Assembly (NCBI GenBank): GCA_020851035.1
Contig: JADZDM010000020.1
Span: forward strand, 62,001 to 126,000
Reading direction: 5' to 3'
DNA: 64,000 bases
DNA from: Gemmatimonadaceae bacterium
Lineage (GTDB): Bacteria > Gemmatimonadota > Gemmatimonadetes > Gemmatimonadales > Gemmatimonadaceae
Shown here in pieces: positions 1 to 64,000 of the stretch. The translations under genes and the position numbers were made by a program. Under the pieces are notes generated by a model that saw nothing but the letters and a program-made list of their open reading frames with translations, was not told the origin of the DNA and did not search any database. The number at the start of each line of letters is the position of its first letter. Position 1 is the stretch's first letter.

Positions 1-1
1 C

Positions 2-130
2 GCCCTGATGCAGCTCACCGCCACCGACATCGCGGCCGTGGAGCTGTACCGCATGTCGCAGCAGCAATCGCAGTACAGTGACCCGGCCAAGGAGGACTGC
101 TCACTCCTCGTCTGGACCCGCAGCCGCTGA
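2..130 (+). CDS. C-terminal end of exported regulatory-like protein (partial)
   Basis: Only the last 42 codons are inside the window; the frame is open from base 2 and ends at TGA 128-130. The tail (…AAVELYRMSQQQSQYSD…EDCSLLVWTRSR) closely resembles the tail of the next gene (…GAFELYTSNTPAQYTGQNEDCSLLIWTRMR), so the two are tandem paralogues. The ending with a conserved Cys and an aromatic W-T-R motif is the part that follows a plug-like segment in the neighbour. Function is unknown; probably exported like its paralogue. Confidence 0.7.
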   Translation, partial: ALMQLTATDIAAVELYRMSQQQSQYSDPAKEDCSLLVWTRSR

Positions 131-164
131 CCGGCCCGTCCCTGCCACCACAGCCTCCTCCGCC

Positions 165-899
165 ATGCCCCGTGTCCCCCGCGTCCTGCTGACCCTCGGC
201 CTGCCCGTCCTGCTGGGCGCCGTGTGCACGCACGCCGCACAGGCGCAACGCACCCCTCGCGACATCCGCATCGAGGTGCGTGACCGGGCCGGCAAGCCCG
301 TGCCCGACGCGCATGTGGGGTTCTTCCTCACCGGCGACTCCGTGCGCACCGACTCCAGCGGCGTCGCCAGCATCACCGTCGAGGCGGACACCGCCATCAA
401 CATCACCGTGCGAAAGATCGGCTTCAGCGAGCGGAATGCGCGCTTCGTCATCGGCCGGGCACCGGCGTTCCGGATCCGCGTGGCACTTGGCGAGGAGGGG
501 CAGTCCCTGCCGGAAGTCGAGATCAAGGACCAGTATCCCGGTGAGCCGTGGCGACCGGCGTTCGAGACGCGGCGCAAGCGCGGCGGCGGCCAGTTCCGTG
601 ACATCGCCTACTTCCCGGGCGGGGTGCCGTTCAGCATGAACGACTGGTTCAACGGGCTGCCGGGTGTGCGCACGGGCGGCGGCTCGGGCTCCGAGATCAA
701 CGTGCCGCGCTGCCGCAATCTCGGCGTCTGGATCGACGGGCAGCACGTCACGTCACCGGGCAGCGGTTACCGCTTCGCCCTCGCGTCGGTGCCGCCGCAG
801 GACATCGGCGCGTTCGAGCTGTACACGTCCAACACACCGGCGCAGTACACCGGCCAGAACGAGGACTGCTCGCTGCTCATCTGGACGCGAATGCGCTGA
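165..899 (+). CDS. Exported carboxypeptidase-regulatory-like protein with plug-like C-terminus
   Basis: A 244-residue protein. The start at ATG 165 was chosen because it opens directly into a signal peptide (residues 1-27, hydrophobic VLLTLGLPVLLGAV core, cleavage after AQA). Residues about 30-115 look like a carboxypeptidase regulatory-like beta-sandwich (IEVRDRAGKPVPDAHV then a DSSGVASI turn). The rest, with a CRNLGVWIDGQHV stretch, resembles the plug-like segment seen after such domains in TonB-receptor-related proteins, but there is no beta-barrel, so it is not itself a receptor. It lies 34 bp after its truncated paralogue and converges, with a 3-bp gap, on the PhoX-like gene. The family resemblance is recognised by eye; substrate and partner are unknown. 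Confidence 0.6.
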   Translation: MPRVPRVLLTLGLPVLLGAVCTHAAQAQRTPRDIRIEVRDRAGKPVPDAHVGFFLTGDSVRTDSSGVASITVEADTAINITVRKIGFSERNARFVIGRAPAFRIRVALGEEGQSLPEVEIKDQYPGEPWRPAFETRRKRGGGQFRDIAYFPGGVPFSMNDWFNGLPGVRTGGGSGSEINVPRCRNLGVWIDGQHVTSPGSGYRFALASVPPQDIGAFELYTSNTPAQYTGQNEDCSLLIWTRMR

Positions 900-902
900 G
901 CG

Positions 903-2333
903 CTATCGCGGCAGGCCGGTGAGCAGCACCAGCTGGCTGCCCTGGTTCTCCGACGCGTCGATGACGGGGTCCGGGTGGCTGCCGGCCAGCCGCAGGAACC
1001 GCCCGTCCCGCCAGCCATGCGGCTGGATGGCCAGCAGGAAGGCATCGCGAATTCCGGTTTGCGCCGAGACGTCGATCATCGCACCGAACTCCCACGACCC
1101 GAGCGGGGTCGCGGCGCCGCCCCAGGGCTCCGCCACCGGGGTGTCGCGCCGGTGGTCCAGCTCCAGCACCACGCGCAGCACGCCGGTCGCGAGCGCATAC
1201 TGGTAGATGTACGCGTCGTGGGTCTCGTCGCCGTAGACGTGCGGATCCTCCTGGATGTACAGGTGGTTGGTGCCGGCGACGATGTTGTCGGGATTCTGGA
1301 AGAGGCGCGCCGGGCCGCTGCGGTCGTCGCCATCGAGCAGGACGTGCAGCGTGCCGCGCAGCGGGGTGCCGGCGTCGAGGACGAGGCGATAGGTGCGTCC
1401 ATGCACCGACCGGCTCGCGTCGGCATTCACGCCGGTGGCCGCCTGCCCCGTGACGTTGAAGTACAGCTCACGGCCGCCGCCGGTGCCCTTGCGGTAGTCG
1501 ATGTCCTCCACGCGGCCGAAACGCATCATGTGCTGCGCGGCACCGGCGGCCTCGACCTGCGCGCCGGTGGTGGTGGCGCCGTTCGGCACCGGCCGGAATT
1601 GCACCGTATACGGTCCGCCGGCCGTCGTCATGTCCATCTCGCGCGTGTTGTCGTCGGCGCGCGCGAGCACGTACAGCGTGCCGTGTGCCAGGTCACCCAC
1701 GGCGTCGCCGACATACATCGCAAGCTGGCCACCATTGGCGCCACCGTCGTCATCGCCGATGAGGATCACGGTGCGCCCGGGATACGCCGTGCCCGGGAGA
1801 GGCAGCACCTGCTCCGCGCTCCAGCGGCCCAGCGCCGGTCGCAGCATGCCGTCGTCCGGTGCGGTGCGCGGGGCCATGCGCGGGTCGACGGCCTGCACCA
1901 CCGATTCGATGCCGCCCTCGATTCCGCTCAGGAACAGCGGGCCGAATCCATGTTCCGCCACCGTGGCGAGCGTGGCCGAGCAGCGCCGCCAGATGCCTGC
2001 GGCCGAGCGCACGACGTAGTCGAGTGACACGGGCGCGAACGTGTGGTCGAGCGTGACGCGGCTCACGGCACCGATCACCTCGTGGTTCGTGAGCAACGTG
2101 AAGGTGCCGTCACCATTGCGCAGCAGCCCCGTACCATCCGCCGCGCCGGCAAAACGTGGCGAGCCCGGAAGCGAGTCCGCGCTGCTGATGACGGTGTAGG
2201 CCATGACGCCGGCCGGCAGCCGCTTCACCAGCGCCGGCATGACCGAGGTGCTGCGGGCCACCGGCGCACCGGGGGCCACTGCGGTGCCATCGGTGCACGC
2301 GGCGATCCCCGCGCATACGGCGAGCGTGCGCAT
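903..2333 (-). CDS. PhoX-like (DUF839) putative lipoprotein
   Basis: A 476-residue protein. The N-terminus is short and ends in a possible lipobox (IAAC near residue 13), so it may be a lipoprotein; ATG 2333 puts this at the front, whereas longer in-frame starts add Arg-rich sequence without a signal. Segments such as LLTNHEV, ILIGDDDGG, GRVEDIDYR and NPDNIVAGTNHLYIQED match the style of the PhoX/DUF839 beta-propeller family, which contains calcium-dependent alkaline phosphatases and many untested relatives. Acidic clusters that could bind metal are present. Phosphatase activity is inference. It converges on the preceding exported protein and lies 50 bp downstream of the feo peptide on the same strand. 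Confidence 0.6.
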   Translation of the reverse strand: MRTLAVCAGIAACTDGTAVAPGAPVARSTSVMPALVKRLPAGVMAYTVISSADSLPGSPRFAGAADGTGLLRNGDGTFTLLTNHEVIGAVSRVTLDHTFAPVSLDYVVRSAAGIWRRCSATLATVAEHGFGPLFLSGIEGGIESVVQAVDPRMAPRTAPDDGMLRPALGRWSAEQVLPLPGTAYPGRTVILIGDDDGGANGGQLAMYVGDAVGDLAHGTLYVLARADDNTREMDMTTAGGPYTVQFRPVPNGATTTGAQVEAAGAAQHMMRFGRVEDIDYRKGTGGGRELYFNVTGQAATGVNADASRSVHGRTYRLVLDAGTPLRGTLHVLLDGDDRSGPARLFQNPDNIVAGTNHLYIQEDPHVYGDETHDAYIYQYALATGVLRVVLELDHRRDTPVAEPWGGAATPLGSWEFGAMIDVSAQTGIRDAFLLAIQPHGWRDGRFLRLAGSHPDPVIDASENQGSQLVLLTGLPR

Positions 2334-2383
2334 GAGGTCGCGCGGCGAGCGGCTCCCGATCTCGCGCGGCGCCTGCACGATCG

Positions 2384-2554
2384 TCAGCCCGGGCGCTTCA
2401 CGCGCGGGTCGGCGGGCGGCGCGGCACACCCGCAGCCGGCGTCGCAGGCGCCGCCCTTCGGCGCCCGCGCGGCGGCAATGGCGCGCCACATCCGCCGCAC
2501 CACGAAGGCGGCGGCGGCCAGCACGATCAGCGCGGTGGCGAACTGTTCGACCAT
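2384..2554 (-). CDS. FeoB-associated Cys-rich membrane peptide
   Basis: A 56-residue peptide: one N-terminal membrane helix (ATALIVLAAAAFVV) followed by a basic stretch and a Cys-rich tail (GGACDAGCGCAAPP). This layout, at the 3' end of a feoAB operon, is typical of FeoB-associated Cys-rich proteins, which play the FeoC position in some bacteria; their exact role is not settled. The ATG at 2554 is 8 bp after the feoB stop, so it is almost certainly cotranscribed and translationally coupled. Confidence 0.75.
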   Translation of the reverse strand: MVEQFATALIVLAAAAFVVRRMWRAIAAARAPKGGACDAGCGCAAPPADPRVKRPG

Positions 2555-2562
2555 GTCTGCTC

Positions 2563-4695
2563 CTACCGGAATCCCAGCATGCGTCCACCCTGATACACCA
2601 CCAGGGCCGCGAAGTACGCAAGCCCGAGCATGTAGGCGAACTGGATCGCGGCCCAGTTCCACCCGATGCGTCCGCCGCCCGCCTCGCGAACCGTCACGGC
2701 CACCGTGCTGATGCACATCAGGGCATAGACGTAGAAGACCATGAGCCCCAGCGCCACCAGCGGCGAGTACCGTGGCGCGCCCGTGGCCGGGTTCACCTCC
2801 GAGCGCAGCCGGTCGCGCAGCGCGAGCGACGTCTCGTCCGCGTCGCCGACACCGTAGATCGTGCCCATCGTGCTCACGAACACCTCACGTGCCGCAAAGC
2901 TGGCCGCGATCGACACCCCGATCTTCCAGTCGTAGCCCAGCGGGCGCACCACCGGCTCGATCAGCTTCCCGACGCGGCCGAGCGCGGAGTTCTCGAGCTG
3001 GAGTTCGTGGGCACGCTCGGCGGGCATGCCGGCCGGCGCGTCGCTCTTCGGATAGGTCGCCAGCGCCCAGAGCAACACGCTGCAGCTGAGGATCACAGTG
3101 CCCGCCCGCCGCAGGAAGAGCTGCGCGCGATGCCAGACGTTCTGCAGCAGCGTGCGCAGGTTCGGCAGCCGGTAGGCCGGCATCTCGAGGATCATCGGCC
3201 GCACGGGTCCGCGCAGCAGGGTGCGCTTGAACACCGCCGCCACGGCCAGCGCCGTGACCGTGCCGAGCACGTACATCAGGAGCATCGTCACGCCCTGCAG
3301 GCTGAACAGCCCGCCGAGCACGGCCACCGGCGGCACGAAGGCGCCGATCAGCAGCGTGTACACCGGCAGCCGTGCCGAGCAGCTCATCAGCGGCACCACC
3401 ATGATGGTCGCGAGGCGGTCCTTCGGCTCCTCGATGGTGCGGGTGGCCATGATCGCCGGCACGGCGCACGCGAAGCCGCTGATCATCGGGATGAAGCTCT
3501 TGCCGTGCAGGCCGACGCGGCGCATCAGGCGGTCCATGAGGTACGCCGCCCGCGCCATGTAGCCACTATCCTCGAGGATCCCGATGAACAGGAAGAGCAT
3601 CGCGATCTGCGGGAGGAAGACGAGCACGCTGCCCACGCCGCCGATCACGCCGTCCACCAGCAGGCCGCGCAGGTCGCCCTCCGGCAGCAGCGCGCCGACC
3701 GCATCGCCCAGCCGCGACACGGCCCACTCCACGGCCGTCATCAGCGGCTGCGCCCAGGTGAAGATGCCCTGGAAGACGAGCGCCATCACCACCACGAACA
3801 GCACCGGTCCCCACACACGGTGGAGCACCACGGCATCGATCCGGTCGCTGCTGGTGCGGGCGCCGGCGTTGTGGTTGATCACCGTGCGCGCCACCACCGC
3901 GCTGCTCCAGCCGTAGCGCAGCTCCGCCTCCAGGCTGCGCGGATTGCTGCCGGCGGCCGCGACGGCGATGCGCGCCTCGTCCACCACCGGCGCGATCGCG
4001 TCGCGCGAGGCACCGTACCACGATTCGAGTCGCGGCACGGCGAGCAGCCGCAGCGCATCGTGGGCCGCGATCGGGGCCGGCGCCCCGCGCGTCATCAGCG
4101 CCTCGGCCAGCGGTGCGAGGGCGTCGGCAATGTCCGGCGGCAGCGGGAACGGCCGCACGGGAGCGGGCTGCGCCAGCACTGCGACCATCGCCTTCCGCAG
4201 CACGTCGAGCCCCTCGCCACGGGTGGCGATCGTCGGGATGACCGGCACCCCCAGCTCGTGGATCAGCGCGACGGCATCCACCTCGACGCCCGCGTCGGCG
4301 GCGGCGTCGACCTGATTCAGCGCCACCACCGTCGGCAGGCCGAGTTCCAGCACCTGGCTCACGAGGTAGAGGTTGCGCTCGAGGTGGAGTGCATCGGCCA
4401 CCACCACCACCACGTCGGGCATCGGCTCACCGCCGGTGCCCCGCATCACGCCGAGCGCGATCTCCTCGTCGGGGCTCGCCGGCGAGAGCGCGTAGCAGCC
4501 GGGGACGTCGACGATGGTGATCTGTTCACCCGCCGGCCCGCGCACGGCGCCTTCCACCCGCTCCACGGTGACGCCGGCGAAGTTGCCGACCCGCTGCCGC
4601 ATCCCCGTCAGTGCGTTGAAGAGGGTGCTCTTGCCCGTGTTCGGGTTGCCGACGAGCGCCACGCGGATACGGCGCAGCCCGGGCTCGACCGGCAT
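2563..4695 (-). CDS. feoB: Ferrous iron transporter FeoB
   Basis: FeoB imports Fe2+ across the inner membrane, controlled by an N-terminal G domain. With ATG 4695 the protein is 710 residues. The G1 loop GNPNTGKST is at 16-24, G3 DVPG at 63-66, and G4 NQVD at 127-130; then comes the helical linker and a membrane part with two Gate domains, including the conserved GKSFIPMISGFACAVPA and MSCSARLPVY segments. An in-frame GTG at 4731 would add 12 residues; ATG 4695 was preferred because it gives the usual short lead into G1. It follows feoA by 65 bp and precedes the Cys-rich peptide. Expression is probably under the Fur-type site upstream of feoA. Confidence 0.95.
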   Translation of the reverse strand: MPVEPGLRRIRVALVGNPNTGKSTLFNALTGMRQRVGNFAGVTVERVEGAVRGPAGEQITIVDVPGCYALSPASPDEEIALGVMRGTGGEPMPDVVVVVADALHLERNLYLVSQVLELGLPTVVALNQVDAAADAGVEVDAVALIHELGVPVIPTIATRGEGLDVLRKAMVAVLAQPAPVRPFPLPPDIADALAPLAEALMTRGAPAPIAAHDALRLLAVPRLESWYGASRDAIAPVVDEARIAVAAAGSNPRSLEAELRYGWSSAVVARTVINHNAGARTSSDRIDAVVLHRVWGPVLFVVVMALVFQGIFTWAQPLMTAVEWAVSRLGDAVGALLPEGDLRGLLVDGVIGGVGSVLVFLPQIAMLFLFIGILEDSGYMARAAYLMDRLMRRVGLHGKSFIPMISGFACAVPAIMATRTIEEPKDRLATIMVVPLMSCSARLPVYTLLIGAFVPPVAVLGGLFSLQGVTMLLMYVLGTVTALAVAAVFKRTLLRGPVRPMILEMPAYRLPNLRTLLQNVWHRAQLFLRRAGTVILSCSVLLWALATYPKSDAPAGMPAERAHELQLENSALGRVGKLIEPVVRPLGYDWKIGVSIAASFAAREVFVSTMGTIYGVGDADETSLALRDRLRSEVNPATGAPRYSPLVALGLMVFYVYALMCISTVAVTVREAGGGRIGWNWAAIQFAYMLGLAYFAALVVYQGGRMLGFR

Positions 4696-4760
4696 CCCGC
4701 TGCCGGCGTGTGGCACAAATGAGGTGGACACCGGCAGGTGCGGCGTGAACCGCGCCGCGC

Positions 4761-5048
4761 TCAGCGCGTCGGAAGGACGGTGATGCCGGCGGTGATGGCG
4801 GGGCTCAGGGCCAGCCGCGAACCGCGCACGTCGAGGAGCATGCAGTGCCGGGCATCCACGATGTTGACGCTCGAGCCTTCCATGAGGCCGAGTTCGCGGA
4901 GGCGGCACGCCTCGTTCTCCCCACACCCGAGCGTGACGACGGTCGCCGACGCACCCGCCCGGCACTCGCCCAGCCGGCACGCGAGGGGCGCACGGGGCGC
5001 CGCACCGGCGGGGGCGGAATCGACGATCGACAGGGCGACAGACGTCAC
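4761..5048 (-). CDS. feoA: Ferrous iron transport accessory protein FeoA
   Basis: A 95-residue SH3-like cytoplasmic protein that supports FeoB. The family core is visible: L-A-CRLGECRAG, CGENEACRLRELGLMEGSSVNI, and a final LALSPAITAGITV strand. The longer open frame starts at 5093, but that start would place the Fur-type palindrome (5062-5076) inside the coding region and add residues without family resemblance. GTG 5048 is therefore preferred; a TAGACC box at 5053-5058 sits 5 nt before it, so the message may be leaderless. It is first in the feoA-feoB-Cys-rich operon. Confidence 0.85.
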   Translation of the reverse strand: MTSVALSIVDSAPAGAAPRAPLACRLGECRAGASATVVTLGCGENEACRLRELGLMEGSSVNIVDARHCMLLDVRGSRLALSPAITAGITVLPTR

Positions 5049-5061
5049 GGTTCGGTCTAGT

Positions 5062-5076
5062 TGAGAATGATTCTCA
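5062..5076. promoter_or_regulatory. Fur-type operator at the feo promoter
   Basis: The site TGAGAAT-G-ATTCTCA is a perfect 7-1-7 inverted repeat and differs from the classical Fur core TGATAAT-N-ATTATCA only by one symmetric change per arm. It lies 14 bp before GTG 5048 of feoA, immediately upstream of a possible minus-strand -10 box (5053-5058), where a bound repressor would block RNA polymerase. Repression by iron-loaded Fur is established for feo operons in general and inferred here; no fur gene is in the window. Confidence 0.8.
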
Positions 5077-5158
5077 GGCGGGTGATTGAACAATACACCC
5101 AGCGTTCAGGCTCGGCTAGAGCAGAAGCGCCGAATGCCGAACAATCTGTTGGCAATTC

Positions 5159-5182
5159 CGCCCGGACTCAAGAGTCCGGGCG
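5159..5182 (-). terminator. Hairpin terminator after acpS
   Basis: A perfect 10-bp stem (5159-5168 with 5173-5182) with a CAAG loop; the acpS stop codon is at the edge of the loop. There is no good T-run after it on the minus strand, so it may be a Rho-assisted or weak terminator separating the acpS operon from feoA. Confidence 0.55.
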
Positions 5183-5560
5183 TTCGAGCACCACCACTGC
5201 GGCCGCCACGGCGTCGGAGTGGGTCAGCGTCACATGGATCGTCAGGACCCCCAGCTCCGTCGCCCGCCGGGCCGCCCGGCCATGCAGGCGGAGGAGCGGC
5301 CGCCCGTCGAGCGGTGAGTTCGCCACCTCGATCTCCTGCCAGTGGATGTGGCGGGCGTCCTCGCTGCCCGCCAGCGCCTTGTAGGCGGCCTCCTTGGCCG
5401 CGAACCGTGCCGCGAAATGCCGGGCCGGAGCCCCCCGCCGGTCGCAGTAGGCGCGCTCGCCCGCCGTGAACAGGCGGGCCCGGGCCCGTTCCGGGTGGCG
5501 CGCCAGCAGGCGCTCGATCCGGTCGATGTCGGCGAGGTCGATCCCGATCCCGGCGATCAC
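5168..5560 (-). CDS. acpS: Holo-[acyl-carrier-protein] synthase AcpS
   Basis: Transfers the 4'-phosphopantetheine group from CoA to a serine of acyl carrier protein, activating fatty-acid (and polyketide) carriers in the cytoplasm. The 130-residue length is normal. The N-terminal GIGIDLADIDRI carries the Mg-binding Asp, and FAAKEAAYKAL carries the conserved Glu/Lys of the second motif; the C-terminal HVTLTHSDAVAAAVVV strand is also typical. GTG 5560 overlaps the preceding stop as GTGA, so translation is coupled to the upstream gene. Last gene of a four-gene minus-strand operon. Confidence 0.95.
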   Translation of the reverse strand: MIAGIGIDLADIDRIERLLARHPERARARLFTAGERAYCDRRGAPARHFAARFAAKEAAYKALAGSEDARHIHWQEIEVANSPLDGRPLLRLHGRAARRATELGVLTIHVTLTHSDAVAAAVVVLERPDS

Positions 5561-6336
5561 GTCGCGCCGCCGGCGCCACCACGGCGCAGCAGGCGGCGCC
5601 AGAACGCCCCCCGCACACCGCGGGAGTCCGCCAGCACCGGCACCATCAGCGACCAGGTCTCATCCGCACTGCGGAAGGCCCCCTGCACCGCCTCGGCCCA
5701 GCCGCGCCAGACCCCGAACTGCGTGGCATCGCTCGCGTGGCGCAGGGCCAGCGCAGCCGCCTCGAGCCGGAAGAGCGCCGAGCCGTAGGGTGCCGCGATC
5801 TCCTCGAGTTCCGCCGCCAGCGCGCGGCGATCGGCGGCCGCCTCGAAGCGATCGGCGGCCCAGCCCTCGCGCGTGAGCTGCGCATGACGGCCCAGCCGCC
5901 CGGCATCGAAGGCCCGACGCTGCGTCTCGATCGTCCGGCTCTCCTCGGCCACCCGCCGCGCCGTCAGCAGTGCCTCGAACCAGCGGTCGTGATCCGACCC
6001 CGGCGCACTGCGTTCCGACCCGAAGGCCCGCAGCGACAGCGTCTGCGCCGGGAAGGCACAGACCGCAGCCTCGAGACGCAGCCGGAGCCCGTCCAGGTAC
6101 GCGGAATCCGAGAGCACCACCTTCTTCCCTGTCGCAAGGCAGAGGGAGAGCACCCCGTGTTCCAGCGTGGCCCCGTCGAGGGAGTCGAGGGAGACCTCGA
6201 CGACCTTCGGATCCTGCGGGTCGTAGGCGATCTGCAGCGCGGTGGCGGTGAGCTCGACCGCCGCATCGTAGTCCAGCGAGCGCTCCTGCCACGCGCCGCG
6301 GAGGCGCGCGGGGATGCTCGCGGCGATGGCCACCAT
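5557..6336 (-). CDS. Protein of unknown function
   Basis: A 259-residue protein that I do not recognise. It has no signal peptide and no membrane segment, so it is probably cytoplasmic. The first 100 residues look like alternating strand and helix; about residues 110-225 are Ala/Glu/Arg-rich and likely helical, and the C-terminus is basic (RRLLRRGG). It overlaps both neighbours (TGATG with the HAD gene, GTGA with acpS), so it is translated as part of the operon. Coding potential is supported by these exact couplings and by the absence of any other plausible frame here. Confidence 0.75.
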   Translation of the reverse strand: MVAIAASIPARLRGAWQERSLDYDAAVELTATALQIAYDPQDPKVVEVSLDSLDGATLEHGVLSLCLATGKKVVLSDSAYLDGLRLRLEAAVCAFPAQTLSLRAFGSERSAPGSDHDRWFEALLTARRVAEESRTIETQRRAFDAGRLGRHAQLTREGWAADRFEAAADRRALAAELEEIAAPYGSALFRLEAAALALRHASDATQFGVWRGWAEAVQGAFRSADETWSLMVPVLADSRGVRGAFWRRLLRRGGAGGAT

Positions 6337-7049
6337 CAGGCGGCGCGCTCCTGCCGCACGCTCAGGATCGTGTCCACCACGGTGGCCGTCTCGGTGAGGT
6401 TCGCGAAGACCGCCAGCGGGGCGTACGGATGCAGGTCGGCGGCGGAGAAGCGCCCCGTCTCGACCCCGATGGCGCGGGCGCCGATCTCGCGGCCGCAGGT
6501 GAGGTCGTGCGGCGTGTCGCCGATGATCACGATCCGGGATCCCGGCAGCTCACTGCCGATCCGCGCCGAGGCGCGCTGCTGCGCAATGGCAGGCAGGGCG
6601 GGCCGTGATGCCGCGTCGGAGCCGAACGCCCCCACCACGAACCGCTCGGGCGCGATGTCGACCGCGCGCAGCTTGAGGGCGGCGCCGGCGACGATGTTGC
6701 CCGTGAGGAGGCCGAGCATCACGTCCTCGCGGGCCTCGAGCGCGGCGAGCAGGTCATGCACTCCCGGCAGCAGTTCCACCGTCTCGGGTGTGCCGGTGAT
6801 GTCGGCCTCGAGGTAGCCGAAGTAGCGCTCGAGGGCTGCATCCATCCGTGCGTCGATGACGTCAGGGGTGATGCCGGCGAGGGTGCCAAGCTCGCGCACG
6901 ATCTGCGGATCCGTCTTGCCGTCGAACGGGTGGTGCTGCGGTCCGGTGGCCCCGAACACGTCGGTCATGGCCTGGTGCACGCTGCGCCGGCCGGCGCCAT
7001 GCGCCAGCAGCATCGTGCCATCGATGTCGAACAGGACGAGGACGGTCAT
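6336..7049 (-). CDS. HAD-family hydrolase (phosphoglycolate-phosphatase-like)
   Basis: A 237-residue haloacid-dehalogenase-type phosphatase. Motif I is LFDIDGTML (nucleophile Asp near residue 8), motif II is GLLTGN, and motif IV is IIGDTPHDLTCG, with an alpha-helical cap between motifs I and II, the arrangement of the Gph-like branch. The substrate cannot be read from sequence; small phosphorylated metabolites such as 2-phosphoglycolate are candidates. ATG 7049 overlaps the EamA stop as ATGA. Cytoplasmic. Confidence 0.85.
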   Translation of the reverse strand: MTVLVLFDIDGTMLLAHGAGRRSVHQAMTDVFGATGPQHHPFDGKTDPQIVRELGTLAGITPDVIDARMDAALERYFGYLEADITGTPETVELLPGVHDLLAALEAREDVMLGLLTGNIVAGAALKLRAVDIAPERFVVGAFGSDAASRPALPAIAQQRASARIGSELPGSRIVIIGDTPHDLTCGREIGARAIGVETGRFSAADLHPYAPLAVFANLTETATVVDTILSVRQERAA

Positions 7050-7987
7050 GCCTTGCGCCGCGCGAGCAGGAGGCCGCCGGTGATGGAGAGGAATCCCATG
7101 ATCTGCCAGAAGGTTGGACGGTCGCCCTGGAACTGCCATGCCACCAGAATGGCCACGAAGGGCTGCAGGTTCGCGTACAGCGAGGTCCTGGTGGCCCCGA
7201 TCTTCTTCAGTCCATGGTAGTAGATCAGGTACGCGACGACGATCGCGCCCAGCCCCGAGTATGCCATCGCCGCCCAGGTGCCGGCCTGCAGCGCACCCCA
7301 GTCGGTGGCGAGGAGATCGGGACCGGTGAGCCCGAGCAGGGGGACCAGCCCGCCGATCAGCGTGATCAGCGTCAGGTGCAGCCCGTTCACGCGCTGGGTC
7401 AGCGGCCGCAGGAGGGTGGCGTAGACCGACCAGCTCAGCATCGCGGCCATCAGGTAGACGCTGCCCATCCAGCTGCCGCCGGTCTGCGCGACGACGTTGT
7501 CGCCGAGCATCACCATCGCCACACCGGCCACGGAGAGGATCACGCCGCCCACCAGGAACCGCGTGAGCCGTTCCGTCCGCGTGGCCCAGCCAAGGAGCGC
7601 CAGCGCGGCGGGAGACGCCGCCAGGATCAGGGATGCCGATCCGCCACGGGCCCGCGAGAGGCCCATGACGAACAGCCACTGATAGATCCCGTTGCCGAGC
7701 GCGCCGAACACCAGCAAACGGATGGTGTCGGCGCGGCCGGGCCAGGGGTCGCGGACCGTCAGCAGCGCGATCGCGAGCATCGCGATCGCTCCAAGCGCCA
7801 TCCGCGAGGTGTTGAATGACAGCCCCGGCATGTGGGCGGTGCCGTACTGCACGGCGAAGAAGTTCGCCCCCCAGATGGCGGCCATCAGCAGCAGCAGCAG
7901 GTCGATCACGCCGAAGCCGGCCGGCTCCGGCGTCACGACGGCTGCGGCGGGCGGCGTGACGGGTGCGGAGGCGACGGTGGCGGACAT
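7046..7987 (-). CDS. EamA/DMT-family transporter
   Basis: An inner-membrane permease of 313 residues with ten predicted helices in two EamA repeats; AAIWGANFFAVQYG and the second-repeat GLGAIVVAYLIYYHGLKKIGA are typical. These proteins export metabolites or amino acids, but the substrate is not predictable. ATG 7987 was chosen over a GTG 27 nt upstream because a TAGATT box lies 7 nt before it. First gene of the EamA-HAD-unknown-acpS operon, divergent from the DUF6941-like gene. Confidence 0.85.
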   Translation of the reverse strand: MSATVASAPVTPPAAAVVTPEPAGFGVIDLLLLLMAAIWGANFFAVQYGTAHMPGLSFNTSRMALGAIAMLAIALLTVRDPWPGRADTIRLLVFGALGNGIYQWLFVMGLSRARGGSASLILAASPAALALLGWATRTERLTRFLVGGVILSVAGVAMVMLGDNVVAQTGGSWMGSVYLMAAMLSWSVYATLLRPLTQRVNGLHLTLITLIGGLVPLLGLTGPDLLATDWGALQAGTWAAMAYSGLGAIVVAYLIYYHGLKKIGATRTSLYANLQPFVAILVAWQFQGDRPTFWQIMGFLSITGGLLLARRKA

Positions 7988-7994
7988 GGGGCTC

Positions 7995-8000
7995 AATCTA
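7995..8000 (-). promoter_or_regulatory. -10-like box of a probable leaderless promoter (EamA gene)
   Basis: TAGATT reads on the minus strand 7 nt before ATG 7987. With transcription starting about 7 nt after a -10 box, the message would begin at the start codon. No Shine-Dalgarno sequence precedes the ATG. Confidence 0.5.
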
Positions 8001-8040
8001 GCGCCCCCCGGCATCCCTTCCTGCGCCCCCGGCGGGAGGG

Positions 8041-8046
8041 TAGCAT
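8041..8046 (+). promoter_or_regulatory. -10-like box of a probable leaderless promoter (DUF6941-like gene)
   Basis: TAGCAT sits exactly 6 nt before ATG 8053 and there is no Shine-Dalgarno. With the box at 7995-8000 on the other strand it forms a very compact divergent promoter pair. Confidence 0.5.
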
Positions 8047-8052
8047 GCGCGG

Positions 8053-8493
8053 ATGCATGTCCAATTCGCGTTGTTCGCCGATGCGGCCAACCTGTCGCAG
8101 GAAGGAAAGCTCAACATCCTGGGCGTCTTCGACGCCCTGCACGTGGGGCAGCTTCCCTCGCTGCATCCGCGGGCCACGTTCGTGGTGCGCCTGAAGGCCG
8201 TGGCCGAGGACGAGGGCGCGCACGGGGTGAGCCTGGAGTGGGTCAACCCGGCTGGCGTGGTGCTCTGGTCGTCCACCGGCGAGCTGGTCGTCGGCCCGGT
8301 GCACGAGGGCGCCGATGGCATCGACGTCCCGTTGCTGGCGGTGGTGGACCTGCCGATGGACGTGCCGGGGCTCTACACGATGGTCGTCGCGGTGGACGGT
8401 GCGGAGGCCACGCGAACGGCGCTCCAGGTGACCCAGGTGCTCGCCTCGGCCCTGCCGCTGGCGCCGCCGGCCCCGGCCGGCCTGGTCTCGTGA
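8053..8493 (+). CDS. DUF6941-like protein
   Basis: A 146-residue protein, no signal peptide or membrane segment. The beginning (VQFALFADAANLSQEGKLN, then ILGVFDALHVGQLP) resembles a small uncharacterised family that I associate with DUF6941; the rest looks like a beta-rich domain (LEWVNPAGVVLW, GLYTMVVAVDG) similar to an immunoglobulin-like fold. No catalytic motif is visible. It is monocistronic: divergent from the EamA operon and converging with a 3-bp gap on the NlpC/P60 gene. The family assignment is from memory of the N-terminal motif. Confidence 0.6.
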   Translation: MHVQFALFADAANLSQEGKLNILGVFDALHVGQLPSLHPRATFVVRLKAVAEDEGAHGVSLEWVNPAGVVLWSSTGELVVGPVHEGADGIDVPLLAVVDLPMDVPGLYTMVVAVDGAEATRTALQVTQVLASALPLAPPAPAGLVS

Positions 8494-8496
8494 CGG

Positions 8497-9294
8497 CTAC
8501 ACCACCCGGCGTGCGCTGACGAACCGCGCGTTCAGCGTCGCGACGTAGGCGTCGTCGAGGTCACCCAGCCACTCCAGCGCGAAGCCGCCGCGCCCGAGCG
8601 CGATGTGCGCGAGGCGGTCGCCGGCAAGGGCGACGCCGACGTGGGTGATGCGGCCGTCCTCGCGGTCCGAGAAGAAGAGCAGGTCGGCGGGCTGGAGCGC
8701 CGTGCGCGCGACCGCCTCGCCGGCCAGGGCCTGCTGGTGCGCGTCCCGCGGCAGCGGCACGCCGTGCACACCGTAGATCGTCTGGACGAAGCCGCTGCAA
8801 TCCGCGCCCCATGGCGTGATGCCGCCCCACTGGTAGGACGTTCCCTCGAACCACTCCACCGCCGACTGCGCGATGGCGTCCGGCGCGGTGGCGAAGTGCT
8901 CCTCCATCCGGTTCAGCGGCACGACATCCCCGTCGACGATCTCCTCGTCGAGGTCGAGCCAGGCGCCCAGCGGCAGCGCGCGCAGGCCGTGGCGCTCGCT
9001 GCGCGCGATCACGCCCATCGAGACGCGCGGCACGTAGGTCAGCGCGAAGTCCTCCGACGTGGTCGCGATCACGGGCGACTCGTCCACCAGGCGCATGAAG
9101 TACCCGTCGTGCATCCAGCCCTCGTAGGCGTCCATGCCGCGCACCCGGTGCCAGTGGTCGTCGCGCGACTCGAGCACGTAGACGGGATGCCCCGCGAGCC
9201 GCTGCGACACCTGGGCCGACGACACGCGCCCCTCCGCGAAGAGCGGCGCGATGGCGCTGCGCACGAAGGCGTGGCCGATGATGTCGCTGCTCAT
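8497..9294 (-). CDS. NlpC/P60-family peptidase with N-terminal SH3-like domain
   Basis: A 265-residue papain-like enzyme, probably a gamma-D-glutamyl-diamino acid peptidase acting on peptidoglycan peptides. Residues 20-120 look like SH3-like targeting domains (HPVYVLESRDDHWHRV, GWMHDGYFMRL). The catalytic Cys is in GADCSGF (C166), followed by His218 (THVGV) and a third polar residue at His230. No signal peptide is seen, so it may act on recycled peptides in the cytoplasm or use another route. ATG 9294 is preferred over GTG 9303 because AAAGG lies 9 nt upstream. It follows the Fis-like regulator by 34 bp on the same strand. Confidence 0.85.
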   Translation of the reverse strand: MSSDIIGHAFVRSAIAPLFAEGRVSSAQVSQRLAGHPVYVLESRDDHWHRVRGMDAYEGWMHDGYFMRLVDESPVIATTSEDFALTYVPRVSMGVIARSERHGLRALPLGAWLDLDEEIVDGDVVPLNRMEEHFATAPDAIAQSAVEWFEGTSYQWGGITPWGADCSGFVQTIYGVHGVPLPRDAHQQALAGEAVARTALQPADLLFFSDREDGRITHVGVALAGDRLAHIALGRGGFALEWLGDLDDAYVATLNARFVSARRVV

Positions 9295-9328
9295 GACAGC
9301 CACCCTTTGGAAACGGGGAATCGCATGC

Positions 9329-10195
9329 TCAGGACGCCTCCATCGCGGTCGCGCCGGCCTGCTTCAGGCGAGTGATCAGTGTCATGCGGCTGATGCCGAG
9401 CTGCCGCGCCGCGTGGGTGCGGTTGCCCCGGCAGAGCGCCAGTGCGCGCAGCAGGTGCCAGCGCTCCACCTCGGCGAGCGTGGCGGTTGCCGGCGGCACG
9501 TCGCCATCGGCGGCGGTCGGCGCCAGGTGCGCGGCGCCGATGTGCGCCTGCCCGCGCGCACGCATCTGCGCGAGGGCCAGCGTCGCCTCCAGCTCGCGCA
9601 GGTTCTCGTCCCACGGGCGGGTGGAGAGCAGCGATTCCGCCGCGGGATCGCAGGACACCGGCAGCCCGGGATCGCCGTCGGCCGTCTGCGCGAGGATCGC
9701 CGACGCGAGGGCCAGCAGGTCGCCGGCCTCGCGGGCGGCGAGGGCCGGGAGCAGCATCGGCCAGGCGTGGAGGCGGTAGTAGAGCGACTCGCTGAAGGCA
9801 CCGGCATTCACCAGCGCGACGATGTCGGCCGTGGTGGTGGCGAGCAGGCGCACGATGCGCCCGCGCTGGCGGGTGCGCTCCTCGAGCTCCTGCTGCGCCG
9901 CGAGCGGAAGCCGGTCGACATGGCGCAGCAGCAGCGTGGTGCCGTCCGGTGCGCCGGTCACCAGCTGGTGGAGGTCGCCGGCGGCGGCGTGCCGCGCGTC
10001 GAGCTCGAGCAGCGGGAGGTTGCGGTGCTCCGAGCCGGCGTGGATGCCGCGCGCCAGGTGGTGCTTGCCCAGGCCGCGCGCGCCCGCGATGAGCACCGGC
10101 CGGGTGGTGTCGCGGCGCAGCTCGCCGTCTCGCGCCGCGAGGGCGCGCATGGTGGTGCTCGTGCCGGTCAGCGGCAGCGGGACGGTGTCGCGCAC
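9329..10195 (-). CDS. Degenerate sigma54-activator-like AAA+ protein with Fis-type HTH
   Basis: A 288-residue protein built like the central and C-terminal parts of an NtrC-family activator, without a receiver domain. Recognisable pieces are a Walker-A-like loop GARGLGKH (38-45), an arginine-region FSESLYYRLH, and a C-terminal Fis helix-turn-helix (RTHAARQLGISRMTLITRL). Key parts are changed: the Walker B acidic pair is RH (91-92, in LLLRHVDRLP) and the GAFTGA loop that touches sigma54 is missing. ATP hydrolysis and sigma54 activation are therefore unlikely; a DNA-binding role through the HTH is still plausible. GTG 10195 begins 1 nt after the tamB stop. Confidence 0.75.
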   Translation of the reverse strand: MRDTVPLPLTGTSTTMRALAARDGELRRDTTRPVLIAGARGLGKHHLARGIHAGSEHRNLPLLELDARHAAAGDLHQLVTGAPDGTTLLLRHVDRLPLAAQQELEERTRQRGRIVRLLATTTADIVALVNAGAFSESLYYRLHAWPMLLPALAAREAGDLLALASAILAQTADGDPGLPVSCDPAAESLLSTRPWDENLRELEATLALAQMRARGQAHIGAAHLAPTAADGDVPPATATLAEVERWHLLRALALCRGNRTHAARQLGISRMTLITRLKQAGATAMEAS

Positions 10196-10196
10196 G

Positions 10197-13100
10197 TCAG
10201 TACTCCCACTTCCGCGTGATGTCGAGGCCCCATTGCTGCGGCGTCGGGACGAAGTTGCGGGCGTTCACGTTGTTGCACTGCAGGAGGCTGGTGGGCGGCT
10301 CACGACCCACCGAGGCCGACAGCGATGTGCTGAAGCGATACTCCAGCTTCGCCCCGATCGAGTTCACGAACGGCTGGCTGCTGCTCACCTGGCCGGTGCC
10401 GAAGAGCTGGCACAGGCCGACGGTCGCACTCACGAACGTACGGCCGCCGATCTGCACGCCGCCACCGAGGCGCGTGCTGGCGAGCACCGAGGTCGCGCCG
10501 AACTCCTGCCCGCTCACGCCGCCGGCGGTCTGGATCTGGAACTGGTCGAAGCCGAGCGCACGCGCCACACGGTCGCCGAAGTAGCTGCCGATGGTCGGCA
10601 GGAGCACGCTGTAGGCCTGCGACGAGTACTGGTCGGCGGCGGTGGTCACGGCAAAGCTCGGGCGTCCGGTGAACAGGTAGCTGATGGCATCCGACTCGGA
10701 GAGCACCAGCGTGGGGTCGCCGCTGCCCAGCTTGAGTGTCGGCGCGACCAGCGTGCCGCCGATGGTCATGCGCACGGGGATGTCGCGGTCCTGGCGGGTG
10801 TACTGCCGCACGATGTTCACGGCCTGGATGTCGAGCGTGGGGTTCAGCTCGGGCTCGCCGAAGAACTTGAGCGTGCCGCGCTCGAGCTCGAAGGTGCGCT
10901 GCACCGCGCCGAAGCCGAGGTTGAGCCGATAGGTGCCGCGCTCGGCCAGCAGCGTGCCGTCGAGCGCGAGCTGCACGCGGGCGCTGTCCTGCCGCGCGCG
11001 GCCGAGCGTGACACCCACGTCGCCGGCCAGCTTGATGTTCGCCTCGGCGGAGCGCAGCCACACGTTGTTGCCCATCACCAGTCGCACGTCGCGCACCTCG
11101 AGGTTGCGCAGCAGCGGCGACGGGGCGGCCGCCAGCAGCGAGCGCCCCTGCGTGGTGGTGGTGTCGATCAGCGTGTAGAACTCCGGGTCGTCGATCGAGA
11201 CCAGGTTCTTGGCCACCCCCAGTTCCGGGATGGTGATGTCGCCGGCGGGGATCGTGACGGTGCCGGTCAGCACCGAGCCGCGCTGGGTGCCGCGGATCTG
11301 CAGCCCGCCCGCGTCAGTGGACACGGCCAGCGTGGCGATGCGCGGCCGGTCGAAGATGCGGAGGTTGCTGGACTGGATCGCGAGGTCGAACGACGGGTCC
11401 GTGAGCGACGCGAAGCCGATGCGGCCGCTCAGGATCGCGCTGCCCCCGCGGGTGCCGGCGCCACTCACGGTCAGGCGCGGCAGCGAGAGGTTGTCCCCGG
11501 CGAAGCGCAGCTCGCCGTTCATCCCCACCATGCGCACGCCGAGCGGGGCGAAGTAGCTGGCCCCCTCGACCATGGTCACGCTGCCGTCCAGGCGCGGCTC
11601 GCGCACCGTGCCGCGCAGCTGCAGCTCCCCGGCCAGCGTGCCGCTGGCATCCGAGATCGCCGACGTCGCGGCCTCGAACAGCGCCAGCGGCGTGTTGCGC
11701 AGCAGCAGCGAGCCGCTGAGGGGGGCGTCCTGCTGCAGCGACGGGAAGGCATCCATGGTGGCCGTCACCGGCAGCGCCACCCGCGCCGAGAGCAGTGACG
11801 TGGCGCGATTGTGCTCGCTGAGCGAGACCTCGGCGCGGAAGCTGCTGTCGGCGTAGGTGCCGTCCACGCGCGCATCACCGATCTCGGTGGTGCCGACGGT
11901 GATCGCACTGGCACGTGCGACGAGTGACGCCGTGGGGGCCTCGCGCATCCCCTTCACCTGCAGGCGCCCCTCGAGCACGCCGGTCATCGTCCGCTCGCGG
12001 CGCGTGACCCACGCGATGTCGCGCAGCGGGATCTGCGCACCGTCCAGCACCATCGAGATGCTGTCGGCCTGCGGTACGCGCGCCCAGAGCCGCACCCGTG
12101 CGACCCCGGTGTCGCCGAGGACCAGCGAGTCGATGGCGGTGATGCCACGGGCCCGCGAGATGACGGCCGGGTGCAGCAGCGACCAGCGCGTGTTCGGCCC
12201 GCCCGCGAAGAGCTGGTCGATCGTTGCGACGGCCGAGTCGCCGGCACCGCGCAGGCGCGCCGCGATGCCCGCATGCACGCCACTGTCGGCCCGCGCGTCG
12301 ATGGAAAACTGCCCGTCGCGCGCGGAGCTGAATGCGCCGGTGGCCGTCACCGTGGTGAAGCGCGCCGGCCCGAGCGCCACCGAGTCGGAGGTGAAGCGCA
12401 GCGCTCCACGTGGCAGGCCACGTACCCACGACCCCGACGCCGTGAGGTCGGCGGCTGACGCCATCATGCGGCCGCTCAGCAGGTCGCGCCCCGACAGCGA
12501 CGCGCGGACGGTGACCGAGTCCAGCCAGCCGGCGAGCTGTGCGCGCAGGGTGGCGGTGCCGCCGAGCGAGTCGGGCGACTCGACGGACGCCGTGCTCAGG
12601 TACGGCCGGAGCCCGCCCAGCGAATCGGCGGTGAGGCGCAGCGACAGCGAGTCGCTGCGGTCGGCACGCAGGCCGATGCCGCCGCGCGCGATGAGCGAGA
12701 ACGACGGCGACAGGATGCCGAGGGTGTCCAGGTGCGCGATGCCGTCGCGGAACGAGAACCGCGCCCGCCCCTCGTCCAGGCGCAGGCGGTCGGCACGCGA
12801 CCGGTCGAGGGCGATGCCCGCGGTGCCGTCGAGGTTCGCGAGCGAGTCACCGCGCAGGTCGAGGTCCAGCAGGCCGTTGAGCTGCGTGACCGGCAGGGTG
12901 GGCTTCTCCAGCAGCGTGCGCAGGTCCATCCGGCCGAAGGCCGCCTGGCCGCGGATGGCGTAGCCGGCCGGCTCGATGTCCACGATGCCGCTGCCCGAGA
13001 GCGTGCCGCCGTCCCCGGTGAGCTGCCCCGTCACCGTCAGCGCCGCGATGGTGCCCTTCACCGTGATCGGGCCGGTGTAGGTGCCGCGCAGCGGCATCAG

Positions 13101-14735
13101 CGGGTAGGAGTTGCCCAGCATGCTGAGCGAGAGCGGCTCGGCATTGAGCTGCATGTCGTACAGCACGTACTTCGGCTCGAGCGTCATCCGGCCACCGCCG
13201 GTGACGTGCGACAGCGGCGTGTTGCTGCCGTCGTCGTGGAAAATGTCCATGTCGCGCACGCGGACGTCGTACCAGAGCGAGTCGAGCCGCGCCCGGCCGC
13301 GCACGAACCCGTTCACCTCGGCGAACTCGGGGTTCAGGAAGCGCGGGGTGCGCAGGTCGCCGCGGGTGAGCTCGAGGTCGAAGCCGCGGAATCGCGTGAA
13401 CGCCGGGTAGAGGATGTCCACCTGCCCGCGACCGCTGCCGGCGCTGGTGGCGCCCGGCACGTTCGCGTCACGGAAGGTGAACTTCAGCTCGTCCACGTCG
13501 AAGCGGTGCAGCGGGCCGCCCTTCGCCTTCACGGTGCCGGTGAACTGGCCGCGCCAGGGGTACGGGAACGGGATGCCGTTGAACTGGCGCAGCAGCGCGA
13601 AGTCGAGCGGCTCGGCGCGCAGATCCACGTCGGTGAGCGTCACCACCGGGCCACCCACCCCCCAGGTCATGCGGCCGCGCAGGTGCGAGTCGTGGCTGCG
13701 CGCATCCATGTTGCTGATGGCGTACGTCAGCACGCGCAGGTTCGCCGGGTCGTTGCGGATGTGCAGGTCCATCGTGCCGCCGCCCTGCGTCGGGAACGTC
13801 TCGGTGAGCCAGTGGATGTCGTTCATCGCGACCTTCGAGCCGCGGATCGCGATGTCGTATCGCTCGGGCAGGTCGCTGCCCCACACGACCTTCCCTGTCG
13901 CAGACCCCTCGGAGGCCGGCAACTCGAAGTGCGGCAGTGCCAGCCAGATCGAGTCACCCTGCCAGCGCACGTCGCCGCGGATGTTGCTGAACCGGAACGG
14001 CGGGTCGAACTCGGCCACGTCCATGTCGGTGACGCGGAACAGCCGGGCGACCGTGTCGGGGTGCGCCATGCGCACGTGCGACAGCTCGAGGTGCCCCTCC
14101 TCCCACTTCCAGGTGCGCACGAACCCGCGCGGCCCGCGGCGGATCTGCGCGTTGGTGCGCGCGAGGTTGACGGCGATCGCGCTGTCGCGCCGCACCCCCG
14201 TGAGCGAGTCGGCGGGCGTCCACGGCATCGTCAGGAAGAACGTCCCGCGCGTCAGCGACACCGAGTCGAGGACGATGAACTCGCCGAACCCGCCCTTCGC
14301 CTTCGGCTTCGGCTTCCGGTCCTTCCGGAAGGCGTCGGCGAAGATGTGCTTGTAGTTCCAGTCCCCGTCCTTGTACTTGATGACCTGGACGAAGACGTTG
14401 TCGGTGATCAGCCGCTGGACGAGGATGCGGCGGTCGAGGAAGTCACGCGGGTCCCAGCGCATCGTGGTGCGGCCGACGGCCAGCAGCGGCACGCCGGCGC
14501 TGTCGGCAATCTCGATCGAGTCGATGGTGAGCCCGGTCAGGATCGGGCCGCTGATCGTCCCCAGGTGGAGCCGGCCCTTCACCACCGGGGCCATCTGCTG
14601 CACCACGACCCGCCGCACCCAGCCGCGCCCCATGTCGGTGCCGGTCACGAACAGCACCGAGCCCACCGCGCCGATCGCCATCAGCAGCACGGTGATGAGG
14701 CCCGAGGCCAGCACCAGGCGTCGGCGGCGGATCAT
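10197..14735 (-). CDS. tamB: Translocation and assembly module inner-membrane component TamB
   Basis: TamB spans the periplasm from an inner-membrane anchor to the outer membrane and works with TamA in outer-membrane protein or lipid transport. This protein has 1512 residues. It has an N-terminal anchor helix (LASGLITVLLMAIGAVGSVLF), a long run of repetitive beta-strands with AsmA-like character, and a C-terminal DUF490 domain (GTVTIPAGDITIPELGV, GTYRLNLGFGAVQRTFELE, and PTLDIQAVNIVRQY). It begins 4 bp after the tamA stop, so both are made from one message. Length is in the upper part of the family range. Confidence 0.9.
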   Translation of the reverse strand: MIRRRRLVLASGLITVLLMAIGAVGSVLFVTGTDMGRGWVRRVVVQQMAPVVKGRLHLGTISGPILTGLTIDSIEIADSAGVPLLAVGRTTMRWDPRDFLDRRILVQRLITDNVFVQVIKYKDGDWNYKHIFADAFRKDRKPKPKAKGGFGEFIVLDSVSLTRGTFFLTMPWTPADSLTGVRRDSAIAVNLARTNAQIRRGPRGFVRTWKWEEGHLELSHVRMAHPDTVARLFRVTDMDVAEFDPPFRFSNIRGDVRWQGDSIWLALPHFELPASEGSATGKVVWGSDLPERYDIAIRGSKVAMNDIHWLTETFPTQGGGTMDLHIRNDPANLRVLTYAISNMDARSHDSHLRGRMTWGVGGPVVTLTDVDLRAEPLDFALLRQFNGIPFPYPWRGQFTGTVKAKGGPLHRFDVDELKFTFRDANVPGATSAGSGRGQVDILYPAFTRFRGFDLELTRGDLRTPRFLNPEFAEVNGFVRGRARLDSLWYDVRVRDMDIFHDDGSNTPLSHVTGGGRMTLEPKYVLYDMQLNAEPLSLSMLGNSYPLMPLRGTYTGPITVKGTIAALTVTGQLTGDGGTLSGSGIVDIEPAGYAIRGQAAFGRMDLRTLLEKPTLPVTQLNGLLDLDLRGDSLANLDGTAGIALDRSRADRLRLDEGRARFSFRDGIAHLDTLGILSPSFSLIARGGIGLRADRSDSLSLRLTADSLGGLRPYLSTASVESPDSLGGTATLRAQLAGWLDSVTVRASLSGRDLLSGRMMASAADLTASGSWVRGLPRGALRFTSDSVALGPARFTTVTATGAFSSARDGQFSIDARADSGVHAGIAARLRGAGDSAVATIDQLFAGGPNTRWSLLHPAVISRARGITAIDSLVLGDTGVARVRLWARVPQADSISMVLDGAQIPLRDIAWVTRRERTMTGVLEGRLQVKGMREAPTASLVARASAITVGTTEIGDARVDGTYADSSFRAEVSLSEHNRATSLLSARVALPVTATMDAFPSLQQDAPLSGSLLLRNTPLALFEAATSAISDASGTLAGELQLRGTVREPRLDGSVTMVEGASYFAPLGVRMVGMNGELRFAGDNLSLPRLTVSGAGTRGGSAILSGRIGFASLTDPSFDLAIQSSNLRIFDRPRIATLAVSTDAGGLQIRGTQRGSVLTGTVTIPAGDITIPELGVAKNLVSIDDPEFYTLIDTTTTQGRSLLAAAPSPLLRNLEVRDVRLVMGNNVWLRSAEANIKLAGDVGVTLGRARQDSARVQLALDGTLLAERGTYRLNLGFGAVQRTFELERGTLKFFGEPELNPTLDIQAVNIVRQYTRQDRDIPVRMTIGGTLVAPTLKLGSGDPTLVLSESDAISYLFTGRPSFAVTTAADQYSSQAYSVLLPTIGSYFGDRVARALGFDQFQIQTAGGVSGQEFGATSVLASTRLGGGVQIGGRTFVSATVGLCQLFGTGQVSSSQPFVNSIGAKLEYRFSTSLSASVGREPPTSLLQCNNVNARNFVPTPQQWGLDITRKWEY

Positions 14736-14739
14736 CGCG

Positions 14740-17163
14740 TCAGAACGCCTGCCCGATCGCGAAGAAGAAGGTGAATGGCCCGAGCACGCCGCGGTTCAGG
14801 CGCGGGGCGTAGCTCCCGGGACAGCTCTTGTACGCGTTCTGCACGATCCGCACGAACGGCTTGCCGTCGCTGTCGACCCCCGGGCTCTCACCGGCGAGGA
14901 TCGTGTTGCCGGGGCTCACGCACAGGAGGGCCTGCGAGCCATCCGCAAGCGGCAGCTCGTTGAAGTAGGCTGCGCCGGCGCGTGGCGCGTAGTCGTTGTA
15001 GCCGAAGTCGAGGCGGATCACGCCGATCGGCGAGAAGACGCGGGCACCGATGCCCGGCGTGACGCGGAGCGTGCTGTTGCGCAGGGTGGCATCACTGCCG
15101 CCGCGGCTCCACGTCTGGCCGACGTCCGTGAAGAGCGTCCACTGCAGCAGCGACGGCAGGAACGGGCTGCGGATCCGCAGTTCCACGTTGCCGACGGCCA
15201 CGGTGTTGCCACCCACCGGCACGACGCGGAACGGCTGCACCGACGGGTTCACTTCGTAGTAGAACGAGTCGGCATGGACGGGTGACGGGCGACGCACGAA
15301 GCGCTGCGTCGCGATGCTGGTGTCGGGGCTCACGACGTAGGCCACCGGGCCCAGCTCGTTCTGCCGGAAGCCGCGCACCGTGGTGGGGCCGCCGGCATAC
15401 AGGCGTTCCTGCGGCGGCACGAGGCGGTCGCTGCTCCCGAAGACGGCGCCGAGCTGCAGCCGCACCGCCAGCGTGGTGCCGAAGCCCAGCCCCCAGAACC
15501 GGCTCGCGTCGAGCACGGCGCTGCTGAACTTGAACGCCGAGTCGGAGAACGTCACCGGCGAGGCGTGCCGGATGGCGAGCCGCGTGAACGAGCCATGGCG
15601 CGGGTTGATCGGGTCGTCGGTGCGATCGCGCGTGAAGTTCGCGCCGATCACGCCGAGGCGACGGGTGTTCGTGAAGACGTCACGATCCTCCGGCGCGCAC
15701 CGGTTGAGCACCGAGCAGAAGAGCGCCGGCTGCGCCTCGGTCCTGCCGAGGCTGAGGTCGTAGGCCAGCGTCACCGGCACCCGCGGCGCCGCCTGCAGCG
15801 TGACGCTGGCAATGGCACCGATCGGCGTGGTGCGGCGGTAGGCCTTGAACTCGCCGCGCTTCTCGCTGTACAGCGTCAGTTCCGGGATGCGCAGCCCGCC
15901 GGGCCCCACCGGCGGGCGCAGCGTCGCCCCCACGTAGTAATTGAGCTCGTCGCTGTACGGGTCGTTGCCATTCGCCACCGCGCCGCACAGCCCGTCGGCC
16001 CACGAGTAGTCCATCGGGCGGCCGGTGCCGATCTTGCTCACCCGGCCGGTGACCTCGAGCCGGCGGGCGCGGCTGAAGAGGTTGCGGTCGGTGTACTGCA
16101 GCTGCGTGCGGAAGCAGTCGAGCGTGCCGAACCCCGCACTCACCGTGCGGCTGTGCATGAAGCGTTCGGCCACGTTCACCACCATGTCCACCGTCGCGCT
16201 GTCGCGCGTGGACGTGAGGGAGTCGCGCAGGCGCGGCTCGATGCGCACCTGCTGGTAGGCATCGGTGAGGTAGAGCGCACGCGTGGCACGCTCCACCTCG
16301 TGCTGCTCGTATCGCTGCCCGCGCCGCAGTCCCACGATGCCCCGCACCACGTCGGATGGGATCTCCTGGCGCCGCCCCTCGCGCGACACCGCCTGCACGA
16401 CCACGTCGCCGATGGTCACCCGCGGCCCCGGGCGCACCGAGAACTCCACCACCGCCTGCCGGTTGGTGGAGTCCGCGCCCTCGCCGCGGAGCACGTCCGT
16501 GGCGAGAAACACCTGGGCGAAGGGATACCCCACGTTCGAGAGCCGGCGCCGCAGCGTGTCGCGGCTCTGCTCCAGCAGGTACAGGTCGAATGCCTGCCCG
16601 CGCGCGATCGGCAGGTTGCGCAACACGCGCTCCCGCTCGGCGATCAGCCCCACACCGGTGACGCGCAGCGTGTCGATCCGCGTCGGTCGGCCCTCGCGGA
16701 TGGTGAACCGGACATCCATCAGCCGTGCCTCGCGCTGCACGGTCGTGTCCACCTGCACGTCGGGATAGCCGCGCCGGCGATAGTAGATCACGAGGCGTGC
16801 GCGGTCGATCGCCACCAGCCCGGGGTTGGCGCAGCGCGCATCACCGAGCACGCTGCCGATCACCGGGGCGCGCCGCTTCACGTCGGAGGCGGTGAGGGCG
16901 ATGAGCCCCGCGAGCTGCCCGTCGGTGAACGCCCGGTTGCCGATGAACGACAGCGACCGCACTTCGAGCTCTGCCGGATCGCACGCGCCCCGCTGCGCAT
17001 GGAGCGCGAGCGGACTCGCCAGGCCAAGGCACACCGCGACGCCGTGCAGGCAGCGCCGGAGGAGGCGCGCCTCACTCCAGGCCCGATGGGAGAATGCGAT
17101 GGCAGCGCGCGGCGGCAGTGGACGGACCGAGGGAACGATTGACGGTGTCGCGCGACCGCGCAC
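14740..17163 (-). CDS. tamA: TamA-type Omp85 outer-membrane protein
   Basis: An outer-membrane beta-barrel of the Omp85 family with N-terminal POTRA domains, the partner of TamB. A signal-like segment (GVAVCLGLASPLALHAQ) is followed by at least three POTRA-like units (SLSFIGNRAF; DTLRVTGVGLIAERERVL; VTIGDVVVQAV) and a 16-strand-type barrel containing the family VRGF motif (GGPTTVRGFRQNELG) and a C-terminal Phe (FAIGQAF). No ATG is available near the N-terminus; GTG 17163 is used here and GTG 17181 is the alternative. BamA is the other possibility, but linkage to tamB favours TamA. Confidence 0.85.
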   Translation of the reverse strand: MRGRATPSIVPSVRPLPPRAAIAFSHRAWSEARLLRRCLHGVAVCLGLASPLALHAQRGACDPAELEVRSLSFIGNRAFTDGQLAGLIALTASDVKRRAPVIGSVLGDARCANPGLVAIDRARLVIYYRRRGYPDVQVDTTVQREARLMDVRFTIREGRPTRIDTLRVTGVGLIAERERVLRNLPIARGQAFDLYLLEQSRDTLRRRLSNVGYPFAQVFLATDVLRGEGADSTNRQAVVEFSVRPGPRVTIGDVVVQAVSREGRRQEIPSDVVRGIVGLRRGQRYEQHEVERATRALYLTDAYQQVRIEPRLRDSLTSTRDSATVDMVVNVAERFMHSRTVSAGFGTLDCFRTQLQYTDRNLFSRARRLEVTGRVSKIGTGRPMDYSWADGLCGAVANGNDPYSDELNYYVGATLRPPVGPGGLRIPELTLYSEKRGEFKAYRRTTPIGAIASVTLQAAPRVPVTLAYDLSLGRTEAQPALFCSVLNRCAPEDRDVFTNTRRLGVIGANFTRDRTDDPINPRHGSFTRLAIRHASPVTFSDSAFKFSSAVLDASRFWGLGFGTTLAVRLQLGAVFGSSDRLVPPQERLYAGGPTTVRGFRQNELGPVAYVVSPDTSIATQRFVRRPSPVHADSFYYEVNPSVQPFRVVPVGGNTVAVGNVELRIRSPFLPSLLQWTLFTDVGQTWSRGGSDATLRNSTLRVTPGIGARVFSPIGVIRLDFGYNDYAPRAGAAYFNELPLADGSQALLCVSPGNTILAGESPGVDSDGKPFVRIVQNAYKSCPGSYAPRLNRGVLGPFTFFFAIGQAF

Positions 17164-17314
17164 GACGGGAGCGGTTGGCACCCTTGTTGAACCGGCCGTA
17201 AGTTCACGCCCGTGCCTCCCGGTGTCAACGACGTACGCGCTTTCACGACAACGGGTTAGCTCGTTTCGGCGCCCCGTCGCCACGCCCCCGTCTCCCATCC
17301 CTGTCCCGACCGTG

Positions 17315-18889
17315 ATGCCACCACTCAGACGCCACGTACCGGCGCTCATCGCCGTGATCTTCCTGGCGGCCTGCGGCGGCGGCGACTCCGGCCCACCGCG
17401 GCGCGCCATCGTCGACAGCCGCGACACGTACGACCCGCGCTCCTTCGATCCCGCCCTGTCCACCGACGTGCCGACCGGGCGCGCCGTCGGGTACGTCTTC
17501 GAGGGGCTGACGCGCTTCTCCCCCGACGCGCAGGTGGAACCGGCGCTCGCCTCGTCGTGGACCGTGTCGCCGGATGGCCGCATCTGGCGGTTCACCCTGC
17601 GGCAGAACGTGAAGTTCCACGACGGCACGGCATTCACCGCCCGCCACGTGGTCGGCAGCTTCACGCGCGTGCTCGACCCGAAGACCCGCGGCGGGCGCGG
17701 GTGGCCGCTCTTCCCGATTGCCGGCGCCACCGAGTTCGCCGCCGGCACGGCGACCGCCATCCGCGGCCTGCGCATCGAGAACGACAGCACCATCGAGATC
17801 ACGCTCACCGAACCGTTCGCGATCTTCCCGAAGCTGCTGGCGATGCCGGTGGCGTCGATCGTCCCGTCGTCGGTGCCGGCGGACTTCGGCGAGAAGCCGG
17901 TCGGCACCGGCCCCTGGAAGCTCGCCGAGTGGAAGCACGACGACTTCGTCCGCTTCGTGCGCAACGAGACCTACTGGGGCGAGAAGCCGGTGCAGGACAC
18001 GCTCGTCGCCCGCATCATCCCCGAGCTGAGCACCGCGGTCGCCGAGTTCGAGTCGGGCAACGTCGACCTGCTCTACATCCCCGAGGCCGAGACGCGGCAG
18101 TGGGAGCAGACGGAGGAGAAGAAGGGGTTGCTCCAGGCCGCGCCGGTCCTGCGACTCTGGTACGTCGCGATGAACACCACCCGGGGCCCGCTGGCCGACG
18201 CGCGTGTGCGACGCGCGATCAACCACGCGATCGACACCCGCGCCATCCTCACCCAGCTGCTCGGCGGCCGCGGGCGGCTCGCCGCCGGCGTGATTCCGCC
18301 GGCGCTGGAGGGCGCCGACACCCTGCGCGCGCCGTACGCCCACGACGTGGCGAAGGCCCGGGCGCTGCTGACCGAGGCCGGATTCCCGGGCGGCATCACC
18401 CTCCGGCTCTGGTGCTCGCAGGACGCCACCCAGTCGCGGGTCGCGCAGGCCATCCAGGGCTACCTCAAGGAGGCCGGCATCACCGCCGAGCTGGTGCAGC
18501 GCGAGAGCGCCAGCATGCGCGAGGCCGCGCGCAAGGGTGAGGCCGACCTGGTGCTGAAGGACTGGTATGCCGACTACCCCGATGCCGAGAACTTCCTCTA
18601 CCCGCTGCTCCACTCGGCGAACGCCGGCGTGGGCGGCAACGTGAGCTTCTTCCGCGATCCGGCGTTCGACTCGGTGGTGACGGCGTCCCGGCGCGAGACC
18701 GATCTCCCGCGGCGCATCGCGCTCTACCAGCGGGCCGACAGCATTGCCTTCGCCCAGGCGCCGATGGTCTTCCTGTTCTTCTACAACGAGCTGTACGCCG
18801 TGCAGCCCTGGCTGAAGAACTGGACCGCGCCGACGATCTTCAACGGCCAGCGGATGATCGGCACGCGCATCGACCGCGCTGCGCCGTGA
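17315..18889 (+). CDS. ABC transporter oligopeptide-binding lipoprotein (SBP family 5)
   Basis: A 524-residue extracytoplasmic binding protein of the OppA/DppA type that captures peptides (or other ligands such as nickel or sugars) for an ABC importer. The N-terminus has a lipoprotein signal (LIAVIFLAAC, Cys near 20). Family motifs include FEGLTRF, WRFTLRQNVKFHDG, GTGPWKLAEW, VRRAINHAID and a C-terminal APMVFLFFYNELY. ATG 17315 directly follows an in-frame GTG. Its stop overlaps the permease start as GTGA. The ligand is unknown. Confidence 0.9.
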   Translation: MPPLRRHVPALIAVIFLAACGGGDSGPPRRAIVDSRDTYDPRSFDPALSTDVPTGRAVGYVFEGLTRFSPDAQVEPALASSWTVSPDGRIWRFTLRQNVKFHDGTAFTARHVVGSFTRVLDPKTRGGRGWPLFPIAGATEFAAGTATAIRGLRIENDSTIEITLTEPFAIFPKLLAMPVASIVPSSVPADFGEKPVGTGPWKLAEWKHDDFVRFVRNETYWGEKPVQDTLVARIIPELSTAVAEFESGNVDLLYIPEAETRQWEQTEEKKGLLQAAPVLRLWYVAMNTTRGPLADARVRRAINHAIDTRAILTQLLGGRGRLAAGVIPPALEGADTLRAPYAHDVAKARALLTEAGFPGGITLRLWCSQDATQSRVAQAIQGYLKEAGITAELVQRESASMREAARKGEADLVLKDWYADYPDAENFLYPLLHSANAGVGGNVSFFRDPAFDSVVTASRRETDLPRRIALYQRADSIAFAQAPMVFLFFYNELYAVQPWLKNWTAPTIFNGQRMIGTRIDRAAP

Positions 18890-19797
18890 CCTTCCTCGCA
18901 CGCCGGCTGCTGCTCGCCATCCCCACGCTCGCCGGCGTGCTGGTTGCAGTGTTCCTGCTGCTGTACGTCGCCCCCGGCGACCCGGTGCAGCAGATGGTCG
19001 GCGAGCGCGCCGACAGCGTCACCATCGCGCGGCTCCGCGCGGAGCTCAGGCTCGACGAGCCGCTGCCGGTCCAGTTCGCGAGCTATGCCGGCGGCGTGCT
19101 GCGTGGTGACCTCGGCCGCAGCTACATCACCGGCCGCCCCATCATGCAGGACATCCGCGAGCGCTTCCCGAAGACGGCGCAGCTGGCCCTCGCGGCGATG
19201 GCGCTGGCCATCGTCCTTGGCATCGGCATCGGGATCCTGGCCGCGCTGCGGCCGGCCGGCGCCTTCGACAAGGTGCTGATGGGCGCCACCTACCTCGGCA
19301 TCAGCTTCCCGGTGTTCTGGGTCGGCCTGCTCCTCATCCTGCTCTTCGCGCTCACCCTGCGCTGGCTGCCACCCAGCGGCTACGGCGGCGGGCTGGTGCT
19401 GATCCTGCCCGCGCTCACGCTCGGGTCACGCAGCATCGCCTACCTCGCCCGTGTCACGCGCTCGAGCATGCTCGACGCCATGTCGAGCGACCACGTCCGC
19501 ACCGCTCGCGCCAAGGGGCTGTCGAGCGGGGCGGTGGTCCTCCGGCACGGCCTGCGCACCGCACTGATCCCGGTGGTGACCGTGCTCGGGCTCGACGTCG
19601 GCAGCTACCTCACCGGCAGCATCCTCACCGAGACCGTGTTCGGATGGCCGGGCCTGGGGCGCTACGTGGTGAACGCGATCTCCCGGCGGGACCTTCCGGC
19701 GATCCAGGGAACGGTGCTCTTTCTGAGTGTCGTCTTCGTGCTCGTGAACCTGGTGACCGACCTCGCCTACAAGCGGGCGGATCCGCGCGTGGCGTAG
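18886..19797 (+). CDS. ABC transporter permease (DppB/OppB-like)
   Basis: A 303-residue inner-membrane permease with six helices. The N-terminal FLARRLLLAIPTLAGVLVAVF and the EAA-type cytoplasmic loop (ARAKGLSSGAVVLRHGLRTALIPVVT) are typical of the DppB subunit of peptide importers, as is FGWPGLGRYVVNAI near the end. GTG 18886 overlaps the binding-protein stop. A full system also needs a DppC permease and two ATPases; none follows here, because the next gene is a protein kinase. Confidence 0.9.
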   Translation: MTFLARRLLLAIPTLAGVLVAVFLLLYVAPGDPVQQMVGERADSVTIARLRAELRLDEPLPVQFASYAGGVLRGDLGRSYITGRPIMQDIRERFPKTAQLALAAMALAIVLGIGIGILAALRPAGAFDKVLMGATYLGISFPVFWVGLLLILLFALTLRWLPPSGYGGGLVLILPALTLGSRSIAYLARVTRSSMLDAMSSDHVRTARAKGLSSGAVVLRHGLRTALIPVVTVLGLDVGSYLTGSILTETVFGWPGLGRYVVNAISRRDLPAIQGTVLFLSVVFVLVNLVTDLAYKRADPRVA

Positions 19798-19823
19798 GTG
19801 GCCTTCCACAGAATGGAGCGTGC

Positions 19824-21425
19824 ATGAGCGAGGACCTCGCGGCACTGAGCCGGACGCTCGGGGATCGGTACCTGCTCGAGCATGAGCTCGGACGCGGTGG
19901 CATGGGGACCGTGTACCTCGCTCGTGATCGCCGGCTCGACCGCCCGGTGGCACTCAAGGTGCTGCCACCCGAGTTCGCGTCCGTGCCGGAGCTGCGCGAG
20001 CGGTTCCTCCGCGAGACCCGCCTCGCGGCCGGCTTCTCGCACCCCAACATCGTCCCGGTCTTCGCCATCGAGGAGACCGACGATGTCCTCGCCTTCGCGA
20101 TGGGGTTCGTCGAGGGGGAGGCGCTCTCGGCGCGTGTCGCACGCGAGGGGCCGTTGTCGCAGCGTGATGCCGTCCGGCTCATGACCGATGTCGGCTACGC
20201 CCTCGCATATGCGCATGGGCGCGGCGTCGTGCATCGCGACATCAAGCCGGACAACATCATGATCGAGCGCGCGACCGGCCGCGCGCTGGTCATGGATTTC
20301 GGCATCGCGCGCGCGATCACGCCCGTCGCCGACAAGCCGGGCCTCACGCGCATCGGCGAGGTGGTGGGCACGCCGGAGTACATGAGCCCCGAACAGGCGG
20401 CGGGCGAGGCGGTGGATGGCCGTGCCGACCTCTACTCGCTGGGCCTGGTGGCCTGGTTCGCGCTCGCCGGCCGCACCGCCGTCACGGGTGAGAGCACGCA
20501 GCGCATCCTGGTCAAGCAGCTCACCGAGGTCATCCCGCCGCTGGCTGGCGTGCGCACTGACCTGCCCCCTGCGCTCAGCGGCGCCGTGGATCGCTGCTGC
20601 GCGAAGGAGGCTGACGACCGGTTTCCAAACGCCGAGGCGCTGGTCGAGGCACTCGACGCGGCGCAGCTGTCGACGCCCGAGATCCCGGTGGCGATCCGCC
20701 TGCTCGCCCCGGAGTTGTCGAGCAGCACGGCACGCGCAGTCATCAGTGTAGGTGTGCTCGCATTCGGCACAGCCTCCCTCGTCGCCACGCAGAATGGCAA
20801 TACGTTCGCCATTGGTGTCGTGATCGCGGCCACCGCTGTCGCTGGGACGGTGGCCGCGCTGCGCGAGGCCGGTCATCTGCGCAGATCCGGCTACTCCATT
20901 GCGGAGCTGCAGCGGCTGTTGCGCGTGACGCTCACCGAGCGCGACGAGGAACGCGCGCGCCGCGCCACCGACACCGTGGAGGTTCGCAAGCGGCGTCGAC
21001 GCGTGCTGCTCGCCGGGGCATTGCTGGTGTTGCAGGCGGCGCTGCTCGCCGCACTGTTCTCCAAGGCAGGCCGGGACGGCAACATCCATCTGAAGGGCAC
21101 ACCGTCAACGCTCGCCTTCTTCGCAAGCGTGCTCGGCACCACGATGGCGATCGCGATCCTCAGCACCAGCCCGTTCAAGCGCACGCTGACAGAACGACTC
21201 TTCAACGCCGTCTGGCTCGGTCGCGCCGGTGCGTGGTTACTGGCGCGATTCTCCCGCGGAAGCGGCAAAGTGCACATCGACGCGCCGGCTCCCGTGCGCC
21301 GCACGGCTCCAACGCCCGCAGCGTCACGCCAAGCGGGCGCACAGCTCCCGTCGCTCGACGGTCTCGCGGCCGACGTCTCCGCCCTTGCCGCGCGCGTCAG
21401 CGCGCTCGAGTCACGTCAGCGCTGA
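19824..21425 (+). CDS. Membrane-linked serine/threonine protein kinase
   Basis: A 533-residue Hanks-type kinase. All core motifs are present: glycine loop ELGRGGMGTVYLA (21-33), ATP-binding Lys45, catalytic HRDIKPDN (137-144), DFG (158-160) and GTPEYMSPEQA in the activation segment, so it should be active. After the kinase domain (to about 290) there are about four hydrophobic segments (for example VLLAGALLVLQAALLAALF) and a short coiled-coil tail (LAADVSALAARVSALESRQ) instead of the PASTA repeats of PknB. GGAG lies upstream of ATG 19824. Substrates are unknown. It is 26 bp after the permease and may share its transcript. Confidence 0.9.
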   Translation: MSEDLAALSRTLGDRYLLEHELGRGGMGTVYLARDRRLDRPVALKVLPPEFASVPELRERFLRETRLAAGFSHPNIVPVFAIEETDDVLAFAMGFVEGEALSARVAREGPLSQRDAVRLMTDVGYALAYAHGRGVVHRDIKPDNIMIERATGRALVMDFGIARAITPVADKPGLTRIGEVVGTPEYMSPEQAAGEAVDGRADLYSLGLVAWFALAGRTAVTGESTQRILVKQLTEVIPPLAGVRTDLPPALSGAVDRCCAKEADDRFPNAEALVEALDAAQLSTPEIPVAIRLLAPELSSSTARAVISVGVLAFGTASLVATQNGNTFAIGVVIAATAVAGTVAALREAGHLRRSGYSIAELQRLLRVTLTERDEERARRATDTVEVRKRRRRVLLAGALLVLQAALLAALFSKAGRDGNIHLKGTPSTLAFFASVLGTTMAIAILSTSPFKRTLTERLFNAVWLGRAGAWLLARFSRGSGKVHIDAPAPVRRTAPTPAASRQAGAQLPSLDGLAADVSALAARVSALESRQR

Positions 21426-21433
21426 CAACTACC

Positions 21434-21692
21434 GCAACTGCAAACTGCTTGAACGCAAAGACGCGAAGCGGCCTGCGGCCGCCGCAAAGGAGCAGGAGCC
21501 CTGCGCCCTGCGCGACACGTCTGCGCGCCATCGCGTTGAATACTTGAGGGGAACTGCGGTTGCGGTTGCAGTTCCCCCGGCATTTCCGATGCCCCTCGCT
21601 CCGCAGAGGCCCGAGCCCAGCACAGAAGGCCGGCCTCTTTGCGGCGGCCGCAGGCCGCTTCGCGTCTTTGCGTTCAAGCAGTTTGCAGTTGC
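21434..21692. repeat. 259-bp element with perfect 56-bp inverted ends
   Basis: Bases 21434-21489 and 21637-21692 are perfect reverse complements over all 56 positions. The 147-bp interior carries a second perfect palindrome, 21548-21557 with 21568-21577 (10-bp stem), whose centre (21562.5) coincides with the centre of the whole element. The rest of the interior is not symmetric. No transposase and no clear target duplication is visible. It starts 8 bp after the kinase stop and ends 21 bp before the reductase stop, so it fills this convergent gap and could fold as a strong bidirectional terminator. MITE-like origin is inference. Confidence 0.85.
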
Positions 21693-21713
21693 TGTTTGAC
21701 GAACAGCGCAGAC

Positions 21714-22736
21714 CTAGTCGGCCGTCTGCCCGAAGATCGCGAGGTTCGACGAATGCCCCGGATTCACCTTCTTCTCCGGGTAGATCCAGTGGACCGCCTG
21801 GTTGACCGCCGTCGCGGCCTCACCGAAGCCGACCGAGATCAGCTTCAGCTTGCCCGGATAGGTCGTGATGTCGCCCGCCGCATAGATCCCCGCGCGGCCC
21901 GTCTCCATCTGCGGCGTCACGCAGAGCTCGTCCTTCGTGCAGTTGAGGCCCCACTGCGCCAGGGCGCCGATGTCGCTCACGAAGCCCAGCATCGGCAGGA
22001 CGACGTCAGCCTGGATCTCGCGCAGCACCTTGTCCTTCGTGCCGCGCAGGACCACCCCGGTCAGCACCTCACCGCCGCTCGACACCACGTCGTGGATCTC
22101 GTGGAACGTGACCACCTCGGTGGCGTCCCCGCGCGCGGCGGCCGCCAGGACGTCGTCCACCGTGGCCTGGTGCGCGCGGAACCGGTCGCTGCGATGCACC
22201 AGCGTGACGTGCAGTGCCCGAGGCCGGAGCTGCTGCGCCCAGTCGAAGGCACTGTCGCCACCGCCCACGATCACCACGCGCTTGTTCGTGTAGCGGGCGG
22301 GATCCTGCACGCTGTCGTCGATGCCGCGCCCGTACCACGCGTGCGTGGCCACCTGCGGCAGCTTGCGTGGCGCGAAGGCCCCGATGCCACCCGCAATCAC
22401 CACGCTGCGCGTGGGGAAGTCCCCGTCGGTGGTGCGCAGCACGAAATGCCCATCCACCTCGTCCAGGCCGATCACGGTCCGGTTGAGGTGCAGCGGGCTC
22501 CCGAACTGCGCCGCCTGGTCGTGCAGCCCGCCCACCAGCGTCTTCGCCAGCACGTGCGGGAACCCCGCCACGTCGAAGATCATCTTCTCGGGATAGAGCG
22601 CCGCCAGCTGGCCGCCCACCTGCGGCAGCGCGTCGATCACCTGCGCCGAGATGCCACGCATGCCGGCATAGAACAGCGCGTACAGCCCGGTCGGGCCGGC
22701 GCCGATGATCGTGAGGTCCCTGAGCTCGTGAGTCAT
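21714..22736 (-). CDS. Ferredoxin--NADP reductase, thioredoxin-reductase-like type
   Basis: A 340-residue FAD enzyme that passes electrons between NADPH and ferredoxin or flavodoxin in the cytoplasm. It has the FAD-binding GAGPTGLYALFYAG (13-26), the NADP-binding GGGDSAFDWA, and the C-terminal FAD motif GIYAAGDITTYPGKLKLI. The redox-active CxxC of thioredoxin reductase is absent, which marks the YumC-type FNR group. A TATTCC box 6 nt before ATG 22736 suggests a short or absent leader. It diverges from the adenosyltransferase operon. Confidence 0.92.
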   Translation of the reverse strand: MTHELRDLTIIGAGPTGLYALFYAGMRGISAQVIDALPQVGGQLAALYPEKMIFDVAGFPHVLAKTLVGGLHDQAAQFGSPLHLNRTVIGLDEVDGHFVLRTTDGDFPTRSVVIAGGIGAFAPRKLPQVATHAWYGRGIDDSVQDPARYTNKRVVIVGGGDSAFDWAQQLRPRALHVTLVHRSDRFRAHQATVDDVLAAAARGDATEVVTFHEIHDVVSSGGEVLTGVVLRGTKDKVLREIQADVVLPMLGFVSDIGALAQWGLNCTKDELCVTPQMETGRAGIYAAGDITTYPGKLKLISVGFGEAATAVNQAVHWIYPEKKVNPGHSSNLAIFGQTAD

Positions 22737-22805
22737 GGTGCCGGAATACTCACCGGCCCACCCTCCCGGTGAAACCCCTCCCCGGTCCCCGGCGCCCCGA
22801 CCGGC

Positions 22806-22811
22806 TAACTT
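22806..22811 (+). promoter_or_regulatory. -10-like box of a probable leaderless promoter (adenosyltransferase)
   Basis: TAACTT lies exactly 6 nt before ATG 22818, with no Shine-Dalgarno in the six intervening bases; transcription would begin at or next to the start codon. Confidence 0.5.
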
Positions 22812-22817
22812 CCCGCC

Positions 22818-23369
22818 ATGGCATACAAGATCTACACCCGCACGGGTGACAAGGGCGACACCGGCCTGTTCGGGGGTGGGCGCGTGGCAAAGGACGACCC
22901 GCGCGTCGAGGCGTACGGCGAAGTCGACGAGCTCAATGCCTCCGTCGGCATGGCCCGCGCGGTGGAACTCATGCCGCGCATCGACGAGGTGCTCGTGCCG
23001 GTCCAGCGCGACCTGTTCGGCATCGGCGCGATCCTCGCCACCCCCGACCGGGAGAAGATGGCGGAGCAGCTCCGGAAGGCGCGCATCGACGAGGAACGCA
23101 TCGAGGAGCTGGAGCGCGCCATCGACGCCGGCGAGGCAGAGCTCGAGCCGCTGACGGCGTTCATCGTGCCGGGCGGCACCCCCAAGGCGGCGGCCCTGCA
23201 CGTCGCCCGCACGGTCTGTCGCCGCGCCGAGCGCCGCGTGGTGCGGCTGCAGCACGATGCCGACGTGCCGGAACTGGTGGTGATCTACCTGAACCGCCTC
23301 TCCGACCTGCTCTTCACGCTGGCCCGCGTCGCCAACCGTCGCGCCGGTGCCGGCGAAGTGACCTGGTAG
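22818..23369 (+). CDS. ATP:cob(I)alamin adenosyltransferase, PduO type
   Basis: Adenosylates cob(I)alamin to coenzyme B12 in the cytoplasm. The 183-residue protein has the N-terminal ATP motif YTRTGDKGDTGLFGGGRV (residues 6-23), VDELNASVG, and the C-terminal helix with conserved basic residues (VCRRAERRVVRL) and YLNRLSDLLFTLAR, all hallmarks of the PduO/MMAB fold. Length is normal. It starts an apparent operon with aroB (10-bp gap) and the 3D-domain gene. Confidence 0.93.
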   Translation: MAYKIYTRTGDKGDTGLFGGGRVAKDDPRVEAYGEVDELNASVGMARAVELMPRIDEVLVPVQRDLFGIGAILATPDREKMAEQLRKARIDEERIEELERAIDAGEAELEPLTAFIVPGGTPKAAALHVARTVCRRAERRVVRLQHDADVPELVVIYLNRLSDLLFTLARVANRRAGAGEVTW

Positions 23370-23379
23370 CCGCGGCCAG

Positions 23380-24447
23380 GTGACGGTCACCACCTGCCAC
23401 ACGCTGCCGTACCCGGTGCACGTCGGGTACGGACTGCTGGACACGCTGCCGACGCTCGTCCCGGCGCTCCGCACCGCCCACCGCATTGCCGTCATCTCCG
23501 ACGACGTGGTGGCCCCGCTGCACGCCGGCCGGCTCGCCGCCGCGCTCGGCGAGGATCGCAGCCTGCTCATCGCCCTCCCGCCCGGCGAGGACCAGAAGAC
23601 CCGCGAGACGTGGGCGCAGGTCACCGACGCCCTGCTCGCGGCGAGGTTCGGCCGCGACAGCCTCCTCATCGCGCTGGGCGGTGGCGTGATCTGCGACCTG
23701 ACGGGCTTCGTCGCCGCCACCTACCTCCGCGGCATTCCCGTCGTGCACCTGCCCACCACGCTGCTCGCGATGGTCGATGCGTCGATCGGCGGCAAGACCG
23801 GTGTGGACACGCCCCACGGCAAGAACCTCGTCGGCGCGTTCCACCCGCCGACGGCGGTGGTGGCCGACCTCGACACGCTGCGCACCCTCCCTCCGATGGA
23901 GCTGATCAACGGCCTCGCCGAGGCGCTCAAGCACGGCGTGATCCGCGATGCGGCGTACTTCGCGATGATCGGCGGGATCGATCCCGCCGATGCCGACTGG
24001 CAGGCGATCGTCGCGCGGAGCGTGGAGATCAAGGCCGCCGTCGTGGCCGCCGACGAACGCGAAGGCGGGTTGCGGAAGATCCTCAACTTCGGCCACACGA
24101 TCGGTCACGCCGTGGAGCAGCTCATGGCCTTCACCGTGCCGCACGGCGCCTGCGTGGCCTTCGGCATGCTGGCCGAGGCCCGCATCGCGGTCGCCCTTGG
24201 CCTCTGCGACCCCGCGCTCGTGCGGATGCTGCAGGCGGCGCTCGGGCATCTCGGCCTGCCGGTGACGCTGCCCACCGTCCTCAGCGCCGAGGTCGTGGTG
24301 GACGCCACCAGCAGCGACAAGAAGGCCCGCGGCGGTGTCGTGGAGTACGCATTGCCCGCAGCGTGCGGGTCGATGGCCGGCGCAGCGTGTGGCTACGGCA
24401 TTCCGGTGCCGCGCGACGTGGCCATCGCGGCGCTGCGCGGGGCGTGA
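23380..24447 (+). CDS. aroB: 3-dehydroquinate synthase
   Basis: Second step of the shikimate pathway: converts DAHP to 3-dehydroquinate with NAD and a divalent metal. The 355-residue protein contains the NAD-binding GGGVICDLTGFVAATYLRG, the active-site TTLLAMVDASIGGKTGVD, the metal-binding Glu in GLAEALKHGVI, and NFGHTIGHAVEQ with its His ligand. GTG 23380 follows the adenosyltransferase stop by 10 bp. Its TGA overlaps the next gene's GTG. Confidence 0.95.
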   Translation: MTVTTCHTLPYPVHVGYGLLDTLPTLVPALRTAHRIAVISDDVVAPLHAGRLAAALGEDRSLLIALPPGEDQKTRETWAQVTDALLAARFGRDSLLIALGGGVICDLTGFVAATYLRGIPVVHLPTTLLAMVDASIGGKTGVDTPHGKNLVGAFHPPTAVVADLDTLRTLPPMELINGLAEALKHGVIRDAAYFAMIGGIDPADADWQAIVARSVEIKAAVVAADEREGGLRKILNFGHTIGHAVEQLMAFTVPHGACVAFGMLAEARIAVALGLCDPALVRMLQAALGHLGLPVTLPTVLSAEVVVDATSSDKKARGGVVEYALPAACGSMAGAACGYGIPVPRDVAIAALRGA

Positions 24448-25067
24448 ACGCGGTGCCGCCGCCGGCGTCCAGGCAGCGTCGGCGCCGGCGGAAGCGACAG
24501 CGCATCCGGATCGTGCTCGAACTGCTGGTCGGCGGCGCGGCGATCTGGTTCGTCGCACACCCGTCTCCGCTGCCCACGCCGCCGCCGGCCGTGGCGCCCG
24601 ACGCCCTGCCGGACGAAAGCGTCGGCGGGGCACCAGGCACCGACAGCGGAACCGGTGGGCGCCCCGACACGGTGGCGACGGTCGCCCCATCGCGTCGCAC
24701 GGGCCGGCTGCAGCCTGCGGTGCCAGTGCCCAGCGGCCACCTGTTCCGCAGCATCGAGGATCGTGCGCGCGCCGGCGAGCGCGTGGCCGTGAGTGTGACC
24801 GCCTACTGCCTGCAGGGGCGCACGCGGCGCGGCAATCCGGTGCGCGCCGGCATCATCGCGGTGGACCGGGCCCTGTTCCCGCTCGGGCGGGAGGTCGAGC
24901 TCTTCTTCGGGCGACGCTCGTACGGCCGGTTTCTGGCCGACGACACCGGCGGCGCGATCAAGGGCGGCCGGATCGACGTCTGGATGTCCGACTGCACCGC
25001 CGCGCGCCGCTTCGGTCGCCGTCGCGGGTACGCGCAGCTGGTGCGCAAGGAGACTCCGGCCCGCTGA
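24444..25067 (+). CDS. 3D-domain (double-psi beta-barrel) envelope protein
   Basis: A 207-residue protein. A basic N-terminus (RQRRRRRKRQR) precedes a single membrane helix (IVLELLVGGAAIWFVA), then a Pro/Gly-rich linker (about 40-95) and a C-terminal 3D domain. The three-Asp signature is visible in AVDRALFPLG, FLADDTGGAIKGG and RIDVWMSDC. Such domains occur in lytic transglycosylases of the MltA/YocH type, so a role in peptidoglycan turnover is likely; catalytic activity is not proven for this branch. GTG 24444 overlaps the aroB stop. The signal-anchor may keep it at the inner membrane. Confidence 0.8.
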   Translation: MNAVPPPASRQRRRRRKRQRIRIVLELLVGGAAIWFVAHPSPLPTPPPAVAPDALPDESVGGAPGTDSGTGGRPDTVATVAPSRRTGRLQPAVPVPSGHLFRSIEDRARAGERVAVSVTAYCLQGRTRRGNPVRAGIIAVDRALFPLGREVELFFGRRSYGRFLADDTGGAIKGGRIDVWMSDCTAARRFGRRRGYAQLVRKETPAR

Positions 25068-25367
25068 CGATCGCGTGGTGCGGATGTCGTTGCACGGCGA
25101 CAACTTGAACCGGACACATCTATTCGCTGTGTGTCAGGAAGTTTACAGTCACCGCTGTCAGGCAGATGGTAACCCCGGGTTTTTCCCCGGGATAATGCAC
25201 GATTGTCCACTTTTCCTGACACTTGACATGTAAGTATTCCGTGACGGTTATTGTGGCCGTGAATCCGGGCCGACCCGGCTTCCACCATCAGCCGACCAGC
25301 CCTCGACTCGATGCGAACACGAAGGCTGGCGGCGCAACCAGCGTCGCTCTGGCATCAGGGAGACTCC
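25068..25367 (+). promoter_or_regulatory. Long control region before the sigma factor gene
   Basis: These 300 bases hold no gene and are less GC-rich than their surroundings. TTGACA at 25223-25228 is a good -35 box, with a weak TTATTG/TATTGT region at about 25248-25254 as -10. Upstream lie a CCCGGG-TTTTTC-CCCGGG hairpin (about 25175-25192) and three copies of TGTCAGG: 25133-25139, 25156-25162, and inverted at 25215-25221. The outer two extend to a perfect 10-bp inverted repeat (25131-25140 with 25213-25222). The hairpin may end aroB-operon transcription; the repeats may bind a regulator. Confidence 0.5.
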
Positions 25368-26261
25368 ATGGAGAAGGTCGCGACTCAGCGCAGCCGTCAG
25401 GCAGCCCGGTCCAGCAGTGGAAGCACTTTCGACCAGTACCTCGCCGACATCAAGCGTCTCCCGCTGATCGGCAGTGTGGCAGAGGAGCGGGCACTCGCCC
25501 GCCTTGCCCAGCAGGGTGATGTGGCGGCTGCCGAGCGGCTCGTGACGGCCAACCTGCGTTTCGTGATCAGCTACGTGAAGAAGTACCAGGGCCATGGGCT
25601 GGACCTGGCCGAGCTGGTTGCCATCGGCAATGAAGGGCTGCTGAAGGCGGTGCGGAAGTTCGATCCGGACCAGGGCGTCAAGTTCATCTCGTACGCCGTC
25701 TGGTGGGTGCGCCAGGCCGTCCTGAAGGCGCTCGCCGAGCAGACGCGCAGCATCCGCGTGCCGCTGAACCAGAACTCCGCGCTGCTCCGCATGGCCAAGG
25801 CCGAGCAGATCCTTGCCGGCAAGCTCAATCGTGAGCCCACCGATGCCGAGCTGGGCGCGATGATCAACGAGGACGCCGAGACGGTCCGGGCCCAGCGCCA
25901 GATGACCACCAGCGAAACCTCGCTCGACGCGCCTGTCGACAAGTCGGACCGCGACGCCAGCACCCTCGGTGAGCGCTTCTCGGTCAGCGACGGCCGCGAC
26001 ATCGAGGAGGCCACCGACGAACGCCTGATGCGCGTGTTCGTGAAGGATGCCATCCAGAAGCACCTCACCATCCGCGAGCGCCAGATCCTCACGATGTACT
26101 ACGGCCTCGACGATGCCGCCGAGCCGATGACCCTCGAGCGGATCGGTGACCTGCTCGGTGTCACCCGGGAGCGCATCCGGCAGATCCGGGAGCGCGCCTT
26201 CGAGAAGCTGCGTGAGAGCGCGGACGGCTCGGCCCTGGCGGGGTTCTGGCAGGTCGCCTGA
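25368..26261 (+). CDS. RNA polymerase sigma-70 factor, RpoD-like without region 1.1
   Basis: A 297-residue primary-type sigma factor. Region 1.2 (FDQYLADIKRLPLIG), region 2 (NLRFVISYVKKYQGHGLDLAELVAIGNEGLL, split here as two overlapping segments; then FISYAVWWVRQ for -10 recognition), region 3 and region 4 (MTLERIGDLLGVTRERIRQI) are all recognisable. The acidic region 1.1 of large RpoD proteins is absent. ATG 25368 is preceded by AGGGAGA, a strong ribosome site. It could be the housekeeping factor of this lineage or a group 2 factor; sequence alone does not decide. Confidence 0.9.
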   Translation: MEKVATQRSRQAARSSSGSTFDQYLADIKRLPLIGSVAEERALARLAQQGDVAAAERLVTANLRFVISYVKKYQGHGLDLAELVAIGNEGLLKAVRKFDPDQGVKFISYAVWWVRQAVLKALAEQTRSIRVPLNQNSALLRMAKAEQILAGKLNREPTDAELGAMINEDAETVRAQRQMTTSETSLDAPVDKSDRDASTLGERFSVSDGRDIEEATDERLMRVFVKDAIQKHLTIRERQILTMYYGLDDAAEPMTLERIGDLLGVTRERIRQIRERAFEKLRESADGSALAGFWQVA

Positions 26262-26316
26262 CCGCATGATCCCGGCCGGCGACCCGCCGGCCGGCTGCCC
26301 CACCCGCACGCCACTG

Positions 26317-26356
26317 CATGCCCACCACGACAGGCCCCACCGTCGTGGTGGGCATG
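26317..26356 (+). terminator. Strong hairpin after the sigma factor gene
   Basis: A perfect 15-bp stem (26317-26331 with 26342-26356) around a 10-nt loop, 55 bp after the sigma stop. The following bases are only moderately T-rich (TGCGTTCGTTAATGATTTCG). It most likely ends the sigma transcript. Confidence 0.75.
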
Positions 26357-26446
26357 TGCGTTCGTTAATGATTTCGTCGCAAAGTGGGTGCTGTACAGCC
26401 GCCATGACGGGTGTAGCTTGGACGTCCCTCCCACCGCTGCTCCCGC

Positions 26447-26911
26447 ATGATCCCCACGAAGGCGACGTCGTCGGAGTTCGCGACCTCGCTCGCTGCCACG
26501 CAGGCCCGCGCGACCGGACGGTCGCTGCTCATCGTCGATGATGAAGTGACCATCCGCAACGCGCTGCGCCGGTTCTTCGTGCGCCGCGGCTGGGCGGTGG
26601 TCGACGCCGCCGACGGCGAACAGGCCCGCGCGCTGCTGCTCGACGGCGCACACGTCGGCGCGGGTTTCGACGCGATCATCACCGACATGCGCATGCCGCA
26701 CCTCACGGGCATCGCACTGCACCAGTGCGTCCACGAGCGCTGTCCCGCGGTTGCTCAGCGCTTCATCTTCTCGTCCGGCGACACCGGCGACGATGCATCG
26801 ACCGGCTACATCCGGGGCAGTGACTGCGCGGTGCTGCAGAAGCCGTTCGACCTCGCGCGGCTGCTCGCGCTGGTGGACGCGATGCCCCCGGTGGCTGGCC
26901 AGCCGAACTGA
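26447..26911 (+). CDS. Single-domain response regulator
   Basis: A 154-residue CheY-like receiver with no output domain. The acidic pair is in LIVDDE (31-33), the phosphorylatable Asp is D80 (IITDMRMP), the Ser/Thr switch is near S110 and the conserved Lys is K132 (LQKPF), so it should be phosphorylatable. A 25-residue N-terminal extension precedes the domain. A TAGCTT box at 26414-26419 could be its -10, giving a leader of about 20 nt. No kinase is adjacent; it probably acts through protein contacts. Confidence 0.88.
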   Translation: MIPTKATSSEFATSLAATQARATGRSLLIVDDEVTIRNALRRFFVRRGWAVVDAADGEQARALLLDGAHVGAGFDAIITDMRMPHLTGIALHQCVHERCPAVAQRFIFSSGDTGDDASTGYIRGSDCAVLQKPFDLARLLALVDAMPPVAGQPN

Positions 26912-26967
26912 CGACGGCGCGGCGACCGGCGCCGCGCAGGACGTCGGTGTCGTCCGCACCGACGTGA

Positions 26968-26973
26968 TAGTTT
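26968..26973 (+). promoter_or_regulatory. -10-like box of a probable leaderless promoter (glcD)
   Basis: TAGTTT lies exactly 6 nt before GTG 26980 of glcD, with no Shine-Dalgarno between. The spacing equals that at 22806 and 8041. Confidence 0.5.
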
Positions 26974-26979
26974 CCGGTC

Positions 26980-28410
26980 GTGCCCACGTCATCACTCCCG
27001 ATCGCCTCGACCCTCGCCGGCATCGTCGGCGAACGGCGCGTCCTGGAGCGCCGGAGCGCGCTGACGGCCTACGCCAGCGATGGCTTGCCCGGCTACCACC
27101 AGGTGCCATCGCTGGCCGTCTTTCCGGGCACCCGTGACGAGTTGGTGGCCGTGGTGCGCGCCCTCGCCGGTGCCGGCCTGCCCTTCGTGCCCCGCGGCGC
27201 CGGCACCGGGCTCAGTGGCGGCGCGCTGGCCGACGGTACCGTGCTCCTCGGCCTCAACCGCCTCACCCGCATCCTCGACATCGATCCCGTGAACCGGATC
27301 GCGACCGTCGAGCCCGGAGTGGTGAACAGTGCGCTGCAGAAGGCGGCGGCCGTGCACGGGCTGCACTATGCCCCCGACCCGTCCAGCCAGTCGGCCTGCA
27401 CCATCGGCGGCAACGTGGCCGAGAACGCCGGCGGGCCACACTGCCTGAAGTACGGGGTGACGCTGAACCACACCGTGGCCTGCACCGTGCTCCTGCCCGA
27501 CGGTGAGATCGTGACCCTCGGCAGCCGGCATGGCGAGACGGCGGGGTACGACCTGCTGGGGGCATTCGTGGGATCGGAAGGGTGCTTCGGCGTGGCGCTG
27601 GACTGCACCGTGCGCCTGCTCCCCGATCCCCCGCGCGTGCGCACGCTGCTGGCGGACTTCTCGCAGCTGCACGACGCCGCCCTCGCCACCAGTGCCATCA
27701 TCGCCAGCGGGATCCTCCCCGCCGCGCTCGAGATGATGGACGGTGCCGCCGTGCGGCTCGTCGAGGCGTCGGTGTACGCGGCGGGGTACCCGACGGATTG
27801 TGATGCGGTGCTGCTGGTGGACCTGGACGGCGTGGCGGACGGGCTCGAGGATGACGTGGCCGCGGTGGACGCGATCTGCCGCGCGCACGGGGCACGGCAC
27901 GTGCGCATCGCCACCGACGGTGCCGAGCGCACCCTGCTCTGGCAGGGCCGGAAGAAGGCGTTCGGTGCCATGGGCCGCGCCGCGCCGCACCTCGTGCTGC
28001 AGGATGCGGTGGTGCCGCGCACGCGCCTCCCCGACATGCTCCAGCAGATTGCGGGCATCGGCGCGCGCCACGGTGTGGCGGTGTGGAACATCTTCCATGC
28101 GGGCGACGGCAACCTGCACCCGAGCGTGAGCTACGACGCCGGGAACCCCGGCGAGGCGGCGCGCGTGCATGCGTGCATGACCGAGATCATGCAGGCCTGC
28201 ATCGCGGCCGGTGGCACCATCACCGGCGAGCACGGCGTGGGCCTCGACAAGATCGACTACATGCCGGCGCTCTTCGATGGCGACACGCTGGCAGCGATGT
28301 GCCGGCTGCGCGATGTGTTCGACCCCGCGCACCTCTCGAACCGCGGCAAGGTGGTGCCGGTGCACACCTGCCGCGAATGGCACCAGGCGCCGGCGGGGCG
28401 GGCAACGTGA
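26980..28410 (+). CDS. glcD: Glycolate oxidase subunit GlcD (FAD-linked oxidase)
   Basis: The FAD-binding, substrate-oxidising subunit of the glycolate (or D-lactate) dehydrogenase complex at the membrane face. The 476-residue protein has the PCMH FAD loop PRGAGTGLSGGALADG (about 71-86), SACTIGGNVAENAGGPHCLKYG and the C-terminal VWNIFHAGDGNLHP and ITGEHGVGLDKI with the catalytic-site His residues. It begins with GTG and is followed by glcE (TGATG overlap) and glcF. Glycolate versus D-lactate cannot be settled, but the three-subunit set favours glycolate. Confidence 0.93.
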   Translation: MPTSSLPIASTLAGIVGERRVLERRSALTAYASDGLPGYHQVPSLAVFPGTRDELVAVVRALAGAGLPFVPRGAGTGLSGGALADGTVLLGLNRLTRILDIDPVNRIATVEPGVVNSALQKAAAVHGLHYAPDPSSQSACTIGGNVAENAGGPHCLKYGVTLNHTVACTVLLPDGEIVTLGSRHGETAGYDLLGAFVGSEGCFGVALDCTVRLLPDPPRVRTLLADFSQLHDAALATSAIIASGILPAALEMMDGAAVRLVEASVYAAGYPTDCDAVLLVDLDGVADGLEDDVAAVDAICRAHGARHVRIATDGAERTLLWQGRKKAFGAMGRAAPHLVLQDAVVPRTRLPDMLQQIAGIGARHGVAVWNIFHAGDGNLHPSVSYDAGNPGEAARVHACMTEIMQACIAAGGTITGEHGVGLDKIDYMPALFDGDTLAAMCRLRDVFDPAHLSNRGKVVPVHTCREWHQAPAGRAT

Positions 28411-29570
28411 TGGCACCGGACGCGGTGTCCACGCCGCTGCTGCTGCCCGACACGACCGCAGGCGTGCGCGAGATCGTCGGCGGCGCCTTCGCGGCGCGTG
28501 AGCCGCTGCGCATCCAGGGCGCGGGCACCTGGCGGCAGGCGGGCCCACCGGTGTGCAGTCTGCGCACCCTGTCACTCGCCGGCCTGGCCGGCATCATCGA
28601 GTACGTGCCGGGCGACCTGACGCTCACCGCGTGGTCCGGCACCACGCTCGCCGAGCTGTCCCATGCCACGGCGGCACACGGGCAGTGGCTCGGGCTGGAC
28701 CCGGCTGGCGCCCGGCACGGGACCATCGGCGCCACGATCGCCACCGCGTCCGCCGGCCCGCTCGCGCATGCATTCGGCACGCCGCGCGACCTCGTGCTGG
28801 GGCTGGAGTGCGTCACGGGCTACGGCGAGGTGGTGCACGCCGGCGGCCGCGTGGTGAAGAACGTCGCCGGCTTCGACCTCGTGCGCCTGAACACGGGCGC
28901 CTGGGGCACGCTGGGTCCGGTGACGGCACTCACGCTGCGCCTCCGCGCCGTGCCGGTGCATGACGTGACACTGGCGATCCGCGTGGACGGCGAGGCCCAC
29001 CTCGCCACGCTGCTGGCCATCCTGCGCGCGCCGACGATGTCGTTCCTCGCGATGGAGTGGGTCGACGGTGACACCGCACGGCGCCTCGGTGTCGGCGACG
29101 GGACCGACATCGTGCTGGTGCGCCTTGGCGGGAACGACGCCTTCGTGCGCGGGCAGCGTGCCGCGATCGAGAACGCGGCATCCTGTGCGCCCACCGACCC
29201 CGCGGTCTGGGCCGCGCTCGCGACCCGCGATGCGCTCGCTGCGGTGGTGGCGCGCTTCAGCGGCCCGGTGAGCGGGTTGCCGTCGCGCATCGGCATGTTG
29301 CGCGCCCTGCGATCGCGCTGCCAGGGGTCGATCGTGCTGCATGCCACCGTCGGTCGCGGGATCGTCCGCCTCATCGCGGATGAGGCCGAGGCGCCGGTGC
29401 GGGACGTCCTCTCCGCGACTGCCGCGGACGAGCGGGTGATCGTCGAGCGCCAACCCGACGCCTGGTGGGACGACGCGCCGGATGCGTTCGCGACCGGCCT
29501 CGCCGGTCGCGTGCGGGCGGCGTTCGACCCGGCACACATCTGCAACCGTCGCCAGGCGGCACATGCCTGA
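28410..29570 (+). CDS. glcE: Glycolate oxidase subunit GlcE
   Basis: The second FAD-binding subunit, 386 residues. It has a shorter PCMH-like FAD domain (LRIQGAGTWRQ; ARHGTIGATIATASAGPLAHAFG; GGRVVKNVAGFDLVRLNTGAWGTLG in overlapping pieces) and a C-terminal DPAHICNRR tail. ATG 28410 overlaps the glcD stop as TGATG; its own end overlaps glcF by 8 nt. Needed for activity of the complex in bacteria where it has been tested. Confidence 0.9.
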   Translation: MAPDAVSTPLLLPDTTAGVREIVGGAFAAREPLRIQGAGTWRQAGPPVCSLRTLSLAGLAGIIEYVPGDLTLTAWSGTTLAELSHATAAHGQWLGLDPAGARHGTIGATIATASAGPLAHAFGTPRDLVLGLECVTGYGEVVHAGGRVVKNVAGFDLVRLNTGAWGTLGPVTALTLRLRAVPVHDVTLAIRVDGEAHLATLLAILRAPTMSFLAMEWVDGDTARRLGVGDGTDIVLVRLGGNDAFVRGQRAAIENAASCAPTDPAVWAALATRDALAAVVARFSGPVSGLPSRIGMLRALRSRCQGSIVLHATVGRGIVRLIADEAEAPVRDVLSATAADERVIVERQPDAWWDDAPDAFATGLAGRVRAAFDPAHICNRRQAAHA

Positions 29571-30870
29571 ACTGCCGGCCGTGAGCGACCACGCGGCCAC
29601 CACGCGGCCCTGCGCGCTGCCCGGCACGCCGCTGGCCGGCGCGGCCGCGGGACTCGATGCCTGCGTGCACTGCGGCTTCTGCCTGCAGGCGTGCCCCACC
29701 TACCTCGCGCTCGGCGACGAGAACGACAGCCCACGCGGGCGGATCGTGCTGATGCGCGGGCTGCTCGACGGGGAGCTGTCGCCCACCGATACGGTGGTGC
29801 AGCAGCACATCGACCGGTGCCTGGGCTGCCGCGGATGCGAGACGGCCTGCCCCAGCGGCGTGCCGTATGGCCAGCTGCTCGAGGCCACGCGCGCGACGCT
29901 GCGCGAATCCGCGTCGCCACCGCTGGTCGCGCGACTGCTCCTCGCCGTCTTCGCCTCGCCGGTGCTCCTGCCGCTGGCGCTGGCCGGCGGGCGGGTAGCC
30001 CGCGCACTGCGGCTCCCAGCCCTGCTCTCGCGCGTGCCGGGACGCATCGGTGCCGGGATGGCGATGCTCCACAGCACGCGGCCGGTCCTCGCAACCCGCG
30101 AGTACGCGCCGCGCGGCAGTGGATCGCGCGGGCCGGTCGCGCTGCTCACCGGCTGCGTCATGGACGGCCTCTTCGGCGCCACCACCAGCGCCACCCGCCG
30201 CACGCTGGTCGTGAACGGCTACGTGCTCGTCGACGCACCGGCGCAGCGCTGCTGCGGCGCGCTGCACGCACACGCCGGCGACCTGGCGTCGGCACGGATG
30301 CTCGCACGCGCCAACATCGTCGCCTTCGAGGCCGTGCCGGACGCGCTGATCGCGGTGAACGCCGCCGGCTGCGGGGCGATGCTCAAGGAGTACGCCCACC
30401 TGCTGCACGACGATCCGGCGTGGCGTGACCGCGCCGCCGCCGTGGCGGCGCGTACCCGCGATGCCACCGAACTGCTCGCCAACGCCGGTCCGCGGCCGGC
30501 GGCACTCGCCGCCCCCCTGCGCATCACCTACGATGCCCCGTGCCACCTGCAGCACGCACAGCGCCTGGTGGCACCTCCACTGGCGGTGCTCGACGCGATC
30601 GGCAACCTCGAGCGCATCCCGCTCGAGGACAGCGACCAGTGCTGCGGATCGGCCGGCATCTACAACCTGATCGAACCGGGGGTCTCCGACGCCGTGCTGG
30701 CCCCCAAGCTCCGGCACATCGCAGCGACCGGGGCCACCCTCGTCGCCACCGGCAACCCCGGCTGCCTGATGCAGATCGGCGCCGGGCTCGCGCGCGCGGG
30801 GAGCACCGTGCGCGTGGCCCACCCGATCGACCTGCTCGACGCCGCGTACGCCGCGGAGCCGCCACGCTGA
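29563..30870 (+). CDS. glcF: Glycolate oxidase iron-sulfur subunit GlcF
   Basis: A 435-residue electron-transfer subunit. Two [4Fe-4S] motifs are visible: CVHCGFCLQACP and CLGCRGCETACPSG. Two Cys-rich (CCG) domains follow, marked by QRCCGALHAHAGD and DSDQCCGSAGIYN, the second preceded by ITYDAPCHLQHAQR. This is the usual order for GlcF, which passes electrons from the flavin subunits to quinone. ATG 29563 lies inside the end of glcE. The stop overlaps the next gene as TGATG. Confidence 0.93.
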   Translation: MPELPAVSDHAATTRPCALPGTPLAGAAAGLDACVHCGFCLQACPTYLALGDENDSPRGRIVLMRGLLDGELSPTDTVVQQHIDRCLGCRGCETACPSGVPYGQLLEATRATLRESASPPLVARLLLAVFASPVLLPLALAGGRVARALRLPALLSRVPGRIGAGMAMLHSTRPVLATREYAPRGSGSRGPVALLTGCVMDGLFGATTSATRRTLVVNGYVLVDAPAQRCCGALHAHAGDLASARMLARANIVAFEAVPDALIAVNAAGCGAMLKEYAHLLHDDPAWRDRAAAVAARTRDATELLANAGPRPAALAAPLRITYDAPCHLQHAQRLVAPPLAVLDAIGNLERIPLEDSDQCCGSAGIYNLIEPGVSDAVLAPKLRHIAATGATLVATGNPGCLMQIGAGLARAGSTVRVAHPIDLLDAAYAAEPPR

Positions 30871-31499
30871 TGCGCACTGGCGTCTTGCTGGAGATCGAGG
30901 AGGTGCTCTTCGACACGCTCCCGCTGCGCACCACGGCGCTGCAGCAGGCGCTCGACGCCGAAGGGGTGACACTCGGCGCGCGGAGCATCGCCCTCGCCCA
31001 CACCGGGTTGCCGGCGGTGGTGGCGCTCAGCCACCTGCCGGCGATCACCGCACTCGACGAGACCGGTCGCGACCTCGTGTTGCACCGGGCCACCGACCTT
31101 GGCAGTGCCGCCATCGCGCAGGGCGCGGCGACCCTGCACACCGCCGTGGCAGGCGCCATCGAGACGCTCGCCTCGGAGTTCCCGATCGCCGTGGTGACCC
31201 GCGGCACCCGTGCCGATGCGCTGCAACTGCTCGAGATGGCCGGACTGGAGGTGTACATCAGCACCATCCGCTCGCTTGCGACGATGCGTGAGCGGGACCA
31301 GCATGAGGCCTGGGCCTCCGCCCGCGCGGCATTGCATGTGGACCGGGCCGTGGCACTCGCACCGGCCCCGCTGCTGGCGGGCGCGCGCGCTGCCGGGCTC
31401 CAGGTGATCCGTGCCGGCGGCACGCATGGTGGCACGCCGGTGCCGCCCGCCACCACCGTCGCGGCGATGGACCCGGCGCAGGTCATCTCCCTCTTCTGA
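30870..31499 (+). CDS. HAD-like protein with degenerate catalytic motif
   Basis: A 209-residue protein. The overall layout (N-terminal motif, helical cap with LALAHTGLPAVVALSHL, then FPIAVVTRGTRADALQLLEMAG and a Rossmann-like end) is that of a haloacid-dehalogenase-superfamily phosphatase. Motif I reads LLEIEEVLFDTLP where DxDGxLxD is expected, so the nucleophile Asp and the acid/base Asp are both Glu. Motif II (VTRG) still has Thr. It may be a catalytically changed or regulatory HAD protein. It is translationally coupled to glcF, where a phosphoglycolate phosphatase would make metabolic sense. Confidence 0.65.
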   Translation: MRTGVLLEIEEVLFDTLPLRTTALQQALDAEGVTLGARSIALAHTGLPAVVALSHLPAITALDETGRDLVLHRATDLGSAAIAQGAATLHTAVAGAIETLASEFPIAVVTRGTRADALQLLEMAGLEVYISTIRSLATMRERDQHEAWASARAALHVDRAVALAPAPLLAGARAAGLQVIRAGGTHGGTPVPPATTVAAMDPAQVISLF

Positions 31500-31506
31500 G
31501 CTCCAC

Positions 31507-32523
31507 ATGATGTCACCGCATTCCGCCGCCCCTGGTCCCGTGCCGCTCTTCGACCGCAGCACGCGGCTGCGCATGCAGTTCACCGGCGCCAAGGCGGCGG
31601 AGTCGCTCACCGGCCTGGTCACGAACGACGTGCTCGCGCTGCGGGGCGGCGACGGCCTGTACGCCTGCGCCCTCACGGCGAAGGGCCGGATCATCGCCGA
31701 TGTGCGCATCCTGGCGATCGCCGGTGCGGATGGCGCCGGCGTCGGCTCCTACCTGGTGGATGCCAACGCTGCGGCTGGCAGCGGCTTCGCCGCGATGATC
31801 CGGAAGTACGTGAACCCGAGGCTGGCGACGTACACCGACGTGAGCAGCGAGACCCGCTGCCTGACCCTCGCCGGCGATCGCGCACTTGCCCTGCTGCGCC
31901 AGGTGGCCGGCGACGCGTCGTCGCTGGACGCGCTGGAAGCCGGTGCGGCGTTCACGCATGTCCGCGCCACCGTCGGCGACGCCGACGTCAGGGTGGTGCG
32001 CGCACCCGACCTCGGGCCGCGCAGCACGGTGGACCTGATCGGTGACGCCGCGGCCGTGGATGCGGCGGGCGCCGCCTTGCGCGCCGCCGGCGCGGTGGAC
32101 GGGGGCGAGATCGAGTGGCACCGCCTGCGCGTGATGGCCGCACGGCCGGAGTGGGGCGTGGACATGGACGAGAACACGCTCGCGCAGGAGGCCAACATGG
32201 ACGCGCTGCAGGCCATCTCCTACCGCAAGGGATGCTACACCGGGCAGGAGACGGTGGCGCGCGTGCACTTCCGCGGGCACGTGAACCGCACGCTGCGACG
32301 CGTGGCATACCCCGGTGCCCTGCCGGCGCACGGGACGGAACTGCGGGATGCCGATGGTGCGGCGGTGGGTGTCTCGCGCAGCGTGGCGCTCGACGACGGC
32401 GGCACCGGCATCGGGATCGCGATGCTGCGACGGGAGGTGCAGCGCGACGCGCGCCTGGCCTGGAGTGACGCCGCCGGCGCAACGCACGCCGCACGGGTCA
32501 CCGACGACGCCGCCGCAGACTGA
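31507..32523 (+). CDS. YgfZ/GcvT-like folate-binding protein
   Basis: A 338-residue member of the YgfZ branch of the GcvT fold, which supports iron-sulfur cluster assembly or repair with folate. The diagnostic motif KGCYTGQE is present in YRKGCYTGQETVARVHFRG. The N-terminal part (FTGAKAAESLTGLVTNDV, ALTAKGRIIADVRIL) is typical too. It is 7 bp after the HAD-like gene. Being behind the Fe-S protein GlcF, its job may be to help that cluster-rich subunit; this is inference from position. Confidence 0.88.
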   Translation: MMSPHSAAPGPVPLFDRSTRLRMQFTGAKAAESLTGLVTNDVLALRGGDGLYACALTAKGRIIADVRILAIAGADGAGVGSYLVDANAAAGSGFAAMIRKYVNPRLATYTDVSSETRCLTLAGDRALALLRQVAGDASSLDALEAGAAFTHVRATVGDADVRVVRAPDLGPRSTVDLIGDAAAVDAAGAALRAAGAVDGGEIEWHRLRVMAARPEWGVDMDENTLAQEANMDALQAISYRKGCYTGQETVARVHFRGHVNRTLRRVAYPGALPAHGTELRDADGAAVGVSRSVALDDGGTGIGIAMLRREVQRDARLAWSDAAGATHAARVTDDAAAD

Positions 32524-32600
32524 CTGCTGCGCGCCCTACCCCCGGCACCGGCGCACGCCATCCTCGCTGCGATCCGCATCCCGGACAGGGGGAATGCAAA

Positions 32601-32628
32601 GCGGGGCTGCTCTCGTGAGCAGCCCCGC
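32601..32628. terminator. Bidirectional terminator between ygfZ and the small lipoprotein
   Basis: A perfect 12-bp G/C-rich stem (32601-32612 with 32617-32628) with a TCGT loop. It is followed by CTTGTTT on the plus strand and, read on the minus strand, by TTTGCATT, so it can end transcripts from both sides. Confidence 0.85.
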
Positions 32629-32648
32629 CTTGTTTCGCCGAAGCGAGA

Positions 32649-32852
32649 TTACTTCTTGGTCGTGTCGGCGGCCGGAGCGGCCATCGCGGTGCTGTCCTTC
32701 TTCATCGTGTCGGCGACGGCGGCCGGAGCGGCCTCCGGAGCCGGCGCAGCGGCCGGAGCGGCAGCGGCGGAATCGACCTTCGGGGCTTCTTCCGTCTTGG
32801 CGCCGCAGGCGGCGAGGACGAGCATGGCGGCAAACGTGGCGATACGCTTCAT
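32649..32852 (-). CDS. Small Ala/Pro-rich lipoprotein
   Basis: A 67-residue lipoprotein. The signal is MKRIATFAAMLVLAAC, with a lipobox LAAC; the mature part is low-complexity (AAAAPAAAPAPEAAP, then DTMKKDSTAMAAP and a Lys-rich end). ATG 32852 has a strong AAGGAGA site 8 nt upstream, so the gene is well expressed or at least well translated. No enzymatic domain. It has its own promoter (TTGACA-16 nt-TATCCT) with a leader of about 75 nt that contains a G/C-rich palindrome near 32902-32915. Confidence 0.8.
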   Translation of the reverse strand: MKRIATFAAMLVLAACGAKTEEAPKVDSAAAAPAAAPAPEAAPAAVADTMKKDSTAMAAPAADTTKK

Positions 32853-32932
32853 TGGAAAATCTCCTTGGATATCCGAGGTGGTGACAAACTGAAGCTCCCG
32901 GTCGGCGGGCCCGCCGGCTGGAAGCGGAGTGA

Positions 32933-32988
32933 AGGATATTCTGCAGGTCCACGATGTCAAGTGGAATTGCTGAAATTCCACCTATTTT
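32933..32988. promoter_or_regulatory. Divergent promoters with a shared operator-like palindrome
   Basis: Minus strand: -35 TTGACA (32955-32960) and -10 TATCCT (32933-32938), 16-nt spacer, for the lipoprotein. Plus strand: a TATTTT box (32983-32988) about 21 nt before the oxidoreductase GTG. Between them is the perfect palindrome GTGGAATT-GCTGA-AATTCCAC (32961-32981), touching the minus -35 and the plus -10. A dimeric regulator bound here could control both genes. The plus leader has AAGGAAG as ribosome site. Confidence 0.6.
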
Positions 32989-33009
32989 GCCGCAAGGAAG
33001 CGCCGGATT

Positions 33010-35103
33010 GTGCCGAATACTGCCGAGGTGGTGACCACGACCGTGCGCGGTGCGTGCCCGCACGACTGCCCGGACACCTGCGCCACGATCGTCACCGTCG
33101 ACGCCTCTGGACGCGCGACGCGGATCCAGGGCGCCCCAGACCACCCGGTCACCAGCGGCTTCCTCTGTGCCAAGGTGAACCGCTACCTCGAGCGCACCTA
33201 CCACGCCGACCGGCTCACCACGCCGCTGCGCCGCGTGGGGCCGAAGGGGAGCGGCCGTTTCGAGCCCTGCTCCTGGGACGAGGTGCTCCGGGAGATCGGC
33301 GCACGCCTCGACGCCATCCGCCGCGGACCGCATGGCCCCGAGGCCATCCTCCCCTATTCGTACGCCGGCACGATGGGACAGCTGCAGGGCAGTTCCATGG
33401 ACCGGCGCTTCTTCCACGCCATCGGTGCGAGCCGGCTGAACCGGACGATCTGCGCCGAGGCCGGCCGCGTGGGCTACATGATGACGGTCGGCGCCAGCGT
33501 CGGCACCGACCTCGAAGGGGTGCCGTCGGCCGACCTCGTGATCCTGTGGGGCACCAACACCCTCACGGCCAATCCGCACCTCTGGCCGTTCATCCTCGAT
33601 GCCCGGAAGGCCGGCGCGCGCGTCATCTGCATCGATCCGGTCCGCACCCGCACCGCCGAACAGTGCGACGAGTGGATCGCGCCGCGTCCCGGCACCGACG
33701 CCGCGCTCGCCCTCGGCATCATGCACGAGCTCTTCGCGCGCGACCTCGTCGACCACGACTACATCGAGCGCCACACCACCGGCATCGACGCGCTGCGCGC
33801 GCGTGCCGCCGAGTGGCCGCTGGCGCGTGCGGCGGCGGTGACGGGAGTGGCGGAGGACACGATCGAGGCGCTGGCGGTGGCCTATGGCACCGCGCGCGCC
33901 GCATTCCTGCGCCTCAACTACGGGCTGCAGCGGCACGCCGGCGGCGGGATGGCGGTGCGGACCATCGCCTGCCTGCCGGCACTCACCGGCCACTGGCGGC
34001 GCGCCGGTGGCGGCGTGAGCCTGTCCACCAGTGGCGCGTTCGCCTTCGACAAGGCGGCGCTGCAGCGCCCTGATCTCGGGCCGCCGGCGCGCACGATCAA
34101 CATGAGCCTCCTCGGCGAGGCACTCACCACGCCGGATGCCGGCGTGGGCGGACCGCCGGTGGACGCCCTGATCGTCTACAACAGCAACCCGGCCGCGGTG
34201 GCCCCCGACGCCAGTGCCGTGCGCCGCGGCCTCGCGCGCGAGGACCTCTTCACCGTCGTCCTCGAGCACTTCCAGACCGACACCGCCGACTGGGCCGACA
34301 TCGTGCTGCCGGCCACCACGCAGCTCGAGCACTGGGATGTGCACACCGCGTATGGGCACTACAACGCCTCGCTCAACCGGCCGGCCATCGCACCGGTCGG
34401 GGCGTCGCTGCCGAACACCGAGATCTTCCGTCGCCTCGCGGCCGTGATGCAGCTCGACGAACCGGCGCTGCGTGACGACGACCTCACCCTGATCAGGCAG
34501 GCACTCGAGTCCAACTCTGCGCTTATGCAGGGCGTGACGTTCGAGGCGCTGCTGGACCGGGGCTGGGTGCGCCTCAACGTCCCGCGCCCGTACCTCCCGT
34601 TCGCCAACGGCGCGTTCCTCACCCCCAGCGGGAAGTGCGAGTTCGTCTCGCCGCGCCTCGCGGCGCTCGGCCTGGACCCCGTGCCGACCTACATCCCGCC
34701 GTACGAGTCGGCGGAATCCGACCCACTGCTCGCCGCGCGGTTCCCCCTGCAGCTCATCTCGAGCCCGGCGCACCAGTTCCTCAACAGCTCGTTCGTCAAC
34801 ATCGCGTCGCTGCGGCGGGCGGCGCGCGAGCCGGAGTGCGTCATGCATCCCGACGATGCGGGACTGCGCGGGATCGCCGACGCCCAGCTCGTGCAGGTTT
34901 CCAACGACCGCGGTGCGTTCCAGGCGCGGGTCAGGATCAGCGACGGCATCCGGCCGGGCGTGGCGTGGGCACCGTCGATCTGGTGGACGAAACTCTCGCC
35001 CGATGGCCGCAACGTGAACGAGACCACCTCGCAGCGACTGACCGACCTCGGGGAGGCACCGGTGTTCTATGACAACCTCGTCGAGATCACCCCCATCGGC
35101 TGA
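33010..35103 (+). CDS. Molybdopterin (bis-MGD) oxidoreductase, cytoplasmic
   Basis: A 697-residue member of the DMSO-reductase superfamily with one N-terminal [4Fe-4S] site (C16, C20, C24, C53 in CPHDCPDTC … FLC). Cofactor-binding segments include YSYAGTMGQLQG, LVILWGTNTLTANPH, LNYGLQRHAGGG, and the C-terminal molydopterin dinucleotide domain (LISSPAHQFLNSSF). No Tat signal is present, so it works in the cytoplasm. Reaction is unknown; formate- or sulfur-compound-type enzymes are all possible. No partner subunit is adjacent. GTG 33010 has AAGGAAG upstream. Confidence 0.88.
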   Translation: MPNTAEVVTTTVRGACPHDCPDTCATIVTVDASGRATRIQGAPDHPVTSGFLCAKVNRYLERTYHADRLTTPLRRVGPKGSGRFEPCSWDEVLREIGARLDAIRRGPHGPEAILPYSYAGTMGQLQGSSMDRRFFHAIGASRLNRTICAEAGRVGYMMTVGASVGTDLEGVPSADLVILWGTNTLTANPHLWPFILDARKAGARVICIDPVRTRTAEQCDEWIAPRPGTDAALALGIMHELFARDLVDHDYIERHTTGIDALRARAAEWPLARAAAVTGVAEDTIEALAVAYGTARAAFLRLNYGLQRHAGGGMAVRTIACLPALTGHWRRAGGGVSLSTSGAFAFDKAALQRPDLGPPARTINMSLLGEALTTPDAGVGGPPVDALIVYNSNPAAVAPDASAVRRGLAREDLFTVVLEHFQTDTADWADIVLPATTQLEHWDVHTAYGHYNASLNRPAIAPVGASLPNTEIFRRLAAVMQLDEPALRDDDLTLIRQALESNSALMQGVTFEALLDRGWVRLNVPRPYLPFANGAFLTPSGKCEFVSPRLAALGLDPVPTYIPPYESAESDPLLAARFPLQLISSPAHQFLNSSFVNIASLRRAAREPECVMHPDDAGLRGIADAQLVQVSNDRGAFQARVRISDGIRPGVAWAPSIWWTKLSPDGRNVNETTSQRLTDLGEAPVFYDNLVEITPIG

Positions 35104-35270
35104 CCCGGGCGAGCTGGCGCGGCAGCGCGCGCAGGCGTGCGGCACGGCCACGGTACATTCCGCGATGCAGGCACTCCCACCGGCCGCGCCACGGCCGGGC
35201 CTGAAACGAATCCGCTCCCCGTCGGCGTTCGCACCGGAGAGCTTCTTCTTCCCTGCCTCCGGAGTCCGTC

Positions 35271-36722
35271 GTGTCGAAATTGCCCGCCACCCTTGGAGCA
35301 CTCAAGCAGTCGTCGTGGGGTGATCCCGCGCGCGCGCGCCGCTCCGTCAAGGACGAGATCCGCGGGAACCTGCTGGCCCGGGTGCAGGCGGGTGACACCC
35401 TGCTGCCGGGGGTGATCGGCTACGAGGAGACGGTCCTGCCGCAGCTCGTGAATGCCCTCCTGAGCCGGCACAACTTCATCCTGCTGGGCCTGCGCGGCCA
35501 GGCGAAGAGCCGCATCCTCCGCGCGCTCACCGCGCTGCTGGACGACGAGATGCCGATCGTGGCCGGCAGCGAGATCAACGACAGCCCGTTCGCACCGATC
35601 TCCCGCTACGCGCGCACCCGCATCGAGGAGGCCGGCGACGACACCCCCATCGCCTGGGTGCATCGCGACCAGCGCTACATCGAGAAGCTCGCCACCCCCG
35701 ACGTCACCATCGCCGACATCATCGGTGACGTGGACCCGATCCGCGCCGCGCGTGGTGGACACCTGCTCAGCGACGAGCTCACGATCCAGTTCGGGATGCT
35801 GCCGCGCGCCAATCGCGGCATCTTCGCCCTCAACGAGCTCCCCGACCTCTCCGGCAAGGTGCAGGTCGGCCTGTTCAACATCCTCCAGGAAGGGGATGTC
35901 CAGATCAAGGGCTTCCCGGTGCGCCTGCCGCTCGACGTGCTGCTCTGCTTCACGGCCAACCCGGAGGACTACACGGCGCGTGGCAAGATCATCACGCCGC
36001 TGAAGGACCGCATCGGGAGCGAGATCATGACCCACTACCCGCTGACGGTGGACCTCGGGGTCGCGATCACGCGCCAGGAAGCGTGGCTCCGCCGCGACAC
36101 CGTCGCCATCTCGGTCCCGGGGTTCATGTCGGAGGTCGTCGAGCGCATCGCGTTCGAGGCGCGCGAGGACAAGCGCATCGACCGCCGCAGCGGCGTGTCG
36201 CAGCGCATGCCCATCTCGGTGCTGGAGAACGTGGTGTCGAATGCCGAGCGGCGCGCGCTCCAGACCGGCGAGGACGTGGCGGTGCCGCGCATGAGTGACG
36301 TGTACGCCGCGCTGCCCGCCATCACCGGCAAGATCGAGCTGGAATACGAGGGCGAGCTGGTCGGCGGCGACAAGATCGCGCGCGAACTGATCCGCCGCGC
36401 GGCCGACGCGACGCTGGCAGCCGCCGGCAAGGAGTTCTCGAGCGACGAGATCGTGATCTGGTTCGACGAGGGGGGCGCGCTGCAGGTCTCCGCCGACGTC
36501 GCGGCGTCCACCATGTGCCAGGCCTTCGCGACGGTGCCGACCCTGCTGGACATCGTCCGCGCGCTCCGGCTGGCCGATCCGGACGATGCCGGCACCACCG
36601 CCGCCGCCTGCGAGCTGGTGCTCGAGGCGCTCGTCGCCCGCAAGAAGATCAGCCGGAACGACGTGGGGCAGTACGGCCGGGCCATCCCCGAGAAACGGCG
36701 GCGCCCGAACGACCACTTCTGA
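35271..36722 (+). CDS. MoxR/ChlI-like AAA+ ATPase
   Basis: A 483-residue ATPase similar to the ChlI subunit of magnesium chelatase. The P-loop is GLRGQAKS (73-80), the Walker-B region is GIFALNEL (183-190) with Asn-Glu in place of Asp-Glu, and sensor regions follow (LLCFTANPEDYTARGKI, PLKDRIGSEIMTHYP). In this family such ATPases act with a VWA-domain partner to remodel or insert metal into other proteins. A VWA protein of the matching type lies at 40964, 4.2 kb away. GTG 35271 is preceded by CCGGAG. Leader of about 110 nt from a TACATT box near 35153. Confidence 0.85.
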   Translation: MSKLPATLGALKQSSWGDPARARRSVKDEIRGNLLARVQAGDTLLPGVIGYEETVLPQLVNALLSRHNFILLGLRGQAKSRILRALTALLDDEMPIVAGSEINDSPFAPISRYARTRIEEAGDDTPIAWVHRDQRYIEKLATPDVTIADIIGDVDPIRAARGGHLLSDELTIQFGMLPRANRGIFALNELPDLSGKVQVGLFNILQEGDVQIKGFPVRLPLDVLLCFTANPEDYTARGKIITPLKDRIGSEIMTHYPLTVDLGVAITRQEAWLRRDTVAISVPGFMSEVVERIAFEAREDKRIDRRSGVSQRMPISVLENVVSNAERRALQTGEDVAVPRMSDVYAALPAITGKIELEYEGELVGGDKIARELIRRAADATLAAAGKEFSSDEIVIWFDEGGALQVSADVAASTMCQAFATVPTLLDIVRALRLADPDDAGTTAAACELVLEALVARKKISRNDVGQYGRAIPEKRRRPNDHF

Positions 36723-36750
36723 TCGGCCGCGCCTACCCCGGCGCCCCCCG

Positions 36751-36786
36751 AGCGCCCGGCCCGACGTCCCCGTCGGCCCGGGCGCT
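36751..36786 (+). terminator. Hairpin terminator after the MoxR-like gene
   Basis: A 16-bp stem with one mismatch (36751-36766 with 36771-36786) and a TCCC loop, 28 bp after the stop; only a short T-containing tail (TCTGG) follows. Confidence 0.7.
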
Positions 36787-36803
36787 TCTGGCATCCGGGG
36801 TAC

Positions 36804-36831
36804 TTGGCGAGCTCGAGCGTATTAGTATTCA
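36804..36831 (+). promoter_or_regulatory. Putative promoter of the kinase-like gene
   Basis: TTGGCG (36804-36809) and TATTCA (36826-36831), 16-nt spacer, in a locally AT-richer patch right after the terminator hairpin and 73 bp before ATG 36905. Confidence 0.4.
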
Positions 36832-36904
36832 GTCGGGTCCGGATCGACAGATTCACCCGCGTCCGTTCGTCGCGCGCCGTCGTCCCACCTGTCGGGTGAC
36901 CGTG

Positions 36905-39187
36905 ATGCCTTCCGCCAGCCTGCGAAACCGCCTGCTTGCCGTCGCTGCCGCTGCGACCGCACCGTTCGTGGTGTATCTCGCGGTGTCGGCCGGACGGGAG
37001 AAGACGCTCGCTCGCACGGCGCTGCATGACGACGTCCTCACCCGCGCGCGCGCCGTCGCGTCGCTCATGGATGAGCGGCTGCGCACCGTGGACGACCTGC
37101 TCGACTCCGCGATGGTCCAGGCGGCGCGACCGGGCATCGGTGACCGCCGGATCGAGATCGTCGATCCGCGGCCGAATCCGCTGGCGACCACGCTCACGAT
37201 CGCCGTCCTCGACAGCGCAGGCCGGCGCCGGCGAACGTTCCTCGGCGACGCCGACCGCGTGACGGCCGTGCCCGCCGAGCGGCGGGCCGCACTCGTGGCC
37301 CCGGCGCTGGCCGGTCGCGCCGCCAGCGCCGGGTCGGCCCTGCCGACGATCGTCGACGAGGGCCTGAGCCGGGCAGCCGCTGACTCGATCGCCATGATCA
37401 TCGTCCGCCCGCTGCTCCCACGCGCGGTGCCCTGCGCCTGCCTCGCCGACACGATCGGCGCGGTCGTGGCACTGCTGTCCGACAAGGGGATCCAGTCGCT
37501 GCTCGGCAGTGACACGCTGCCCGAGAACGCCGTCGCCGTGCTGCTCGGGCGCTCCGGCGAGCCGCTCGGGCGCATCGCGCGGCCTGCGCGCTGGATCGAC
37601 CGCGGCGCTGGCGACAGCAGCGTGCTCGCCACCGGCGGCCAGCGCGATGGTGTGATCAGTGTCCGCGGCGGGGACGACGCGTCGCGCCTGGTGGGCTTCG
37701 CGACGCTCGAACGCCGGCCGTGGCGTGTGTACGTCGGGCTGCCGTCCGAGGCCGCGATGGCCGGCAGCAACGACCGCCTGCGCGACCTCGCGCTGCTGGC
37801 GCTGGTGGCACTCGCGATCGCGGGATTCGGTGTCACCATCGTCCTGCGCGCGTTCACGGCGCCGGTGCAGACGCTCATCGCCGATGCGCGGCGCCTCGGT
37901 GCGGGGGCGCTTTCGCACCGCTCGACCGTGGCGGAGTCCGATGGTGACCTGGGCCAGCTCGGTGCGGCGCTCAACGCCATGGCGTCCGAACTGGAGGCGC
38001 GTCGCAAGGTCACGCAGGAGGACCTGCAGCGCGCCCTGCAGGTGTTCGAGGATTCTCCGGTCGCGATGTGGATCGCCGACGCCTCGGCGGACGGTGCGGC
38101 GAGCTGTCGCATCACCCGCGCCAACGCGGCCGCTGCGCGCCTGCTCGGGGTGTCGGTCGGCTCGCTGATGGGCCAGCGCGATGGTGAACTCGTGGATGCC
38201 GTGGGAGCACCGCTGGTGGCGCCCGTTGCCGCCGGCGAGGATCCGCCGCCCACGCGCAGCGGTCCCGCCACGCTGCTCACCGCCGACGGCACGCGGCGGG
38301 GCTGTACCCTCACCGTGACGCACTTCACCGACCAGTCCACGCCCATGCGCCTCGTCACGGCGCAGGAGGCGACGAGCGGCGCGGGCGCCGGCGGCGGCAG
38401 CGGCGCACGGGTCACACACGGCGCGCCCGACCTGGTGGGCTTCGCGGGCCAGGTCGCGGACCAGTTCAGCGACGTGCTGGTCGGGATGTCCGGGTTCACG
38501 CAGTTCGCGATCGAGAACGAACACGACCCCGACATGCGCGCGATGGCGCTCAAGCGCATGAGTGAGTTGTCGGGCCGCGGGCTCACGGTCGCGCGCCAGC
38601 TGCAGTGCTACGGCGGGCGCGGCATGTCGCACCGCGGCGCGGTCAGCCTCAACGACGCCATCACCGGCACGCTGCGGTCGATGCACGGCACGCTCGGGAA
38701 GGACGTGGTGCTCGACCTGCGGCTCACCACCGCCGGCTCCTCGATCTGGAGTGACCCGGCGATCGTGCAGGACGCGGTCACGGCGCTGCTGGTGAATGCG
38801 CGCGAGGCGATGCCGCGTGGCGGCACGCTCACCGTCGCGACCACGCTGGCCGAGGTGCCGGACGATCGCAGCGGCCGCTATCCGGCGCCGGCCGGCCGGT
38901 ACGTCGTGCTCACCATCGCCGACACCGGCGTCGGCATGGGCAGCGAGGCGCAGCGTCGCATGTTCGACCCGTTCTACACCACGCAGCAGCGTCGCGGGGC
39001 GGGACTTGGCCTGGCCGCGGTGGCTGGCATCGCGCGTGAGCACGCCTGGGTGATCAGTGTCGAGAGCGAACCCAAGGTCGGGACCGCGATCTCGATCTAC
39101 ATGCCCCTCGCCGCCACCGAGGCGGGCACCCGCCCCCCGACCGGCGCTCAGTCCAGGCGCGTCACCACACCGGAACGCATCGCGTAG
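36905..39187 (+). CDS. Histidine-kinase-like membrane sensor lacking the phosphoacceptor His
   Basis: A 760-residue sensor. Layout: membrane helix (10-27), a periplasmic sensor region of about 260 residues, second helix (about 293-315), HAMP (to about 370), a PAS-like region, a DHp-like helix pair and a C-terminal HATPase domain. The ATPase part is intact (LLVNAREAM with N631; [28 protein letters not shown]). In the DHp, the usual AHDFNN motif reads ADQFSD, so the His is Asp519. It probably binds ATP but cannot autophosphorylate in the normal way. ATG 36905 follows in-frame GTGs. Its last 40 bases overlap the wbpD-like gene on the opposite strand. Confidence 0.8.
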
Positions 39188-39726
39188 CGGGTGCCCGTCA
39201 CCGGGTCGGCGGCCTCCCCGTCACCCGCCAGTGGCAGCGCCAGGCGCTCCCCGTGCTCGCTCATCCAGCCGACCTGCCGCGCCGGCACGCCCACCATCAG
39301 TGCGTACGGCGGCACGTCACGGTGGATCACCGCCCCCGCACCCACGAACGCGAACGCGCCCACCGTCACGCCGCAGACGATCGTGCAGTTGGCGCCGAGC
39401 GTGGCACCGCGGCAGACCAGGGTGTCGCGGTATTCGTCCTTGCGTGAGACCGCCGCCCGCGGGTTGTACACGTTGGTGAAGACCATGCTCGGCCCGCAGA
39501 ACACGTCGTCCTCGAGGGTGACGTTGTCGTAGATCGAGACGTTGTTCTGCACCTTGCAGTTGTCACCGATCACGACCCGGCTGCCGACGTACACGTTCTG
39601 CCCGAAGGAGCACCGCGCGCCGATGCGTGCGCCGCTGCTGATGTGCACCCAGTGCCAGACCCGCGTGCCATCACCGACGGTCGCGCCCTCGTCGACGATC
39701 GCCGTGGGGTGGATGGTGACCGCCAT
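39148..39726 (-). CDS. wbpD: WbpD-like N-acetyltransferase (UDP-2-acetamido-3-amino-uronate)
   Basis: A 192-residue left-handed beta-helix enzyme. It matches the WbpD/WlbB type closely ([69 protein letters not shown]). That enzyme acetylates the 3-amino group of UDP-GlcNAc3NA with acetyl-CoA, on the way to UDP-2,3-diacetamido uronic acids used in O-antigens. It starts 1 nt after the wbpB-like stop. The gene's 3' end overlaps the kinase-like gene tail to tail. Confidence 0.88.
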
Positions 39727-39727
39727 C

Positions 39728-40804
39728 TCAGTACTCCAGCGGCAGAGCCACGCGGGTGCCGTCGCGCGCGCTGAGGTAGGTCGCGATCAGCAGCTCGAGC
39801 GAGTGCAGCCCCTCGCGACCGTCGGTGTCGGGCTCCACCTCGCCGCGCAGCGCGCTGATCACGTTGTCGTAGTAGAGCGGATGGCCGAAGCCGTACACCG
39901 AGGTGGTGTCGTAGCTCGCCTGCTCCACCAGCGCATCGTCGGGATCGCTGTCGGCGAACTCCCAGTGGTCGATCTTGTTCACCGCCACGCCGCCCAGGCG
40001 CACGGTGCCCTTCTCGCCGAGGATGGTGATCGATCCCTCGAGGTTCTTCGGGTAGGTGAGCATCGTGACGCTCATCGAGCCGAGTGCGCCGGTGCGCCAG
40101 CGGATCGAGAGCACCCCCGTGTCCTCCACCTGGATGTTGCGGGCGAGGGTGGCGGTGTACGCCTGCACGCTCTCGACCGGACCGACGAGCCAGTCCAGCA
40201 GGTCCACGTAGTGGCTGGCCTGGTTCATGAACGCGCCGCCGTCGAACTCCCAGGTGCCGCGCCACGCCGCGCTGTCGTAGTAGCTCTGCGGCCGGCTCCA
40301 GAAGACGTTCACGTTCACCATGTACACCTTCCCGAACCGCCCCTTCTGCATCGCCCGCTTCACGAGCTGCAGGGTCGGGTTGCGCCGATTCTGCTTCACG
40401 ACGAACAGGTGCACGCCGGCGGAGTCGCAGGCGTGGACCATCGCCTTCCCGTCCTGCCAGCGGGTGGCCATCGGCTTCTCGGTCACCACGTGGCGGCCGG
40501 CGGCGGCGCAGGCGATGGCCTGGGCGGCGTGGAGGCCGCTCGGCGTGGCCAGGATCACCGCGTCCACCCGCGGCTCGTGTGCCAGCAGGCCCTCGATCGA
40601 GTCGTAGGCGGCGGCACCGGTCTCGGCTGCCGCGGCGATGAGCCGGTCTGGCGCCACGTCGCAGACGGCCACCAGCTCGGCGCGATCGGCGTGCGCCGCG
40701 ATGGCCCCGATGTGGTTCGCCGAGATGCGGCCGCAGCCGACGAGGCCGAACCGGATCGGCCGCCCGGTGATCGGGCGTGCGCGGGATGGGATGACGAGGG
40801 ACAT
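39728..40804 (-). CDS. wbpB: WbpB-like Gfo/Idh/MocA dehydrogenase
   Basis: A 358-residue NAD-dependent oxidoreductase: Rossmann motif [18 protein letters not shown] near the N-terminus, EKPMATRW and the C-terminal Gfo/Idh/MocA substrate domain ([21 protein letters not shown] in parts). Next to a WbpD-like gene, the best fit is oxidation of UDP-GlcNAcA at C3. ATG 40804 is chosen over GTG 40834 because the Rossmann strand then follows at the usual distance. The aminotransferase WbpE and the dehydrogenase WbpA are not here. Confidence 0.82.
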
Positions 40805-40836
40805 GTCGGTGGGGGCGGGGAGAGTGGCCAGCACCG

Positions 40837-40913
40837 AAAATAGCCGCCGCGGCGTGATTTGGCGCTGCTGCGCCCGCCCCCGGGCACGTGTGCACCGCGG
40901 CGGTCGTTAGACT
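40837..40913. promoter_or_regulatory. Divergent promoter boxes, wbpB and VWA genes
   Basis: TATTTT on the minus strand (40837-40842) lies about 32 nt before wbpB ATG 40804. TAGACT on the plus strand (40908-40913) lies 8 nt before an in-frame GTG (40922) of the VWA gene and about 50 nt before its preferred ATG. Confidence 0.4.
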
Positions 40914-40963
40914 CCTGATCGGTGCGCGCCCTCGCGCATCGCGTGGCCGGCGCCGGAGGCTCG

Positions 40964-42241
40964 ATGAAGTTCCACACCTACACCAAGTACAACCCCGAGC
41001 TGGCGGATGCAGTGGACCTGCAGGCGCTGCTCGACGGGTTGTCCGACTTCCTCCTGCAGAGCGGGTTCGCGGAGTCGGGCGGCTACTCGCCCTGGGGGAA
41101 CGACGAGGATCCGGCGGACCGCTCGATGGAGGCGCTCCGGAAGGCCATCCTCGATGCGCTGATCGAGAGCGGGCAGTTCACGCCCGAGATGCTCGACGCC
41201 CTCCGCGGCGACGGGGACGAGGACGCCGAGGAGAAGCTGGCCGAGCTGCTCGACCAGATCGTGCGGCGCCTCATGAGCGAGGGCTTCATCAACGCCGAGG
41301 TGCCGCCGCAGGGTGCGGACTCGCACCAGCCGGTCACCGGCAAGGGCGGGCTCGCCCATGCCGCCAGCAAGGACGTCCAGTTCAACCTCACGCAGAAGGG
41401 CATCGACTTCCTCGGCTACAAGGCGCTGCGCAACATCCTCGGCTCGTTCGGCCGGAGCACCTTCGGCAGCCATGACACGCCGTACCTGGCCACGGGCATC
41501 GAGAGCGATGCCTGGAGCCGGCCCTACGAGTTCGGCGACGTGCTCAACCTCGACGTGAACGAGACGCTCAGGAACTCGATGCTCCGCACCGGGTCGCTCG
41601 ACGTGCCGATGGACCTCGAGTATTCCGACCTGATGGTCCGCCAGTCCGAGTACCGTTCCAGCTGCGCGACGGTGCTGATGCTGGACACGTCGCACTCGAT
41701 GATCCTCTACGGCGAGGACCGGTTCACGCCGGCGAAGAAGGTGGCGCTGGCGCTCACGCACCTCATCCGCACGCAGTTCCCGGGTGACACGATCCGCGTG
41801 GTGCTGTTCCATGACAGCGCCGAGGAGATCCCGCTCGCGGCGCTGGCCGGCGCGCAGGTCGGGCCGTACCACACCAACACCGCCGAGGGACTGAAGCTGG
41901 CGCGCCGCATCCTCATGTCGCAGAAGAAGGACATGCGGCAGATCGTGATGATCACCGACGGCAAGCCCAGTGCGCTCACCATGCCGGACGGGCAGATCTA
42001 CAAGAACAGCATGGGGTTGGACCTGAACGTGATCGGCCAGACGCTGAAGGAAGTGGCGGACTGCCGGCGCTCCGGCATCACGATCAACACGTTCATGCTG
42101 GCGCGCGACCACGCACTGGTGGACTTCGTGAAGCGGGTGTCCATCATCTCGCGCGGGAAGGCGTACTTCACCAACACGATGAGCCTCGGCCAGTTCGTGC
42201 TGATGGACTTCCTGCGCAAGAAGACCAAGCGGGTGAGCTGA
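40964..42241 (+). CDS. VWA-domain protein (MoxR/ChlI partner type)
   Basis: A 425-residue cytoplasmic protein. The N-terminal 200 residues are helical and acidic; the C-terminal von Willebrand A domain has a complete MIDAS DTSHS (241-245) plus later Thr and Asp ([16 protein letters not shown]). Proteins like this pair with ChlI/MoxR ATPases such as that at 35271. ATG 40964 has GGAGG 5 nt upstream; an earlier GTG (40922) is possible if the transcript is leaderless. Its TGA is in the same frame as the downstream MutY-like gene. Confidence 0.85.
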
Positions 42242-42310
42242 GCCACGCGCCCCGGACGCACTGCCCTGCCCGCCGCCGCGCGACCACGGACGCGATCCCC
42301 CGCCGCACGC

Positions 42311-42994
42311 ATCCCGGATGATGCGCTGCGGCGGTTCGGCCGCCTGCTGCGCGCGTGGTACCGGCGCAACGCGCGTGACCTGCCGTGGCGCCGCACCCGG
42401 GACCCGTACGCCATCCTCGTCTCGGAGCTCATGCTCCAGCAGACGCAGGTGCTGCGCGTGGTGCCGCGGTGGCACGAGTTCCTGGCGCGGTTCCCGTCAC
42501 TGCATGCGATCGCCATGGCCGACGTGGCGCACGTCGAGGAGGCGTGGGAGGGGCTCGGGTACTACGCCCGCGCGCGCAACCTGCACCGCACGGCCCGTCT
42601 CGTCACCCGTGACGGCGCCGATCCCGCCGCGATGCTCCCGGCCGACGTGGCCGCCCTCCGCGCCCTGCCGGGCATCGGCCGCTACACCGCTGGCGCGGTG
42701 TCGAGCTTCGCATACGGCCGTCGCGCACCGCTGGTCGACACCAACGTGGCGCGCGTGCTCCAGCGCGTGTTCCTGCCGCGGGCCCGCCGCAAGGTGGCAG
42801 CCACGGAGCACGCGCTCTGGGACCTGGCCGAGCGCTCGCTCCCGCAGCAGGCGGCCGCCGTGTGGACACACAACCAGGCGCTGATGGAGATCGGCGCGCT
42901 GGTGTGCACGGCGCGGGTGAAGCACTGCGGCGCCTGCCCGGTGCGCAGCGTGTGCAGGACGTACGCGGCGACGCCGAAGGCACGCCCGGGGTAG
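42311..42994 (+). CDS. mutY: MutY-type adenine DNA glycosylase, short form, start codon unclear
   Basis: A base-excision repair enzyme that removes A opposite 8-oxo-G. The frame has RDLPWR, the catalytic Glu (codon 42425 in SELMLQQTQV), GLGYYARARN, the HhH LPGIGRYTAGAV, catalytic Asp (codon 42737, LVDTNVAR), and the [4Fe-4S] ligands C-x6-C-x2-C-x5-C. It ends right there, without the NUDIX-like C-terminal domain of full MutY. The first ATG (42431) is after the catalytic Glu, and no ATG, GTG or TTG occurs in frame back to the VWA stop. ATC 42311 gives the family's usual N-terminus and is used as a nominal start; CTG 42266 or 42326 are alternatives. Confidence 0.75.
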   Translation: MPDDALRRFGRLLRAWYRRNARDLPWRRTRDPYAILVSELMLQQTQVLRVVPRWHEFLARFPSLHAIAMADVAHVEEAWEGLGYYARARNLHRTARLVTRDGADPAAMLPADVAALRALPGIGRYTAGAVSSFAYGRRAPLVDTNVARVLQRVFLPRARRKVAATEHALWDLAERSLPQQAAAVWTHNQALMEIGALVCTARVKHCGACPVRSVCRTYAATPKARPG

Positions 42995-43000
42995 CCCGGC

Positions 43001-44068
43001 TCAAGACGGTTCGAGTGCCACGGCAGCCGGCTTCCGCGCACTGACCAGCCTCCGGAGCACCGGGCCGAGCGGCTCCTCCACCAGTCGATGGATCGCAACG
43101 GCCGTGGTGACGGCGAACACGACGATCACCGCGAGTGCGATCGATGGTGCGACCCCGCGCTCCACCATCGCCTGGTACAGCACGAAGCCGGCGTTCTGGT
43201 GGATCAGGTACAGGGGATAGGTCAGCTCACCGGGGATGGTCGCCCAGCGTGTCTTCCCGATCGTGATCCGCCCCGTCCCCACCAGCAGGAACACACCGAC
43301 CAGCACGACGACGATCGCACCATGCACGACCGGGTCCGGTGCGAAGCCGTTCCAGTCGTCTCCCATGCGACGCGCCTTCGCCACCGAGTGCCAGGCGCCG
43401 AGCGGCACCGCGGCCATCAGCAGCCCCACGCGCGCCGCGGTCCAGCCGCGCGAATGCGCGAGGAAGGTCACCGCGCCGATGGTGAAGAGCGGGGCGTAGT
43501 TCGCCACCAGCCAGCGTTCCACCGGGTACATCGGACGGATGGCATCGGCCAGCGACACCAGCAACCAGCCTGCCAGCAGCCATTCGCTGCGCTCCAGCAG
43601 CTTCGTGCGGATCGCGAGCCAGACCATCAGGTAGAACTGGAGCTCCACCGCCAGCGACCAGTACGCACCGTCGACGTATTCCGCGCCGACATACTGCGGG
43701 ATCAGCGTCAGGTTCCAGAGCCAGTCGACCCACGTCACCGCGAATCGCGGATCCCCACGCCACGTCGTCAGCAGCCACGTGATGGTGGCAGCCACCCAGA
43801 GCGCAGGATAGAGCCGTGCGACCCGTGAGGCCACGAACGCACGCGGGGTGCGCCCGATCGCCGACATGAAGATCACGTACCCGCTCACCATGAAGAACAG
43901 GTCCACACCGAGGAACCCGTAGCGCGCGACGGGCTCCAGGCTCCGCAGCGGCACGTCCGTGATCCAGTCCGACCGCGGCCCGCGCGACAGGTAGTGGAAG
44001 ACCAGCACCGAGAATGCCGCGATGCCACGGAGCAGGTCGATGCCGTAGGTGCGCTGCGGTGGGTTCAT
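43001..44068 (-). CDS. Acyltransferase-3 (OafA-like) membrane O-acyltransferase
   Basis: A 355-residue inner-membrane protein with about ten helices. The family start motif GIDLLRGIAAFSVLVFHY contains the active-site His, and FFMVSGYVIF, SRVARLYPALW and WSLAVELQFYL follow in the usual order. Such enzymes add acetyl or similar groups to surface glycans; lying at the edge of the polysaccharide region, O-acetylation of the glycan is likely. It converges on the MutY-like gene with a 6-bp gap. No extra SGNH domain. Confidence 0.88.
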   Translation of the reverse strand: MNPPQRTYGIDLLRGIAAFSVLVFHYLSRGPRSDWITDVPLRSLEPVARYGFLGVDLFFMVSGYVIFMSAIGRTPRAFVASRVARLYPALWVAATITWLLTTWRGDPRFAVTWVDWLWNLTLIPQYVGAEYVDGAYWSLAVELQFYLMVWLAIRTKLLERSEWLLAGWLLVSLADAIRPMYPVERWLVANYAPLFTIGAVTFLAHSRGWTAARVGLLMAAVPLGAWHSVAKARRMGDDWNGFAPDPVVHGAIVVVLVGVFLLVGTGRITIGKTRWATIPGELTYPLYLIHQNAGFVLYQAMVERGVAPSIALAVIVVFAVTTAVAIHRLVEEPLGPVLRRLVSARKPAAVALEPS

Positions 44069-44160
44069 CGCGTGGACGTGTGGCGCGGGACGGCAGTGGC
44101 GTCAGGCAGTGGGCCGGCCCGGCATGGTGGAGGCGCGTGCATGGGGGGGGCGGCCGCGGA

Positions 44161-44352
44161 CTGGCCCATGAATCCTAGTGGATTGGAAATGAAGTTGGGA
44201 TAGCATGAAGGGTGTCGTGGCACCCCACCCGCCAAGGCGGAAACCGCAGCAATACCAGCGGTATTGCGAGGATTTCCAACGTCGGCGGGTGGGGTGTCAC
44301 GGCGACCGACTGCACCCCGAACTTCGTTTCCAGTCCACCAGGGGCTGGCCCA
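44161..44352. repeat. Three-tier palindromic element with flanking 8-bp direct repeats
   Basis: This fills most of the 319-bp gap between the acyltransferase (minus strand) and the rmlB stop. Three inverted pairs share one centre (44258): outer 44174-44196 with 44320-44342 (20 of 23), middle 44217-44233 with 44284-44300 (16 of 17), inner 44249-44256 with 44260-44267 (8 of 8, AGC loop), plus a 5-bp GGAAA/TTTCC pair. Three of the four mismatches are G-U pairs in RNA. CTGGCCCA stands directly at both edges (44161-44168 and 44345-44352) like a target duplication. No protein is encoded. A mobile (MITE-like) or structured RNA element is inferred. Confidence 0.8.
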
Positions 44353-44387
44353 CGCGGCGCAAGCGTGACGCTCGCCGGATGCCGCGA

Positions 44388-45506
44388 TCAGCTCTGTACG
44401 ATCCCCATGTCCACCCACGCCCGGTAGCTGCCGTCCATCACCCGGCGCCACCAGGGCTCGTTGGCGAGGAACCATGCCACCGTCTCGCGGATGCCCTCCT
44501 CGAAGGTGCAGGATGGCACGAATCCCAGTTCCGACGCGATCTTGCGCGCGTCGATGGCGTAGCGGCGGTCGTGGCCGGGCCGGTCGGCCACGAACGTGAC
44601 CAGGCTCGACGAGGGCACACCGGACGCCGCAGGGCAGGAGGAGAACCGCCCCCGCAGCGCCGCATCGGCCGCCATCCGTTCGTCCACCAGCGCGCAGACC
44701 AGCCGCACGATGTCGATGTTCGCCCACTCGTTGTGTCCCCCGACGTTGTACACCTCGCCGACGCGCCCGCCATCCAGCACCGCCCGGATCGCGCGCGCAT
44801 GGTCGAGCACGTACAGCCAGTCGCGGACGTTCCGGCCGTCACCGTACACCGGCAGCGGGCGGCCATCGAGGATGTTCACGATCACCAGCGGGATCAGCTT
44901 CTCGGGAAAGTGGTACGGCCCGTAGTTGTTCGAGCAGTTGGTGGTGGTGACGGGCAGCCCGTAGGTGTGGTGGTACGCCCGCACGAGGTGGTCAGACGCG
45001 GCCTTGCTCGCCGAATAGGGCGAGTTGGGTGCGTATGGGGTCGCCTCGTGGAACGGGGGATCGTCGGGGCCCAGCGACCCGTACACCTCGTCGGTCGAGA
45101 CGTGATGGAACCGCACGTCGCCGGTGACGGCGCGCTCCTGCAGCCAGACGGCGCGCGCCGCCTTCAGCAGCTCGTGCGTGCCGGTCACGTTCGTCGCGAT
45201 GAACGCGTCCGGCCCCGCGATGGAGCGGTCGACGTGCGACTCCGCGGCGAAGTGCACCACCGTGTCGAGCTGGTGCTCGCGCAGCAGGCCGGCGGCGAGG
45301 CCGGCCGTGCCGATGTCGCCGTGCACGAACACCAGGCGCGGGTCGGCACGCAGGTCGTCCAGGCTCGCGAGGTTGCCGGCGTACGTCAGCGCATCGAGCA
45401 CCACCACCGTGCCGTCGCGTGTGGCCGACAGCCAGTGACGCACGAAGTTCGAGCCGATGAAGCCGGCGCCGCCGGTGACCAGCAGCCTACGCGTGGGAGA
45501 GCTCAT
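44388..45506 (-). CDS. rfbB: dTDP-glucose 4,6-dehydratase RmlB
   Basis: Second enzyme of dTDP-L-rhamnose synthesis; converts dTDP-glucose to the 4-keto-6-deoxy sugar with bound NAD. The 372-residue SDR protein has [15 protein letters not shown] (near 10-24), DALTYAGNL, the catalytic HVSTDEVYG and YSASKAASD, and [18 protein letters not shown] 45506 lies 20 bp inside the rmlD end, so both are coupled. Gene order on the transcript is rmlA-rmlC-rmlD-rmlB. Confidence 0.95.
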
Positions 45507-46362
45507 CGAGCATGGTGCGAAGGTTCGTGCGCCAGTGCTGCGGCGCCCGATGCAGCGCAGCCGTGGTCGCGGTGGTGTCCAGCACACTGTACGCCGGTCG
45601 TGCCGCCGGCGTCGGGTAGTCGGCGGTGGCGATCGGCCGCACCGGCACGGCGTGGCGGAGCAGCCCGCGCACCAGCGCCTCCTCCTGCACCGCCACCGCG
45701 AGGTCGTACCAGCTCGCGACGCCGGCGTCGGTCCAGTGCAGCACGCCGGCAAGCGATGGCACCGCGGCCGCGGCCCATATCGTGACCGCGAGCTCGCGCG
45801 CCCAGGTGGGAGTGCCCACCTGGTCCGACACGACGCGCACCACGTCGCGCCCGGCCATCAGGCGCAGCATGGTCTTCACGAAGTTCGCGCCATGCGCGGA
45901 ATGCAGCCATGCGGTGCGGATCACCAGCGCCTGCCCACCCAGTGCACCGAGCACGGCAAGCTCCCCGTCGCGCTTCGTCTGCCCGTACACCGAGGCCGGC
46001 GCCGGCAGGTCCGACGGTCGCCACGGCCCCGCGGCCGCGCCACTGAACACGTAGTCGGTGGACACCTGGATCATGCGCGCGCCATGATGCGCCGCCGCCC
46101 GGGCCAGCAATCGCGCCGCGCCGGCATTCACGGCAGCCGCCAGCTCCGGCTCAGCCTCGGCACGGTCCACGGCCGTGAACGCCGCGGCATTGATCACCAG
46201 CGACGGACGGCAGGCGCCGACGCACGCCTCGACCGCATCGGCATCGGTCACGTCCAGCTCCGCGATGTCCACCGCCACGAGGCGCACGCCCTCCGGCACC
46301 GTGCGGCACAGCTCCGCGCCGAGCTGGCCTGCGGCGCCGGTGACCAGCACCGGGCCGGTCAC
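45487..46362 (-). CDS. rfbD: dTDP-4-dehydrorhamnose reductase RmlD
   Basis: Last step to dTDP-L-rhamnose, NAD(P)H-dependent. The 291-residue SDR protein starts with [16 protein letters not shown] and has [20 protein letters not shown] and the YGQTKRDGE catalytic Tyr-Lys. GTG 46362 overlaps the rmlC stop as GTGA. Typical length. Confidence 0.94.
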
Positions 46363-46907
46363 GGCAGCGTCTCGAGTTCGGCGAGCCGAACGCCCATCAG
46401 GTCCTTCGCGGAGAGGATCGGGGCCATGCCGGGCGGGAGGGGCCAGTCGATGCCCAGCGCCGGGTCGTTCCACAGCAGCGTGCGTTCGCTGGTCTGGTCG
46501 TAGCGGTCCGTCACCTTGTACTGCAGGTCAGCCGTCTCCGAGAGCACCAGGTAGCCATGGGCGTACCCCGCCGGGATCCAGAGCTGCCGATGGTCCTCTC
46601 CGGAAAGCTCGAGGCCGAGCGACTGCCCGAAGGTGGGCGACGACCGCCGCACGTCCACCACGACATCCCAGATGCGGCCGCTGCTGCACCGCACCAGCTT
46701 GCCCTGCGTGTGCCGGAGCTGGAAGTGCAGGCCGCGGATCGTGCCGCGCAGCGACCGGCTCTGGTTGTCCTGCACGAACCCCGTGTCCGCCACCTGCAAC
46801 CGGAAGGCCTCGTCGTTCCAGCTGGCGAGGAAGAACCCGCGTGCGTCGGCGAACACCCTCGGTTCCAGCACGCAGACTCCGGGGAGCGCCAGACGCGTGA
46901 CCTTCAC
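46359..46907 (-). CDS. rfbC: dTDP-4-dehydrorhamnose 3,5-epimerase RmlC
   Basis: A 182-residue cupin-like epimerase, third step of the rhamnose pathway. Diagnostic segments are [30 protein letters not shown], and [15 protein letters not shown] with the active-site His, followed by the substrate-lining [12 protein letters not shown] 46907 overlaps the rmlA stop as GTGA. Confidence 0.95.
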
Positions 46908-47824
46908 CTGCCGCGCGCCTCGTCGAGCATGGCGACGAGGTACTGCCCGTACTGCGTCTTCCGGAGCGGCTCGGCCAGCCGCAGCACCTGGTCATCGTCG
47001 ATCCACCCGAGTCGCCACGCGATCTCCTCGGGGCAGGCGATCTTCAGTCCCTGGCGCTGCTCGATGGTCTGGATGAACTGGCCAGCCTGCAGCAGCGATT
47101 CGTGCGATCCGGTGTCGAGCCACGCGGTGCCGCGGCCAAGGAGCTGCACGTTCAGGGCGCCCATCGCCAGGTAGGCGCGGTTCACGTCCGTGATCTCGAG
47201 CTCCCCGCGCGCCGACGGCCGGATGCCGGCCGCGATGTCGCAGACCTGCCGGTCGTAGAAGTAGAGGCCCGTGACGGCATAGTTCGAGCGTGGCTTCGCC
47301 GGCTTCTCCTCGATGCCCACGGCCCGCCCGTCGGCGTCGAACTCCACCACCCCGTACGCCGACGCATCGCTCACGCGGTAGCCGAAGACCGTCGCGCCGC
47401 TCGGCACCGCACTGGCCCGCTTCAGGGCCTGCGGCAGGTCCTGCCCGTAGAAGATGTTGTCGCCGAGCACGAGGCAGCTCGGCCGGTCGTCGACGAACTC
47501 GCGGCCGATGAGGAAGGCCTGCGCGAGGCCGTCGGGGGATGGCTGCACCGCATAGCGCAGCGACATGCCCCACTGCGACCCGTCGCCGAGCAGGCGCTGG
47601 AAGAACACCTGCTCGTGCGGGGTCGTGATCAGCAGCACGTCCCGCACCTGCGCCAGCATCAGCGTGGAGAGCGGGTAGTAGATCATCGGCTTGTCGTACA
47701 CCGGCAGGAGCTGCTTGCTGACGCCCTGCGTGATCGGGTACAGCCGCGTCCCCGAGCCGCCGGCGAGCACGATGCCGCACCGCGCGCCGCCGGCGATCGT
47801 GCCGGTCGTGCCGTCCGTCGTCAT
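46904..47824 (-). CDS. rfbA: Glucose-1-phosphate thymidylyltransferase RmlA
   Basis: First step: makes dTDP-glucose from glucose-1-phosphate and dTTP. The 306-residue protein has the nucleotide-binding [44 protein letters not shown] and [23 protein letters not shown] 47824 is chosen; GTG 47833 would add three residues. It follows the citrate synthase stop by 60 bp on the same strand, so some readthrough from gltA is possible. Confidence 0.95.
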
Positions 47825-47884
47825 CGCGCACACCGGCGCATGGTCATCCCGGCCGCCGCGCGGCCCGCTGTCGGTGTCACCGGG

Positions 47885-49246
<1,362 letters not shown>

Positions 49247-49380
49247 CCCGCGGTCTCCGCTCTGGAAGGTGGTGCTGTGCCCGGGCAGGTCCCGGCGCCT
49301 GACGGCCTGCACGCGCCGGCCCTGGCAGACACCGGGCCGAACGCACGCCGCGCGCGTGCTCCGGCCAAAACTAACGAGGA

Positions 49381-49395
49381 GTCCCGGTTCGGGAC
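49381..49395 (-). terminator. Small hairpin between GT-C gene and gltA
   Basis: GTCCCG-GTT-CGGGAC, a 6-bp stem; on the minus strand it is followed by TCCTCGTTAGTTTT. It may end the glycan transcript before the gltA promoter. Confidence 0.4.
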
Positions 49396-49447
49396 GTGCG
49401 CCGCCCAGCCGACGCCCCGCGCACGCGCCGACCCGACCGCCGCCGCG

Positions 49448-51094
49448 TCACGGCGCGCGCCAGACTCGCTCGCCCTGCACGGTGAACACCACCGAGTCAC
49501 CCGCGAGCGGGAGGAACACGCTGCGGAGCATGGCCGGACTCGGATCCGGCCGCTGGCGGAAGCTCCAGCCATCGCGCGGGCCGCTGTCGGTGCGCACCAG
49601 CGACTCCCCCACGAAGATCCGGCCGCCGCCGGCGCGTGACTTCGCGACCGCGGCCGCGACGATCTCCTGCCATCGCGCCGGCTCGAGGTTCACGACGCTG
49701 GACACGTTGATCACCCTCGGCAGGCCGACGTCGTGCGGCGCATAGATCTGCGACTTCCGGTTGCCGAACAGCAGCACGAGGTCCGCCGGACGCGTGTGTG
49801 CATGGAGCGCCGCCAGCCAGGTCCGGCGGAACGAGTCCGCCGCGAGCAGCGGCCTGAGGTTCCCCAGCACATTGGTCGCCACGATGAGGCCGGTGGCAGC
49901 GACACCGGCCACCACGATCCGTGAGCCACCGGTCCGCCGGCCCCACGACTGGAGCGCCACCGCCAGCAGCAGCACCTGCAGCGGCAGCGACGGGAAATAC
50001 CGCTCCAGGTCCGTGCCCTGCCACGACAGCGCGAAGCCGAGGTTGATCCCGATCCCGAGGACGGCAGCGAGCAGGATGTTCCGATGCGCCGTCGCGAGCG
50101 TCTTCCACCCCTTCCAGAGCACCAGCGCGAGCGCGGCGACACTCCCGTAGGCCAGCACGAGCACGCCGAGCCACACCGTGGCCGGGAAAGCCACGTCGCC
50201 GTTCATCCAGAGCCGGAGTCGCTGCGGAAAATCGCTCAGCGACGCCAGCGACTGCGGCACGCCCACGATCACGCGGAAGACCTGGCTCGGCCCGAACGCC
50301 GTGGCAATCCCGTGGCTCGAGGAGCGGATCCACCCCAGCAGGTCCACCGTGGCCGGCGTCGGCGTCTGGTAGCGGGCCAGTCCGATGGCGGCGGCGCCCG
50401 AGTGCAACACCGCCAGCGGCCCGACCAGGAAGACCAGGAACGCCACGGTGAAGATCGCGGTCTTCACGAGGCGCGACCGGCTCAACAGGCCCGGCGCCCC
50501 GTCATGCAACAGCACGACCACCCAGACCGCGGGGGCGGCGATCACCTGCACGCCCCATGCGGCAGCCGAGAGCGCCGCGAAGCTGGCCGAGAGGGCAACG
50601 CGACCGAGGTCCTCGCCACCCGTCACCGCGCCCCCGTCGCGCGGCACCGCGAAGGACAGCGCGAGGATCAGCAGCAGCACGCTCAGCGAATAGCTGCAGC
50701 CCGAGTATGCATAGGTCCAGAAGCCGTTCGACACCAGGAACACGGCAGCGGCAGCGGTCGCCGCGGCGGGTTCCACATACTGCCGCAGCAGCCGGTGCAT
50801 CGCAGCCACCGACGCCACGCTCATCAGCAGCGACAGGCCCTGGAGGACCCACAGGGTGTCGGACGCGGTCCCGTCCAGGCCGGCGATGCCGGCGATGACC
50901 GCGCCGATCGGCCGCCAGAGCAGGTGCCCCGGCTCGACCAGGACGCCGGCGTGGATGTCGATCGCGTAGCTGATGCCGTCGCCGTACCAGACCCCCTCGC
51001 TGAGCAGGTACGCCACCGCGGCACAGACACCGAGCAGCAGCGCGGTGATCGAGTCGCGCCGCGTCCACGGGGTGATCGCACTAGAGGTCTGCAT
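49448..51094 (-). CDS. Multi-spanning GT-C-like glycosyltransferase/membrane protein
   Basis: A 548-residue integral membrane protein with about ten to twelve helices and a soluble C-terminal part (about 430-548). An early acidic site between the first helices (VWYGDGISYAIDIH) resembles the Asp/Glu-bearing first loop of GT-C enzymes, which use polyprenyl-phosphate sugars. I do not recognise a closer family. Because it follows a gtrB-like and a gtrA-like gene with a 14-bp overlap, the best fit is the third, sugar-transferring member of a Gtr module. The GT-C reading is inference from topology and neighbours. Confidence 0.6.
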   Translation of the reverse strand: MQTSSAITPWTRRDSITALLLGVCAAVAYLLSEGVWYGDGISYAIDIHAGVLVEPGHLLWRPIGAVIAGIAGLDGTASDTLWVLQGLSLLMSVASVAAMHRLLRQYVEPAAATAAAAVFLVSNGFWTYAYSGCSYSLSVLLLILALSFAVPRDGGAVTGGEDLGRVALSASFAALSAAAWGVQVIAAPAVWVVVLLHDGAPGLLSRSRLVKTAIFTVAFLVFLVGPLAVLHSGAAAIGLARYQTPTPATVDLLGWIRSSSHGIATAFGPSQVFRVIVGVPQSLASLSDFPQRLRLWMNGDVAFPATVWLGVLVLAYGSVAALALVLWKGWKTLATAHRNILLAAVLGIGINLGFALSWQGTDLERYFPSLPLQVLLLAVALQSWGRRTGGSRIVVAGVAATGLIVATNVLGNLRPLLAADSFRRTWLAALHAHTRPADLVLLFGNRKSQIYAPHDVGLPRVINVSSVVNLEPARWQEIVAAAVAKSRAGGGRIFVGESLVRTDSGPRDGWSFRQRPDPSPAMLRSVFLPLAGDSVVFTVQGERVWRAP

Positions 51095-51497
51095 GGGCCT
51101 CGTTCTTGTCAGCGGAGAAGACCAGGCGGCTCGAGAGCAGGAAGTTGACGCCCAGTCCTGCGATGGAGCCCACGCCCACCGCCGTCACCGGCGCGAGCCC
51201 CTGCGTGCCGATGCGCGCGATGACCAGCGAGTAGGCCCCGAAGTTCACGGCGGCACCGACGCTGTTCGCCGCCAGGAACCCCGCGAACTCGCGCAGCGGC
51301 GGCCTGGCAGAGCGGAAGTTGAGGGTGCGGTTGAGGAACCAGGTGGTCGTGACCGCAGCGCAGAACGACGCCACCCGCGCCAGGTACGGATTCACGCCGG
51401 CGCCGCGCACCAGCGCGAACACGATCGAGGCATCGACCACGAACCCGACCACGCCGATGCCGGCGAACCAGAGGAACTGCCGCACGCGCACGGGCAT
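51081..51497 (-). CDS. GtrA-like flippase
   Basis: A 138-residue four-helix membrane protein of the GtrA family, which flips polyprenyl-phosphate-linked sugars to the periplasm. Family signs are FLWFAGIGVVGFVVDASIVFAL, FLNRTLNFRSA after helix two, FLAANSVGAAVNF, and VNFLLSSRLVFS at the end. It begins 7 bp after the gtrB-like stop and overlaps the GT-C-like gene. Confidence 0.88.
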   Translation of the reverse strand: MPVRVRQFLWFAGIGVVGFVVDASIVFALVRGAGVNPYLARVASFCAAVTTTWFLNRTLNFRSARPPLREFAGFLAANSVGAAVNFGAYSLVIARIGTQGLAPVTAVGVGSIAGLGVNFLLSSRLVFSADKNEAHADL

Positions 51498-51504
51498 GGC
51501 GCGG

Positions 51505-52443
51505 CTATCGCCCGGTGATGCGGATCGACTGCGCGAGGTAGTGCAGCCGCTTCATCTCATTGCGGGCACGGGTCACCGTCGACAGCACGAGGCCGCACAC
51601 GAGGCTCAGTGCCGCCACCACCGTCAGGCCCACCACCAGCACCGCCGTCGGCAGGCGCGGCACGGTGTGCGTGTCGAGGTAGGTGAGCACGATCGGCGTC
51701 GCCAGCACCAGCGACAGCGCCACCAGCACGCCGGCCACGATGCCGAAGAACTGCATCGGGAGTTCGTCCTTCACCAGCAGGCCGATGGTGCGGAGGATGC
51801 GGAACCCGTCGCGGTAGGTCGAGAGCTTGCTCACGCTCCCGGGCGGCCGCTCGTTGTACGGCGTGCGCCGCTCCGCGATCGGGCAGCGCAGCTGCAGCGC
51901 GTGCACGGTGAGCTCCGTCTCGATCTCGAAGCCGGCCGACAGCGCAGGGAAGCTCTTCACGAACCGGCGCGACATCACGCGGTAGCCGGAGAGCATGTCC
52001 TGCGACCGGTTGCCGAAGATGTAGGACACCAGGCTGGTGAGCATCCAGTTGCCGAAGCGGTGCCCGCGGCGGTAGGCGGCCTCGCCGGTCTCGTCGCGGA
52101 TCGCACTGACCATGTCGACCGACTCGGAGAGCAGCACCTCGATCAGGGCCGGCGCCGCCGAGGCGTCATAGGTGTCGTCACCGTCGACCATGATGTAGAC
52201 GTCGGCCTCGACATCGGCGAACATCCGCCGCACCACGTTCCCCTTCCCCTTCTGCGGCTCGTAGCGCACCACCGCGCCATGCTCGCGCGCCACGCGCGAG
52301 GTGCCGTCGGTCGAGCAGTTGTCGTAGACGAACACCGTGGCGGCCGGCAGCGCGGCACGGAACGCATCGATCGTGCGCCCGATCGCCACTTCCTCGTTGT
52401 GGCAGGGAATGACGACCGCGACGGTGGGATTCAGGTCAGGCAT
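51505..52443 (-). CDS. GtrB-like polyprenyl-phosphate glycosyltransferase (GT2)
   Basis: A 312-residue GT2 enzyme related to dolichol-phosphate mannose synthase. The nucleotide-sugar site VAVVIPCHNEEVAIGRTI and the metal motif MVDGDDTYDAS (DxD type) are clear, with QDMLSGYRVMSRR as acceptor helix; two C-terminal helices (FFGIVAGVLVALSLVLATPIVL in part; AVLVVGLTVVAALSLVCG) anchor it. It would charge a polyprenyl phosphate with one sugar for GtrA to flip. ATG 52443 starts the module after a 212-bp gap. Confidence 0.85.
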   Translation of the reverse strand: MPDLNPTVAVVIPCHNEEVAIGRTIDAFRAALPAATVFVYDNCSTDGTSRVAREHGAVVRYEPQKGKGNVVRRMFADVEADVYIMVDGDDTYDASAAPALIEVLLSESVDMVSAIRDETGEAAYRRGHRFGNWMLTSLVSYIFGNRSQDMLSGYRVMSRRFVKSFPALSAGFEIETELTVHALQLRCPIAERRTPYNERPPGSVSKLSTYRDGFRILRTIGLLVKDELPMQFFGIVAGVLVALSLVLATPIVLTYLDTHTVPRLPTAVLVVGLTVVAALSLVCGLVLSTVTRARNEMKRLHYLAQSIRITGR

Positions 52444-52601
52444 GGCTGGTTGGGAAACGGATCGCACAACGGACTGCCGTGCGGCACCCGCGGACCGGGG
52501 CAACACCATGCCTCGCGCACCAGTGCGCCGCATGGCGACGCACCCCGGACGTCAGGAGGGACATGCCGGGACGGGAAAAGTACCAGAAACGACGCATCAT
52601 C

Positions 52602-52622
52602 GCACCCGACGGTCACGGGTGC
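52602..52622 (-). terminator. Hairpin after the GT4 gene
   Basis: A 7-bp stem (52602-52608 with 52616-52622), loop of 7, 34 bp beyond the GT4 stop; on the minus strand a T-containing tail follows (GATGATGCGTCGTTTCTGG). A TACTTTT stretch just after could be the -10 for the gtrB-like gene. The remaining bases of this 212-bp gap show nothing more. Confidence 0.45.
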
Positions 52623-52655
52623 CACGCAACGGACCAGCAACGCGACAGCAGGCCA

Positions 52656-53864
52656 TCATCGCGCCGCACCGAGCCAGTCGGCATACGTGCGCACCATCTC
52701 GCGCCCGATCTGCACCCAGTCGTACCGCTCGGACGCCAGCGTCCGGACCGCCGCCGACATGCGGCGGCGGGCCGCCGGGTCCGAGGCGAGCCGCTCGACC
52801 TGCGCCACCCACTCGGCCGGCGTCGCCGCGTCGGCCAGGAGCACCGTCTCGCCGTCGGTGACGTCGATGCCTTCGGCGCCGATCACCGTGGAGATCACCG
52901 GTGTGCCGATCGCCATCGACTCGAGGATCTTGAGGCGCGTGCCGCCACCGGTCCGCAGCGGCACGATCGAGGCCAGCGCGCCGTCGTAGTACGGGCGCAC
53001 ATCCGGCACCGTCCCGGTGACCGTCACGCCGGGCACCGACGCCAGCGCGCGCACCGCCTCGGTCGGGTTGGCCCCGACGATCGAGAGGCGCGCCGCCGGG
53101 AACCGCGCCCGCATCGCCGGCCAGGTCGTGGTCACGAAATGCTGCGCCGCATCGACGTTCGGGAAGTAGTCCATGGAGCCGACGAAGACGAGATGCACGT
53201 CACCCGGCACGTGCGCACCACGCGGCGTGAACGCCGCGCAGTCCACGCCGTTCTCCGCCACCGCGATGCGCGCGCGCGGCGCCAGCGCCGCCAGCTGCTC
53301 CTGCTCGCGGCGGCTGCACACCACGTGCCCGAAGCCGGAGTGCAGGATCTCGCGCTCGGTCCGCGCCAGCTTGCGCGCGGTCATCCGCGCGTACCAGCGG
53401 CGACCGGCCGACGGCGTCGTCTCCGCGAAGCGCGCCATCGCCTCGGACTCGATGTTGTGCCAGTTGAAGATCACCCGGCCACCGCCGATGCGCTGCGCCA
53501 GCTGCGCGAAGTGCAGCATGTGGATGCTGTCGGCATGGATCACGTCGAACCGCACCTGCGCGGCGACGCGGCGCACCGCATCGTCCATCGCGGCGCTCGC
53601 ATAGTTCAGCAGCGGGAAGGCCGTCCGGCCGACGGCACCGCGCAGCAGCCGCACCGGGCTGTACGTCGGCGGCTTGGGGATCCCCTCGAGCGCCGCACAG
53701 AACGGCAGGTCCGCCGCCGTCTGCGCGGGGCCGTCCGGCGCGGCGAAGTACAGGTACGTCAGCGCGCTGCCCGCGCCGAGCGCCTTCGCCAGGTGGTAGT
53801 CGCGCAGCTTGGCGCCGCTCTGCGTGGGCCAGCACTGGCGCGGCGAGAGGTACAGGACGTTCAT
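52656..53864 (-). CDS. Glycosyltransferase family 4 (GT-B fold)
   Basis: A 402-residue cytoplasmic GT-B enzyme. N-terminal acceptor domain (NVLYLSPRQCWPTQSGAKLRD in part; VIFNWHNIESEAMARFAE) and C-terminal donor domain with VAENGVDCAAF, HLVFVGSMDYFPNVDA, and the E-x7-E motif in GTRLKILESMAIGTPVISTVIG (part). The layout resembles the GT4 proteins of exopolysaccharide loci that open with a Leu/Ser-Pro start. Donor and acceptor are unknown. It is the last gene of the 57584-52656 block. Confidence 0.88.
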   Translation of the reverse strand: MNVLYLSPRQCWPTQSGAKLRDYHLAKALGAGSALTYLYFAAPDGPAQTAADLPFCAALEGIPKPPTYSPVRLLRGAVGRTAFPLLNYASAAMDDAVRRVAAQVRFDVIHADSIHMLHFAQLAQRIGGGRVIFNWHNIESEAMARFAETTPSAGRRWYARMTARKLARTEREILHSGFGHVVCSRREQEQLAALAPRARIAVAENGVDCAAFTPRGAHVPGDVHLVFVGSMDYFPNVDAAQHFVTTTWPAMRARFPAARLSIVGANPTEAVRALASVPGVTVTGTVPDVRPYYDGALASIVPLRTGGGTRLKILESMAIGTPVISTVIGAEGIDVTDGETVLLADAATPAEWVAQVERLASDPAARRRMSAAVRTLASERYDWVQIGREMVRTYADWLGAAR

Positions 53865-53873
53865 CGGCTTCGG

Positions 53874-54485
53874 TCAGGGACGAGTTGCGGAGGCGGCCAC
53901 CGCGCGACGCCCGATCTCCCGGGCCGGGTTGCCACCGAGGATCACGCCGGGTTCCGGCGTCTTCGTCACCACGGCGCCTGCCCCGACGACCACCCCGCTC
54001 GGGATGTCCACCATCACGATCGAGCCGTTGCCAAGCCAGCAGTCCGCATGGAGCGTCACGCGACGCACCTCCCCGCCCTGCATCCGCATCGGGATGTCGG
54101 TGCGGTCGAAGCGGTGCGTCATCTTGCCGCTGAGCACCGTGACCATCGAGCCGAGCAGGCAATCGTCCTCGATCGTCACCTCGCCCAGGCTGCAGTAGGC
54201 ACCGATGTACACGCCGGCACCGATGCGCGCGCGCGGGCTGGACAGGATCGTGCCGAAGCAGACCGTGCTGCGCGCGTCGCACGCCTCCAGCGTGACGCGG
54301 TAGAACGCGCGGCGCAGCAGGTTCCCCAGGTCGCCGGGAAACAGTGCCACGGTCTGGCTGCCCGACTGGAACACGCGCTTGTGCAGCGCACCGCCCACCA
54401 GGGCCGCCAGTCGCACCGGAAGCCAGAACGGCAGCGTCACCAGGAACGCGATCGCGTCGAACACGAATCGGAACGCGGTCCTCAT
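53874..54485 (-). CDS. Left-handed beta-helix acyltransferase (WcaF-like)
   Basis: A 203-residue acetyltransferase-like protein: amphipathic or membrane-associated N-terminus (FVFDAIAFLVTLPFWLPVRL) and hexapeptide repeats (ARIGAGVYIGAYCSLGEVTIE; the tail SGVVVGAGAVVTKTPEPGVILGGNPAR). It resembles maltose/serine/colanic-acid type acetyltransferases. Substrate is likely a sugar of the glycan. ATG 54485 overlaps the preceding GT4 stop as ATGA. Confidence 0.8.
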   Translation of the reverse strand: MRTAFRFVFDAIAFLVTLPFWLPVRLAALVGGALHKRVFQSGSQTVALFPGDLGNLLRRAFYRVTLEACDARSTVCFGTILSSPRARIGAGVYIGAYCSLGEVTIEDDCLLGSMVTVLSGKMTHRFDRTDIPMRMQGGEVRRVTLHADCWLGNGSIVMVDIPSGVVVGAGAVVTKTPEPGVILGGNPAREIGRRAVAASATRP

Positions 54486-55675
54486 CGCCGGGCCGCCGCG
54501 AGGCAGCCGCGATACAGCGACTCGTACGCCAGCGTCATTGCCTCCACCGTGTGGCGCTCCGCCAGGCGCAGCGCCGCCCGCTCCACCTGCGCCGCGGTGC
54601 CGTCGGCGTCGCGTACCGTCTCGCGCACTGCCGCGGCCAGCGCCGTGGCGTCGCCGCCGGGGAAGAGCCGGCCGAGGCGCCCGCCATCGAGCACGGCGGG
54701 CAGGCCGCCGACCGCGGAGGCCACCACCGGCACCCGCGAGGCGAAGGCCTCGAGGACCGTCATCGGCATCGCTTCCGACAGCGACGACAGCACGAACACG
54801 TCGAACGAGGCATAGAGGGCGGCGGAGATGGCGCGCTGGCCGGCGAAATGCACGCGTCCGGTGAGCCCCGCTGCGGCCGCCTGGGCCGCCAGCGCCTCAC
54901 GCAGTGCCCCGTCGCCCACCAGCACCAGATGCCACCGGTCGTCCAGCTCCGCGAGTGCACGGATCATGAGCTGCTGGTTCTTCACCGCGTGCAGGCGCGC
55001 GACCGTGCCCATCACCAGCGCGTCGTGCGGCACCCCGAGCTCGTCACGGAGCGCGCCATCGCCCGGGCGCACCCGGTGCAGCGCGGCGTCGTCGATGCCG
55101 TTCTCCACCAGCACGATGCCGTCACGCCGCGGCAGCATCTGCCGGTAGTACTTCACGACATCCACGGAGCAGCCGGCGGTCACGTCGGTCTGGACCGCCC
55201 CGAGCCAGAGGAAGAACCGGTCGGACCTCGAGAACGGAAGCTGGATCCCGTGCCGGGTGTGCAGGATCGCCGGCACCCGCGCGGCGTGCGCCGCCCGCGA
55301 CGCCTTGGCACAGACGCCGCTGTGGCTGTGCACCACGTCCATCCTGCCGCTTCGGAAGCGCGCCGTGAGCGCACCGGGCGCCACGAGGCTCGACAGGCCC
55401 TGCGCCGGCACCAGCTCCAGCGGCACGCCCGAATCGCGCACCCGGTCGGCCATGCCGCCCAGCGACTCGGTGCAGATGATCCGCGCATCGTGCCCGTGCC
55501 GGCGCAGCGCGACACTGAGGCCAAGCACCATGACCTCCATGCCGCCGGTGTCCATCGCCGGCACGACCTGCGCGATTCGCAGCGGCCGCGCGTCGGACGC
55601 CACCGCGTCCCCCGCGGAGGCCGGTGCACCATGGCTCGTCGCCTGCGAGGTCACGACGCCGGTCGCGGCACTCAC
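54482..55675 (-). CDS. Glycosyltransferase family 4 (GT-B fold)
   Basis: A 397-residue GT4 enzyme. Acceptor side: RIAQVVPAMDTGGMEVMVLGL and HSHSGVCAKASRAAHAA; donor side: VLVENGIDDAALHRVRPG, WHLVLVGDGALREAL and the EX7E region SSLSEAMPMTVLEAFASRVP. These match enzymes that add single sugars to polyprenol-linked glycans in sugar-transferase loci. GTG 55675 overlaps the previous stop as GTGA, hence start choice. Residues 1-30 are a non-conserved lead. Confidence 0.88.
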   Translation of the reverse strand: MSAATGVVTSQATSHGAPASAGDAVASDARPLRIAQVVPAMDTGGMEVMVLGLSVALRRHGHDARIICTESLGGMADRVRDSGVPLELVPAQGLSSLVAPGALTARFRSGRMDVVHSHSGVCAKASRAAHAARVPAILHTRHGIQLPFSRSDRFFLWLGAVQTDVTAGCSVDVVKYYRQMLPRRDGIVLVENGIDDAALHRVRPGDGALRDELGVPHDALVMGTVARLHAVKNQQLMIRALAELDDRWHLVLVGDGALREALAAQAAAAGLTGRVHFAGQRAISAALYASFDVFVLSSLSEAMPMTVLEAFASRVPVVASAVGGLPAVLDGGRLGRLFPGGDATALAAAVRETVRDADGTAAQVERAALRLAERHTVEAMTLAYESLYRGCLAAARR

Positions 55676-56586
55676 GACGCCGCCCCGCCATAGTGCGCCG
55701 CATCCACGTGGCGCAACGGGCGGAAGGCCTTCAGCACGAAGCGCCAGTCCAGCGGCCAGAGCAGCGCCGCGCGGCGGAACGCATCTCGCGCCGCATCCGG
55801 GTCCCGCGCGATCTCGTGCTCGTACGCGACATGTTCCCACACGTTGGCGCGGGCGCGGCGGCGCGTGATGCGGCTGAAGCCGTGCAGCACCTCCGCCTTG
55901 GCCAGGGCGGCCAGCATGCCGCGCTTCAGGCGATCCGCATTCCGGAAGGTGCCGCTGCGGTGCTCGCGCACGTAGACCAGCGGCTCACCCACGATGTGCA
56001 GGCCGCCCCGAGCCGCCACCCGCATCCACGCTTCCCAGTCCTCGCAGTACTCGAGCTGCGCGTCGAAGCCACCCACCGCGCGCAGCGTTTCGGTGCGCAC
56101 GACGACGCCGGAGGTCGGCGTCCGCGCCCGGAACAGCAGCAGGTCTTCGACGCTCTGCGCGCCCAGGCTGGTCGTCGTCGGCACCGTGCGGATGTCCACC
56201 ATGGTCCCGCGCTCGTCGACGACGGTGGCACCGCACCCGAACATCGTGACCGCCGGATACCTGAGTGCCGCGGCGCCCTGGCGCTCCAGCTTCACCGGAG
56301 ACCAGAAGTCGTCGGAATCGAGGAACGCGACGCACTCACCGCGCGCGATCTCCAGCGCCGCGTTGCGGGCGGCACCCGGGCCCCCGCGCGAGCGCCGGAT
56401 CACCGTGATCGAGCCCCCGAACCCGGCCAGCACGTCGGGCGTGTCATCCGTGGACCCGTCGTCGACGACGATCACCTGCACGGGCGCATGCGTCTGCCGG
56501 AGCGCACTCCGGATCGCCTTCCCGACGAACTGGGCGTAGTTGAACGTCGGGATGACCACCGTGAAGCTGGGCAATCCGGAAGCCAT
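55672..56586 (-). CDS. Glycosyltransferase family 2 (GT-A fold)
   Basis: A 304-residue cytoplasmic GT-A enzyme. FTVVIPTFNYAQFVGKAI and IVVDDGSTDDTPDVL bind the nucleotide sugar, FLDSDDFW is the DxD metal site, and EYCEDWEAWMRVA contains the catalytic-base ED region. Typical of enzymes adding one hexose to a growing repeat unit. ATG 56586. It follows the methyltransferase by 32 bp and is coupled to the next GT4. Confidence 0.9.
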   Translation of the reverse strand: MASGLPSFTVVIPTFNYAQFVGKAIRSALRQTHAPVQVIVVDDGSTDDTPDVLAGFGGSITVIRRSRGGPGAARNAALEIARGECVAFLDSDDFWSPVKLERQGAAALRYPAVTMFGCGATVVDERGTMVDIRTVPTTTSLGAQSVEDLLLFRARTPTSGVVVRTETLRAVGGFDAQLEYCEDWEAWMRVAARGGLHIVGEPLVYVREHRSGTFRNADRLKRGMLAALAKAEVLHGFSRITRRRARANVWEHVAYEHEIARDPDAARDAFRRAALLWPLDWRFVLKAFRPLRHVDAAHYGGAAS

Positions 56587-56618
56587 GGGACGGGATACCT
56601 GTGCGAGTCGGGCGCCGC

Positions 56619-57584
56619 TCAGGCGAAGGCGCCGCGATAACTCTCGATGATCTCCCGGTCACTGCGGATCTTGTCGGAGCGCCGCCCCAGCAGGTAGAAG
56701 CCGGCGGCGACGTCGTACGCCGCCTTCCGCTTCACCAGCATCGGGTCCAGCCACTTGATCCAGAAGCCCGTGAGCTTCGCGAACATGCGCAGCGCCACCC
56801 GCGGGCGCTTGCTCTCCGCGAAGCACGACAGCCAGTACATGTACGTCCAGCCGAGCGCCATGCCGGGTCCGCACTGGATCCCGCTCTCGATCTCCTCGAA
56901 GCGGCGGCAGAGCCGGCGCAGTCCCGAGTGCGTGAAGCGGTTGAAGTCGTACTCGCCGTCGCAGATCGCCTGCTGGAAGTTCGCCTCGATGTAGAACAGT
57001 CCGTCGGGCTTCAGCACACGGTGGATCTCGTCCACGGCCATGCGCGGGTCGAGCAGCGCCTGGATCACCCCCTGCAGCACCACGCAGTCGAACGTCCCGT
57101 CGGCGAACGGCACCTGATGGGCATCGCAGATCAGGTTCGAGCGCTCACCGAAGTACACATCCGACTCCACCACGTCGAAGGCGGGGTCGAGCACCAGTTC
57201 GCGGAGTCCCACGCCCAGGCCGCCGCCGCCAAGGATCAGCAGGCGCGGGTTCGGCGTGGTGGCCAGCAGGCGCTCGCGCAGCCGCCCGTAGTTCTGCTCC
57301 GCCGCCACGTTCAGGCTCAGCGAGGGCAGCGAGGCCACGATCTTCTCGCGCGTCGAGTACGTCGGGGCGTGATACCGGAACTGCCCCTTCAGGATCTCGT
57401 CGATGATGAACACGCCCGGTCGCTCATCCACCAGCACCGGCACACCGTCCACCACCGGATAGGTTGGCCCCCCCGGGGCGCTCATGCTGCTCCCGTCGGG
57501 GCTGAGGTCGAGAGGAAGGCCCGTGACGGGGCAGCGCAGCGAGCTCCGCAGCTCAGCCTTCAACAGGCTTCGATGTGCAATCAT
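56619..57584 (-). CDS. SAM-dependent methyltransferase with Trm112-like N-terminus
   Basis: A 321-residue protein. Residues 15-55 (LRCPVTGLPLDL … YPVVDGVPVLVDE) look like a Trm112-type small domain, with only one of the usual four Cys kept. Then a class I methyltransferase: LLILGGGGLGVGLREL (SAM motif I), ICDAHQVPFADGTFDCVVLQGV (split), IHRVLKPDGLFYIEANF. Methylation of a glycan sugar or lipid carrier end is likely from its place at the start of a glycosyltransferase block. It diverges from the deacetylase. Confidence 0.82.
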   Translation of the reverse strand: MIAHRSLLKAELRSSLRCPVTGLPLDLSPDGSSMSAPGGPTYPVVDGVPVLVDERPGVFIIDEILKGQFRYHAPTYSTREKIVASLPSLSLNVAAEQNYGRLRERLLATTPNPRLLILGGGGLGVGLRELVLDPAFDVVESDVYFGERSNLICDAHQVPFADGTFDCVVLQGVIQALLDPRMAVDEIHRVLKPDGLFYIEANFQQAICDGEYDFNRFTHSGLRRLCRRFEEIESGIQCGPGMALGWTYMYWLSCFAESKRPRVALRMFAKLTGFWIKWLDPMLVKRKAAYDVAAGFYLLGRRSDKIRSDREIIESYRGAFA

Positions 57585-57623
57585 GGGTGGGGCAGACGTG
57601 GTGTGTGCTGTCAGTACGAACAG

Positions 57624-57651
57624 ACTTGGTCGGGATTCCCAACCCGATAAG
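57624..57651 (+). promoter_or_regulatory. Putative promoter of the polysaccharide deacetylase
   Basis: TTGGTC (57624-57629) and TAAGTT (57646-57651), 16-nt spacer, in the divergent gap; the spacer carries a CGGG…CCCG palindrome. Confidence 0.4.
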
Positions 57652-57729
57652 TTAGCGAGTCTCAGCCCTGTGACGAATGGCCGGCCGCGCCCGTCACTGG
57701 CGAGTCGGCCCCCATTTCACCTGATCTGC

Positions 57730-58776
57730 ATGCTCCGTCAGCTCAAGCTTTCCGCACTCTCTGTCCTCAAATCCACCGGCATCAGCGGGCTGGTCGGGCG
57801 GACGGGGTGGCGGCAGTCGCGACTGCTGATTCTCGGCTATCATGGATTCGCACTTGCGGATGAGGTCGAGTGGAACGACGCCCTGTTCCTGAGTGAGGCC
57901 ACCCTGCGCCGCCGGTTCGAGGCGATCCGGGCCGCAGGATGCGCGGTGCTCTCGCTGGAGGAGGGCCTGCAGCGCCTGCAGGCGGGCACCCTGCCTCCGC
58001 GCGCCGTCGTCCTCACCTTCGACGACGGGTTCGCGGATTTCGCATCGCTCGCGTACCCGCTGCTCCGGGAATTCCGCTTCCCCGCCACGCTCTACCTGAC
58101 CACGTACTACGTGGATCACCAGCTGCCGGTCTTCACCGTCATGCTCCGGTACCTGCTGTGGAAGGGGCGGGGCACCCCGCTTCCCGTCGCGGGTTTCGGC
58201 CCCCTCACCGGGGAGCGGCCGCTGCGCACCACCGGCGAGCGCGAGGCGGCCTTTGCGGAACTGACCGCGATGGCCGACGATGCCGTGCTCGACTCCGCCG
58301 CCCGCGACCGCCTGCTCGCCGACGTCGCCGCGCGCCTCGGCATCGACTTCGACGCGATCCGCGCCAGCCGGATGCTCTCGCTCGTGACCCCGGCGGAGGT
58401 GGCGGCCTTCGATCCGGCCCTCGTCAGCGTGCACCTGCACACCCATCGCCATCGCGTGCCACTGGATCGTGCGCTGTTCACGCGTGAGCTGACCGACAAC
58501 GCCGCCGCGATCGGGCGCATCACGCCACGCTGGGCCCACTCGCGGCACTTCTGCTACCCCAGCGGCGTCACGCACCCGGACTTCCTCCCGTGGCTGCGGG
58601 AGCTGGGCATCGAGAGTGCCACCACCTGTTTCTCGGGGATGGCCGAACGCACCTCCGATCCGCTCATGCTGCCACGCCTGCTCGACACGACGCAGCTCAC
58701 CGACCTGGAGTTCGACGCCTGGCTGCGCGGCGTTGGCGCGCTGCTGCCGCGACGCACCCTCCCCGGCGAGCGCTGA
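57730..58776 (+). CDS. Polysaccharide deacetylase family protein
   Basis: A 348-residue NodB-like carbohydrate esterase (CE4). The metal motif Asp-Asp is in VVLTFDDGFADFASLAYP (about residues 93-110), the two His ligands are in VHLHTHRHRVP and the CYPSG motif holds the later conserved site; the opening LILGYHGF is also common. No signal peptide, so it should act in the cytoplasm on lipid-linked or precursor sugars. The only plus-strand gene in this block; its stop lies 20 bp from the flippase stop. Confidence 0.85.
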   Translation: MLRQLKLSALSVLKSTGISGLVGRTGWRQSRLLILGYHGFALADEVEWNDALFLSEATLRRRFEAIRAAGCAVLSLEEGLQRLQAGTLPPRAVVLTFDDGFADFASLAYPLLREFRFPATLYLTTYYVDHQLPVFTVMLRYLLWKGRGTPLPVAGFGPLTGERPLRTTGEREAAFAELTAMADDAVLDSAARDRLLADVAARLGIDFDAIRASRMLSLVTPAEVAAFDPALVSVHLHTHRHRVPLDRALFTRELTDNAAAIGRITPRWAHSRHFCYPSGVTHPDFLPWLRELGIESATTCFSGMAERTSDPLMLPRLLDTTQLTDLEFDAWLRGVGALLPRRTLPGER

Positions 58777-58800
58777 CCAGCGCCGGCCGCAGCGGTCAGC
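58772..58800. terminator. Small shared hairpin at the deacetylase/flippase convergence
   Basis: GCTGACC (58772-58778) pairs with GGTCAGC (58794-58800); both stop codons are inside the stem, so either transcript could end here. No T-run. Confidence 0.35.
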
Positions 58801-60406
58801 CCGTCGCCCGCCGCGACGCGCGCACCGCGTTGACCGCGTCGATCATCCACCGCACCCGCGTGGGGAAGACCACCAGCAGGGTCAGCAGGTACGTCGCGCC
58901 GCCAGCGGCCACGTCGACGGCCAGCGCCGCCATTGGATGCGACGGGCGCGTCACCCAGCGCTGCAGCGCCGCCACCACCGCCAGCATCGTGAGCGACGCC
59001 ACCGTCGGTGTGATCAGGCTCGCGAAGAAGGTGCTCGTGCGCACGTCGAGACGCCGCAGCACCAGCCGCATCGGCCAGGCCGCCATCGCCGGCGCCGCCA
59101 CCAGCCATACCAGCGCCACCGACGCCAGGCTCGAGTACCGCGCCGCCAGGTAAAAGCAGGGCGGCAGGATCAGCAGCGCGAACACCGGCACACGATTCAC
59201 GTCACGGGCCATGCGCAGCGCCGAGGCGGCGTTCGTCATCACGGAGCTCAGTGCCTGGATCAGCGCGTAGCAGATCAGCAGCTTGAGGGGCAGGATCGCC
59301 GGCTGCCACTTGGCACCGAAGAGCAGCGGGATGGCCTCGTCCGCCACCGCGATGATGCCGATGAACACCGGGAAGATCACCAGCGCCAACCCTTCCGTCA
59401 TCAGCAGCAGGTACTTCCGCAGCTTGGCGAGGTCCTCGGCGATGGCCGAGAAGAAGGGCAGGAGCGCCGCCGTCACCACATTCACCAGCTTCTCGCCCGG
59501 CAACGTCGCGATGTTCCAGGCGAACTGGTACTGGCCCGCCACCGTCGTGCCCACCGCCCGCCCCACCATCACCACGTCCGCATCGAGGTAGGTCAGCCAC
59601 GCGATGCGCCCGACCACGATGTGCCGTGCATACGCGAGCATCTCGCGCAGCGGCGCCAGCCGCACGCGCGTGAACGGCACCCGCACCGCGTGATTGGACA
59701 GCGCCGCCTGCACCAGCGCCCCCGACAGCGCCGCCAGTGGCAGCGACCAGACCCGGAATCCGCTCAGCGCGAAGGCCGCCACGCCAAGCGTGTTCACCAG
59801 GGAGCGGGAGAATTCGATGCGCGCCACGGTCCGGAAATCCAGCCGCAGCTGCAACAGGGCCATCGGCACGGCCGAGAAGCCCTGCGCGAGCACCAGCAGC
59901 CCACCCACCGCCAGCAGGGGCGCCAGTTCCCGGTCGCGCATGAAGGCCGCCGCCGGGATCGCCCCGAGCGCGATCAGGGCGCTGCCCCCCAGCGTCAGCA
60001 GCACCACCAGCGTGTGCAGGGAGCGCTGCTTCGCCAGCCCTTCGTCGCGCAGCGCCAGCATGGTCGACGCGATGCCGAATTCCGAGAGCGAATAGACCCA
60101 GCTGCTCACGACGCTCACCAGCCCTGCCCACCCGTACTCTCGGGTGGTCAGCAGGCGCGCCATGTACAGGGTCACCGACCAGGCGATGATCTGGGAGCTC
60201 CACCGCGCGGCCGCGATCCAGATCACGCCACGGGCCAGCACGACGCTGTTCGGCGTGGTCGCGGCGGACGCGATCGCCGGCGGCACCGGCAGCGCCGTGC
60301 TCAGTCTCTCCCCCGGTGCGGGCGGGGGATCATCCGAGGGGGGCTGTGGTGCTGGCTCAGGAGACGGGTCGGGCGCGGAGTCGGACGTCACGCCACCAGC
60401 GGGCAT
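58796..60406 (-). CDS. Polysaccharide flippase (Wzx-like, MOP superfamily)
   Basis: A 536-residue inner-membrane protein with about 12-14 helices after a Pro-rich cytoplasmic lead (residues 1-50). ARGVIWIAAARWSSQIIAWSVTLYMARLLT (in part) and LREMLAYARHIVVGRIAWL match the WzxC/AmsL style of lipid-linked oligosaccharide flippases. It moves the undecaprenyl-linked repeat to the periplasm. ATG 60406 overlaps the GT2 stop as TGATG. Confidence 0.88.
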   Translation of the reverse strand: MPAGGVTSDSAPDPSPEPAPQPPSDDPPPAPGERLSTALPVPPAIASAATTPNSVVLARGVIWIAAARWSSQIIAWSVTLYMARLLTTREYGWAGLVSVVSSWVYSLSEFGIASTMLALRDEGLAKQRSLHTLVVLLTLGGSALIALGAIPAAAFMRDRELAPLLAVGGLLVLAQGFSAVPMALLQLRLDFRTVARIEFSRSLVNTLGVAAFALSGFRVWSLPLAALSGALVQAALSNHAVRVPFTRVRLAPLREMLAYARHIVVGRIAWLTYLDADVVMVGRAVGTTVAGQYQFAWNIATLPGEKLVNVVTAALLPFFSAIAEDLAKLRKYLLLMTEGLALVIFPVFIGIIAVADEAIPLLFGAKWQPAILPLKLLICYALIQALSSVMTNAASALRMARDVNRVPVFALLILPPCFYLAARYSSLASVALVWLVAAPAMAAWPMRLVLRRLDVRTSTFFASLITPTVASLTMLAVVAALQRWVTRPSHPMAALAVDVAAGGATYLLTLLVVFPTRVRWMIDAVNAVRASRRATG

Positions 60407-61539
60407 CACCAGACGTCCCACTGCCCGCGCAGACCGTTCAGGGAGGCTTTCACGAGTGCTGCATTCAGGGAAATCACCCACGAGACGAGCGGCATGACCC
60501 GCCGCCGGACGGGCGGCAGCAGGCAGGCGCCCAGGCCAGCGGCGACAGAGTAGAAGCCGGCCTGCAACATCGCGGGGCTGGCTGATGCCGCAAGCACCGC
60601 GGCACCCGAGACTGCAGCGCCTGCTGCCAGCCACGGACTGGCCAGGCGCAGAAGCTTATGATTTACTAATTGAAACCAAACGGGATTGCGCACCGGCAGC
60701 AACAGGGCCGGCAGCCAGGCCACCAACTGGAAGTTTCCCGTGAGGGTGCGCACCTTCCGCACCTTCTCGCCGGCCGCGTCGGTCCGGCGTGCGTCCCACG
60801 CCCTGGCATGCAGGGTGTAGGCCACCCGGTGGCCGTCCATGACCTGCTGCATCGGCACGAAGACGTCGTCGAGGATCAGCCCGGTGCGCATCGGCACCCA
60901 GGCCCGGCGCCACATGGCGTAGATCGAGCCGCTGACGCCGATCGTGGAGTGCAGGCGCGCCTCGGCTGACCGGAGCGCTCGCTCCGCCGCCCAGTACCAC
61001 TCCACCGGTGACCGGCGCGCGCCCGGACGGTCGCCGGGCAGGTAGAGGGCACCACCCACGACGGTCACGCGCGGGTCCGCGGCCAGCGCCGCCACGAGCG
61101 CCATCACGGCACCCGGCTCGAAGCGCTGCTGGGTGTCGGTGAACACCAGCACCTCGCCGGTGGCGGAACGCACGCCGGCATTCACGCTGGAGGCCTTCCC
61201 GCCGCCCGGATCCCCGTCGATCACCGTGACGCGGGCACCGGCAAGCGTTCCCAGCTCCGCCCGCAGGGGGGCGCCCACGCTGGCGTCGACACAGACGACC
61301 ACGTTCAGGAGCGCCGGCGGATAGTCGGACTCGAGCAGGTTGGTGACGCGCTCGGACACAGCGCTGCGGGACTCACGCGTGGCCACCACGACCGTCACGG
61401 TCGGGAGCGGAACGGGCGGCGGTGGCGTGCGGCGGCGCGGCAGCAGCCGCGCCAGCACCAGCATCAGCAGCGGATACCCGAACCATCCCCAGGCGAGCAA
61501 TCCACCGCAGGTGAGCAGCACCACCCAGCCCGCACTCAC
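60406..61539 (-). CDS. Membrane glycosyltransferase family 2
   Basis: A 377-residue processive-type GT2 with an N-terminal helix (WVVLLTCGGLLAWGWFGYPLLML in part), the GT-A core VTVVVATRESRSAVSERV, GGKASSVNAGVRSATGEVLVFTDT (split), and helices at the C-terminus. The DxD-type site is TDTQ, the acceptor region is GLILDDVFVPMQQVMDGHRV in part (ED-like LDD). It resembles enzymes of the BcsA/IcaA/HasA group but may add single sugars. GTG start. Confidence 0.85.
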   Translation of the reverse strand: MSAGWVVLLTCGGLLAWGWFGYPLLMLVLARLLPRRRTPPPPVPLPTVTVVVATRESRSAVSERVTNLLESDYPPALLNVVVCVDASVGAPLRAELGTLAGARVTVIDGDPGGGKASSVNAGVRSATGEVLVFTDTQQRFEPGAVMALVAALAADPRVTVVGGALYLPGDRPGARRSPVEWYWAAERALRSAEARLHSTIGVSGSIYAMWRRAWVPMRTGLILDDVFVPMQQVMDGHRVAYTLHARAWDARRTDAAGEKVRKVRTLTGNFQLVAWLPALLLPVRNPVWFQLVNHKLLRLASPWLAAGAAVSGAAVLAASASPAMLQAGFYSVAAGLGACLLPPVRRRVMPLVSWVISLNAALVKASLNGLRGQWDVW

Positions 61540-61576
61540 GACGGCGCCCTCACGGGGCTGGCCGCCGACCCATCAC

Positions 61577-62425
61577 TCAATGCGCGCCTTTGCGCCCGAT
61601 CATGACGAATGGCGTGCTGGCCATGATCCTGAGATCCATCCACAGCGACCGACCGGCGATGTACTCCAGGTCGAGCGCGACCTTGTTCTTCACGTCCTCG
61701 ATGGAGCTGTCGTACGCCTGGTTGATCTGCGCCCAGCCCGTGATGCCGGGCTTCACGCGCTGGCGCAGGTGGTAGTTCTCCACCTGCGTGCGCAGCGAGA
61801 GGAAGATGCTCGGCCGCTCCGGGCGGGGGCCCACCACGTTCATCTCCCCCCGCACCACGTTCCAGAGCTGCGGCAGCTCGTCGAGGCGGGTCTTGCGGAG
61901 GAGCTCACCGATCGCCGTGATGCGCGGGTCGTTCTTCGATGCCCAGACGGCCTCACCCGGCACCTCGGCATCGACCCGCATCGAGCGGAACTTGTAGATC
62001 GTGAACACCCGGCCGCCCAGGTCCTCCTCGCGGCGCGTCTTCTGGCGATCGCCGCGGAAGGCGCGACGATCCAGCCCGACACGCGTCTGCGTGTAGAACA
62101 CGGGGCCGGGGCTGGTGAGCTTGATCAGCAGCGCGATCACGAGCACACACGGGGCCAGCAGCACCATCGCCGTCGCCGCAACGGTCACGTTCAGGGCGCG
62201 GTGCATCCATTCCGGGTGCAGCGAGCTCCGCTCCTCGCCCGGCACCGCCACGACCCGACCGGAACGCGCAGAGACATCGCCATCGTCCGGCGACGGCCAG
62301 CCCGTGGCCGTCCCGCCGAACGCGTCGCGCAATGCTGCGATCCGACCCGCCATGTGTGCCGCACTCGGTACCGTTGAGCCCACGCCAGCCTCGTCGATGC
62401 TGTGAACTGTGATGTCGTCGCTCAA
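61577..62425 (-). CDS. Initiating sugar transferase (polyprenyl-phosphate glycosyl-1-phosphate transferase)
   Basis: A 282-residue enzyme that starts repeat-unit synthesis by moving a sugar-1-phosphate to undecaprenyl phosphate at the inner membrane. One re-entrant or membrane helix ([21 protein letters not shown]) is followed by the conserved core: [51 protein letters not shown] and the end [18 protein letters not shown] 62425 overlaps the export gene stop as TTGA and is preferred; ATG 62353 is a later option. It lacks the extra N-terminal helices of WcaJ/WbaP. Confidence 0.9.
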
Positions 62426-63183
62426 CGACGCGACAGGGAGATCAGCGAGACGAGCACACCGATCCCGCCGGAGATTGCCCACACCAGCTGCAGGTAGTTG
62501 TTCGGCTTCTTCTCGTTGACGAGCAACTCGTCACCGGCGCGGATGTCGGCCTGGTCGAGCGTCATGCCGGCGCGGAAGATGACGTTCAGGCTGTCCGCCT
62601 CCACAAGCACATCCGAGCCACGCTTCACCTTCGACTTGCCGATGCGCGCCATGCTCGTCAGCCCGCCCGCGCTGGTGACGACGTCGGACACCGCCGCGTC
62701 ACCGCGCACCGTCACGAACCCCGGTCGCCCGACACCGCCGGTGACCAGCAGGCGGACCAGCGGCTGCGTCCGGATCTGCGGACGCTGGATGTAGCGCTTC
62801 ACCTGGGCCACGAGCGCCGAGTCGGCTTCGGACCGCAGCACGCCGCGCAGGCTGAATGCCGGCATCGTCGCCAGGATGACTTCCTGCCCCGCGCGCACCG
62901 ACACCGTGTCGCGGAACGGCTCCTCGCCACCGAACAGCTCCACGACGAGGCGATCGCCCGGGTAGAAGTCCCCGACCTTGAGCCGCTCACGGACCGCTGC
63001 CGCTTCCGCCGACTTGCCCGCCGCCTCGAGCAACGTCGCCACCGAATCCAGGTGGTGCCGCGTGCGATAGAGCGTCGGATCCGACTGCTGCGCACCGCTC
63101 ACACCTGCCGCGCCGGCCAGGCCGATCAGGACCAGCAGACCGCGACCGGCCACGCGGGAAAACTTCAGGGACAGAGTTCGCAT
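62422..63183 (-). CDS. Polysaccharide export protein (Wza/OPX-like, SLBB)
   Basis: A 253-residue exported protein. Signal peptide (GRGLLVLIGLAGAAGVSG, cut near AQQ), then a poly-export domain (LKVGDFYPGDRLVVEL) and an SLBB-like domain (VTGGVGRPGFVTVRGDAAVSDVVTSAGG in parts; ADIRAGDELLVNEKK). The C-terminus is a helix (QLVWAISGGIGVLVSLISL), probably membrane-inserted. It has no lipobox Cys, unlike Wza. It opens the export-sugar transferase-GT2-flippase operon. Confidence 0.88.
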   Translation of the reverse strand: MRTLSLKFSRVAGRGLLVLIGLAGAAGVSGAQQSDPTLYRTRHHLDSVATLLEAAGKSAEAAAVRERLKVGDFYPGDRLVVELFGGEEPFRDTVSVRAGQEVILATMPAFSLRGVLRSEADSALVAQVKRYIQRPQIRTQPLVRLLVTGGVGRPGFVTVRGDAAVSDVVTSAGGLTSMARIGKSKVKRGSDVLVEADSLNVIFRAGMTLDQADIRAGDELLVNEKKPNNYLQLVWAISGGIGVLVSLISLSRR

Positions 63184-63715
63184 CGGGTTCCATGCACTGC
63201 ACCAGTCGTGCTCATTCAGTGCAATGCTCGAGTTCGGATGAAAGACGTTGAAAAACAAAGAGTTAGCCAATCTGATATACCATTCGACACCGCCGCGCCT
63301 GGCCCGCATGTGGTGCACAGACCACATCCCTTCCGTGCAGCGATCCAACACCCGGCACGAACGGATCTACGATACCACAGCGTGCGGTTGGCACATACTG
63401 CGGACGCTGATCCGTTACCTCCTGTAACGCAGCGACCTTACCGGAACTCCCAACCTACTGTGTCCGGGCGTCCGGGACACCTGTTTCACGACAGGAACCG
63501 GTGCGATTCCGTGCGTTCGCGCAGTGGCCCGCTCACATCCGCTGCACCGCCGTCACGTGCATCGGAAATGTTGCGCGACTACCGCAGGTGCCGGGGCACG
63601 GGATCCGGACGCTGGGACCTAAACGTTTGCCCTTCAACGCTTTACGACGCGCGATCACCCCCGCACACATCCTGCGGTCGTTCGACTGGAACGTCCGTCA
63701 CCTTCCCGCCCAGCC
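63184..63715. other. 532-bp gap with several hairpins, no gene
   Basis: Divergent control region for the export operon (minus) and the receiver gene (plus). It is AT-richer near 63240-63290. Visible pairings: TGCACTG/CAGTGCA (63193-63199 with 63217-63223) in the export leader; CGTTAC/GTAACG (63413-63418 with 63424-63429); GTGTCC/GGACAC (63460-63480); CCTGT/ACAGG (63480-63495). On the minus strand GGTATATCAG near 63273-63282 could serve as a -10 region. I see no credible coding frame. Confidence 0.5.
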
Positions 63716-64000
63716 ATGTTCAGCACGTCTGCCCCAGCCGAAGCCTCCGCCAAACCCCCGATCATCGTCGTCGGGGTCGAGCAGGAGTGGGCAGCGCGGT
63801 CACTCGAGTCGGTGCTCGGTCCGCGCGGCTTCGCCGTCGTGCGCGCATACTCAGGCCGGCAGACACTCGACCTCGCGGAAGTCGCCGCGCCGGACGTGGT
63901 GCTGATCGATTCCCGACTCCCCGACATGGACGGCGTGGACGTCTGCCGAGCCCTGCGGCAGGAGCGGCGTGTCGGCGCCCACGTCCCGGTGGTGCTCACC
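63716..64000 (+). CDS. Receiver-domain protein (N-terminal part, cut by window end)
   Basis: 95 codons are in the window. After a short lead, the strand IIVVGVEQEW begins a CheY-like receiver, with the phosphorylatable Asp in VVLIDSRLPDMDGVDVC (about residue 65) and an incoming VPVVLT Thr strand. The usual acidic pair after strand 1 (DD or DE) is replaced by GV followed by E-Q-E, so metal binding may be altered. Whether an output domain follows is not visible. It diverges from the export operon and may control it. Confidence 0.8.
   Translation, partial: MFSTSAPAEASAKPPIIVVGVEQEWAARSLESVLGPRGFAVVRAYSGRQTLDLAEVAAPDVVLIDSRLPDMDGVDVCRALRQERRVGAHVPVVLT

Follow-up and report, generated by a model that had tools for sequence, protein, structure and literature searches.

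The long palindrome beside an rmlB-like gene in the window, the 64,000-nucleotide stretch of a Gemmatimonadaceae contig analysed here, is probably one copy of a MITE-like element that is non-autonomous, measures about 162 bp without the CTAG duplicated on its insertion, and is moved in trans by a transposase. Copies of the element are dispersed and of fixed length, sister loci are free of it, insertion takes place at a single CTAG, and pairing is preserved by compensatory changes between subfamilies. We conclude that the element is a new MITE-like family of a familiar sort, which adds a mobile repeat, documented by empty sites, to a bacterial group almost free of it outside one genus.

The palindrome is long and imperfect, occupies positions 44175-44341 (plus strand) and is centred at 44258. 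It lies in a gene-free interval bounded by two minus-strand genes, an acyltransferase gene that starts at 44068 and the rmlB-like gene, whose stop is at 44388; a scan of the contigs for homologues of the latter returned distant ones only. An earlier note on this DNA had placed a palindrome with this centre here, with no gene inside, and its position, fold and gene context bear this out. As RNA, the window copy forms one long hairpin of -136.4 kcal/mol, a value reached by none of 200 dinucleotide shuffles (mean -84.5, sd 4.7; z = -11). In the 55-pair consensus structure it contributes 50 Watson-Crick and five G-U pairs, so that every non-Watson-Crick cell is G-U, in agreement with the remark in the same note that most mismatches are of this kind. 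Alignment with 20 other full-length copies from the same genome and four from two congeners identifies it as a subfamily I copy of 167 bp, counting the CTAG at one terminus and a decayed CCAG at the other. The left terminal CTAG (44175-44178) is probably the duplicated target sequence, as intact copies have CTAG at both ends and empty sites have one, and the right terminal CCAG (44338-44341) aligns with the CTAG of intact copies. The copy alignment also delimits the left terminal inverted repeat CTAGTGGATTGGAAATGAAGTTGGG (44175-44199, plus strand), the right terminal inverted repeat (44317-44341, minus strand) and a central hairpin region (44241-44283, plus strand), which is the part most alike between subfamilies.

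Searching the genome and its relatives, as the earlier note had proposed, gave, with the window copy as BLAST query, 29 matches in its own genome (G000, an assembly of 34 contigs), dispersed and with unrelated flanks; after alignment these reduce to 21 full-length copies and about ten partial ones. Copies are 166-167 bp long, and no gene called by a simple codon-usage caller written for this analysis lies inside any of them. Unmutated copies measure exactly 166 bp and read CTAGTGGCGTGTAATCGAAGTTC...GAACTTCGATTACACGCCACTAG, and a second subfamily, which includes the window copy, has the ends CTAGTGGATTGGAAATGAAGTT. The outer ~25 bp are conserved in inverted orientation and constitute terminal inverted repeats. 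In the genome these ends (TGGCGTGTAATCGAAGTTC) occur only in pairs spaced by 166-167 bp, in one pair spaced by 39 bp, or singly and in decayed form. Among congeneric genomes, G089 has one copy and G090 has copies at about twelve places, and a covariance model search found one copy in another genus (G088). Elsewhere in the family, of which 177 genomes were searched, no copy was detected at E <= 0.001, nor in the plasmid collection searched, nor, with the central motif, in the viral contigs searched. Some derivatives depart from the standard form. A chimeric copy (L152:1539-1704) has a left arm of subfamily II and a right arm of subfamily I, and pairs poorly (36/55 Watson-Crick). A 39-bp miniature with both ends and almost no middle (L172:4001-4039) coincides exactly with the stop codon of a gene of 2655 bp, and the element's central part recurs as degenerate copies in tandem near a full copy (L150:6570-6745).

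Intact copies have CTAG at both termini, and their ends read CTAGTGG on both sides. For several loci, the two flanks were joined and used to search the two congeners, and the matching regions were aligned. The two genes at L164 are shared by both congeners, which have one CTAG in place of the CTAG-element-CTAG of the genome studied here, and at L157 and L150 the syntenic sites in G090 are empty, again with a single CTAG each. These three loci establish both mobility and the CTAG target. The empty sites fit a 4-bp duplication, a 2-bp duplication, or no duplication at all (with the element carrying its own CTAG) alike. For the window copy itself, the flank matches in G090 lie on one contig but kilobases apart, and there is therefore no clean empty site. 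In addition, insertions are nested, since the copies in L154 and L163 each abut an older copy, reduced in size, at its terminal CTAG or CTCG. The MITE or non-autonomous element proposed in the earlier note is thus upheld by dispersed copies, by empty sites in two related genomes and by nested insertions. The target duplication suggested with it is not. The 8-mer CTGGCCCA does occur as a direct repeat on either side of the window copy (44161-44168 and 44345-44352, both plus strand), but 6 bp and 3 bp from the ends of the element rather than exactly outside them. As these repeats are offset, and are found at the window copy only, they are not target duplications: other copies share no flanking 8-mer (longest common word <= 7 nt), and the duplicated sequence is probably CTAG or its TA instead.

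The choice of target bears on where copies are found. In 275 kb of the genome around copies, a sample that includes the window and is enriched for element-carrying loci, CTAG was observed 54 times against 734 expected, and is thus ~14-30 fold rare. Element ends make up 29 of these 54 sites; the other 25 comprise 16 stop codons and nine intergenic sites, with none intragenic. Such strong avoidance of CTAG hints at CTAG-specific repair, restriction or some other pressure in this genome. In 12 of 27 element loci, a flanking gene has its stop codon within the terminal CTAG. Since CTAG is rare and was never intragenic in this sample, stop codons and intergenic DNA are the only places where an element specific to CTAG can insert, and about half of the copies consequently sit exactly on TAG stop codons. 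The share does not differ from that of the other CTAG sites (12/27 versus 16/25, p = 0.18). Moreover, CTAG is its own reverse complement, so that two convergent genes can share one CTAG as their stop, and its duplication would restore both. At L155 a convergent pair runs into the element from either side, each gene ending at one terminus, and orthologues indicate that both proteins keep their natural ends. Flanking proteins likewise keep their natural ends at the loci checked.

Folding and covariation analysis among copies, also proposed in the earlier note, indicates that the pairing has been conserved between subfamilies. The two subfamily consensuses differ by 12 compensatory double changes, five single changes that keep the pair and six broken pairs. 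Covariation across the 25-copy alignment was 0.250 versus 0.127 in shuffles, and was reached by none of 500 shuffles; kinship of the sequences can itself beat shuffles, but the value drops below 0.06 when the partner is slid by 1-3 columns. Mismatches in the consensuses comprise eight distinct G-U and one A-C, a small sample, whereas variants private to single copies favour neither (20 G-U versus 24 A-C, counted as distinct variants). Given this bias in the consensuses and its lack among private mutations, the simplest reading is that the fold seems to be selected while the element multiplies and not in copies that have landed. The central 43 columns hold three fixed subfamily differences but 19 private variants (p = 0.08), and this conserved centre fits selection during spread, although it is only suggestive. 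RNAalifold gives the alignment -63 on one strand and -43 on the reverse strand, and this difference, together with the G-U excess, suggests that the selected form is the single-stranded form of one strand. More generally, conserved pairing among subfamilies, set against unbiased decay of single copies, provides a test of whether a hairpin is selected for moving or for service to the host.

The most plausible account is of an element mobile in trans. The inverted ends would be recognised by a transposase, which may also read the conserved central hairpin, and the element would be cut out and inserted at CTAG, with CTAG or its TA duplicated. The palindrome would be under selection solely in the lineage of moving copies, and a landed copy would be neutral and subsequently decay. 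As coding sequence is almost free of CTAG except in the form of C+TAG stops, landing exactly on a stop codon would be frequent, and the duplicated, palindromic CTAG would restore the stop of one flanking gene, or both stops of a convergent pair, rendering insertion harmless. A simple account is thereby offered of repeats that appear to 'provide' stops, namely a palindromic target which is rare save at TAG stops and is duplicated on insertion.

Other explanations of the palindrome have been considered. The earlier note raised a structured RNA or a bidirectional terminator, kept by selection at gene 3' ends. The hairpin is indeed very stable, its stem shows compensatory changes, and copies are frequent at 3' ends and between convergent genes. 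However, the location at gene ends follows from the distribution of CTAG, orthologous loci lack the element, and an Rfam search found no family at the gathering score, only sub-threshold matches to miRNA hairpins. The suggestion of a structured RNA is therefore sustained as far as pairing between subfamilies is concerned, but resident copies mutate without bias towards RNA pairs, and this apparent lack of selection on the fold once landed argues against a maintained role as RNA or terminator. As to termination in particular, there is no positive support: no terminator-like site was found, the stem lacks a T-run after it, and there is no sign that any individual site maintains its pairing. We regard this explanation as very improbable. 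An unrelated chance palindrome or local duplication has practically nothing to recommend it, being refuted already by the 29 dispersed genome matches with their unrelated flanks, by the empty sites and by the fold z-score.

The mover was sought among a few transposase families in three incomplete genomes, and no autonomous partner with matching ends was found in them. DDE_3 (PF13358), the sole domain model tried for IS630/Tc1-mariner, was absent from G000, G089 and G090, and an IS630-type transposase was rejected as the mover on these grounds. A single IS5-family insertion sequence (L206:1300-2487), with ends GGGAAGCTCTG and flanked by TTAG and CTAG, was dismissed as the parent because its ends differ from those of the element. 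A larger element with the same ends was likewise discounted: as every end belongs to a short-spaced pair or is a decayed single, no longer partner is visible. Genes beside four truncated copies, inspected by eye, included no recognisable transposase. Three RAYT-type tyrosine transposase genes are present (L173:1129-1866, L174:1468-2172 and L175:1198-1860), each inside its own repeat array (GTTCAAGGGGACGGAGATCTTGAAC; GGACTCTGTCCCC; CCGGTGACAGTGCACTC), and these arrays resemble the TIR-flanked RAYTs described in PMC3733652. With repeats of their own and no element copy nearby, they are not an obvious parent.

Nevertheless, these genes raise the alternative of a REPIN-like route, by which a single-stranded hairpin would be moved by an HUH (Y1/RAYT-type) tyrosine transposase, with CTAG serving as a cleavage or target tetranucleotide and no true duplication. 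Consistent with this route, RAYT-type genes were not detected in the two congeners, whose copies are fewer or more decayed, and the structure is much better on one strand, both in the RNAalifold energies and in the consensus G-U and A-C counts. TAG stops supplied by REP ends have been described (PMC3733652), as have compensatory changes in REPIN stems (PMC3116915). In addition, the element's first 12 nt, CTAGTGGCGTGT, recur unchanged at the end of one RAYT gene, and at L173:1120-1140 the RAYT stop codon lies inside GCCACTAGTGGCGTGT, which is identical to both ends of the 166-bp element back to back. The 12-nt match may, however, be left over from an ordinary stop-codon insertion. Against the route, every RAYT has a different repeat array of its own, none has a full element copy beside it, and the element has no GTAG tag, its ends being symmetric and CTAG. 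On balance, a REPIN-like origin appears unlikely. The related proposal, that selection acts on the full-length fold of one strand while the element is mobilised, with an ssDNA or RNA intermediate and non-DDE insertion at CTAG, possibly through a resident RAYT, is doubtful also, if marginally less so; were it true, the one-strand intermediate would make this a REPIN-like system with a CTAG instead of a GTAG signature. Our preferred candidate for the mover of the MITE-like element is a trans-acting DDE transposase, in line with other MITEs.

The element can be compared with several known systems. According to Tenzen and Ohtsubo (1991), as cited in PMC2170065, IS630 prefers the TA within CTAG and duplicates TA; the CTAG target is thus held in common, but an IS630-type (DDE_3) transposase was not found in this genome or the two congeners. 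With REPINs and GTAG REPs it shares an inverted-repeat hairpin, compensatory stem changes, the giving of TAG stops and a location at gene 3' ends (PMC3116915, PMC3733652). It differs from them in having CTAG at both ends in place of a GTAG (or CGTC) tag, in the lack of an element copy at any RAYT gene, and in the conservation of its centre and not of its ends alone. ERIC, RUP and Correia elements are short, end in TA, have terminal inverted repeats and give rise to transcripts that fold into long stem-loops (PMC2229807). The element resembles ERIC, RUP and Correia/NEMIS in being below 200 bp, gene-free and mainly intergenic, with terminal inverted repeats, a long stem-loop and a mover that is mostly unknown (PMC2229807), and the TA found at their ends lies here inside CTAG. 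In contrast to ERIC, RUP and Correia, it is GC-rich, has a strict CTAG target and not TA, often overlaps stop codons exactly, and is unrelated in sequence as far as searched. A further likeness is to YPAL / RU-2 of Yersinia, which are ~168 bp, palindromic, not A+T-rich and known from empty and filled sites (PMC2229807); YPAL lacks TA at its ends and has duplications that vary from 3 to 26 bp, whereas in the element described here the putatively duplicated sequence is always CTAG.
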